35,779 bases of DNA. Origin: Planctomycetota bacterium. Lineage in GTDB: Bacteria; Planctomycetota; Planctomycetia; Gemmatales; Gemmataceae. The position numbers and the translations under genes were made by a program. Shown here piece by piece: positions 1 through 35,779 of this stretch; positions within the stretch are counted from its first letter, which is position 1, and the number at the start of each line of letters is the position of its first letter. The stretch lies in contig JAIOPV010000052.1 in assembly GCA_021413735.1 (NCBI GenBank), positions 1 to 35,779 on the forward strand, read 5' to 3'. Below the pieces are notes generated by a model. That model searched no databases, was not told the DNA's origin, and saw only the letters and a list, made by a program, of their open reading frames with translations.

Positions 1-25
1 GGACTCTCCGAGTGCGGGAGAGTCC
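1..25. repeat. Perfect 9-bp inverted repeat at window edge
   Basis: GGACTCTCC and GGAGAGTCC flank a 7-base loop. There is no T-run on the visible side, so it is not a clear terminator. Its core ACTCTCCGAGT recurs at 8073-8083 in the hairpin before the symporter gene. The gene to the left is outside the window, so its role cannot be judged. Confidence 0.45.
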
Positions 26-73
26 GACGAGCCGCTGGCAAGAACGAACACCAGCGATGGCCGCTGGATTGAC

Positions 74-89
74 CGACCATGTCTGGTCG
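74..89. other. Short hairpin downstream of the small membrane protein
   Basis: CGACCA, a 4-base loop and TGGTCG form a small perfect stem about 110 bases downstream of the stop of the minus-strand gene at 199-402. No T-run follows on the minus strand, so a terminator role is only possible. Nothing else recognisable is seen between 26 and 198. Confidence 0.25.
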
Positions 90-198
90 TTAGCCGAGTG
101 GTTGGCTTACCCGGCTGTTCAACGAAAGTAGGACACCAGGGCCACGGGGTGGAAAAGAAATATGACCGGAGAGACATCGGCGAGCAAAATCGGCATGT

Positions 199-402
199 TT
201 ACACCTGTCGCTTGGTGGGACAGTGCGAGCGGCGGAGCAGCATCCCGGCCAAGACCGCCGCTGCTCCCACGGCCGCACCCGCCACCGCCGCCACCAACCA
301 ATCGGGAGGTTTCCCAATCGGGCCTGGGGGCGGTCGAAGATTTGCCAGCGCAGTTGGTGCCGTGAACAATACCATCGCGATAACCAACACGAAACGTGTC
401 AC
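199..402 (-). CDS. Small exported or membrane protein, 67 aa
   Basis: The protein begins with a hydrophobic stretch ending in the AxA-like motif TALA, which reads as a Sec signal peptide. A Pro-rich linker (LRPPPGPIGKPPDW) follows, then a second hydrophobic Ala/Gly-rich segment that should span the membrane, and a short basic tail (RRSHCPTKRQV). A longer frame runs upstream into the DUF1559 gene, but the GTG at 402 is preferred. It lies 14 bases after the DUF1559 stop, has GAGGG just upstream, and puts the signal peptide at the N-terminus. The gene is probably co-transcribed with the pseudopilin gene. I do not recognise a function; small proteins of this build next to DUF1559 genes may be planctomycete-specific. 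Confidence 0.6.
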   Translation of the reverse strand: MTRFVLVIAMVLFTAPTALANLRPPPGPIGKPPDWLVAAVAGAAVGAAAVLAGMLLRRSHCPTKRQV

Positions 403-416
403 GGTGCCCTCAATTC

Positions 417-1310
417 TCAATCGAGGTTCGCGAGCGTTTCGCCCCCGTTCCGACTTGCGAGCGCGGCCTGCGTCGTCACGTCCAGCGACACCCGCAACGA
501 CTTCACTGAACCATCGGCGAAGACGAAATTGCAAACGCCCGTGTGCCAACTTCCGAACTTTGAGGCAGCCGGATCTTTCGGCGTGCGAGCCATCGTGTTC
601 GACCCCAACGAACGAACCGAATGCCCCTTGTCGCCGTTGTAAGCGGGGCCGTCGTACGCTGGTGTTGGATTGCCAAACGATCCCGGCGGAACGTGCTTCT
701 CGCCGGCCATCACGGTGTTGCTCGTGCCGTCGGTAATGTCACTGAACTTCACGCCCTTCATGGTGCCGGTCGCTGACCCTGTGCCGAAATTGTCCAACAG
801 TCGGAACACGCCGTTTTGCGGAGAAGGATCGTTCCAGTAGTCGGTGTTGTTGTTCCCGTCGCAGGAGGCGTAGTCGGCACTGGCCCCGGTCGTCGGTGTT
901 GTGCCGTCGTCCATCGTTTCGTTCGCGATGGCAGAATCCGCTGAGGTGCGACGACTCGGGCAGAAGTAGCCACTGACCTTCGTTTCGCGAGCCGTTGCGT
1001 TTTGGGTCGGGTAGTTGACCTTCAAATTCCACTGGGCGTAGAGTGGTGCCTGTTCCATGTACGGCAAGATTTCGACGAGCCACGTGTAGTAGTAATCGCG
1101 GCGTGAGTTCGGCAGGTTGCCGACGGCGTCGTGGTGGGCGTGAAGAGCGATGCCGATTTGCTTCAAGTTGTTCGTACACTTAGCACGGGCAGCTGCTTCG
1201 CGGACCTTCTGCACGGCAGGCAGCAGCAAGCCGATGAGAATGGCGATAATGGCGATGACGACCAGCAACTCAATGAGCGTGAAAGCACAACGGAGAGGAC
1301 GATGAACCAT
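417..1310 (-). CDS. DUF1559 protein with prepilin-type N-terminus
   Basis: This 297-aa protein has the type IV pilin/pseudopilin N-terminus: a short basic leader (MVHRPLRCA), then [20 protein letters not shown], and then the DUF1559 signature ([25 protein letters not shown]). The C-terminus has the usual FADGSVKSL motif. Family members are typical of Planctomycetes, where they occur in many copies. They are thought to be processed by a prepilin peptidase and placed in the cell envelope, but their roles are largely unknown. The residue before the expected cleavage site is Ala (CA/FTLIE) where Gly is usual. AGGAG lies 5 bases before the ATG. The gene is divergent from the lipoprotein at 1427 and leads into the small membrane protein at 402. 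Confidence 0.95.
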
Positions 1311-1362
1311 TTGGACTCCTCAGGCAATGACGTGTTAAGAAGGGACGAGGATCGCAATCGAC

Positions 1363-1368
1363 TATAAT
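1363..1368 (+). promoter_or_regulatory. Candidate -10 box for the lipoprotein gene
   Basis: A perfect TATAAT lies 58 bases upstream of the ATG at 1427, in the divergent region between the DUF1559 gene and the lipoprotein. No convincing -35 box is seen 17 bases upstream. The overlapping sequence reads TATAGT on the other strand, so it could also serve the minus-strand operon. Confidence 0.35.
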
Positions 1369-1426
1369 CTAAACAGTGAATCCCGTACTCATCTTATTCA
1401 CATTACCCTCTTCCACGGGACTGGCA

Positions 1427-1870
1427 ATGCGTCTCACGCAAGCTCTCGGATTCTCGCTGCTCGCACTTGTGTTGTCAGGCTGCGGCGGAAGTGGCTTTTC
1501 ACCGGTCAAAGGGAAACTTGTCTATCCGGATGGTTCGCCGGTAACAGATATGCCGAATGCGCAGGTGGTGTTCGAGGGCGTTGGGGCCGACGGCAAAGGC
1601 TACAGCGCTGCCGGCACGCTCGACGCCACGGGGCAGTTCGTCCTGACATGCGAGAAGACCGGCGACGGAGCCGTGCCGGGGAAAAACAAGGTGCTCGTTG
1701 CGCCGTATGTGCCGAACCCGGAGCAACCACCGCCGAAGATTCTCGATCCGCGTTTCGAGTCGTTCGCGACGTCCGGATTGGAAGCCGACGTCACGACCAG
1801 CGGACCGAACGATTTCACGTTCACGGTCGAACGAGTGAAACCGTCGGCGAAGAAGGGCCCGAAGAAGTGA
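1427..1870 (+). CDS. Small lipoprotein, transthyretin-like fold
   Basis: The 147-aa product starts MRLTQALGFSLLALVLSGCG, a lipoprotein signal peptide with lipobox LSGC. The mature part shows the pattern of planctomycete transthyretin-like lipoproteins: PVKGKLVYPDGSPV, then VVFEGVG, TLDATGQFVL and a late V-P-G-x-x-K-V-L-V strand. It ends in a Lys-rich tail. The open frame extends 17 codons further upstream, but the ATG at 1427 places the signal peptide correctly. Such lipoproteins commonly sit beside DUF1559 genes, and the same pairing recurs at 24515-26037. They are expected to face the periplasm, probably as structural or adhesive beta-sandwich units. This last point is inference. Confidence 0.85.
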   Translation: MRLTQALGFSLLALVLSGCGGSGFSPVKGKLVYPDGSPVTDMPNAQVVFEGVGADGKGYSAAGTLDATGQFVLTCEKTGDGAVPGKNKVLVAPYVPNPEQPPPKILDPRFESFATSGLEADVTTSGPNDFTFTVERVKPSAKKGPKK

Positions 1871-1882
1871 CCCGTTCCAGCA

Positions 1883-3652
1883 TCAGTCGGAAATGCGGCG
1901 AGCTTGGCGCTGGCGGTAATACTTCAAGCCCGGAACGAAGAACGACAACGCCGAGACCGCACCGAACAGCAGCACGCTCCAGTCGCGAACCATCGGCAAC
2001 GGCATCACGATCGCGGCGGCGAAGTTCAGCACTGCCCAACCGTAGAAGCGACCCGACAGAATCCCCGCTTTGAAGACCATCACCATTCCAGCCGCAATGG
2101 CCACGGCAGGCGAGAGCGTCAGCGCCGGCAACGGGATTAGCCATTCGATCATGAACATGCCGATGCTGGCGCACACGCCGGCAGCCCAGGCGTGCGCGAT
2201 CTGTCGTTCCACGAACAGCACCGGCCCGGCGGCCTTGCGAATCTGCCACAGCACGGTTCCCCACGTCAGCAGCCCGACCGACCAGAAGCCCAGATACCAT
2301 GCATGATCGGCGACGCCGCTCCATGCGAGTACCTGCGTAATGAGGCACAGCAGGAAAATCATGAGGCTGTGCCACATCCACAGTTTGCCCCAATTTTCCA
2401 GCACGTCGGCGTGATGCGTCTCGCGGAACAACCTCGCGATGAAGAACCGCAACCCACTCGGAGCAGCAGCGACCGGTTGTCCTGCGGCGTATGCTTCGAG
2501 ATCGGTGGCGAGGTCGGCGGCAGTGGGATATCGCAGCTCGACCGGCTTCTGCAGGCACTTCAGACAGATCAGTTCGAGTTCGCGGTCAACGGTGGGGTTC
2601 AGATATCGTGGTGACACGGGTTCCTGTTCGAGCACGAGCAGCAGCGTATCGACGGGATGCGCCGCCTGGAACGGCGGGCGACCCGTGAGCAGTTCGTACA
2701 GGATCGCGCCGAGAGAATAGACATCGGCGACTGCTGTGAGGTCTTTTCGCCCCGCGGCTTGCTCGGGCGACATATAGCTCGGTGTGCCGACGATTGCCCC
2801 CGTGCGTGTGAGGCTGCCTTTGCTGTCGAGCTTCTTGGCGAGGCCGAAATCGCTCACCTTCGGTTCAAAGGATGAAGGACGAAGGATGAAGGATGAAGAA
2901 GATCCGAACCCATTGGTTGGATTGGGTTTCGCTTCATCCTTCATCCTTCCGCCTTCATCCTTCCCCAAGAGGATGTTCGACGGCTTCAAATCGCGGTGCA
3001 AGATGCCGAGCGAGTGAGCATGTTCGACGGCACGCGCGATGATCGCCACAAGTCGCGCTGCTTCGCGTGGCGGCAACGGACCACAGGTTCGCACCTTCTC
3101 CGCAAGCGTCTCACCGCCGACGAACTCCATGCAAATGTAGGCTTGCCCGCCAACAGTGCCGACCTCGTGAACGGTCACGATGTTTGCATGCTTGAGCCTT
3201 GCGGCGGCTTCGGCCTCCGTGCGGAATCGCTCGAAGTGATCGGCAGTCGCGAGGTGTGCTTCGCGAATCATCTTCACCGCGACGACCCGATTCAGACTCT
3301 TTTGCCGAGCCTTGTAGACGACACCCATGCCACCGCGACCAACCTCTTCCAGCAACTCGAAGTCGCCGAACTCGCGGGGTAACGCGGTTCCGCCGGTGTC
3401 GGTGGTCAGGTCATTGGTGAATGACGGCGTGCGTTGTCCGGGCTTCGGAAGAGTTGCGGTAGGTCGTTTGTCGGGCGTGGTTTTGCGAGCGAGAAACGCG
3501 AACTGCGCCACGGCCCACAGCTCGCGGAGTTCGTCGGCGATGTCAGGCTGTTCGCGAGCCGCCGCGTCGATATCGGCAGGCTTGCCGTCTCGCACGTCGG
3601 CGGTGAGCCGGTCGATCAGCGCAGCCAGCCGTTCGTCGCGATCAGGGGTCAT
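1883..3652 (-). CDS. Membrane-anchored Ser/Thr protein kinase
   Basis: This 589-aa Hanks-type (PknB-like) kinase has an N-terminal helical region of about 95 aa, then the kinase domain: glycine loop GRGGMGVVYKA at about 105-115, ATP-binding Lys127, catalytic HRDLKPSN with Asp221, DFG with Asp268, and SPEQAAGR of the activation segment near 295. After residue 425 come several hydrophobic segments (about six candidates), so the kinase is membrane-bound with a multi-span C-terminus rather than PASTA or WD40 domains. Residues 231-263, between the catalytic loop and DFG, are encoded by an inserted palindromic repeat (see 2868-2963). The gene is the last of an operon headed by an ECF sigma factor, an arrangement known for kinase-associated ECF groups of Planctomycetes. 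The kinase may therefore control that sigma factor. Confidence 0.95.
   Translation of the reverse strand: MTPDRDERLAALIDRLTADVRDGKPADIDAAAREQPDIADELRELWAVAQFAFLARKTTPDKRPTATLPKPGQRTPSFTNDLTTDTGGTALPREFGDFELLEEVGRGGMGVVYKARQKSLNRVVAVKMIREAHLATADHFERFRTEAEAAARLKHANIVTVHEVGTVGGQAYICMEFVGGETLAEKVRTCGPLPPREAARLVAIIARAVEHAHSLGILHRDLKPSNILLGKDEGGRMKDEAKPNPTNGFGSSSSFILRPSSFEPKVSDFGLAKKLDSKGSLTRTGAIVGTPSYMSPEQAAGRKDLTAVADVYSLGAILYELLTGRPPFQAAHPVDTLLLVLEQEPVSPRYLNPTVDRELELICLKCLQKPVELRYPTAADLATDLEAYAAGQPVAAAPSGLRFFIARLFRETHHADVLENWGKLWMWHSLMIFLLCLITQVLAWSGVADHAWYLGFWSVGLLTWGTVLWQIRKAAGPVLFVERQIAHAWAAGVCASIGMFMIEWLIPLPALTLSPAVAIAAGMVMVFKAGILSGRFYGWAVLNFAAAIVMPLPMVRDWSVLLFGAVSALSFFVPGLKYYRQRQARRISD
2868..2963. 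repeat. Palindromic repeat inserted in frame in the kinase gene
   Basis: About 35-base arms built from GGATGAA and GAAGGAT units face each other around a central loop containing CCCATTGGTTGGATTGGG. The element is about 96 bases, a multiple of three, and the reading frame continues through it. It encodes KDEGGRMKDEAKPNPTNGFG followed by SSSSFILRPSSF, Ser/Phe-rich text quite unlike kinase sequence. It falls exactly in the loop between HRDLKPSN-ILL and PKVSDFG, where an insertion could be tolerated. Confidence 0.85.
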
Positions 3653-3667
3653 GACTGGGGTTGTCGG

Positions 3668-4177
3668 TTACGCTTCGGGTTCGTCGAACGTTTCGATCAT
3701 GTCCGGTGCCAGAAGTGCCGCGTATGCTGCAAGAGCGTCGCCAGCGGCTTCGCTGAACTCGCGGGCTTCGACACCATCGAGATCGAACTGAATGGAACCG
3801 AACGGCTCACGCGGGTTGATTCGCACCAACAGGTCGATCCACATTCCGCCGAGTTGGTAGGTGAGCCAGCCAGCTTCGAGCGGTTCGTAGTGCGCGCCGG
3901 GCACACCGAAGTGAACCGTCATGTCGCCGCGTTCGGGAGCCACGAGCCGCGACACTTCCCGCACGGTCGGCTTCAGCAGCGGGAACAGTTCGTCGGGTGG
4001 CGGTGACAGTTCCCAATCGCGATCTTCGATGCGGTAATAGAGCAAGCCGCCGTCTTCGGTGAAGCGGATTTCGAGCCGCGTCGCTTTGTCGCGGAGGGCG
4101 TTCAGCACGATGACGTGCAGATAACGCCTGGCTTCCGACTCCGCGAGCAACTGTTCAGCAGATTCAAAAACAAGCAC
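3668..4177 (-). CDS. Conserved-looking unknown protein in the ECF-kinase operon
   Basis: This 169-aa soluble protein starts at a GTG with AGGA about 8 bases upstream and ends 15 bases before the kinase start. It is acidic and has no signal peptide or membrane segment. The middle part (LEIRFTEDGGLLYYRIEDRD, later MTVHFGVPG, GWLTYQLGG) has alternating strands. These weakly resemble the small N-terminal sensor-like domain of secretion ATPases of the GspE/PilB class, which contain an IRFRIDG-type strand. No Walker motif is present. The similarity is only an impression and I do not assign a function. Its position between sigma factor and kinase suggests a role in the same signalling circuit. Confidence 0.75.
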   Translation of the reverse strand: MLVFESAEQLLAESEARRYLHVIVLNALRDKATRLEIRFTEDGGLLYYRIEDRDWELSPPPDELFPLLKPTVREVSRLVAPERGDMTVHFGVPGAHYEPLEAGWLTYQLGGMWIDLLVRINPREPFGSIQFDLDGVEAREFSEAAGDALAAYAALLAPDMIETFDEPEA

Positions 4178-4188
4178 GGTGTATTCCT

Positions 4189-4252
4189 GTAGGGCCAGCT
4201 CGGCCGGCCAGAATGGAATGGCGATACAAAGAGGCCGGCTCGGCCGGCCCTA
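4189..4252. repeat. Palindromic repeat inside the ECF-kinase operon
   Basis: The arms GTAGGGCCAGCTCGGCCGGC and the reverse complement of GGCCGGCTCGGCCGGCCCTA enclose about 22 bases. It sits between the membrane protein and the unknown protein. Its left edge is only a few bases from the next gene's ribosome-binding site, and its right edge supplies the TAG stop of the membrane protein. Confidence 0.75.
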
Positions 4253-4810
4253 CGATGTGAACGCTGCGGGAACGGCGGCACGCAGGAGCTTTTCCAGTGT
4301 CTCGTAATCACTAGGCGTCATCAGGTATTCCAGCAGCACGAGTGTCGTCGGCGCGAGGCTGTGGTCGATCCGCATTCGGCCGGTGGGGCCAGATCCGCAA
4401 CTGATCGAACGAATCGCCGAGAACGGGATGACTTCCGGTTGCGGACCGGGTGCGTTCGGAATCGGGTTGCCCTGAGCATCGGGCGGAACTCCTCGCAACC
4501 GTGGTGGCAACACCATCGCTGATGAAGTGAGCATCAGGTATTCCGGGTTCAATGCCTCCCGCAAGCCCGACAGCATCAAGATTGGAGCGAACACCAGCGC
4601 CGACGATCCAATCAATCCCACCACACAGAGCAACGCCCCAAGCGGCATGTCGCCGCTGGTGATTCGCATGACACCTGCAGTCAACGTGGCTGCGGCGATG
4701 CTGCCAATCAATGCGAGGAACATCACAGCGCAGCCTTGCGCCACGCAGCCGACTCGCAACGGGAAAGCATGTTCCGCGACGAGAGGAGATCCCGGAGACT
4801 CAGACGCCAT
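4250..4810 (-). CDS. Membrane protein of the ECF-kinase operon, unknown function
   Basis: The 186-aa product (start at ATG 4810, with GGGGA upstream) has two strongly hydrophobic stretches near residues 28-50 and 60-85. A soluble part follows with strands such as YLMLTSSAMVLPPR and EVIPFSAIRSISC, giving the look of a bacterial PH-like domain facing the cytoplasm. Its start overlaps the sigma-factor stop by 11 bases, which points to translational coupling. A two-helix membrane protein directly after an ECF sigma gene is the usual place of an anti-sigma factor, but I see no zinc-binding HxxxCxxC motif. An anti-sigma role is therefore only a hypothesis. The stop codon lies in the edge of the repeat at 4189-4252. 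Confidence 0.75.
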   Translation of the reverse strand: MASESPGSPLVAEHAFPLRVGCVAQGCAVMFLALIGSIAAATLTAGVMRITSGDMPLGALLCVVGLIGSSALVFAPILMLSGLREALNPEYLMLTSSAMVLPPRLRGVPPDAQGNPIPNAPGPQPEVIPFSAIRSISCGSGPTGRMRIDHSLAPTTLVLLEYLMTPSDYETLEKLLRAAVPAAFTS

Positions 4811-5441
4811 CAGCCGGTTCCCCACCATCTGGAACAAGAACGGTTCGTAATCGCCGCAATGCTCGAAGATACCGCATCGACGCAGCCGCTTCCGTCAGAC
4901 TCAGCGCCGCCGCCGTTTCCTGATTCGACAACGCCTCGTGGTGCCGCATCAGAATGATTTCGCGGTCGTCGTCGGAAAGCTGGTCGATGGCCGTGGAAAG
5001 TTTGTGCTGCAACTCCTGCCGGATCGCTTCGGATGTCGGAGTCGCCTCGGTGTCGATCAACTGTGCGACAAGTGAGATGCTCGATTCGTCGGCCCACGCG
5101 GGGCGGGCAATGGCCTGTTCGCGGTCCACGCTGCGCCGCTGTGCGAGCCGGTGCCGACGGTGCGTGTCGATGATGCGATCTTGTGCGAGATGCCGAAGCC
5201 ACAAGTGGAACGGCATGTCGGGCTTCTTCAGGTATTCCGTGAGTCGCTGGTTGGCCTCGATCAGCACATCTTGAACGATGTCGGAAGCATCGACGCGACG
5301 AGCGATAGCCGGATCAAGCCTGAGGTCGATGACGCGGCGCAGGGGGTCGCGGAACTCAGCGAGGAGTTTGTCGACGGCTCCGCTTTCGCCTTTGCGGGCG
5401 TCGTCGAGAAGACGGTCGGTTTCTTCGCGGTTCGGCCACAT
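4800..5441 (-). CDS. ECF-type RNA polymerase sigma factor
   Basis: This 213-aa sigma-70 family protein has region 2 (residues about 20-90, with DASDIVQDVLIEANQRL and LRHLAQDRIIDTHRRH). An extended linker contains RRSVDREQAI and ADESSISLVAQL, and region 4 is at about 150-205 (LSDDDREIILMRHHEALSNQ, AAASMRYLRALRRLR). This pattern is typical of planctomycete ECF sigma factors associated with Ser/Thr kinases. The frame is open upstream to 5696, but the N-terminus MWPNREETDRLL fits the family and gives the start at 5441. No Shine-Dalgarno is visible. TACAAT ends 6 bases before the ATG, which would fit a leaderless transcript. It heads the operon ending with the kinase at 1883. Confidence 0.93.
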   Translation of the reverse strand: MWPNREETDRLLDDARKGESGAVDKLLAEFRDPLRRVIDLRLDPAIARRVDASDIVQDVLIEANQRLTEYLKKPDMPFHLWLRHLAQDRIIDTHRRHRLAQRRSVDREQAIARPAWADESSISLVAQLIDTEATPTSEAIRQELQHKLSTAIDQLSDDDREIILMRHHEALSNQETAAALSLTEAAASMRYLRALRRLRTVLVPDGGEPADGV

Positions 5442-5447
5442 GTTCAC

Positions 5448-5453
5448 ATTGTA
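5448..5453 (-). promoter_or_regulatory. Candidate -10 box for a leaderless sigma-factor transcript
   Basis: On the minus strand TACAAT is followed by GTGAAC and then the ATG of the sigma gene. This is the spacing expected if transcription begins at or beside the start codon. The -35 region is not recognisable, which could mean an ECF-dependent or unusual promoter. Confidence 0.3.
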
Positions 5454-5515
5454 GACAAACGCACTCGAATGAACGCCCCGTTGATGTCGTGATGCCGTTG
5501 CCATACAGAAATAGG

Positions 5516-6121
5516 ATGAACAGCACACCTCACTGGACGCCGCCAGCCGGCACCGCCGGGTTGATCTTCGACTGCGACGGCACCCTCGCGGACACGATGC
5601 CGGCCCACTACAAGGCGTGGACGGCCATGCTCGAACCGCACGGTATTCCGTTTCCGGAGACACGCTTCTACGCAATGGGCGGCATGCCCACGGCACAGAT
5701 CATTCGCGTTCTGGCAGCCGACGTGGGCGTGACCGTTGCCGATGTGGACGCACTGGTTCACATCAAGGAGCAGGCGTTCCTGACGTATCTCGACGCGGTC
5801 GTGGCGATCGAGGCTGTGGTTGCGATTGCGGCGGCACATCGGGGGAAGTTGCCGATTGCCGTGGCGAGTGGCGGCTACCGCGACACGATCACGCGGACGC
5901 TCGACCGCATCGAGATTCGGCACTGGTTTGATGTGATGGTGACCGCCGAGGACACTGCACGACACAAGCCTGAGCCGGATGTGTTCCTTGAGGCAGCTCG
6001 AAGGCTGGGGGTCGCCGCGAAAGCGTGCGTGGTGTTCGAGGACACGGACATTGGCCTGGAAGCAGCCCGCCGCGCTGGGATGCACGGCGTCGACGTTCGC
6101 GGCTGGGTGAAACGCAGCTGA
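5516..6121 (+). CDS. HAD-family hydrolase, beta-phosphoglucomutase-like
   Basis: The protein (201 aa from the chosen ATG) has HAD motif I FDCDGTLADT with both catalytic Asp residues, and a small helical cap beginning MPAHYKAWTAML. Motif II is in VASGGYRD and motif III is the Lys in ARHKPEPDVFLEAA. Motif IV is VFEDTDIGLEAARRAGM. This subclass includes beta-phosphoglucomutase, phosphoglycolate phosphatase and sugar-phosphate phosphatases (YqaB/YfbT type). The substrate cannot be told. Alternative starts are GTG 5489 and ATG 5492, and none has a strong ribosome-binding site. It is divergent from the sigma gene and ends 6 bases before the convergent gene at 6127. Confidence 0.92.
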   Translation: MNSTPHWTPPAGTAGLIFDCDGTLADTMPAHYKAWTAMLEPHGIPFPETRFYAMGGMPTAQIIRVLAADVGVTVADVDALVHIKEQAFLTYLDAVVAIEAVVAIAAAHRGKLPIAVASGGYRDTITRTLDRIEIRHWFDVMVTAEDTARHKPEPDVFLEAARRLGVAAKACVVFEDTDIGLEAARRAGMHGVDVRGWVKRS

Positions 6122-6126
6122 AAGGT

Positions 6127-6432
6127 TCACCCAGCGGCGAAGTAGAGCGGTGTATCTGGAGTGAGTTGCACGTCCAAAACGAAAACAGGGCTACCATCGA
6201 TGTGAACCGCGTACTTCACAATCAACATCGGGCCGGAGCGGTGATACACCGTAAGGTGCATGTGCCGCATATCTTTCACGGGGTCACCCCACGACTCTGC
6301 ATCTGTACTCAGGCTGACGTTCATTTCCCGCAGCGATTCCCTGAATACCTCGCCGAGACCGAGCCGGTTCGCCACTTGGCCCCAAGTCTGCAACTTTGCC
6401 ATTACCGCGTGAGGGTATGCGGGCGATGCCAT
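6127..6432 (-). CDS. Unknown protein, second gene of a coupled cassette
   Basis: This 101-aa protein has an N-terminal helical part (AKLQTWGQVANRLGLGEVFRE) and then a beta-rich part (HLTVYHRSGPMLIVKYAVH, FVLDVQLTP). Its ATG overlaps the TGA of the gene before it in the form TGATG, a strong sign of translational coupling. I do not recognise the family. The paired layout, the small sizes and the partner's antitoxin-like N-terminus make a toxin-antitoxin-like or regulator-effector pair conceivable. No catalytic motif is evident. Confidence 0.75.
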   Translation of the reverse strand: MASPAYPHAVMAKLQTWGQVANRLGLGEVFRESLREMNVSLSTDAESWGDPVKDMRHMHLTVYHRSGPMLIVKYAVHIDGSPVFVLDVQLTPDTPLYFAAG

Positions 6433-6728
6433 CAGCGGCCCTCACCTGCTTCAAGATCAGCGATGAGCCTCGCGATATCCTCGGAGGTGGCGTGCGGGCC
6501 ATTCATCTCCTCCGGTGTCGGGAGGAGCGGGAAATACTCCCTCAAAACCTCTTCGAGCTGACGGAGATGGTGATCTCGCTGTTTCGAGGCAATCGCGAGT
6601 TGCTCGGTCAGCGATGCGATCTCACCCCGCAATCGCCGCATCTCCTCAGCAGTCACGACGAACGCAATCACACGGCCGGTTTCGTCAAGCACTTCGACTG
6701 GCTTTGAATTCGGGCTCGGAATCACCAT
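6432..6728 (-). CDS. Unknown coiled-coil protein, first gene of a coupled cassette
   Basis: The ATG at 6728 is chosen because AGGAG lies 7 bases upstream; the frame itself stays open ten codons further. The 98-aa product begins with a small beta motif (KPVEVLDETGRVIAFVVTAE) reminiscent of Phd/AbrB-like antitoxin N-termini. A long charged helix follows (MRRLRGEIASLTEQLAIASK and onward) that should form a coiled coil, then an acidic C-terminus. It overlaps the next gene by one base (TGATG). The function is unknown. An antitoxin or transcription-regulator role is inference from layout and shape. Confidence 0.75.
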   Translation of the reverse strand: MVIPSPNSKPVEVLDETGRVIAFVVTAEEMRRLRGEIASLTEQLAIASKQRDHHLRQLEEVLREYFPLLPTPEEMNGPHATSEDIARLIADLEAGEGR

Positions 6729-6770
6729 GTTGATTCTCCTGTTCGGTTGCCCATCCATCGTACCACGGTG

Positions 6771-8069
6771 TCACGTTGACGTGGAAGCAGGCTCCGGGTC
6801 GCTTGGCTCACTCTTCGCCACGAAAACTGCGGTCGTCAGGTCGGCGGTCACGTTCACCATCGTGCGGCACATATCGAGGATGCGGTCCACGCCCAACACA
6901 ATCGCAATCGCCCCCGCCGGCACGTTCACCTGCACCAGAATCAAGCCGATCAGCGGCAGTGAGCCACCCGGAACACCAGCCATTCCTGTCGCGGTCAGGA
7001 TGCATAGCACCAGCACCACGAGCTGCTGACTCAACGTGAGGTCAACGCCGAAAACTTGCGCCAGGAACAGCACCGTCACCGACTCGAACAGAGCGGTGCC
7101 GTTGTGATTCATCGACGCACTCAACGGCAACACGAACCGCGACACACGCGCCGGCACGCCGAGTTCGTCCTCGGCACACTTCATCGCGGTCGGCAATGTC
7201 GCACTCGACGAACTCGTGCTGAACGCTGTTATCATCGTCGCCCGACTCTTGCGGAAGAACTCCACCGGCGACATGCCCCCGAGGAACTTCACGAGCAGCG
7301 GCAACACGATGCACAGGTGCAACGCCAGCCCACCCAGCACCGTGAACACGAACGCCGCGAGTGCTCGCAAGATCGCGAAGCCGAGTTCGGCCGTCGTCGA
7401 GAAGATCAGGCAGAACACCGCATACGGAGCCATCGCCATCGCGAGCCGGAGGATGAAGTCGGTGATCTGATTCACGCCTTCGAGCACGTCGATAATCACC
7501 TTCGCCTTCTCGGGGTCAATGCGAGTGAGTGCGATGCCGACGATCAACGCGGTGAAGATGATCGCGAGCATGTCCTTCTTCACGAACGCTTCCAGCGGAT
7601 TTCGCGGCACGATATTGATGAACGTGTCGAGGCCGAAGTCGTCCTTCTTCTCCAGCTTCTTGCCGGCTTCGTCCGCATACTTGCCGAGCAGCTTCGACTT
7701 CTCCTCGTCGGGAAGTTGGTCGCCGGGCCTGATCGCATTCACCAGGCTGATGCCGATCGCAGCGGCACAAGCTGTGGTCACGAGGAAGTACGAGATCGTC
7801 TTGAGCCCGATGCGACCAACATTCCCGGTGCCGCCGAGCTTCGTGACGCCCACCGCAAGCGATGCGAACACCAGCGGGATGATCGCCATGAACAGCAAGT
7901 TCAGGAAGATCTGCCCAACGGGTTTGGTGAGGTACGTGATGACCGTTGACACGGCCTTCGCGGGAATGGTGCCGTCTTGAACGAGGGCGTTGACCACGCA
8001 CCCGACGACGGCACCTCCCACGAGGCCGATCAGAATGCGTGTGTGCGGAACCGAGTGGGCTGCGGACAT
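6771..8069 (-). CDS. Dicarboxylate/amino acid:cation symporter (DAACS family)
   Basis: This 432-aa inner-membrane transporter of the GltP/DctA/EAAT type takes up dicarboxylates or acidic amino acids with H+ or Na+. The recognisable elements are all present: the Ser-rich hairpin 1 FSTSSSSATLPT, the TM7 motif SASMNHNGTA (a variant of NMDGT), hairpin 2 GVPGGSLPL, and the TM8 substrate-binding stretch GVDRILDMCRTMVNVTAD. The Arg in RTMVNV is known to select for acidic side chains. An unusual Lys/Asp-rich loop lies near residues 125-150 (DEEKSKLLGKYADEAGKKLE), between TM3 and TM4. The gene stands alone. Its ribosome-binding site is inside the stem of the hairpin at 8073-8103, so translational control is possible. 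Confidence 0.95.
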   Translation of the reverse strand: MSAAHSVPHTRILIGLVGGAVVGCVVNALVQDGTIPAKAVSTVITYLTKPVGQIFLNLLFMAIIPLVFASLAVGVTKLGGTGNVGRIGLKTISYFLVTTACAAAIGISLVNAIRPGDQLPDEEKSKLLGKYADEAGKKLEKKDDFGLDTFINIVPRNPLEAFVKKDMLAIIFTALIVGIALTRIDPEKAKVIIDVLEGVNQITDFILRLAMAMAPYAVFCLIFSTTAELGFAILRALAAFVFTVLGGLALHLCIVLPLLVKFLGGMSPVEFFRKSRATMITAFSTSSSSATLPTAMKCAEDELGVPARVSRFVLPLSASMNHNGTALFESVTVLFLAQVFGVDLTLSQQLVVLVLCILTATGMAGVPGGSLPLIGLILVQVNVPAGAIAIVLGVDRILDMCRTMVNVTADLTTAVFVAKSEPSDPEPASTST

Positions 8070-8072
8070 GAA

Positions 8073-8103
8073 ACTCTCCGAGTTCGTGGCGAACAGGGAG
8101 AGT
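8073..8103 (-). promoter_or_regulatory. Leader hairpin sequestering the symporter ribosome-binding site
   Basis: Read on the minus strand, ACTCTCC pairs with GGAGAGT, and inside it GTTCG pairs with CGAAC around a CCA loop. Single CT and TC mismatches lie between the two stems. The GGAG that serves as Shine-Dalgarno lies in the outer stem, three bases past which the ATG begins (TTC then ATG). A folded leader would hide the binding site, as in RNA thermometers or translational repressor sites. Confidence 0.55.
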
Positions 8104-8211
8104 AAGCAACGAGATACGGAATCTCAAGCCCGAGGTGAAACGTTGCCGTCGGTCGCCGCTCGATTCCAAGTCTTACAGAAGTGGCAAGTCAAGCAATCGG
8201 TGTGTTTCTCA

Positions 8212-8345
8212 TTGGTTCCGGGCGACTTCCCCACCCCACGTCCGGAACCAACCATTTCAGACCCGGAACCATGACATTCGCCTCCGGAACCAAATGATTC
8301 AGGCCCGGAATCATGATTCCAGCCCCGGAACCATTCGAATCATCC
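8212..8345. repeat. 21-bp-period direct repeat array
   Basis: Five copies of CCGGAACCA (one with T for C) start at 8242, 8263, 8284, 8305 and 8325, so the period is 21, 21, 21 and 20 bases. Each is followed by a looser ATTCAG/ATTCG-like tail. An inverted copy TTGGTTCCGG lies at 8212-8221, and a partial GTTCCGG at 8366-8372. It lies in the 397-base gene-free stretch between the divergent symporter and amidohydrolase genes. Apart from the leader hairpin, nothing else is recognised there. Confidence 0.7.
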
Positions 8346-8466
8346 TGAAGTAAGGCCGTTCAGCCGTTCCGGAAATGAACAGAACACTCTGCATTCTCTG
8401 GCCAGTCCGTCGCGCATCCGTTACGCTGCCGACAACCCACCTTCACCACCCACACCACAATTCACC

Positions 8467-10023
8467 ATGTTCGACATCCTCATCCGCAATGGTCGCGTCG
8501 TCGATGGCTCCGGGTTGCCGTGGTTCCATGCCGACGTTGGCATCACCGGCGACCGCATCACCGCTGTCGGGCGGCTTGGCAAAGCAGCCGCGAAGCAAAC
8601 CCTCGACGCGGCGGGCAAGATCGTGTGTCCGGGGTTCGTCGATGCTCACGTTCACGGCGACTTGCCATTGCTCGCGGACCCGCTGCACGAGGCGGGTGTG
8701 CGGCAAGGCGTCACCACGCACGTCATCGGTCAGGATGGGGTCGCGTTCGCGCCGGGGTCGCCGGAAACGCAAGCGTACATGCGGCTGTACACCGCAGGCT
8801 TCAACGGGAATCTGCCGACGCCCGGTAAGCAGTGGCGAACTATCACCGAGTTCCTCGCGGCATACGATGGCCATTCGTCGATCAACGCCTGCACGCTGGT
8901 TCCCAACGGCAACGTGCGGATGGAAGTGGTCGGCCTCGATCCACGGAAGCCCACGGCTGACGAACTGAAGCGAATGCGGGCCATCGTTCGCGAAGGCATG
9001 GAGCAGGGAGCGGTTGGGCTGTCGAGCGGGCTGGATTACGTTCCGAGCATCTATTCCGATGAGGATGAACTGACGGAGTTGTGCGAGGAGATTGCACCGT
9101 TCGGCGGAATCTACGTCACGCACATGCGAGGCTACAACGAGCAGAAGGCACCGCCCGCGTTGCAAGAAGTGTTCAACATTGGGAAGCGTGCGAACTGCGG
9201 CGTCCACGTTTCGCACTTCAACTGCATCGCCGACCAAACCATTCCGCTGCTCGACGCGGCCCGGAACGACGGCGTGGATGTCACGTTCGACCTGTACTGC
9301 TACCTCTACGGCAGCACCATTGTTGCGATGCTGACGTTGCCGCCCGAGATTCTCGAAGGGGGCATCGCGGCGACCGTGGAGCGTCTGAAGAATCCGGCCG
9401 TGCGGAAGCAACTCGAAGCGGCGTTCGCGAACCCACGCTTCCCCATCGAAACCATCCGGCTCGCGAACATTCCGCACGATCAACTACGGCATCTGGAGGG
9501 AATGTTGCTCCCGGCAGCAGCAGCGGCGGCGAAGCAATCGCTCGTCGATTTCACCTGCGATCTGCTCATCGCGACGAACCTCGCAGCGGGTTGTGTCATT
9601 CGGCACTTCGCGGCCCGACAAGATTCCGACATTCCGAAGCTGATGAAGCACCCGCTGATGATGGCGGGCAGTGACGGCATCTACGTTGGCGGGCGGCCAC
9701 ATCCGCGAGGTACCGGTTGCTTCGCGAGGTATCTGGGCCACTACGTCCGCAACGGAACGTGGTCACTTGAAGAAGCTGTGATGAAGTGTGCGTATCACAC
9801 AGCGAGACGATTCGGATTGAAGGATCGCGGCTTGATTCGCGCTGGCATGGCCGCCGATGTGGTTGTGTTCGATGACGCGACCATCGCGGATCGTTCGACC
9901 TACGACGACGGCAAGGCGTTAGCGGTGGGCGTCGAGCATGTGCTGGTGAATGGCGTGCCGGTGCTGCTGAATGGTGACCGCACGACAGCACGCCCCGGAC
10001 GCGGGTTGAAAAGGCAGGACTAA
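8467..10023 (+). CDS. N-acyl-D-amino-acid deacylase-type amidohydrolase
   Basis: This 518-aa protein belongs to the D-aminoacylase branch of the metal-dependent amidohydrolases, which remove acyl groups from N-acyl-D-amino acids. Visible features are the N-terminal beta-sandwich strand DILIRNGRVVDGSG and the first metal site PGFVDAHVHGD with HxH. Further on are GLSSGLDYVP, the THMRGYNE and VSHFNC strands with metal-binding His, and the Asp of MAGSDGIYVG followed by HPRGTGCFARYLG. The C-terminal sandwich (ADVVVFD, VNGVPVL) completes the fold. The length matches the family. Members also include related hydantoin- or dipeptide-hydrolysing enzymes, so the exact substrate is open. The TAA stop is part of the inverted repeat 10016-10127. 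Confidence 0.93.
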   Translation: MFDILIRNGRVVDGSGLPWFHADVGITGDRITAVGRLGKAAAKQTLDAAGKIVCPGFVDAHVHGDLPLLADPLHEAGVRQGVTTHVIGQDGVAFAPGSPETQAYMRLYTAGFNGNLPTPGKQWRTITEFLAAYDGHSSINACTLVPNGNVRMEVVGLDPRKPTADELKRMRAIVREGMEQGAVGLSSGLDYVPSIYSDEDELTELCEEIAPFGGIYVTHMRGYNEQKAPPALQEVFNIGKRANCGVHVSHFNCIADQTIPLLDAARNDGVDVTFDLYCYLYGSTIVAMLTLPPEILEGGIAATVERLKNPAVRKQLEAAFANPRFPIETIRLANIPHDQLRHLEGMLLPAAAAAAKQSLVDFTCDLLIATNLAAGCVIRHFAARQDSDIPKLMKHPLMMAGSDGIYVGGRPHPRGTGCFARYLGHYVRNGTWSLEEAVMKCAYHTARRFGLKDRGLIRAGMAADVVVFDDATIADRSTYDDGKALAVGVEHVLVNGVPVLLNGDRTTARPGRGLKRQD

Positions 10024-10127
10024 CCACAGAGGCACAGAGACACAGAGAAAACCGAAGAGAGATCATTCTTCAAAGAACGGTCGTCCTCTTGTTTTCTCTG
10101 TGTCTCTGTGCCTCTGTGGTTAGTCCT
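10016..10127. repeat. Foldback element with perfect 37-bp arms
   Basis: Arms 10016-10052 and 10091-10127 are exact reverse complements and contain CCACAGAGGCACAGAGACAC; the loop is 38 bases. The element lies between two convergent genes and overlaps both ends: TAA at 10021-10023 ends the amidohydrolase, and TAA on the other strand at 10120-10122 ends the small basic protein. A fold of this strength should also act as a bidirectional terminator. Confidence 0.9.
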
Positions 10128-10347
10128 CTTTATCTCCCTTGCCCGCGTCTGGTTTCCTTCTCGTTGAGTCGTTGTCGAGGCGGTTCAGCGTGTCGCTGCG
10201 AAACTTCCCCAAATCTTCATCTGCATGGGCAGCTTCATCAGGATTCTCTGCAAGATTACGCTTCAGCTCGCGACGACGGTGCTTGGTGCCAAGCTTCTTG
10301 ATGACACGCTTCGCTTCGCGGAGTTTGCGCTTATCGGGGTCTGGCAT
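10120..10347 (-). CDS. Small basic protein, 75 aa, unknown
   Basis: The ATG at 10347 has AGGAG six bases upstream, which decides the start over the longer frame. The product is hydrophilic and strongly charged: a basic half (DKRKLREAKRVIKKLGTKHR) followed by an acidic stretch (NPDEAAHADEDLGKFRS) and a Lys/Asp tail. It has no signal peptide or membrane segment. The last residues (KGDKED) border the repeat that supplies the stop. Such proteins could bind nucleic acid, but nothing more specific is visible. Its start codon is only 14 bases from the divergent glycosyltransferase start. Confidence 0.75.
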   Translation of the reverse strand: MPDPDKRKLREAKRVIKKLGTKHRRRELKRNLAENPDEAAHADEDLGKFRSDTLNRLDNDSTRRKPDAGKGDKED

Positions 10348-10361
10348 ACGATGCTCCTGAC

Positions 10362-11540
10362 ATGGCACGAATACTCATCGCCACTGATGCATGGCACCCG
10401 CAAGTTAGCGGCGTCGTTCGCACACTTGACACCACCAGTCGCGTTCTCCGCGAATGGGGCCACACTGTTGAGGTTGTCGAGCCGACTGCGTATCCATCGG
10501 TGCCCACGCCATTTTACCCCGAAATCCCGATCTGTTATCCACGATCAGGACGGGTCCACGCACGAGTGCTGAACTTCCGCCCAGATCACGTCCACATCTC
10601 CACAGAGGGGGCGCTCGGGTTTTTGGTTCGCCAATTATGTCAGCGAATGCGCTGGAGCTTCACGACGTCGTATCACACGCGGTTCCCAGAATACCTCAAG
10701 CGGCTCGCGTATGTGCCGGAAGGCGTCTCGTATCGCTTCCTCAAGTGGTTCCACGGCGGTTCGGGCACAATGATGGTGGCGACGCCCAGTTTGGAGAAGG
10801 AGCTGGTGAGTCGCGGGTTCCGACCACCCATTCGGCGATGGTCGCGTGGCGTGGATATGGGCATCTTCCGACCGCGTGAGAAGGCGGACCTGCAGAACCC
10901 CTCCGACCCTCTTGCTCCCCCTTCCTTCTTAGGGAAGGGGGTTGGGGGGTTAGGTTCTTCCGAAGACCCCTCCCCAACCCCTCCCCCAAGGGGAGAGGGG
11001 CTTAAAACAGGGAAGGGGGGTGGGGGGTCAAGTTCTTACCCCCGACCTGTGCTGCTCTACGTCGGCCGTGTGTCGCACGAGAAGGGCATTGATGATTTCC
11101 TCAAGCTGAAAACGCCTGGCACGAAGCTGGTGGTGGGTGATGGCCCCGCGAGAGCGAGCCTTGAGAAGCAATACCCCGACGCGGTGTTCCTCGGCTATCG
11201 CAAGGGGCAGGCGCTCGGCGAAGTGTATGCGTCGGCGGATCTGTTCGTGTTCCCGAGCAAGACCGACACGTTTGGCGTCGTCGTGATTGAAGCGCTGGCG
11301 TCGGGGTTGCCCGTGGCCGCGTATCCCGTGACTGGTCCGGGCGACATCATCACGAGCGAGAAGTTCGGCGCTCTCGACAACGATCTCGGCAAAGCTGTCG
11401 AGCGAGCGCTGGCGACAAGCAACCCCACGGCATGTGCAGCCGAGGGAGCAAGCTACACCTGGGAGAACTGCACACGGCAATTCTTGGCCAATTTGGTCCC
11501 GATTCGTGGCGAACCAACACGACGTCAATCGCGTCCGTGA
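10362..11540 (+). CDS. Glycosyltransferase family 4 (GT-B fold)
   Basis: This 392-aa enzyme has a GT-B N-terminal domain (MARILIATDAWHPQVSGVVR, HISTEGALG, SFTTSYHTRFPEY). The C-terminal nucleotide-sugar domain starts at VLLYVGRVSHEKGIDDF near 230, and KTDTFGVVVIEALASGLPV at 300-318 is the usual E-x7-E donor-binding region. The sequence is most like GDP-mannose-dependent alpha-mannosyltransferases and digalactosyl/sulfoquinovosyl-lipid synthases (MgtA/SqdX/MshA-like). A lipid or cell-envelope acceptor is therefore plausible. Residues 178-225, in the linker between the domains, come from an inserted repeat (see 10893-11036). There is no clear ribosome-binding site. Confidence 0.93.
   Translation: MARILIATDAWHPQVSGVVRTLDTTSRVLREWGHTVEVVEPTAYPSVPTPFYPEIPICYPRSGRVHARVLNFRPDHVHISTEGALGFLVRQLCQRMRWSFTTSYHTRFPEYLKRLAYVPEGVSYRFLKWFHGGSGTMMVATPSLEKELVSRGFRPPIRRWSRGVDMGIFRPREKADLQNPSDPLAPPSFLGKGVGGLGSSEDPSPTPPPRGEGLKTGKGGGGSSSYPRPVLLYVGRVSHEKGIDDFLKLKTPGTKLVVGDGPARASLEKQYPDAVFLGYRKGQALGEVYASADLFVFPSKTDTFGVVVIEALASGLPVAAYPVTGPGDIITSEKFGALDNDLGKAVERALATSNPTACAAEGASYTWENCTRQFLANLVPIRGEPTRRQSRP
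10893..11036. repeat. Palindromic repeat inserted in frame in the glycosyltransferase
   Basis: These 144 bases (48 codons) consist of CCCCCTTCCTTCTTAGGGAA with its mirrored GGGGGTTGGGG part, and CCCCTCCCCCAAGGGGAGAG. Both parts recur in the intergenic element at 22211-22302. The translation (PPSFLGKGVGGLGSSEDPSP, TPPPRGEGLKTGKGGGG) is low-complexity and unrelated to the enzyme. It separates FRPREKADL from YPRPVLLYVGR, which would read naturally if joined. Confidence 0.85.
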
Positions 11541-11567
11541 AGCGGCCGCCCCGCCGGGGCGGCGGCT
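11541..11567. terminator. GC-rich palindrome after the glycosyltransferase
   Basis: It begins directly after the TGA at 11538-11540. GCCGCCCC and GGGGCGGC pair around a three-base loop, with outer AGC/GCT pairing. No T-run follows, so it may be a short interspersed repeat rather than an intrinsic terminator. It lies 18 bases before the next start codon. Confidence 0.4.
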
Positions 11568-11584
11568 AAACGTGGGGTGTCATC

Positions 11585-12202
11585 ATGCGAAAAGAATTCC
11601 TCGCGGAACGCGACGACCTGTTCGTCGTTCACGATTTCCTGTCACCCGAAGAGTGCGCTCGCTACATCGCTCGCACCGAAGGCGTCGGCTACGACGATGC
11701 GCCAATTACCTCGATGAGCGGTCCCGTCATGCGGAAGGACATCCGCAACAACGACCGCGTGATGATCGACGACCCCAAGCTCGCCGCCGACATCTGGGAA
11801 CGGCTGAAGCCGTTCTTCCCCGAGTGGGCACGCTTCTGGATTCCGGTTGGCTTGAACGAGCGATTCCGGTTCTATCGCTACGATCCAGGCCAGCAATTCG
11901 ACTGGCACTTCGACGGTCGCTACGAGCGTTCGCCGACGGAACACAGCGCGTTCACGTTCATGATCTACCTGAACGGCGGCATCGCGGGCGGTGCGACCGA
12001 GTTTCGCGGCATGACGGGGAAGCATGTGTTGCAGGTGCAACCGGAAGCAGGCAAGGCGTTGGTGTTTCCGCACAAGATTTTGCATCGTGGCGCACCCGTC
12101 GAAGACGGCCGCAAGTATGTCATGCGAACCGACGTGATGTGCCGCTGGGCTGATCTGAGCCAACACCCAGCCGTGAAGGATAGCGAATCTATTGTGGGGT
12201 GA
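11585..12202 (+). CDS. 2OG-Fe(II) oxygenase, prolyl 4-hydroxylase-like
   Basis: The 205-aa protein has the double-stranded beta-helix of Fe(II)/2-oxoglutarate dioxygenases. The facial triad is visible as His108 and Asp110 in FDWHFDG and His167 in HKILHRGAPV. Arg181 in KYVMRTDVM takes the place of the residue that binds the 2-oxoglutarate carboxylate. FRFYRYDPGQQF and FTFMIYLNGG match the family core. The family hydroxylates prolyl or other residues of proteins. The substrate here is not known. A start with GGGGTG about 8 bases upstream is used. The next gene begins after a large palindrome, so it may or may not be co-transcribed. Confidence 0.93.
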   Translation: MRKEFLAERDDLFVVHDFLSPEECARYIARTEGVGYDDAPITSMSGPVMRKDIRNNDRVMIDDPKLAADIWERLKPFFPEWARFWIPVGLNERFRFYRYDPGQQFDWHFDGRYERSPTEHSAFTFMIYLNGGIAGGATEFRGMTGKHVLQVQPEAGKALVFPHKILHRGAPVEDGRKYVMRTDVMCRWADLSQHPAVKDSESIVG

Positions 12203-12227
12203 AATCCGACGCCCCGCGCAACACGAC

Positions 12228-12338
12228 CCCAGGCCAACGGCCTGGGCTGAGGAAGATCGGTCCTTCAGACCTCAAAAACCAAGCATGTCTTTGCGGTCTG
12301 AAGGACCGCCCTCCCTCAGCCCAGGCCAACGGCCTGGG
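12228..12338. repeat. Palindromic repeat with 44-bp arms
   Basis: Arms 12228-12271 and 12295-12338 are near-perfect reverse complements. Each arm contains the smaller palindrome CCCAGGCCaacGGCCTGGG and the unit GGTCCTTCAGACC. The frame of the downstream YkgJ-like gene happens to stay open through it, which would wrongly extend that protein by about 60 residues if the first ATG were used. Confidence 0.85.
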
Positions 12339-12387
12339 TTCATTTTTCTTTGTGGCTACAATCCTCCGTATCGCCCTGGAGGTCATT

Positions 12388-12819
12388 GTGAGCGAGCAGA
12401 ACAAATCCCCCGACGAGCCGTGGTACGCCGACGGTCTTGCGTTCGAGTGTACCCGCTGCGGTAAGTGCTGCACCGGCGACCCAGGCTACGTCTGGGTCAC
12501 CGAAGACGAACTCGCAGCTATCGCCGCGTTCCTCGGGCAGCCACTCCGCGAAGTCCGCGACATCTTCACCCGCAAAGCTCGCGGCAAGATCACCCTCCGC
12601 GAACGCGACAACGGCGACTGCACTTTCTGGGACGCCAAACGCGGCTGCACCATCTACTCAGTTCGTCCGCCACAGTGCCGCACATGGCCATTCTGGGATA
12701 GCAACGTCGCCACGCCCGAAGACTGGGAACGCACCCGCGAAGCCTGCCCCGGTGCTGGCAAAGGCGACATCATTCCCGTCGAAGAGATCAGTCGCCGGCT
12801 CAAGGTCATCAAACTGTGA
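12388..12819 (+). CDS. YkgJ-type cysteine cluster protein
   Basis: The GTG at 12388 with GGAGGT four bases upstream is the preferred start, giving 143 aa. The N-terminal motif FECTRCGKCCTGD has the CxxCxxCC cluster of the YkgJ/UPF0153 family, and later Cys residues at CTFW, GCTIY, QCRTWPFW and ACPG complete the set. The family is predicted to bind Zn or an Fe-S cluster, and its cellular role is not settled. The TGA is 10 bases from the ATG of the glycerophosphodiesterase, so the two are probably one operon. Confidence 0.9.
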   Translation: MSEQNKSPDEPWYADGLAFECTRCGKCCTGDPGYVWVTEDELAAIAAFLGQPLREVRDIFTRKARGKITLRERDNGDCTFWDAKRGCTIYSVRPPQCRTWPFWDSNVATPEDWERTREACPGAGKGDIIPVEEISRRLKVIKL

Positions 12820-12829
12820 GGAACTCCCC

Positions 12830-13654
12830 ATGCTCCGGCTCGCGGTTCTCCTGTTGCTCACCCTCGGAACAGTGGGCTTACACCCACGACTCGCCTGGAG
12901 CGCTGATCCCAGCGTGATCGGTCACCGCGGCATCCCCACGCACGCGCCGGAAGAAACGCTCGCCACCTTCAACGCCTGCATCGACCTGCGAGTCGGTGTC
13001 GAACTCGACGTGCGTCGTACCCGCGATGGGCAACTCGTCTGCCTTCACGACCCGACGCTCGACCGCACCACAGACGGCAAAGGTAAGCTCGCCGACGTCT
13101 CACTGCGTGACCTCCGCAAGCTCGACGCTGGGAAAAAGTTCGACCCCGCGTTCGCCGGCGAACGTGTGCCAGCCCTGGAAGAGTTCTTCTCGCTGCTCAA
13201 GGAACGCAAGGCAACGTCGCTCTTTGTCGCGGTCGATCTCAAGGAACCGGGCTGCGAGGAAGAGGTCGTGATTCTTGCCGAGAAGTACGGCGTGCTGAAG
13301 CAACTCGTGTTCATCGGCATCACCATCGAAGACGAAGCTGTGCGAACGAAACTTCAAACGGCGAGCCGCGACCACGCGAAGACACCGGCCGCGTGTGCCG
13401 TGCTGTGCCCTTCTGCCGAGAAACTGGCTGTTGCCCTCGAAGACAAAACCGCGTCGTGGGTGTATGTGCGATTCATTCCCACGACGGACGAAGTCAAGAA
13501 GATCCACGACGCGGGGAAGCGAGTGTTCCTCGTTGGGCCGCTGGTAATGGGCAACGAGCCTGCGAACTGGGAGAAGGGTCGCGAAGCTGGTGTCGATGCG
13601 ATGCTGACCGATTTTCCGCTGGAATGTCGAGCGGGCTGGCGTGTGAAGAAATGA
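12830..13654 (+). CDS. Exported glycerophosphodiester phosphodiesterase
   Basis: The 274-aa protein starts with a signal peptide (MLRLAVLLLLTLGTVGLHPR, cleavage near AWSA/DP), so it should act in the periplasm. It hydrolyses glycerophosphodiesters to sn-glycerol-3-phosphate and an alcohol. The GDPD hallmark residues are His32 in GHRG, the Glu of APEETLATF, Glu58 and Asp60 in VELDVRRTRDGQLV, and His73 in LHDPTLDRTTDG. DAMLTDFP near the C-terminus matches the family end. GAGGA lies 7 bases before the ATG and overlaps the stop of the preceding gene. A much longer open frame upstream is not used. Confidence 0.93.
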   Translation: MLRLAVLLLLTLGTVGLHPRLAWSADPSVIGHRGIPTHAPEETLATFNACIDLRVGVELDVRRTRDGQLVCLHDPTLDRTTDGKGKLADVSLRDLRKLDAGKKFDPAFAGERVPALEEFFSLLKERKATSLFVAVDLKEPGCEEEVVILAEKYGVLKQLVFIGITIEDEAVRTKLQTASRDHAKTPAACAVLCPSAEKLAVALEDKTASWVYVRFIPTTDEVKKIHDAGKRVFLVGPLVMGNEPANWEKGREAGVDAMLTDFPLECRAGWRVKK

Positions 13655-13715
13655 CGTGCTCGGTTCCTGCTGATAGGCTGTTAGTCGCCCTCATTCTCTT
13701 CCCGAGGTTCATACT

Positions 13716-14585
13716 ATGTTGAAACGCTTCTCCGGTATTGTCGTACTTCTCGCTGCGGTTCTTATCACACTGCCAGCGTGTGGCAAGAAGGCCGCGGCAC
13801 CCACTGTGCCCGACTCAACGCCGGCACCGATTCCTCCGACTCCAAAGCCGCTGCCCAACCCGAACCCAGGAACGGGCGGTACGCAAACGCCAACGCAACC
13901 TCTCGATCCGTCGCTTCCGTATCCGCCAACGCAGAAGCCGCTGTTCGCCAATGTGGTTGCGGTCGCAGCGATCCGTGACGCGAACATGCTCAATCTGAAG
14001 CAAATCGGCCTCGCGTTTCACAACGCGAACGACACACTTGGCGCGTTCCCGATGGGCATTGCCGACAAGAACGGCAAGATCGGCCTGAGCTGGCGTGTTG
14101 CGTTGCTGCCATACCTCGAACAACAGGCACTCTACAACGCGTTCAAACTCGACGAACCGTGGGACAGCGAACACAACAAGAAGCTCATCCCCCAGATGCC
14201 CAAAATCTATGGCCCTGCACGCACCGACACCAATGGTTACACCTTCTACCGTTCGTTCAGCGGGAAAGACGCCTTCATGCCACCTCCGACGATGGCACTG
14301 ACTGCCGGCAAGGTCATTTCGGGAGTGAAGATGGCTGCCATTCCTGATGGACTGTCGAACACGCTGTTCGTGGCGGAGGCATACGATCCGGTCATCTGGA
14401 CGAAGCCCGACGAATTGGCATTCACGCCTGGAACCGCCCCGAAGCTGGGTGGTGGCGTCTTCAGCACCGGCTTCTGTGCTCTTTTCGGCGATGGATCAGC
14501 TCGGTTCCTTCCGATGAATCTCACCCCGACTGAGTTGAGCAACCTCATCCAGACGAACGACGGCAACATCGTGAACCTGCCGTGA
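13716..14585 (+). CDS. DUF1559-domain lipoprotein without pilin helix
   Basis: This 289-aa protein carries a lipoprotein signal peptide (LLAAVLITLPACGKK, lipobox PAC). A Pro/Thr-rich linker follows at about 28-75 (PPTPKPLPNPNPGTGG), and then a DUF1559 domain: MLNLKQIGLAFHNANDTLGA, LSWRVALLPYLEQQALYNAF, IPDGLSNTLFVAEA and FGDGSARFLP. The usual [13 protein letters not shown] pilin helix is absent, so the domain should be lipid-anchored instead of pilin-like. GAGG lies 8 bases before the ATG. Its stop abuts the stop of the convergent psuG-like gene with no base between. Confidence 0.9.
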   Translation: MLKRFSGIVVLLAAVLITLPACGKKAAAPTVPDSTPAPIPPTPKPLPNPNPGTGGTQTPTQPLDPSLPYPPTQKPLFANVVAVAAIRDANMLNLKQIGLAFHNANDTLGAFPMGIADKNGKIGLSWRVALLPYLEQQALYNAFKLDEPWDSEHNKKLIPQMPKIYGPARTDTNGYTFYRSFSGKDAFMPPPTMALTAGKVISGVKMAAIPDGLSNTLFVAEAYDPVIWTKPDELAFTPGTAPKLGGGVFSTGFCALFGDGSARFLPMNLTPTELSNLIQTNDGNIVNLP

Positions 14586-15488
14586 TTACGCCAGTTCGAC
14601 TGCCACTTCAGCAGCGAGCCGGGCGTTGGCCACAATCAACGCTCGGTTCGCGATCAACGTTCGACCGCCACTCAATTCCGCAAGGCGCTTCAGCAAGAAC
14701 GGCGTGATGCGCGGGCCGCTCACGCGGGCTTCCTGGGCATCCTGCTCGGCCTCACACAACCACTCGTGAAACTCGGCCGCGGGAATCACTGCCTCGTCGG
14801 GACACGTTCGCGCCAGCACGGCACCCGCACCACCCATCTGAACATGCGCCGCGAACACCGCAGCCGCTTCGCTCGCTGTTTCCACGCGGCACGACACGGG
14901 TATCTTTGCCACCGACACGTAGAACGCCGGGAACTCCTCGGTGCGGTAGCCCATGACCGGCACGCCCCATGTTTCGAGGATTTCCAGCGTTCGCGGCAGA
15001 TCGAGAATGCTCTTCGCGCCGGCACACACCACCAGCACCGGCGTGCGTGACAGCTCGGTCAGGTCTGCCGAGATGTCGAACGGTTCCTCTTCGCGATGCG
15101 CGCCACCGATGCCACCGGTCGCAAAGACTCGCACGCCTGCCGCGTGTGCCAGTGCCATCGTCGCGGAAACCGTCGTTGCAGCCAGTCTCTTCAATCCCAC
15201 CGCAGCGCCGATGTCACGCCGACTTGCCTTGAACACACCCTTCGCCTGAGCCAACTCCACGATCTGCTCATCGGACAATCCCACAGTGGGAACGCCATGC
15301 CAAATCGCGATGGTCGCAGGCACAGCACCGGCTGCTCGCACGACGGCTTCCGCCTCGCGTGCCGTGTCCAAGTTGGTTGGCCACGGTAGCCCATGAGCGA
15401 TGAGCGTCGATTCGAGCGCCACCACGGGTCGGCCAGCCGCCAACGCAGCGACGACCTCTGCGGAACCTGTCAGCCAGGGTGCGAACAT
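14586..15488 (-). CDS. psuG: Pseudouridine-5'-phosphate glycosidase
   Basis: The 300-aa protein matches the PsuG family over its length: VALESTLIAHGLPWPTNL, PATIAIWHGVPTVGLS, SRRDIGAAVG, GATTVSAT-like AATTVSATM, FATGGIGGAHRE, DISADLTELSRTPV and VCAGAKSILDLPRTLEILET. The enzyme splits pseudouridine 5'-phosphate into uracil and ribose 5-phosphate (reversibly) with a metal and a catalytic Lys. It usually works with the kinase PsuK, which is not in this window. AGGA lies 6 bases before the ATG. The gene stands alone and is divergent from the rhomboid gene. Confidence 0.95.
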   Translation of the reverse strand: MFAPWLTGSAEVVAALAAGRPVVALESTLIAHGLPWPTNLDTAREAEAVVRAAGAVPATIAIWHGVPTVGLSDEQIVELAQAKGVFKASRRDIGAAVGLKRLAATTVSATMALAHAAGVRVFATGGIGGAHREEEPFDISADLTELSRTPVLVVCAGAKSILDLPRTLEILETWGVPVMGYRTEEFPAFYVSVAKIPVSCRVETASEAAAVFAAHVQMGGAGAVLARTCPDEAVIPAAEFHEWLCEAEQDAQEARVSGPRITPFLLKRLAELSGGRTLIANRALIVANARLAAEVAVELA

Positions 15489-15548
15489 CGGGTTTCCTCG
15501 GTTAGCGCAGCCTCGACATGGCTTCGACTCCTGATAATAATGCCCGCT

Positions 15549-17147
15549 ATGGCTTCCGATGACGAGATTGTTTCACGCACCGCCGACAGCGCCGCACCCA
15601 TTCCGGTTAGCGCTGGGGGAAGTCCACACCCCAAACTCACCCCGGACACGATTCTGAAATGGATCGCGGCAGCGGGCGATCAGCCGTGGTTTCCATCACG
15701 CCATGCTGAGACGACCGGCACAAGCCGCACCGAACTCGACGAACCGCTCGGGCAGCTTCGGCTCGCGGATCTCGTTCGAGTCGCGACATGGATTCGCGGC
15801 GTCGGTCAGGGTTATGTCCTCACGCCCGAAGGGGTCGCTCTTGTTGCCAGCGGGAGTGGATTTCCTTCAACCGTAGTTGATCCTCAACCGAAATCCGCGG
15901 CTGTCAGCCTGGAGGAATCCACGCCGAAACCAACATCCGAGGAACAGGCCACACGTCATTTCGGCCTGAATCGTCGCACGCCCGTTTTCGTTCCGATGAT
16001 GCTGATGGCGAACGTATGTTGGTTTGGCGTCGGTGCGGTCGCGGCCATGCGGGGCGGTCATCCTATCGGCGAATATCTCGGCCAAGGCCAACCGCGAGAA
16101 CTCCTTCACCACATCGGGGCGATCAAGGGAAACGACCTCCTCCACGGCGAATGGTGGCGACTCCTCAGTTCGTGTTTCGTTCACTTCGGTCTGGTGCATT
16201 TGCTCGCGAATATGTTCGCGCTGGCGATGATGGGATCGCTCGCCGAACTCCTCTGGGGTCGCTGGCGACTCACGACAATCTACCTCATCTCGGGATTGGC
16301 CGGCAGTTGCTTGGCGATGGCGAACAAGCCGGAGGGGATGCTGGCTGGTGCTTCCGGCGCGATCTGGGGAATTTTGGCGTCGCTGCTCGCATGGCTCATG
16401 TGGTTTCGTCACGACCTTCCGCCAGACGTCCGCGCCGAATGGGCGCGTCGGCTGTGGCTAGCATTCTTGCTCAACGCCGGAGTGAGTTTCTTACCGAACA
16501 TCAGTTGGGAAGCGCATCTCGGCGGCTGCATCGCGGGGTTCCTGGTATCGTGGGCGTTGAACGCGCTGCGATTCGCGCGTCGGCCGCAACAGTTTCTCGC
16601 CTTGGTGTCGCTGCTGGCCATACCCGCGTTCTGCGTCGCCGGGTTGATGATGTCGATGCAGCGAAGCCAAGTCTGGGAATCGCTGCGGAAGTCGCACGCC
16701 AACGAAGTTCGCCGAACCGCTGAACGCGAGCGGCTCCCGGCTCTGATTGCAGCGGAAGAAGCGTACAATCGAGATGTGGTTCCGCGACTCATTCAACTCT
16801 CGCCTGATGGCGTGAGCTTCGTCCGACATCAGGCATGGGCGATGCTTTACAAACCCCGAACCTCGCGGAACCCGGAAATCGCAAGCGAGATAATCGCGAA
16901 ACTCACTGAACTGAAAGCAACGGCGAATGAAGTTATTACGCTGCTCGCCGGACTCCCGACGGATTGGGAGCCACCCAATGGATTGAGAACGCGAGCCCGT
17001 CAGTTCGCCGAAGCGCGAGTCGCCGAGATGGACGAACTGCTCGGAATGCTGGACTCTCCGATACTTCCCAAGCAATCAGACTGGTCGGCCTGGGGCGACG
17101 CACGCCGTGCGGCCGACGCCGCCTGGGACCAGCTTCGACAGAAATGA
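15549..17147 (+). CDS. Rhomboid-family intramembrane serine protease with long flanking domains
   Basis: The 532-aa protein (alternative start ATG 15540) has an N-terminal soluble part of about 130 residues. The membrane core follows, with GEWWRLLSSCFVHFGLVHLL, the catalytic Ser269 in GASGAIWG and the catalytic His323 in WEAHLGG. Together with HxxLN-like LLANMFAL these are the rhomboid marks, so the enzyme should be active and cleave membrane proteins within the bilayer. After the last helix a C-terminal region of about 170 residues rich in charged helices follows, ending WDQLRQK. Neither flanking domain is recognised. The N-terminal part contains a strand-helix pattern (TPDTILKWIAAAGDQPWFPS, LADLVRVATW, GYVLTPEG) that looks like a small winged-helix. 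Confidence 0.9.
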   Translation: MASDDEIVSRTADSAAPIPVSAGGSPHPKLTPDTILKWIAAAGDQPWFPSRHAETTGTSRTELDEPLGQLRLADLVRVATWIRGVGQGYVLTPEGVALVASGSGFPSTVVDPQPKSAAVSLEESTPKPTSEEQATRHFGLNRRTPVFVPMMLMANVCWFGVGAVAAMRGGHPIGEYLGQGQPRELLHHIGAIKGNDLLHGEWWRLLSSCFVHFGLVHLLANMFALAMMGSLAELLWGRWRLTTIYLISGLAGSCLAMANKPEGMLAGASGAIWGILASLLAWLMWFRHDLPPDVRAEWARRLWLAFLLNAGVSFLPNISWEAHLGGCIAGFLVSWALNALRFARRPQQFLALVSLLAIPAFCVAGLMMSMQRSQVWESLRKSHANEVRRTAERERLPALIAAEEAYNRDVVPRLIQLSPDGVSFVRHQAWAMLYKPRTSRNPEIASEIIAKLTELKATANEVITLLAGLPTDWEPPNGLRTRARQFAEARVAEMDELLGMLDSPILPKQSDWSAWGDARRAADAAWDQLRQK

Positions 17148-17276
17148 GACTCGCAACGAACGCCAACGATTCGACCCCATCTGCTTCTGCAACTTGCGGT
17201 TCAGAGCGCCGGTCAATAACATTGGCGTGATCCAAGTACCGCCGCCGTCCTCCCCGGCGGGATGTGAGAGCCGGCA

Positions 17277-18290
17277 GTGATTTCTTTCCGCCGATTTCGC
17301 AATACTGATCCACCGGCCCTCGCCGATGTTTGGAACGAGTCCCATCCGTCTCGCAGTGCGTACCCACTCCGTACACCCGCACTCCTCGACCGCTGGTTAT
17401 TCTCAAAACCATACTTCGACCCGGACGGATTGATCGTCGCCGTCGATGAAGCAGACAACGGGAAAATCCTCGGCTACGCGGTCGCGGGCTTCGGTCCGAA
17501 CAGCGCTCTTTCGGCTCTCGACAAAACCAACGGCGTCATCTGTTCTGTTGCAATTCGACCAAACGCACGTCGGTACGGTGTTGCTCGCGATCTCGTTCGT
17601 AAAGCCGAAGAGTATCTGATTTCGCGCGGCTCGACGGTTCTTCGTGCGGGTCCACGCTGGCCGTACTGCCCGTTCGGATTCGGTCTGTACGGCGGCACGA
17701 ACTGCCCGGGTTTCCTGGCTTCCGACGAGGGCGCCGACCCGTTCTTCAAGTCGCTCGGTTACGAAGCTGCGGACACCACACTGGTATTCCACAAGAAGCT
17801 CGAAGCTCCCATCTCGATTGCCGACGGCCGATTCGGAACGCTGCGGAAGCGATACGAAACGCAAATTTTGCGGGCTGCGAGTGTGCCGTCGTGGTGGCAC
17901 GAGTGCGTGTGGGGCATGTTGGAGCCGGTCGAATTCCGAATGGTGGATAAGCTCGCGAATAGTATGCCCGCGGCGCGAGCTGTGGTGTGGGAACTTGAAG
18001 GTTACGGCTGGCGATGGGGCTTCCCGTCGGCTGGCATCCTCGACATTCAAGTTCGGCCGGACTTACGCCGTCAGGGGCTCGCGAAACTGCTGTTGGCGCA
18101 GGTGCTGCGATTCCTTCAGGATCAGTTCTTCGGCATCTGCGAACTTCACGCTCCGGCTGAGCGCCCCGAACTGATTGGTTTGTGCCGTTCCGCCACAATG
18201 GAACAGGTGGACGTGGGCACGACCTACATCAAGCGAGTGGGTCCACGGCGCGAGGAACAGCAACCGGACATCAGCGCTCAGCCGGCGTAA
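17277..18290 (+). CDS. GNAT acetyltransferase with two GNAT domains
   Basis: This 337-aa protein has two acetyl-CoA-binding motifs A: VAIRPNARRYGVARDLVRKA near residue 92 and IQVRPDLRRQGLAKLLLAQV near 256, each of the V-x-P-x-x-R-x-x-G-x-A type. A double GNAT fold is known from mycothiol synthase-like proteins. There is no sign of mycothiol genes here, so the substrate is unknown. The start is GTG with a poor ribosome-binding site (GAGAG about 8 bases upstream). About 130 bases before it have no recognised feature beyond a weak GC-rich palindrome near 17240-17261. Confidence 0.88.
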   Translation: MISFRRFRNTDPPALADVWNESHPSRSAYPLRTPALLDRWLFSKPYFDPDGLIVAVDEADNGKILGYAVAGFGPNSALSALDKTNGVICSVAIRPNARRYGVARDLVRKAEEYLISRGSTVLRAGPRWPYCPFGFGLYGGTNCPGFLASDEGADPFFKSLGYEAADTTLVFHKKLEAPISIADGRFGTLRKRYETQILRAASVPSWWHECVWGMLEPVEFRMVDKLANSMPAARAVVWELEGYGWRWGFPSAGILDIQVRPDLRRQGLAKLLLAQVLRFLQDQFFGICELHAPAERPELIGLCRSATMEQVDVGTTYIKRVGPRREEQQPDISAQPA

Positions 18291-18304
18291 GGCGAGTGGC
18301 GTAC

Positions 18305-18378
18305 TTGCGAGCCACGGGGTTTACCCCCGTGGTCTTCTTACCTCCAAAGACCACGGGGATAAACCCCGTGGCTCGCAA
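18305..18378. repeat. Palindromic repeat with 30-bp arms upstream of pyrB
   Basis: Arms 18305-18334 and 18349-18378 pair with a single mismatch, each containing GAGCCACGGGGTTTA. Each arm is itself partly palindromic (CCACGGGG...CCCCGTGG). It lies between the acetyltransferase stop and the pyrB start, 34 bases before the latter, and so would be in the pyrB leader if transcribed from further upstream. Confidence 0.85.
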
Positions 18379-18412
18379 AGTTCTTCGGTAATGCACTGCA
18401 AGAGGACCGATC

Positions 18413-19327
18413 GTGAAGCACCTACTCGGGCTTGAAGGATTGCCCGCTGCCGACCTCTCGCGTCTGCTCGATGCGGCGGAAGGGTTCACGGGTGTCGGCG
18501 TCGGTGATGTGCCGAAACGCGACGACCTCAAGGGCAAGGTTGTCGTCAACCTGTTCTACGAACCATCCACGCGAACCCGCGTCAGCTTCGGCCTTGCTGC
18601 TCGCCGTCTCGGTGCGGACGTGTTGGACTTCTCCCCGAGTGGTTCCAGCACCTCGAAGGGCGAAACGTTCATCGACACCGCGAAGAACATCGAGGCGATG
18701 GGCGTCGATGCGGTAGTCGTCAGGCACTCGTCGCCGGGCGCTCCGCATGTTCTCGCGAAGCATCTGCTGCCACACATTCGCGTCATCAACGCTGGCGACG
18801 GGGCGCATGAACACCCGACGCAAGGCTTGCTCGACATCCTGACCATCCGCAAGCGTCTCGGCCGCATCGCCGGCCTCACGGTCGGTCTCGTCGGCGACAT
18901 CGCACACAGCCGCGTGGCCCGCAGCAACATCCACGGTCTGAAGACGCTCGGAGCGCACGTCATCGTGTGCGGCCCGACAACACTCGTTCCGCCCGAGATC
19001 AAGGAATTGGGTGTGGAAGTGGCGCACAGCCTCGACGCGATTCTGCCACGATGCGATGTGTTGAACTTGCTTCGCATCCAGTTCGAGCGACAACGCAGCG
19101 GGTTGTTCCCGTCGATTCGCGAGTATCGGCTGCTGTTCGGAATGGACGGCGACCGGATGCAGCGTGCGAAGGATGGCGTTCTGTTGTTGGCACCGGGACC
19201 GATCAACCGTGGTGTGGAGATCACGCCAGACGTGGCAGACGGCCCAAGTTCCGCGATTCTCGATCAGGTAACGAACGGCCTTGCGGTGCGAATGGCCGTG
19301 CTGAGCGAACTGTGCAAGGCCGCGTGA
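18413..19327 (+). CDS. pyrB: Aspartate carbamoyltransferase catalytic subunit
   Basis: The 304-aa enzyme makes N-carbamoyl-L-aspartate from carbamoyl phosphate and aspartate in pyrimidine synthesis. The carbamoyl-phosphate site [22 protein letters not shown] with the invariant Ser-Lys, the [12 protein letters not shown] motif, [13 protein letters not shown] and [12 protein letters not shown] are all intact. The length is normal. The start is GTG with AGAGGA eight bases upstream. In many bacteria pyrB is followed by pyrC or carA; here it is alone and followed by a hairpin. No pyrR-type attenuator is obvious, only the palindromic repeat just upstream. Confidence 0.96.
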
Positions 19328-19355
19328 ACGGGGCAAATCCTGCGACTTGCCCCGT
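19328..19355 (+). terminator. Hairpin after pyrB
   Basis: ACGGGGCAA and TTGCCCCGT form a perfect 9-bp stem directly after the TGA of pyrB, followed by AGTTTGCG. It lies between convergent genes and probably terminates transcription from pyrB, although the T-run is short. Confidence 0.6.
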
Positions 19356-19363
19356 AGTTTGCG

Positions 19364-20257
19364 TTACTGTCCGGGTGCCTGCTCGCTAACTTCTTTCTCA
19401 CGCAACATATCCTGGATCTTGGCCAGTTTCGTGCCGATGAACAGCACGTTGTACAGCTCGAAATCCAGGTTCGAGGGACCGCCCGTCTTCACGTGCAAGT
19501 CGCCGGTGCCAAGCCCGAGCAGCCAGTGCCGGAACAGGTCGTCCCGCTCCTTCGTCAGCATCAATCCGCCCGCGTCCACGGCCAACTCGCCGCCGCCGAT
19601 CTCCCGGCGAATCCGCACCTGTCCCCGCGAAACGATCAGGTACGTGTAGTGGTCGTAGATGAACGTCGAGAATAGCCACATCGCGAACAGCGGAATGGCG
19701 ATTGTCAGGTAGCCGCCCGCGTTCATCCGCACGTCAAGCCCGCCAAGCCAAGCGAGCACGGGATCCCACCAACCGAACAACGCCACGATGAGCCCCACAA
19801 TCGCGATTGCGGCAATCGCGATGACGGAGGCCAGCCCGCGAAACAGGAAATTCGTGACCATAATCACCAACAAGATTGAGCCGACAAACACAACTCCGTA
19901 GTTGTTGTTGTTCGCCACGCGGAGACGTGGGACCGGCTCGCCTGGGTACGCTCCGGGCGGCGGCGGAACCGCCTGTCCCGCAGGGGCCACCAGCACATCA
20001 CGCGGAACGCCATCGAAACCAGCTACAACCTGCCCTGATTCGATTTGCGTACCCGCGGGCACCACGGCCATGACATGCCCATCGAGATACGTCAGGAACG
20101 CAAACAGGAAGCCAAGTGCCCACACCGGCCACCAGTAGAAGAGGTTGCTGTGCCCGTAGACGCGGATTTCGAGGTCGGGCACGGGTGCTGGCGTAGAGTT
20201 GGCGGCTTCCGAGCTGGGTCGGGGGGTCGCAGGAGATGCGGGTACTATGGGTGTCAT
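19364..20257 (-). CDS. Membrane protein, unknown function
   Basis: The 297-aa product (ATG 20257; the frame is open 30 codons further upstream) begins with a Pro/Ser-rich segment. It then has a hydrophobic segment WWPVWALGFLFAFLTYL, an exposed loop of about 75 aa (VPAGTQIESG to PRLRVANNN), and four further hydrophobic segments up to about residue 205. The cytoplasmic C-terminal part YLIVSRGQVRIRREIGGGEL, then LGLGTGDLHVKTGG and LYNVLFIGTKLAKIQDML, resembles bacterial PH-like (bPH2/DUF304-type) domains. I cannot assign a function. No partner gene is near; it is convergent with pyrB. Confidence 0.75.
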   Translation of the reverse strand: MTPIVPASPATPRPSSEAANSTPAPVPDLEIRVYGHSNLFYWWPVWALGFLFAFLTYLDGHVMAVVPAGTQIESGQVVAGFDGVPRDVLVAPAGQAVPPPPGAYPGEPVPRLRVANNNNYGVVFVGSILLVIMVTNFLFRGLASVIAIAAIAIVGLIVALFGWWDPVLAWLGGLDVRMNAGGYLTIAIPLFAMWLFSTFIYDHYTYLIVSRGQVRIRREIGGGELAVDAGGLMLTKERDDLFRHWLLGLGTGDLHVKTGGPSNLDFELYNVLFIGTKLAKIQDMLREKEVSEQAPGQ

Positions 20258-20383
20258 AGTGGTTCTCGAAAGCTGTGTGCGTGAAATGGGCGGCGCATCT
20301 CGATCCGAGGAGCGAGAGCTACTGGCGGGAGGGAATTGGGCAAGCAACGTGCCAGTGAAAAGTGCGGAGCCGCAAAAACGTGG

Positions 20384-21286
20384 TTACACGTCCACATCGA
20401 ACACGACGAATTGCTTGTTGCTTCCACCGACGGCACACGTCAGGCCGTCGGGCGAAAACGCAACATCGCGAATGTGCTTGCCCAGCGCGAAATCAACCGA
20501 CCGAATCGGTCGACCATCGTCCAAACTCCAGATCGCCAGCGTGCCATCCTTTTGACATTTCGCGAACACCGGATACACCGGGTTGAACGCGAAGAGTCCC
20601 CAATGCATGGAACACTCGACTCCTGTCACTCGCATCGACTGAGTTGAGACGTCCCACAATGAAAACTGCTCTGGGGAGTTCGAGAATACAATCAGCGTTT
20701 GCCCGTCGGGAGAGAACTTCAAGCGGTACGCTCGTGGAATACCTGTGATTCGAGCAATCTCACGCGGTTTGTTCTCAGCCATCATCTCAAAGAGCCCCAC
20801 ACTCTGGTCACTCGAAAACAGCACCGTTAACCGGTTCCCATCTCGCGACCAGTCAAACCTGTTGAATTGCTCGAATGGGTCAAAGCTCTTTGGAAGTGCA
20901 AATACGGTTTTCGTTGAGTCTATGCCAAGAGTACCAGCGAGAATTGTTCTGCGTGTCGGTCCAACAAAAGCGATCTGCCCATCATTGCGAATCTGGGCGA
21001 ACGCCCGCGGGTTCAATCCGCTCGGGTTTGACGAAAGAATTAACTCTCCCGACTTGTCGAGCAACGTGAAGACGGTGGTTCGGATCAGAAGCCGACCATC
21101 AGGAAGCGGGTGAATCCCATAGGGGTAGTTGCCAAGCAGGAAGCCCTCTGTCGGAATACGAAGACCCGAATGCGTGGCCACATCCCAAACCGTGAGGCCG
21201 CCGCCGGTGTCGAGCGTGTAGAGAAATCGACCATCGAGGGAAAACGCGATGTGAGCAACCCCGCAGCGTGTCTTCTGAATCCACAT
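20384..21286 (-). CDS. WD40-repeat protein (paralogue 1)
   Basis: This 300-aa soluble protein has several WD40 blades: AFSLDGRFLYTLDTGGGLTV-WD, KFSPDGQTLIVFSN...LWD, KDGTLAIWSLDDGRPIRS and VAFSPDGLTCAVGG...VFDVDV. The number of blades is about seven, expected to form one beta-propeller for protein binding. There is no signal peptide. It begins MWIQ and ends in VFDVDV, as does its neighbour at 21311-22195, and the two are 24 bases apart. GGAG lies 9 bases before the ATG. No enzymatic domain is attached. Confidence 0.88.
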   Translation of the reverse strand: MWIQKTRCGVAHIAFSLDGRFLYTLDTGGGLTVWDVATHSGLRIPTEGFLLGNYPYGIHPLPDGRLLIRTTVFTLLDKSGELILSSNPSGLNPRAFAQIRNDGQIAFVGPTRRTILAGTLGIDSTKTVFALPKSFDPFEQFNRFDWSRDGNRLTVLFSSDQSVGLFEMMAENKPREIARITGIPRAYRLKFSPDGQTLIVFSNSPEQFSLWDVSTQSMRVTGVECSMHWGLFAFNPVYPVFAKCQKDGTLAIWSLDDGRPIRSVDFALGKHIRDVAFSPDGLTCAVGGSNKQFVVFDVDV

Positions 21287-21310
21287 CGATGCGTCTCCGG
21301 CTGGCTCGCA

Positions 21311-22195
21311 TTACACATCCAGATCGAACACGGCGAAACGTTTCTCGGTGCCGCCCACGGCACACGTCAAGCCATCCGGCGAGAACGCGAGGCACGTCGC
21401 TTGCTTGCCCAAATCAAAATCCAGCGATCGGATTTCCTCGCCTGTTTGTAAACTCACCAGACACAGCACGCCATCCTTGCGACGCACCCCAACGAACTGC
21501 GATGACGGATGAAACGCGAGCATCCAGTACGGTCGATCGCACTCCACCTTGTCCACACGGAACGACTCGGATTGCATATCCCAGATCGAGATGCCATCCG
21601 AACTGTACATCACCAGCGTCTTGCCATCCGGGGCGAAGCGGCAATGCTGCAACGACCGCTTCGGGAAGTCGATTCGATGCAGCATGGTCCGCGTCGGAAC
21701 GTCGGCGATCGTCACCACATCCGACCAGTTCAGCAATGCGACACGACTTCCATCCGGCGAGAAGTGATGCGTTTTGATCGTGCCGGGAACGTCCCACTCA
21801 CGCAGCTCATCGCCCGCTGATTGCCGAACGAAGTCCCACGTTCGGATGCCGAGCCAGTCGTCGCTGACGCACTCGACACGCACCCGACCCACGCCCATCG
21901 AGATGCCAGCGAATGCGTGCTTGCTCGGAACCTCGGTGTGCAGTTCCTCGTTCACCAGATCCCAGACGGTCGCCGGGCTTGTGTTCGCGACGAGGTAGCG
22001 GCCATCGGGCGAAGTGAACATTCGCGGGAAGTGGTCGCTGCACTTCTCCGGATACTGGAACAGCCGGCGGCCTTCGTGCGTGGCGAGATCCCACGCGGTG
22101 AACCACCGCCCGCTGTCTTGCGTGTAGAGGATGCTGCCGTCCGGCGAATATGTCACGGCGTTGACGCTGCCATCCGCTACTTCTTGAATCCACAT
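21311..22195 (-). CDS. WD40-repeat protein (paralogue 2)
   Basis: The 294-aa protein is a tandem paralogue of the one at 20384-21286: MWIQ start, blades such as VTYSPDGSILYTQDSGRWFT-AWD, HFSPDGSRVALLNW, RFAPDGKTLVMYSSDGISI-WD, LAFHPSSQFVGVRRKDG, and the shared end AFSPDGLTCAVGGTEKRFAV-FD. The interior blades have diverged much more than the ends. GAGGG lies 6 bases before the ATG. The two genes are likely one transcript and may form a pair of propeller proteins with different partners. Confidence 0.88.
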   Translation of the reverse strand: MWIQEVADGSVNAVTYSPDGSILYTQDSGRWFTAWDLATHEGRRLFQYPEKCSDHFPRMFTSPDGRYLVANTSPATVWDLVNEELHTEVPSKHAFAGISMGVGRVRVECVSDDWLGIRTWDFVRQSAGDELREWDVPGTIKTHHFSPDGSRVALLNWSDVVTIADVPTRTMLHRIDFPKRSLQHCRFAPDGKTLVMYSSDGISIWDMQSESFRVDKVECDRPYWMLAFHPSSQFVGVRRKDGVLCLVSLQTGEEIRSLDFDLGKQATCLAFSPDGLTCAVGGTEKRFAVFDLDV

Positions 22196-22210
22196 GGTGT
22201 GCCCTCACAA

Positions 22211-22302
22211 TGAACCCCTCCCCCAAGGGGAGAGGGGCTCAAGCCTGCCGGCTTCCGGCTCCCCCTTCCTTCCCAGGGAAGGGGGTTGGGGGTTAGGTTC
22301 TT
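22211..22302. repeat. Palindromic repeat, intergenic copy of the glycosyltransferase insert family
   Basis: It contains CCCCTCCCCCAAGGGGAGAG and CCCCCTTCCTTCCCAGGGAA followed by GGGGGTTGGGGGTTAGGTTC. The same two modules occur in the opposite order in the in-frame insert at 10893-11036. It lies between the WD40 gene start (22195) and the truD stop (22307). Confidence 0.85.
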
Positions 22303-22306
22303 CAGA

Positions 22307-23380
22307 CTACACATCGCCTTCCTCGTCATCGTCCGGCGCAGCGGCTTCGTCATCAACGTCAGTCTTCATCACTTCGCGAAGCAAGACGGTTGCGTAAGAG
22401 CCGGCAGGCAACGTGAACGACAATCGAAAGCCGTCCGGTTCCCACGCGGCAGCGAGATCGTCGAGATACACGAGGTTGTGTCGGCGTGTGCCGAGAACGA
22501 GCTTGCCGAACCCGCCGAACGACGCCGGTGACAGCTTGTTGTCACTCAGTACAGCAGCCTCGCGTTCCGCTGCGACAGCTTCAGCCGGGAACGTCTTTTT
22601 GCCGAACATCGGACCGGCCGTGACGATCTCTCTCGCATCGAATCGAGGCTGTTCAGCCGCGACGTCCTTCGTCACGAACATGCCGCCTGCGGGCCACTTC
22701 GTCATGACGTCGCCGAGGAGCACCGTCCGGAACAAACCGTCTCGCAATCGCCTTGCGAGGTAGTCGTTGAACAGCAGCGATTGCACAGCCGACAGCGCGA
22801 AGCGAAACAGGAACGGCCGGATGCGCCGCGGCGCCTTCCCTGCGAGGCACTGCATTCCGAGATCGACCGTGCTGCCATCGCGACCGAATCGCTGCGGACC
22901 GTAGAAGTTCGGCATACCCTGCGTGCGAATGCGTTCGAGAATCGCGTCCGGGTTCACGCTGCGGTCGGCGTCGCGGATCAGAATGCGAAACCGATTCCCC
23001 TTGAGGTGCCCGGGCTTGAGCTTATTCGTGTGAAAGCCCGACTTCAGAACGCGAATGCCGTCGCCGTCGAGCTTCGAGACGTTCGGGGCACATTCCTTCG
23101 GCACGGATACCCATTGCCGCGTCACGGCGTGTCGATCCTTCAGCCCGGCGGTGCCGACCGCTCCGGGCGAGATCTGGAACTTCTGGGCGATGGTGCGTGC
23201 GAAGAACTCCGGAGCGATGCCGCGTTTCTCGACCCAAAGATAGAGATGATCGCCGCTGCCGCTGGGTTCGTAGGAGGGAACTTCTTCGACCTCGAAGTCT
23301 TCATCGCGCACGCGGATGCGCCCGCCGATACCAGCCAACTCGGGGGTGAACAGCGGGGGCGTCATCGCAGCATGATTCAT
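22307..23380 (-). CDS. truD: tRNA pseudouridine(13) synthase TruD
   Basis: The 357-aa enzyme makes pseudouridine 13 in tRNA. The catalytic Asp82 lies in GLKDRHAVTRQWVSV. Other TruD marks are FEVEEVPSYEPSGSGDHLYL, the GNRFRILIRD strand and NFYGPQRFGRDGS, and the TRUD insertion region follows. The C-terminus ends in an acidic tail (DDEAAAPDDDEEGDV). The start at ATG 23380 has no strong ribosome-binding site; ATG 23365 is an alternative. It is divergent from the toxin-antitoxin operon, whose operator lies 56 bases away. Confidence 0.94.
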   Translation of the reverse strand: MNHAAMTPPLFTPELAGIGGRIRVRDEDFEVEEVPSYEPSGSGDHLYLWVEKRGIAPEFFARTIAQKFQISPGAVGTAGLKDRHAVTRQWVSVPKECAPNVSKLDGDGIRVLKSGFHTNKLKPGHLKGNRFRILIRDADRSVNPDAILERIRTQGMPNFYGPQRFGRDGSTVDLGMQCLAGKAPRRIRPFLFRFALSAVQSLLFNDYLARRLRDGLFRTVLLGDVMTKWPAGGMFVTKDVAAEQPRFDAREIVTAGPMFGKKTFPAEAVAAEREAAVLSDNKLSPASFGGFGKLVLGTRRHNLVYLDDLAAAWEPDGFRLSFTLPAGSYATVLLREVMKTDVDDEAAAPDDDEEGDV

Positions 23381-23430
23381 GTCGGCAACTCGTGGGGAAC
23401 CGTCATTCTACAGGTAGCTAATGATTCGGA

Positions 23431-23483
23431 TTGACATCTTCGCAATTTGCGAAGATACTATCTCTTGTTCGCAATTTGCGAAC
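23431..23483 (+). promoter_or_regulatory. Promoter and twin palindromic operator of the toxin-antitoxin operon
   Basis: TTGACA (23431-23436) and GATACT (23454-23459) are spaced by 17 bases, a consensus-like sigma-70 promoter. The spacer is filled by the palindrome CTTCGCAATTTGCGAAG (23438-23454; ATC/GAT extend it to 21 bases). A second copy GTTCGCAATTTGCGAAC follows at 23467-23483, its centre 29 bases from the first. The shared core is TTCGCAAtTTGCGAA. The layout fits autorepression by the antitoxin. The first gene begins about 190 bases downstream. Confidence 0.75.
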
Positions 23484-23493
23484 TCCATCCGAG

Positions 23494-23611
23494 ACCAAGC
23501 CGGGGTAAGGGGTCAGGATGGCATCGCAGTAATCCAACCCCGCAAGTTGGTGACCAAGTCGGGGAATGGGTCACCAACTCAAATGGGTTCACCCCGCAAT
23601 GGTGGCATTAT
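23494..23611 (+). repeat. Imperfect tandem repeat and hairpin in the toxin leader
   Basis: ACCAAGcCGGGGtAaGGGGT at 23494 recurs as ACCAAGTCGGGGAATGGGTC at 23553, and both are followed later by ACCCCGCAA (23537 and 23591). In addition AGTTGGTGACC (23545-23555) and GGTCACCAACT (23569-23579) form a perfect 11-bp stem around a 13-base loop. This fills most of the untranslated leader between operator and toxin gene. Confidence 0.6.
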
Positions 23612-23652
23612 GGTCGAATTTATCTCGTTGATATTCCTTCGGAGAACCGGGG

Positions 23653-23943
23653 ATGCACGTCATCTCGAAGAAAAAGCTTCGCGAATTTTGGGATACGCAC
23701 CCTCGGGCAAAGGCCGCACTTGAAGCGTGGTATCAGGTTGCCGAACACGCTGAGTGGGGCAGTTTCGCTGAAGTCCGCAAGACGTTCAACACGGCCGATC
23801 AAGTCGGCAAGTTCACCGTCTTCGACATTGGCGGGAACAAGTACCGGCTTATCGCGGCAATCCACTTCAACCGTGGAAAGGTGTTCGTTCGGCATGTGCT
23901 AACACACGCAGAGTACGACGAAGGGAAATGGAAGAACGAGTGA
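23653..23943 (+). CDS. higB: HigB-type mRNA interferase toxin
   Basis: The 96-aa protein matches the HigB branch of the RelE superfamily: MHVISKKKLREFWDTHPRAK, an Ala/Trp-rich helix, ADQVGKFTVFDIGGNKYRLI, and the conserved end VRHVLTHAEYDEGKWK. HigB toxins cut mRNA on the ribosome and are neutralised by HigA. GGAG lies 8 bases before the ATG. As usual for higBA, the toxin gene comes first and the antitoxin follows immediately (2 bases between stop and chosen start). Confidence 0.93.
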   Translation: MHVISKKKLREFWDTHPRAKAALEAWYQVAEHAEWGSFAEVRKTFNTADQVGKFTVFDIGGNKYRLIAAIHFNRGKVFVRHVLTHAEYDEGKWKNE

Positions 23944-23945
23944 CT

Positions 23946-24389
23946 ATGGCACGCACAAAAGACACAACATCGAGCCGGGCTGTGTACGGGAAGACCGAGG
24001 ATCGTTACCTCGACTTGATCCGTCATTTCCCACTGCGCCCGCTCCGCACCAACGCCGACCTCGACGCAGCTGTTGCCGTTGTGGATTCGCTCATTGACCA
24101 AAACGAGCTTTCGCCACCTGAGCAGGATTACCTCGATGTGTTGAGCGATCTCGTACACGCTTACGAAGCCGAAGCCGTACCAATCGCTGCAGTCGGCGAT
24201 GCGGATATGCTCCGTTTCCTCATCGAGCAGAAGGGCATCACGCAGTCCGAAGCGGCGAAGAAAGCCGGGATCGCCGAATCCACGATCTCCTCTGTGTTAG
24301 CCGGCAAACGAAAATTGAACCGCCTTCAGATCGGGAAACTCGCCCGCTACTTCCACGTCGAACCGGGCACATTCGCATTCGCCGAGTGA
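23946..24389 (+). CDS. higA: HigA-type antitoxin, XRE helix-turn-helix
   Basis: The 147-aa protein has an N-terminal helical region of about 80 aa (RYLDLIRHFPLRPLRTNADL, LSPPEQDYLDVLSDLV) for toxin binding. A Cro/XRE-type helix-turn-helix lies at about 95-140: MLRFLIEQKGITQSEAAKKA, GIAESTISSVLAGKRKLNRL, QIGKLARYFHV. This matches long HigA antitoxins of the ImmA/HTH type. It should bind the palindromes at 23438-23483. An in-frame ATG at 23928 inside the toxin gene is an alternative start. Confidence 0.92.
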   Translation: MARTKDTTSSRAVYGKTEDRYLDLIRHFPLRPLRTNADLDAAVAVVDSLIDQNELSPPEQDYLDVLSDLVHAYEAEAVPIAAVGDADMLRFLIEQKGITQSEAAKKAGIAESTISSVLAGKRKLNRLQIGKLARYFHVEPGTFAFAE

Positions 24390-24514
24390 ACTGCACAAGC
24401 CAACCCGTCACCCGAGGACATTTTTCCCCTTGTTTCCTGCTGGTTTGTCTGCTTCAATCTATTGCCCGCCGTCTCTCCCGGTTTCGAATTACATCTGCAT
24501 TACCGGGTTCCCTC

Positions 24515-25537
24515 ATGTTCAAAATTCGTTTGCATCATCGCGCCTTCACGCTCATTGAATTGCTCGTTGTCATCGCGATCATCGCCATTCTGATCGGGCT
24601 TCTCCTGCCCGCAGTTCAGAAGGTCCGCGACGCAGCAGCACGAACGACTTGCTCGAACAAAATCAAGCAAATCGGGCTTGCTCTGCACAACTACGAGAGT
24701 TCCTACAGTATGTTCCCGCCTGCTGGGAAGGGATATTCCTGGTGCCCGTCAGCGGCGGGCGGTGCTGGCGACGCCAGTATCTACAACTCGAACGGCCTCG
24801 TGCTGCTGCTCCCATACCTCGAACAGTCAGCGCTCTTCAGCAAATTCAACCTCAACGAAGCAAGCGCCACAACCGCGACCGCTGCGGCGTGGCGAAACAG
24901 CAATGCAACGTCGGTCGTTGGTGATCCGACCACGAACGGCAACGGAGTTGCTGCCGGGACCGCGGTTGCAGCGTTTCTCTGCCCCGCCGATACGACCCCA
25001 CCAAAGGGTCGACTCTCCGGAGCCTACTACGGACCGGGTGGCTCCCTTCAGGGCGCAGCCACGGACTACGATTTCATCACCAGCGACACGGACTTCAGCG
25101 TCTGCAACAACTGGAAAACCGCAGGGAACGCACGCCGCATGTTCGGGGAGAACAGCACGACCAAGATGACACAAGTGACCGATGGGTTGAGCAACACTTT
25201 CGCGATCGGTGAGACGACAATGTGGCACCAAAACGGTGCGGCATTCGCGTGGGGATACCGGACCTGGGTGATGTCGGGCATTGATCCTGGCACGTCGGAT
25301 GCTGGCATCAACCTGTGGCACCTTCCGAACGTCGATCCGACCTGGCAGAATCCACCCTACACTCCCGTGGTCGGACACATTCGGACGTGGTGGGCCGCCG
25401 CCGGCAGCCTTCACACAGGAGGATGCAACTTTGCCTTTGGTGATGGGTCCGTTCGATTTATGCGAGACTCCACAAACGCAACCACTCTCAACGCGCTTTG
25501 CACCATGGCCGGTGGCGAGGTTGTTGCAACCCCATGA
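24515..25537 (+). CDS. DUF1559 protein with prepilin-type N-terminus
   Basis: This 340-aa protein starts [18 protein letters not shown], continues with the pilin-type helix, then [14 protein letters not shown] and NKIKQIGLALHNYESS. The C-terminal FGDGSVRFMRD motif closes the DUF1559 domain. As in the copy at 417-1310, Ala rather than Gly precedes the Phe at the predicted prepilin-peptidase site. The frame is open 43 codons upstream, but the pilin leader sets the start. The 125 bases between higA and this start show no clear promoter. The stop is followed 26 bases later by a lipoprotein gene. Confidence 0.94.
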   Translation: MFKIRLHHRAFTLIELLVVIAIIAILIGLLLPAVQKVRDAAARTTCSNKIKQIGLALHNYESSYSMFPPAGKGYSWCPSAAGGAGDASIYNSNGLVLLLPYLEQSALFSKFNLNEASATTATAAAWRNSNATSVVGDPTTNGNGVAAGTAVAAFLCPADTTPPKGRLSGAYYGPGGSLQGAATDYDFITSDTDFSVCNNWKTAGNARRMFGENSTTKMTQVTDGLSNTFAIGETTMWHQNGAAFAWGYRTWVMSGIDPGTSDAGINLWHLPNVDPTWQNPPYTPVVGHIRTWWAAAGSLHTGGCNFAFGDGSVRFMRDSTNATTLNALCTMAGGEVVATP

Positions 25538-25563
25538 CCCACACACGCCAAGGAGGATCACTC

Positions 25564-26037
25564 ATGCAACGATTTCTCGTGCCACTCGTCCTTGCTGTGT
25601 GCGCTGCAGGCTGCGGAGACGCCCCATCACTTGTTCCCGTCCGCGGGACTGTGACCCTGGACGGCAAGCCCCTGGTGTACAAGAACATTCGATTTCTGCC
25701 CGAACCCGGAACGCCTGGAATCGGTGCTGGAGCGAACACCGATGCGAATGGAACTTACACTCTCCTCGCCGTCCGGCCGGGTGCGGTCCAGGACACGCCC
25801 GGGGTGCCGCCGGGAGCGTACAAAGTTGTCGTTGGAGACCCACTCATCCCGATCGAGGAGCCGGTTCCGGAGGCAACGGGTCCAGAGCCAGCACCGGCAA
25901 TCGGGCTTTCGACTTCGCGTCCGAAGAAGAAGCAAGTGCTGATTCCGGCTCGGTACACAAAACCGGAAACGACTCCGTTGCGGGTTGATGTGCCGTCGGA
26001 CGGCGGGCCAATCGACCTGGCGCTGACATCGGGATAA
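25564..26037 (+). CDS. Small lipoprotein, transthyretin-like fold
   Basis: AGGAGG seven bases upstream fixes the ATG at 25564. The 157-aa protein has a lipoprotein signal (MQRFLVPLVLAVCAAGCGDA, lipobox AAGC). The family pattern follows: VPVRGTVTLDGKPLVYKNIR, GANTDANGTYTL, GVPPGAYKVVV, a Pro/Glu-rich stretch and PARYTKPETTPLRVDVPSDG. This is the common planctomycete carboxypeptidase-regulatory/transthyretin-like lipoprotein. It is 26 bases downstream of a DUF1559 gene and surely in its operon, so the two products may act together in the envelope. Confidence 0.88.
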   Translation: MQRFLVPLVLAVCAAGCGDAPSLVPVRGTVTLDGKPLVYKNIRFLPEPGTPGIGAGANTDANGTYTLLAVRPGAVQDTPGVPPGAYKVVVGDPLIPIEEPVPEATGPEPAPAIGLSTSRPKKKQVLIPARYTKPETTPLRVDVPSDGGPIDLALTSG

Positions 26038-26078
26038 CGCGAAGGGCATGTGAAGGTTTACCCCTCACCCGGCCAAAC

Positions 26079-26115
26079 GTCGTGCCGCTCATGGCGTGAG
26101 CCCTGGCGGCACGAC
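26079..26115. terminator. Hairpin between convergent genes
   Basis: GTCGTGCCGC and GCGGCACGAC form a perfect 10-bp stem around 17 bases. It lies between the lipoprotein stop and the convergent oxidoreductase stop and could serve both. No T-run is present, so it might equally be another interspersed palindrome. Confidence 0.5.
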
Positions 26116-26123
26116 TCTCCCAC

Positions 26124-27128
26124 CTAAACCGTCACCACGACTTTGCCGAAGTGCGAGCCGCTTTCCAAATGCTTGAACGCAGCGGGTGCCTCGGCGAACG
26201 GGAACACGCGGTCGATCACAGGCGTAATCCCTTCACCGGCAATCAAGCGGTTCATGTCCTCGAACATCGCACGCGAACCCACAAACACACCCTGCAATCG
26301 CACTGCCTTCATCAGAATCGAAATCGGATTGAACGTCCCCACTCCCGACAACACCCCAATCAACGCGATGTGGCCGCCAAGCCGCACTGCCTTCGCCGAG
26401 CTATCCAGCGTGCCAGCCCCACCTACTTCAATCACAATGTCCACGCCCACACCGTCGGTCTGCTCGCGTGCCCACTTGTCCCACGCCGGATTCGTCCGGT
26501 AGTTCGTGCCAGTCGTCGCGCCCATCTCAATCGCGCGAGCCAACTTCTCGTCGTGTCCGGAAGTGATCAGCACACGCGCCCCGAGTGCCTTCGCAAACTG
26601 CAACGCAAAGATCGACACGCCGCCCGTTCCTTGAAGCAGTACCGTTCTCCCAGGCCCGCAACCGCCACCCGTCAGCGCGTTCCAGGCTGTCACGGCCGCA
26701 CACGGCAGCGTCGCGGCTTCCTCGAATGTCAGCGCACCCGGAATTGAAACCAAACCCTCTTCCTGAAGCACGACCTTTTCCGCAAGCATTCCGTCGCGGT
26801 CGCCACCAAGCGTCGATTTCGCTGCTGCGTCTGAGATCGGGCCGCTTACCCAGTTCTGCATGAAACAGCCGGCAACGCGGTCGCCGATAGCAAACTTCGT
26901 GACGCCTTCTCCGATGCCCACGACCTTCCCGGCTCCATCGGAACCCAGAACTCGCGGCATCTTGAGCTTCGGGTTGTAGACACCCTTCGCGATGAGCAGA
27001 TCGCGATAGTTCAGCGACGCGGCGCAAACCTTCACGAGAACCTGACCGGGACCGGGCACCGGATCAGGTCGCTCCTCGAACGCGAGGTTTTCAAGCCCGA
27101 ACGCAGATTGGATAACCAGTGCTTTCAT
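26124..27128 (-). CDS. Zinc-type alcohol dehydrogenase-like / quinone oxidoreductase (MDR family)
   Basis: The 334-aa protein is a medium-chain dehydrogenase/reductase. The N-terminal catalytic domain shows GQVLVKVCAASLNYRDLLIA and LGSDGAGKVVGIGEGVTKFA-IGDRV. The Rossmann domain has the NADP-binding GTGGVSIFALQFAKALGARV. The DHD-like Zn ligands of alcohol dehydrogenases are not evident (NYRDLL, GSDGAG), so a quinone or enone reductase activity with NADPH is more likely. The frame is open 62 codons upstream through a repeat, but MKALVIQSAF is the natural start, with GGAG about 9 bases upstream. Confidence 0.9.
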   Translation of the reverse strand: MKALVIQSAFGLENLAFEERPDPVPGPGQVLVKVCAASLNYRDLLIAKGVYNPKLKMPRVLGSDGAGKVVGIGEGVTKFAIGDRVAGCFMQNWVSGPISDAAAKSTLGGDRDGMLAEKVVLQEEGLVSIPGALTFEEAATLPCAAVTAWNALTGGGCGPGRTVLLQGTGGVSIFALQFAKALGARVLITSGHDEKLARAIEMGATTGTNYRTNPAWDKWAREQTDGVGVDIVIEVGGAGTLDSSAKAVRLGGHIALIGVLSGVGTFNPISILMKAVRLQGVFVGSRAMFEDMNRLIAGEGITPVIDRVFPFAEAPAAFKHLESGSHFGKVVVTV

Positions 27129-27160
27129 CAGCGAAACTCCAGAGGAGCTGACGAAGAGTA

Positions 27161-27422
27161 GCCACGGATGAACACGGATGAAACATGGATCGGACCAAGA
27201 CAAATTAGCCGCACGATCAAAGTCGATAAGACACGATTCAGACAAAAAACCGAGAGAATCCAGTGTGAGAAAGAGAGAACCCCAAAACGCAATCCGCGCA
27301 GGGCTTAAACACAACAGACCTCTGTATTCTGTTTTGATCGTGTCTTTATCAGGTTTCGATCGTGCGGCTAAATTCTCTTCTGCCTTTGTCTGATCCGTGT
27401 TTCATCTGTATTCATCCGTGGC
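27161..27422. repeat. Foldback element with about 90-bp imperfect arms
   Basis: The left arm begins GCCACGGATGAACACGGATG and contains TTAGCCGCACGATCAAA and GACACGAT. The right arm, read on the other strand, begins GCCACGGATGAATACAGATG and contains TTAGCCGCACGATCGAAA and GACACGATCAAAA. Arms are roughly 27161-27252 and 27332-27422 with several mismatches and small gaps. The gene-free stretch 27129-27546 consists mostly of this element; the remaining 120 bases before the kinase show no clear promoter. Confidence 0.8.
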
Positions 27423-27546
27423 CGCACTTCTCTGTCTTCTCGCTCTTTTTACGAATTACCGGGTTCTATCGGGGGTGGGTGTCATGGTAAACTTGGTCAC
27501 CGGTCGCTCTTGCGGCTAATCTCACATCCTCGCGTTCGCCGAAGTG

Positions 27547-30500
27547 ATGAACGATCCTGCCGATTCGCTCCAACTGGACGAAAACTTGGCGCGGCTCCTT
27601 GCCGCGTATGACCAAGCTATCGACGGTGCCGACGATCAGGCTCCCACCATCGGCGTACCCACGATCGACCTGAAGCACGGACAACGAGTTGCCGCCGTTC
27701 TCGCGAACAAGGTTCAAAACGAAATCTCACTCGGCGATCTCCTCCCCGATCCCGCGCAGTCTCCGTCGCAAATCAGTTCCATCCGCGCCCCGCGGTCCGG
27801 GAAGTTCATGCTTCCAGGCGGTCCACACCGCGTCGGACGTTTCGAGCTTCGTCGGCAGTTGGGCAAGGGCGGCTGCGGAATCGTATTCCTCGCCTACGAT
27901 CCGAAACTCGAACGCGAAGTTGCCCTGAAGGTTCCTCGGCCCGAAATGCTTCTGAGCCCGGACGCTCGTGCTCGGCTCGTGCGAGAAGCACTCGCAGCAG
28001 CGGAGTTCGATCACCCCAATCTTGTTCCGGTTTACGAATCGGGCGAGATCGGCCCCATTTGCTTCATCGCGACGGCGTTTTGCCCCGGACAAACACTCAG
28101 CGAATGGCTCGACCGACAAGCCTTCCCGGTTCCGATTCGGCAAACGGCGAGACTCATCGCCACAATCGCCGAAGCCGTTCAGCACGCGCACGACCGCGGA
28201 GTGCTGCATCGCGATCTGAAGCCGAATAACGTCATTCTTCAGGCAACCAAGGACGACCCGAACGAACAGGAACCGCCGCCGGGTTCCGTTCAGTTGCGAG
28301 GCGACCAATTCATTCCGCGAATCGTGGACTTCGGTCTCGCGAAGTTGCTCGAACGCGGCGGCCCATCCGAGACGACCACACGGCAAATCCTGGGCACCCC
28401 GAAGTACATGGCACCCGAGCAAGCACAGGCACGACACGGTGAGGTCGGCCCGGCTGCAGACATCTACGCGCTCGGCGTCATTCTGTACGAGATGATTACG
28501 GGTCGCGCTCCCTATGAGGGCGAATCCGACGTCGAAGTGCTTCGGCAATCGATCGAGGGCAATCTGGTTCAGCCCCGGTTCCTTCGCAAAGATGTCCCCC
28601 GCGACATGGAGGCAATCTGTCTGAAGGCGATGCATCGGATACCTGGGAAGCGGTATCGCACTGCCATCGACCTCGCCGACGACCTGAGACGATTCCTCGA
28701 CGACAAGCCGACCATTGCGCGTCCGCTGAAGTGGGCAGGTCGCGCCGCACGCTGGCTTCGACGAAACGACCAGGCTGTCGCGCTTGTGATCGTCACGACC
28801 ATCGCGTCGATTCTGCTCGCGATGGGCTCGTGGAGCATGATGAAGACGCAAAAACTGCAGTCCGAGCACAACGGCATCCTGCGAAGTCAGGCGGAACGAA
28901 CTCGTAACGATCAGCACCGCGACTACGCAAAGGCCATGCGGTCGGCATTCCTCTCATGGCGTGCCGGCGACAGGAAGGTCGCCGAGGATTATCTGGACAC
29001 GGCGTGGCGGCTCGCACAAATGGGCGGTCAGGGAACCGACTTCGCTTACAGCTATCTGTCGCGATTGGTGGCAGCCGACCGGTTGATGATCGTGTGCCCG
29101 GCGGGAGCGGTGACCGCACTCGCGGTGTCGTCGGATGGGAAGCGACTCGCCAGCGGTCACGCCGACGGCACGATCACCGTGTGGGATCGCGCCACGGAAG
29201 AGCCACTGAGTTCGGTGCAGGCGCACGACAAGGCCATCACGCATCTCGCGTTCGCGCTCAACGATTCTCGACTTCTCAGCGTCGGCGAGATGGAGAAGCT
29301 CTCCGACACCGGTCTGGGCTGGAGCGTGGATGCAAAAGGGCAGATCACACCCGCGCCAGGATCGCACCGGATACTGAATCGGTACGCGAGTTGTCTCGCG
29401 GTTTCGCAGGACGGGAACAGCGTTCTCGTTGGCACGTCACGCGGTCTGGTGCTTCAAGTTCATCTGACAGACGCAACCAAGAACCGGTCCGTGGAACTGG
29501 AACGACTTAACCCCATCACCGCGATCACGCCGTGCGAATCCGGACAAATCACGCTCGTCGGCATGGCCAGCGGAAAGGTCAAGCGGTTGACCGCCGACTT
29601 CAAGGCCGAGGATGGCGAAGGCCCATCTGCTGGGCGAGTGACGGCGTTGCTCGATCTCGGCGGAAGGCAGTACGCCGCCGCATCTCGCAGCGGTCTGTTC
29701 ATGGCGGTTCGCGAAGAGTTGAGCACGCCATCGCGGGCCGGCAGCGAGTGGATCCTGCCGATCACGCAGGGGTTTGCTGTTGGCGATGGGCCGGGGTGCG
29801 TTCTGCTTCGCAGCGGTCGCTGGGGCGAATTGCCGACCGGCGACACCGGCGACATCCGGGCGGGTGCCGTCACGCGCGACCGTAAAACGCTGTTCACCGC
29901 GGGCGACGACGGCATCATTCGTTCCTGGGACTTCCCTGCGGATCGTCACGAGCGGGCCGTGGCATCGGTTCGTCCGGTGACGGCAATCGGCGTTCACCCC
30001 GAGGGCAAATGGTTCAACGTCGCCGACGATCGTTCTTTGATGTGGCAGTTCGGGACAAAGGATGAGCTATCCGTGCCCGGCAAGTATGCCGTGCTGCGGG
30101 TGTTGACCGAAGGCGCCGTCGATGGCACGACTCTTGGGGTCGAGTTCCGAGATCGAGCGGCGGTCGTCCACGACCCCAACTCGGCGACGGAAAAGCTCCG
30201 ATTCACTCCTCCCAACGGAGCCAGCGCGATCTCGACCGATCTCACACCCGACGGCTTGACGCTTGCCGTGGGCGACGACCGTGGGCATGTGTTCGTGTGG
30301 AATCTGAGTACGGCGAAGCTCACCGCCACTGCGGATTTTGGGCACGGTCGGCCGGTCCGCAAAGTGGTGATCTCGAACGATGGCAGCACCGTCGCGGCGT
30401 CCTCCGTCGATGCGATTGGAGTCTGGAACGTTGGGGATCCGAAACCACTCCTGACGGTTCCGGCAGACGATCAGACAGTGTTCAAGATGTCCTCCAGTGG

Positions 30501-30810
30501 TGCGAAGCTCGCGGTTGCGGGGCGAGCCGGTGTCGTGCGGGTGTGGAACCTGTTCGACGGCCGTGAGGAGTTGACGCTGTACGGTCACGTTGGCCGTGTG
30601 ACCGGGCTTGGCGTCTCGCCCGACAGCCGAACGCTGGTTAGTGGCGGAGCGACAGGGGAGGTGAAGTTCTGGGACATGCGAACCGGGTTGGAACTGGTGA
30701 GCCTGCGTCGTCATTCCGGACCGGTGACCGTGATTGAGTTCGCGGCGAATGGTCATCTGCTCGTCACGGCCGGGACGCAACTTGCTGTCTGGGAAACACC
30801 TAAAGAGTGA
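27547..30810 (+). CDS. Ser/Thr protein kinase with C-terminal WD40 propeller
   Basis: This 1087-aa protein has a Hanks-type kinase domain: Gly loop LGKGGCGIVFLAY near 107, Lys128 in VALKVPR, HRDLKPNN with Asp223, DFG with Asp261 and MAPEQAQARHG. A single membrane segment AVALVIVTTIASILLAMGSW follows at about 410-430. After a helical stalk there are many WD40 blades from about residue 520 to the end (VSSDGKRLASGHADGTITVW, HVGRVTGLGVSPDSRTLVSG, GEVKFWDMRTGLELVS). This places the kinase in the cytoplasm and the propeller probably outside. Kinase-WD40 receptors of this plan are common in Planctomycetes. Their ligands are unknown. The start is ATG 27547 (GTG 27544 is possible). Confidence 0.95.
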   Translation: MNDPADSLQLDENLARLLAAYDQAIDGADDQAPTIGVPTIDLKHGQRVAAVLANKVQNEISLGDLLPDPAQSPSQISSIRAPRSGKFMLPGGPHRVGRFELRRQLGKGGCGIVFLAYDPKLEREVALKVPRPEMLLSPDARARLVREALAAAEFDHPNLVPVYESGEIGPICFIATAFCPGQTLSEWLDRQAFPVPIRQTARLIATIAEAVQHAHDRGVLHRDLKPNNVILQATKDDPNEQEPPPGSVQLRGDQFIPRIVDFGLAKLLERGGPSETTTRQILGTPKYMAPEQAQARHGEVGPAADIYALGVILYEMITGRAPYEGESDVEVLRQSIEGNLVQPRFLRKDVPRDMEAICLKAMHRIPGKRYRTAIDLADDLRRFLDDKPTIARPLKWAGRAARWLRRNDQAVALVIVTTIASILLAMGSWSMMKTQKLQSEHNGILRSQAERTRNDQHRDYAKAMRSAFLSWRAGDRKVAEDYLDTAWRLAQMGGQGTDFAYSYLSRLVAADRLMIVCPAGAVTALAVSSDGKRLASGHADGTITVWDRATEEPLSSVQAHDKAITHLAFALNDSRLLSVGEMEKLSDTGLGWSVDAKGQITPAPGSHRILNRYASCLAVSQDGNSVLVGTSRGLVLQVHLTDATKNRSVELERLNPITAITPCESGQITLVGMASGKVKRLTADFKAEDGEGPSAGRVTALLDLGGRQYAAASRSGLFMAVREELSTPSRAGSEWILPITQGFAVGDGPGCVLLRSGRWGELPTGDTGDIRAGAVTRDRKTLFTAGDDGIIRSWDFPADRHERAVASVRPVTAIGVHPEGKWFNVADDRSLMWQFGTKDELSVPGKYAVLRVLTEGAVDGTTLGVEFRDRAAVVHDPNSATEKLRFTPPNGASAISTDLTPDGLTLAVGDDRGHVFVWNLSTAKLTATADFGHGRPVRKVVISNDGSTVAASSVDAIGVWNVGDPKPLLTVPADDQTVFKMSSSGAKLAVAGRAGVVRVWNLFDGREELTLYGHVGRVTGLGVSPDSRTLVSGGATGEVKFWDMRTGLELVSLRRHSGPVTVIEFAANGHLLVTAGTQLAVWETPKE

Positions 30811-30830
30811 CGCCGATCTGATGATGTTGA

Positions 30831-30848
30831 CAGAAATTGCGATTTCTG
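30831..30848 (+). other. Small hairpin after the kinase-WD40 gene
   Basis: CAGAAAT and ATTTCTG pair around TGCG, 20 bases after the kinase stop. No T-run follows. It could be a weak terminator or an operator for the small secreted protein gene; the rest of 30811-30960 shows nothing clear. Confidence 0.35.
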
Positions 30849-30960
30849 GACAGTTTCCGCGGGACTCTGGCGAAGTTTCGGGTTGAATACTGATGTTGCG
30901 AGCTGAACCGCTGGCGCTTTTGCTGGCGGGACTGGCTGCGCTTTCCCGGAGTGAGTTCCA

Positions 30961-31275
30961 ATGCGGAAGTTGCTGTCTGCCGTGGTTGCCCTGTTCCTGA
31001 TGGCTGGCATCGTGGTTGCCGCCGAAGTGACCATCACGAAGTTCGACAAGGACAAGAAGGAAGTGACCGTCAAGGACGGCGACAAGGAAGCGACCTACAC
31101 GATCAGCGATAAGACGAAGGTGGCGATCCTCGATAAGGACGGCAACGCGAAGGACGGCAAGATCGACGAGTTCGAGAAGCGTCTCGCGAAGTTGCCGAAG
31201 GGTGGCATCAAGGTCGACATCACGACCGACAAGAACGCGATCACCGAAATCAAGATCAAGGGCGGCAAGAAGTGA
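30961..31275 (+). CDS. Small secreted Lys-rich protein
   Basis: The 104-aa product has a clear Sec signal peptide (MRKLLSAVVALFLMAGIVVA, cleavage near VVAA/E). The mature part of about 83 aa is rich in Lys and Asp and forms short strands: VTITKFDKDKKEVTVKDGDK, ATYTISDKTKVAI, GGIKVDITTDKNAITEIKIK. It looks like a small beta-barrel of the kind that reads out as a repeated strand-turn pattern, probably periplasmic. GGAG lies about 12 bases upstream of the ATG. A strong terminator follows. I do not recognise a named family. Confidence 0.85.
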   Translation: MRKLLSAVVALFLMAGIVVAAEVTITKFDKDKKEVTVKDGDKEATYTISDKTKVAILDKDGNAKDGKIDEFEKRLAKLPKGGIKVDITTDKNAITEIKIKGGKK

Positions 31276-31295
31276 TTGCCTTGCGGTGATTCACG

Positions 31296-31327
31296 CGGCC
31301 CGGCTGGGAAACTAGCCGGGCCGTTTT
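31296..31327 (+). terminator. Intrinsic terminator
   Basis: CGGCCCGGCT and AGCCGGGCCG form a perfect 10-bp GC-rich stem with an 8-base loop, followed directly by TTTTCGTT. It lies 20 bases after the stop of the small secreted protein and is the clearest rho-independent terminator in the window. Confidence 0.85.
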
Positions 31328-31336
31328 CGTTGAATG

Positions 31337-32998
31337 TCAGCGCCGCAACTCCGTGGCCAGAGCAGCCCGCACCCGCTTGCGAAGTTCGGCCCATTGTGCC
31401 GCGGTCCAGTCTGGTCGCGTGTCGGCGTCGAGTTTGAGCATTTCAGCCAGTTCCATCGCGACGAGGTTCCGCACTTCGATGCAGTCGAATACCCATCCTG
31501 CGGCGTTGCGGCATTGAAAGTGTTCGGAGGCATCGTCGGTGAGATGCGATTCCAGAAATGCGAGCCGTTGCTTGCGTCCCTCTGACGAACGATTTCGAGC
31601 AACCGCCGCAAGCAACTCCAGCCTGCTGCCGATGTCCGCAACTCGCACTACCTTCGCGAGCGCCTGCCACTCCACCGGGTCGGCGTTCTGCGAAACGAGC
31701 CAGGCCAGCGTTGCCTCCTCGAAAGACGGTGACGTCGGCAGTTTCTCCAGTGCCGTCAGCAACAACCAATGTGCCTGCTTCGGGTCGATCTCGCGAAGGA
31801 AGTGAATGCCAGCCGTGCAATGCTCTGGAACATCGAGGCGAGCGGCGTACTCCAGAATCTTGAGCTTCACATTGACGGCGAGTTGACTGCGTCCGATGGC
31901 CTGTGCGAACCGCCAGCTCTGCCGTCTGAGTTCGGGGCAATTCTCGATCAGATCGCGATACACATCCGGGAGGCGATCTGGATACTTTTGCGTCAGAATG
32001 TGAAACAGCACGGGGCTGAATCTTGGATCGTTTTCGTTCTGCCCAAACACTCGCGAGACAACATATCGCTCTTCTCCGATCTTTGAGGCATCCGCGAACC
32101 ACTTCGTGATCGCTTCGTTCCTCGTTTCTGATGTATGGCCTCGGGGCTCAAATGAACTGCCTGCCAACTGCTGCAAGATATCCTGCACGAGATGCTTCAC
32201 GCGGCAGTTCCAATTGCCGCCGAAATACCACACACGACTCAACCGCTCATCTTCAAGGTGACCGAGCAACGCCGGGATCGCTGCGAACCCGCGACTAACG
32301 ATGGCCAGGTATCGTGGATCGCGGCGAAACCCCTCATCCCACTCGTGTTCTGCGCCCTTGATTTCGATCAGATCATCGATGAGGGCTTCATCGCTGCCTG
32401 GAAGAGCCTTACTGGGTTTTAACGAGAGTTCGAGCGAACGCACGATCTCGGGCTCGAAGTACCGACTATTGCAGACCCGTTTCAGGTATTTCGTGATGGT
32501 GGACAGCGGAGTTGTGGGATCGCTACGAATCCGATCACACCAGTAGGGCCACGCAGCATCTGCCAAATTTTCTTCAGTATCCCAATGACCGGTTCGGATT
32601 GCGGACCTCCGAAATGCAGCGAGAGCCAACGGTTTCCAGCCGCGATCCTGGCACGCGATCGCAAAGCCAATCCAACCGATATCGACATCGCTGCCGATTG
32701 CTGACAGATCGGGCTTTACCGGGGTGACAGAAGCAACTGCATCAGAGTGATTCCATCGGTCGAGGACAGTGCGCCCGTCGAGTGAAAACGCCACGTCAGG
32801 GCTGCCGGGTTCCGCGACTTGCTTTCCATCGCGTCGGACTACCATCGGCTTGCTCACGTATCGCACGAGCTTCGCCTCGGGTGGTGGCAACGGCAACCCG
32901 TACTCTCGGTAGGCGATCAGCAGGTGATCGAGGTACGCGGAACAATAGTCATCGGAGGCAAACAGCACGCACGATAGCACGGCGAAGAGCAGGTTCAT
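31337..32998 (-). CDS. Large secreted protein, unknown function
   Basis: The ATG at 32998 (553 aa) is preferred over GTG 33007 because GGGGGTG lies about 7 bases before it. The N-terminus MNLLFAVLSCVLFASDDYCS looks like a signal peptide. The rest is alpha-helical and Trp/Leu-rich, with helix pairs in the style of HEAT/TPR solenoids (for example GWKPLALAAFRRSAIRTGHW, IPALLGHLEDERLSRVWYFG, AHWLLLTALEKLPTSPSFEE). No catalytic motif is recognised. It is convergent with the secreted protein at 30961 and stands alone. A scaffold or binding role is only a guess from the solenoid look. Confidence 0.8.
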   Translation of the reverse strand: MNLLFAVLSCVLFASDDYCSAYLDHLLIAYREYGLPLPPPEAKLVRYVSKPMVVRRDGKQVAEPGSPDVAFSLDGRTVLDRWNHSDAVASVTPVKPDLSAIGSDVDIGWIGFAIACQDRGWKPLALAAFRRSAIRTGHWDTEENLADAAWPYWCDRIRSDPTTPLSTITKYLKRVCNSRYFEPEIVRSLELSLKPSKALPGSDEALIDDLIEIKGAEHEWDEGFRRDPRYLAIVSRGFAAIPALLGHLEDERLSRVWYFGGNWNCRVKHLVQDILQQLAGSSFEPRGHTSETRNEAITKWFADASKIGEERYVVSRVFGQNENDPRFSPVLFHILTQKYPDRLPDVYRDLIENCPELRRQSWRFAQAIGRSQLAVNVKLKILEYAARLDVPEHCTAGIHFLREIDPKQAHWLLLTALEKLPTSPSFEEATLAWLVSQNADPVEWQALAKVVRVADIGSRLELLAAVARNRSSEGRKQRLAFLESHLTDDASEHFQCRNAAGWVFDCIEVRNLVAMELAEMLKLDADTRPDWTAAQWAELRKRVRAALATELRR

Positions 32999-33170
32999 CG
33001 GACGCACCCCCGTGGCGGCGTGTACAATCGACTGTGATTACAACACACGAACCCCGAACGTGTTTACGAAAATGACCACCGCCGGAATACCGACCAGAAA
33101 TCGGAGGCGAGGTGGGTTGGCTAATTTTTGAAGGCAATTGGTTGGTTTGAGCCGAAAGAGGAGACGCTGC

Positions 33171-33327
33171 GCACCCACCTCTCTCCCGTTTTAGGGGGAG
33201 AGGTCGCTCCGAGTCTTCGAGGAGCGGGTGAGGGGGCTTTGCCTTCAAGATGTCCAGGTAACTCCCCCTCACCCGGCTCGCAAAGCCTCGCCGACCTCTC
33301 CCCCTAAAACGGGGGCGAGGTGGGTGC
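33171..33327. repeat. Foldback element with 66-bp arms next to a DUF559 gene
   Basis: Arms 33171-33236 and 33262-33327 are close reverse complements. Both contain GCACCCACCTC, CCGTTTTAGGGGGAGAGGTC and, at the inner ends, GGGTGAGGGGG; only the hairpin tip of each arm differs. The direct repeats TGAAGGCAATTGG (33129-33141) and TGAAGGCAACTGG (33341-33353) lie outside it on both sides, each next to GGTTGGTTTGA. It fills most of the gene-free stretch 33008-33303. Confidence 0.85.
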
Positions 33328-33777
33328 GGTTGGTTTGATTTGAAGGCAACTGGATTCGGTTACCTGGGGGTTTCGCTTTGATGAGTGCGGCATCAAGCCG
33401 TGGGGTCCAGTTCCTCCAAAGTCCTTTCCGTTGCAGACACAGTTCTGCAATCCGGTCAAGTATACCGTCTGGGTTTCTTTAACCTCGAAGTTCCAGAACC
33501 GAATGATCATCAGCCCCAGTGATTCCAAATAGCAATGCCGGACGCGGTCGTGCTCAATCCCTTCCTCAGTCGTGTGGGTGTCTCCATCGAGTTCGATAAC
33601 AAGTGAGGCAGAAGCAATGTAGAAGTCTGCGATGTAACGCCCGATGGGATGCTGCCTACGAGACTTCAGGTTCGCAAGTCGGTAGTTGCGAAGTAAACGC
33701 CAAAGAACTTCCTCAGCCGGCGTTGGCTCGTGCCGCATCTGCCGTGCGAATTCGATCAACCGCGGATCAGTAGCCAT
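33304..33777 (-). CDS. DUF559 endonuclease-like protein (Vsr/restriction-type fold)
   Basis: This 157-aa protein belongs to the DUF559 group related to very-short-patch-repair endonucleases. RQMRHEPTPAEEVLWRLLRN opens the domain, then KSRRQHPIGRYIADFYIASA with Asp51. VIELDGDTHTTEEGIEHDRV follows with Glu62 and Asp64 as likely metal ligands, then LESLGLMIIRFWNFEV. The catalytic residues expected of the PD-(D/E)XK fold are thus present. From about residue 115 onward the sequence loses the family pattern. The last 11 residues (QIKPTAPTSPPF region) and the TAG stop are encoded by the right arm and flank of the foldback element 33171-33327. Confidence 0.85.
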   Translation of the reverse strand: MATDPRLIEFARQMRHEPTPAEEVLWRLLRNYRLANLKSRRQHPIGRYIADFYIASASLVIELDGDTHTTEEGIEHDRVRHCYLESLGLMIIRFWNFEVKETQTVYLTGLQNCVCNGKDFGGTGPHGLMPHSSKRNPQVTESSCLQIKPTAPTSPPF

Positions 33778-33838
33778 AGGTGATCCTCATGCGCCGTCAT
33801 ACCGTCACAATTTCTGCCACCGAGCATACACTAATTCC

Positions 33839-35329
33839 ATGAACACCACACTCACTCCGACCGCTCCGGCTCCCGCCACGAATACGCTGACGCAAGCCAC
33901 GCTCATCACGCGAATGAAGGCCATCGTCGGCAACGATAACGTCCTCACGTCGGCTGCCGACATGGCTGCTTACGAGTGCGATGGTTTCACCATCGCCAAG
34001 ACGAAGCCGAGCGTCGTCGTGTTCCCGACAAGCACCGAACACATCGTCGAGATCGTGAAGACGTGCAAGGAACTCGACATCGGGTTCCTCGCTCGCGGGG
34101 CCGGCACGAGCTTGGCCGGCGGTTGCGTGCTTGTTGGTGGCGGCGTCATGATCGCGCTCGCTCGCATGAAACGCATCCTCGAAATCAACGTGCGTGACCG
34201 CTACGCCATCGTGGAACCCGGCGTCGTGAACGTGTGGCTCACGAACGCACTGAAACCGTTCGGCTACCACTACGCCCCGGACCCCAGCAGCCAGGGTGCT
34301 TGTACGATCGGTGGGAACGTCGCCACGAACTCGGGCGGACCGCACACGCTGAAGTACGGCGTCACGGTGAACCACATCCTCGGCATCGAATTAGTGCTGC
34401 CGGATGGTCGCGTCGTGACATGCGGCGGTCCCACTGCCGACGGTGCGGGCTTCGATCTGACGGGTGCTGTGGTCGGCAGTGAAGGCACGTTCGGCGTGGT
34501 GTCGAAGGTCTGGGTGCGGCTCACGAAGAACCCCGAAGCATACCGCACGCTACTCGGCGTGTTCGAGACCATCGACGACGCGACGAACACCATCAGCGAT
34601 ATCATCGGGGCCGGAATCGTTCCCGCAGCGCTCGAACTCCTCGACAAGACCATGCTCAGTGCCGTGGAAGCCGCGTTCAAGTTCGGCTTCCCGCTGGATG
34701 CGGAAGCGGTCGTGATTATGGAAGTGGACGGCCTCACGGCAGGCTTGCAGGAAGAAGCCGACCGCATCGAGGCGATTGCCAAGAAGAACAAGGCTCGCGA
34801 GGTTCGCAAAGCGAACACGGAAGCCGAGCGAATGGCGTTGTGGAAGGCCCGCAAGCAAGCGTTCGGCACGATTGGTCGGCTGGGCTATCCGAGTTACTGC
34901 ACGCAGGATGGCGTGGTTCCGCGCACGAAGCTTCCGGAGATCATGCGGCACATTCAGGCGACCGCGAAGAAGTACAATCTGGGCATTTGCAACGTGTTCC
35001 ACGCGGGTGATGGCAACGTTCACCCGATCCTGATGTTCGACGAACGCTACCCGGAGCAGGTGAAGAAGGTGCTCGACGCGAGCCACGAAATCCTGGCGGA
35101 GTGTATTCGGCTGGGCGGCAGCGTGACGGGCGAGCACGGCATCGGCGTTGAGAAGATCGACTTCATGCCGTTGATGTTCACCCCGGACGATTTGAACTTC
35201 ATGGTGCGGTTGCGAACGGCGTTCAACCCAGACAATCGTTGCAGTCCAGGGAAACTGCTGCCGACCGCCGGCGGTTGCACCGAGCCGAGTGCGGTTGCGA
35301 CGAAGCCCGGACGCCGCGCCGCGGTGTAA
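33839..35329 (+). CDS. glcD: Glycolate oxidase subunit GlcD / FAD-linked oxidase
   Basis: The 496-aa flavoprotein has a PCMH-type FAD-binding domain (PSVVVFPTSTEHIVEIVKTC, ARGAGTSLAGGCV, DPSSQGACTIGGNVATNSGG, VVGSEGTFGVVSKVWVRL). The FAD-oxidase C-terminal domain contains VFHAGDGNVHPILMFDE and GSVTGEHGIGVEKIDFM with the conserved His residues. It oxidises a 2-hydroxy acid such as glycolate or D-lactate and passes electrons to the respiratory chain. The partner subunits GlcE and GlcF are not in the window. The start MNTTLTPTAP at 33839 is preferred to the longer frame, which runs back through the DUF559 gene. D-lactate dehydrogenase is the main alternative. Confidence 0.92.
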   Translation: MNTTLTPTAPAPATNTLTQATLITRMKAIVGNDNVLTSAADMAAYECDGFTIAKTKPSVVVFPTSTEHIVEIVKTCKELDIGFLARGAGTSLAGGCVLVGGGVMIALARMKRILEINVRDRYAIVEPGVVNVWLTNALKPFGYHYAPDPSSQGACTIGGNVATNSGGPHTLKYGVTVNHILGIELVLPDGRVVTCGGPTADGAGFDLTGAVVGSEGTFGVVSKVWVRLTKNPEAYRTLLGVFETIDDATNTISDIIGAGIVPAALELLDKTMLSAVEAAFKFGFPLDAEAVVIMEVDGLTAGLQEEADRIEAIAKKNKAREVRKANTEAERMALWKARKQAFGTIGRLGYPSYCTQDGVVPRTKLPEIMRHIQATAKKYNLGICNVFHAGDGNVHPILMFDERYPEQVKKVLDASHEILAECIRLGGSVTGEHGIGVEKIDFMPLMFTPDDLNFMVRLRTAFNPDNRCSPGKLLPTAGGCTEPSAVATKPGRRAAV

Positions 35330-35359
35330 GGCGTCTCAAAGTGTTACACGGAGATCATC

Positions 35360-35758
35360 ATGATCCTCGGAATGGAAATCGCGATGCTGGTCATCGGTTT
35401 CCTCGCGCTGGTGCGAGGGAAGCTAACCCTCTCAGCCACGAAGGTTGTCGAAGGCATGCCCGCACGGCTGCTCGGGATGCTCGCCATGACGCCGCTTCCG
35501 CTTGCCCTAATGGCCGGGATCGCGATTGCCGTCGCTCAGGGACCAGGTGATCCGGAGAAGTTCGCCGAGGATAATCGCTGGACACTGATCGCGATCGAGG
35601 CGGGAATCGTGATCGGCGTTGCTGTCTTGGTGTTCGGCATCGGGTCAATGATCGCTGTCGATCCAACGCGAGCCGAGTTCCGAAAGCGAACGTGGGAAGA
35701 AGACAGCTACGATCGGCCCATCAGCGACGAGAACGAACGTCGTCCGTGGGAGCGATAA
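35360..35758 (+). CDS. Small membrane protein, unknown
   Basis: The 132-aa product has about three hydrophobic segments (LGMEIAMLVIGFLALV, LLGMLAMTPLPLALMAGIAI, LIAIEAGIVIGVAVLVFGIG) and a hydrophilic acidic C-terminus (EEDSYDRPISDENERR). GGAG lies about 7 bases before the ATG. It follows glcD by 30 bases on the same strand, so the two are likely co-transcribed. A functional link is not evident. I do not recognise the family. Confidence 0.8.
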   Translation: MILGMEIAMLVIGFLALVRGKLTLSATKVVEGMPARLLGMLAMTPLPLALMAGIAIAVAQGPGDPEKFAEDNRWTLIAIEAGIVIGVAVLVFGIGSMIAVDPTRAEFRKRTWEEDSYDRPISDENERRPWER

Positions 35759-35779
35759 GCATCGACAGCATCGACGTGT

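Follow-up and report, generated by a model that had tools for sequence, protein, structure and literature searches.

The C/T-rich triplex motif that was named BoxC, later PIT, and later TM(ECO) was noted in the 1990s without a reported mobilizer (PMC4666352). There are 23 copies in Escherichia coli MG1655, five inverted A/B pairs are recognized, and the motif occurs in more than 260 genomes; in vitro data on an intrastrand triplex exist for the E. coli motif, and earlier work saw neither promoter nor terminator activity in the elements (all according to PMC4666352). In the available sections of that paper, the genes next to the repeats are not reported to share a functional class or to include a mobility gene, and neither an endonuclease nor a DUF is mentioned (PMC4666352). 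In sum, BoxC/PIT/TM(ECO) has so far been described as a repeat only. A second system, the REPtron with its REPINs, consists of one gene framed by palindromic repeats, with many short inverted pairs elsewhere; the gene encodes an HUH Y1 transposase (RAYT, or TnpA-REP), and REPINs are thought to be moved in trans. Here, we describe solo DUF559 genes from many bacterial phyla that are framed by repeats of the BoxC type, and our comparisons suggest that DUF559 spreads the BoxC/PIT repeat. Among open-licence papers on DUF559 or ycjD, none had a title or an abstract opening on palindromic repeats, although this does not prove novelty.

The window, by which we mean the whole stretch of DNA analyzed, is contig JAIOPV010000052.1 of a Planctomycetota bacterium of the Gemmataceae (GCA_021413735.1; 35,779 nt; our labels are C45 for the contig and G000 for the genome). 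On its minus strand, at 33304..33777, lies a gene for a DUF559 (YcjD/Vsr-fold, PD-(D/E)XK) nuclease of 157 amino acids. The PF04480 profile matched this open reading frame at 33463-33756 with 102 bits, against a curated cutoff of 20.6, which places the protein in DUF559. Residues E22, W26, R41, Q42, D51, E62, D64, and H68 are all present, and these, together with G65, D77, and R93, are invariant in 32 aligned DUF559 sequences, the window's among them. The predicted structure has a mean pLDDT of 81 and is mostly confident at residues 1-120. In structure comparisons, the model matched 3hrl, a solved DUF559 structure from Neisseria gonorrhoeae, with Z 14.4 (sequence score, 121.6 bits), and the homing endonuclease I-Bth0305I (PDB 3r3p) with Z 11.8 and an rmsd of 2.6 over 95 residues (27.7 bits). 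Its matches to Vsr, the very short patch repair endonuclease, had Z 10.7 and 10.2 (1cw0 and 1vsr). YcjD had been assigned to the PD-(D/E)XK superfamily earlier (PMC1189080, as far as its available text goes). I-Bth0305I, an EDxHD/Vsr-type homing endonuclease, thus shares with DUF559 the fold, a detectable sequence kinship, and the character of a mobile-element nuclease; however, it is the protein of a mobile intron, going by its PDB molecule name, whereas solo DUF559 genes sit between palindromic repeats. Vsr, which works with a cytosine-5 methyltransferase on T:G mismatches and was compared by fold alone, differs from DUF559 in that DUF559 genes have a framing of repeats.

The original prediction treated the gene as fused to a single foldback element with 66-bp arms and short direct repeats outside them. 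The TAG stop (33304-33306) does lie inside the right arm. A fusion with a function is a candidate that we rejected: the C-terminal tail is read-through of the repeat, residues 122-146 have a pLDDT below 50 in the predicted structure and are thus predicted to be disordered, and the tail is absent from the closest relative found (69% identity over 117 residues), in which the stop precedes its repeat. The arms themselves are real, at 33170-33206 and 33292-33328, with 37 nt that are 95% complementary. Over the full 159 nt, identity between the sequence and its reverse complement is 77%, and so the arm length first given was generous. Near-identical direct repeats also exist (33127-33141 and 33339-33353; 15 nt, 14 of 15 identical). 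However, a TTTGAAGGCAAyTGG-like stretch lies within the spacer in several of 14 genomic copies, and the repeats are therefore internal spacer sequence, so we rejected the reading of the 13-base repeats as target-site duplications.

Reading those 14 genomic places gave the plan of a complete short element of about 190 bp: CCCCCTCACCC, a small hairpin, ACCTCTCCCCC..GGGGGCGAGGT, a spacer of about 70 nt, an inverted hairpin, a small hairpin, and GGGTGAGGGGG. Set against this plan, the supposed foldback resolves into parts of two copies: a short, truncated copy contributes its right end, and after 27 nt of gap another copy begins with its left end. The first of these is an adjacent short (nonautonomous) element on the plus strand at 33098..33236 with a truncated left end; it is made up of a left-end remnant (33098-33117), a spacer (33127-33141), an R/Y hairpin (33176-33205), a small hairpin (33206-33225), and a terminal GGGTGAGGGGG (33226-33236). 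The gap at 33237..33263 had been taken for the foldback loop. The left end of the DUF559 unit follows on the plus strand at 33264..33353, at the 3' side of the gene, and holds the last codons and the stop; its parts are a terminal CCCCCTCACCC (33264-33274), a small hairpin (33275-33287), an R/Y hairpin with an imperfect stem (33293-33324), and a subterminal spacer (33328-33353). A right end would be expected 5' of the gene (33778..33841), but neither inspection by eye nor the hairpin finders found one there. The window element carries both GGGTGAGGGGG and CCCCCTCACCC, has an extra small hairpin between the main hairpin and the tail, and is mismatched in its main stem. The window copy is a decayed unit, with one end seen and imperfect stems. 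In its own 9.8-Mb genome, the element had at least 96 BLAST matches, a count that includes the self-match and the inverted self-match and is a lower bound, since 40 of 141 candidates were scored. The R/Y hairpin pattern had 182 matches in this genome and its reversed form had 0.

We compared the surroundings of DUF559 genes in three sets of loci collected by protein similarity only: 31 planctomycete loci (two from the window's own genome), 80 loci from many phyla, and 20 from the window's genome and its relatives. Three loci are common to sets (L036 = L065, L037 = L069, and L002 = L146, the window). The set of 80 holds the best matches among the matches listed, and 12 were dropped for short flanks, which left 68. 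A hairpin was counted if it had a perfect stem of at least 7, one all-pyrimidine arm, at least 5 G/C, and a loop of 2-16; this rule was written after inspecting the tails of DUF559 loci and was then applied unaltered to the controls. Among the 68 genes remaining from the best 80 among the matches listed, 64 had a hairpin within 250 nt and 47 had one on both sides, compared with 29 and 4, respectively, of 537 control open reading frames in the same loci at least 1.5 kb away (Fisher p 3e-58). Around the genes of this set, again the best 80 among the matches listed, hairpin density fell from 3.99 per kb in the nearest 250 nt to 0.25 over the following 250 nt and to 0.073 at distances above 1.5 kb. 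Six of these best 80 loci among the matches listed had no hairpin (L077, L086, L096, L110, L121, and L134), two of them with short flanks. Hairpins were found at 24 of the 31 planctomycete loci (both sides, 20), with 7 failing the strict rule, and at 15 of the 20 loci of the genus set (both sides, 7), with 5 failing. The window copy is among the failures on both flanks (L002 and L146, the same locus) because of the mismatches in its stems.

Other gene families gave a different picture. With 30 loci apiece among the matches listed, a hairpin was present at 2 of 30 GIY-YIG loci, compared with 38 of 40 DUF559 loci in the same genomes; at 1 of 30 loci of Y1_Tnp, the RAYT-type family, from DUF559 genomes and the window's genome; and, for the DUF559-type hairpin, at 0 of 30 planctomycete loci of PDDEXK_3. 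Across 109 DUF559 loci, the heptamers GGAGAGG, CTCTCCC, GGGTGAG, and CCCTCAC were enriched 22-31 times within 250 nt. In a set of 17 hand-picked diverse loci, from which L197 was omitted as a near copy of L196, 13 satisfied the strict rule, 6 of them on both sides; of the four misses, L145, L200, and L248 have imperfect or A/T-containing hairpins by eye and L252 has none. The N. gonorrhoeae gene has repeats on both sides, one by the strict rule and the other by eye. The original prediction proposed to ask whether palindromic repeats occur within about 200 bases of DUF559 genes more frequently than of other genes, and the counts support this strongly. As far as genome comparison goes, DUF559 genes are associated with these hairpins, in inverted geometry, and specifically so relative to four control groups.

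The same best 80 loci among the matches listed have 155 hairpins within 250 nt of the DUF559 gene, and 130 of these carry, within 32 nt, a tail that agrees with GGGTGAGGG/CCCTCACCC at 7 or more of 9 positions. The GGGTGAGGG-like tail points toward the gene in 52 of 73 upstream hairpins (far side, 6) and in 51 of 82 downstream hairpins (far side, 15); the remaining hairpins are 6 in other classes and 25 without a clear tail. In these best 80 loci among the matches listed, hairpin centers are often 35-60 nt from the DUF559 domain. Since the tails point inward on both flanks, a DUF559 gene typically lies between inverted copies. In the Synechocystis (cyanobacterial) and Deinococcus units the tails point, by eye, outward rather than inward, and thus the ends vary between units. 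Some DUF559 genes of the window's genus have complete short elements next to them and do not lie between two single ends. In two loci, L149 and L150 (genomes G248 and G251), the gene apparently lies, by eye, between the same two neighbor genes; upstream of it there is a full short element in one and a short inverted repeat with CCCTCACCC / GGGTGAGGGG ends in the other, also by eye. REPtron systems have a GTAG tag at the hairpin foot; we saw no conserved GTAG there in the 150 hairpins inspected of the 155 (best 80 loci among the matches listed; by eye and uncounted).

Many DUF559 reading frames extend into peptides such as SPSPLMGEGWGGGG before the domain and HPPLTPPIKGGE after it, and these are read-through of CCCTCTCCC..GGGAGAG-GGGTGAGGG repeats. 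Tails such as SPSPLMGEGWGGGG in DUF559 frames are accordingly repeat read-through, not protein.

At the DUF559 loci, a hairpin with one pyrimidine and one purine arm precedes a GGGTGAGGG-like third strand, which is the plan of BoxC/PIT/TM. The likeness extends to the Y arm, the R arm, the GGGTGAGGG third strand, the inverted pairs, and one E. coli copy beside ycjD; the difference is the DUF559 partner. In E. coli K-12, ycjD is annotated as DUF559, BoxC/TM copy 9 in the table of PMC4666352 (1351239-1351204) begins 167 nt past its stop, and the last ycjD codons continue into a degenerate BoxC copy. The 23 BoxC copies make up 18 sites, which can have no more than 36 flanking genes; the E. coli record has 4,760 annotated features, so less than 1% of genes are BoxC neighbors. 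In E. coli, ycjD adjoins fabI. A partial duplicate of the ycjD 3' end lies between its stop and the intact BoxC copy (L145).

We consider it probable, at roughly 0.7, that solo DUF559 is the resident nuclease of the BoxC/PIT/TM repeats, that repeat, gene, and inverted repeat together make a mobile unit, and that short pairs are its nonautonomous forms; cleavage and transposition are what we infer. The autonomous unit would be [repeat - DUF559 gene - inverted repeat], of roughly 0.5 kb, and the abundant short pairs, about 110-190 bp in length and made of two inverted repeats around 20-70 nt of spacer, would be internally deleted forms moved in trans. The Vsr-fold nuclease may recognize the folded C/T-G/A hairpin together with its GGGTGAGGG tail and may nick or cut the folded repeat, perhaps when it is single-stranded at replication. 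Host repair would then copy the unit and the short pairs to new places, in a system of REP-like architecture and homing-like chemistry. Strand joining is not a known activity of the Vsr fold, and insertion would therefore probably be repair dependent and homing-like. With a gene partner beside the repeats in most loci examined, ycjD in E. coli K-12, the identity and movement of the repeat become a bench question in a laboratory strain. If our reading holds, DUF559, a widespread domain of unknown function, would gain a role, and REP-like elements would have a second, non-HUH route.

The original prediction also proposed to check whether genomes that lack DUF559 lack the repeats. We searched 246 planctomycete genomes with the pattern CCTCYCCCN{2,10}GGGRGAGG and called solo DUF559 matches strong at E < 1e-20. 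Of the 35 genomes that have a strong solo DUF559, 24 contained at least 5 pattern copies; of the other 211, 24 did so (odds ratio, 17, with p 3e-12, neither corrected for phylogeny). Four of the 35 genomes have DUF559 and 0 pattern matches (G017, G032, G195, and G239), and pattern matches without a strong DUF559 were found in G004, G145 (which also has 37 reversed-pattern matches), G205, and others. Repeat number thus rises with DUF559 presence, and the 24 of 211 are exceptions to a strict absence of repeats from genomes without a strong solo DUF559. These genomes fit a reading that we consider unlikely, namely, that other machinery spreads the repeats and DUF559 is a passenger between copies or in repeat-rich accessory regions. 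Genome G255, with 100 type 2 copies (see below) and no match to the window protein, fits it also, as do the DUF559 genes in the window's genus that merely adjoin complete short elements. However, other small accessory nucleases lack a framing by these hairpins, which were present at 2 of 30 GIY-YIG loci in the same genomes and 0 of 30 PDDEXK_3 loci in the same phylum.

The passenger reading also has to face the tendency of repeat type to track DUF559 subfamily. In the 19 genomes of the window's genus, the DUF559 domains split into two groups with a support of 0.997; L152 and L156, from genomes outside the genus, group with the window's side. Of the 7 genomes that have subfamily I, 5 contained at least 20 copies of type 1 repeats (ACCTCKCCCC..), compared with 0 of the 12 that do not (p 0.002). 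Type 2 repeats (CCCCYYCCCT..) reached this number in 10 of the 11 genomes that have subfamily II and in 3 of the 8 that do not, which is weak at p 0.04. These counts use exact patterns, and 22 genomes outside it had no type 1 and one type 2 match. Subfamilies in the genus were assigned by searching with the window protein, not with the profile, so DUF559 absences there are soft. The window itself holds a type 2-like repeat pair of the same C-rich/G-rich hairpin plan at 10915..11053 and a second copy at 22213..22318. In G259, 48 of 228 hairpins were listed, and among these 17 of 20 hairpin distances below 400 nt were 87-92 nt, in line with a unit whose length is fixed. With background composition removed, protein distance and flanking-repeat distance gave a partial Mantel correlation of 0.235 (0 of 2000 permutations; 111 usable of 128 loci). 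This correlation between DUF559 and its flanking repeats is modest, and from these comparisons repeat type tends to follow DUF559 subfamily.

The other machinery could be a RAYT. Y1_Tnp matches were absent from 14 of 39 DUF559 genomes, which counts against a passenger reading and indicates that RAYT is not the common mover; with a hairpin near 1 of 30 Y1_Tnp loci besides, we rejected RAYT as the mover. Genomes without Y1_Tnp had 96 (G301), 37 (G316), and 34 (G285) repeat-core matches at up to 2 mismatches, a tolerance at which the reversed pattern is almost the same motif and its counts are often close to the real ones, so that those control counts say little. The window's genome has 11 Y1_Tnp matches, with 0 on the window's contig. 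The DUF559 units resemble the REPtron in that palindromic repeats frame one gene and numerous short inverted pairs lie elsewhere in the genome. In both, the type of repeat tends to go with the subfamily of the enzyme, and a mover is proposed for an otherwise orphan repeat. A gene framed by inverted palindromes, with short pairs elsewhere, was found for the loci as a set and on one side only for the window copy. However, the resident enzyme is a Vsr-fold PD-(D/E)XK nuclease instead of an HUH Y1 transposase, and the DUF559 repeats are C/T-G/A hairpins of the triplex type. Because no HUH enzyme is resident, we do not place these units in the RAYT class; the mechanistic resemblance stands.

In Synechocystis sp. 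B12, two DUF559 units lie inside genes, a DUF1156 gene and a pglX-like gene. The DUF1156 gene is uninterrupted in Nostoc, Planktothrix, and Geminocystis plasmids, and the B12 unit lies at a linker of variable sequence. Both interrupted genes carry further frame breaks, and so the host genes may have been dead before insertion. The Pseudanabaena pglX orthologue is one open frame with a short in-frame repeat pair at the site of the Synechocystis DUF559 unit, and the Planktothrix and Oscillatoria orthologues have neither unit nor pair at that site. Pseudanabaena pglX has a second in-frame repeat pair where Synechocystis has a short plain stretch. These alignments place DUF559 units inside genes that relatives carry without interruption, and at one site a short pair in one genome corresponds to a DUF559 unit in another. 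The Pseudanabaena galeata gene is on a plasmid (L207); it is a methyltransferase gene that stays open despite the in-frame insertion of the two short repeat pairs, a situation that recalls the palindromic elements of Rickettsia.

In the hpa operon on Deinococcus plasmids (L246 and L250), a DUF559 cassette is at two different places in two species. In one, it lies between hpaB and an oxidoreductase gene, and the oxidoreductase gene and hpaE overlap by 4 bases; in the other, it lies between the oxidoreductase gene and hpaE, and a VOC gene separates hpaB from the oxidoreductase gene. At the cysP-yfeX site, Klebsiella pneumoniae has a DUF559 unit and K. aerogenes only a repeat remnant, with flanks that are 93-95% identical. 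Because the remnant is still there, we rejected K. aerogenes as the empty site for the K. pneumoniae unit; gain and loss are indistinguishable here. Neither a target duplication nor a nucleotide-exact empty site was found among the loci compared. Both the inverted framing and the DUF559 units within genes agree with the proposal that nuclease and repeats may move as one unit.

DUF559 could instead have a host function. It would then be a repair or tolerance nuclease (VSP-like or structure specific), the flanking repeats would be its own regulatory or binding sites, and the copies across the genome would be substrates or decoys, not offspring. We judge this improbable. It is in keeping with the Vsr fold (Z 10.7) and with ycjD, which is present in 3365 of 5426 E. 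coli genomes at a median of one place, like a kept gene. In addition, VsrA of Caulobacter, which belongs to DUF559, has been connected with a solitary cytosine methyltransferase, and its induction accompanies the DNA damage response (PMC12907096, in its available sections), a connection that makes a repair role for DUF559 a live alternative. Set against a host role are the inverted repeats on both sides, often 35-60 nt off, in many phyla (best 80 loci among the matches listed), the DUF559 units within unrelated genes, and the cassette at different places in one operon. At ycjD itself, one E. coli strain without the gene had other genes at that place, with which PMC12817139 agrees in the portion available. 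We therefore rejected this locus as an empty site, since without ycjD it is occupied by other genes and offers no clean site. That the C/T-rich hairpins are ordinary terminators or chance products of composition, hairpins being common near gene 3' ends, is very improbable and was rejected, because hairpins lie upstream too, only 29 of 537 other open reading frames have one, the window's genome has 182 forward and 0 reversed matches, and BoxC/PIT elements had shown neither promoter nor terminator activity in earlier work, according to the available part of PMC4666352.

Movement of the repeats by their resident nuclease, our preferred reading of DUF559, may have a parallel in PDDEXK_3/GxxExxY (PF13366), a small PD-(D/E)XK family with 8 matches in the window's genome. 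GxxExxY genes were expected to lie near CACAGAG repeats. The CACAGAG core was found within 250 nt on at least one side of 11 of 30 planctomycete PDDEXK_3 loci, compared with 0 of 54 background windows (500 nt each, 900-1400 nt away); a different pattern, an ACAGAG-type motif, was found at 9 of 30, so most PDDEXK_3 loci are without the motif. By 8-mer counts, the repeats are mostly inverted across the two flanks, with CCACAGAG 10 times upstream and 3 times downstream and CTCTGTGG 0 times upstream and 9 times downstream. As with DUF559, a small PD-(D/E)XK gene has one family of repeats clustered around it, but both the repeat family and the nuclease family are different: the CACAGAG core was present at 2 of 31 DUF559 loci in the same phylum, and DUF559-type hairpins were at 0 of 30 PDDEXK_3 loci. 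The two families thus dissociate in both directions, which supports a link specific to DUF559 and hints that the principle may be general. Tentatively, and at somewhat less than even odds, small PD-(D/E)XK nucleases could be a new class of repeat spreaders apart from the HUH transposases, with DUF559 moving BoxC/PIT and PDDEXK_3/GxxExxY moving CACAGAG. If so, the two nuclease families would explain a large share of orphan palindromic repeats, from E. coli BoxC to planctomycetes and cyanobacteria.

The window holds further repeats. A foldback at 10016-10127 is made of the CACAGAG repeat. Another, at 27153-27430, has CCACGGATGAACACGGATGAA arms, and related GATGAACAC / CACGAATTA-type repeats were seen at 5 of 30 PDDEXK_3 loci. 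Other inverted-repeat pairs lie at 12220-12346 (CCCAGGCCAACGGCCTGGG) and at 18305-18378 (CCACGGGG..CCCCGTGG).
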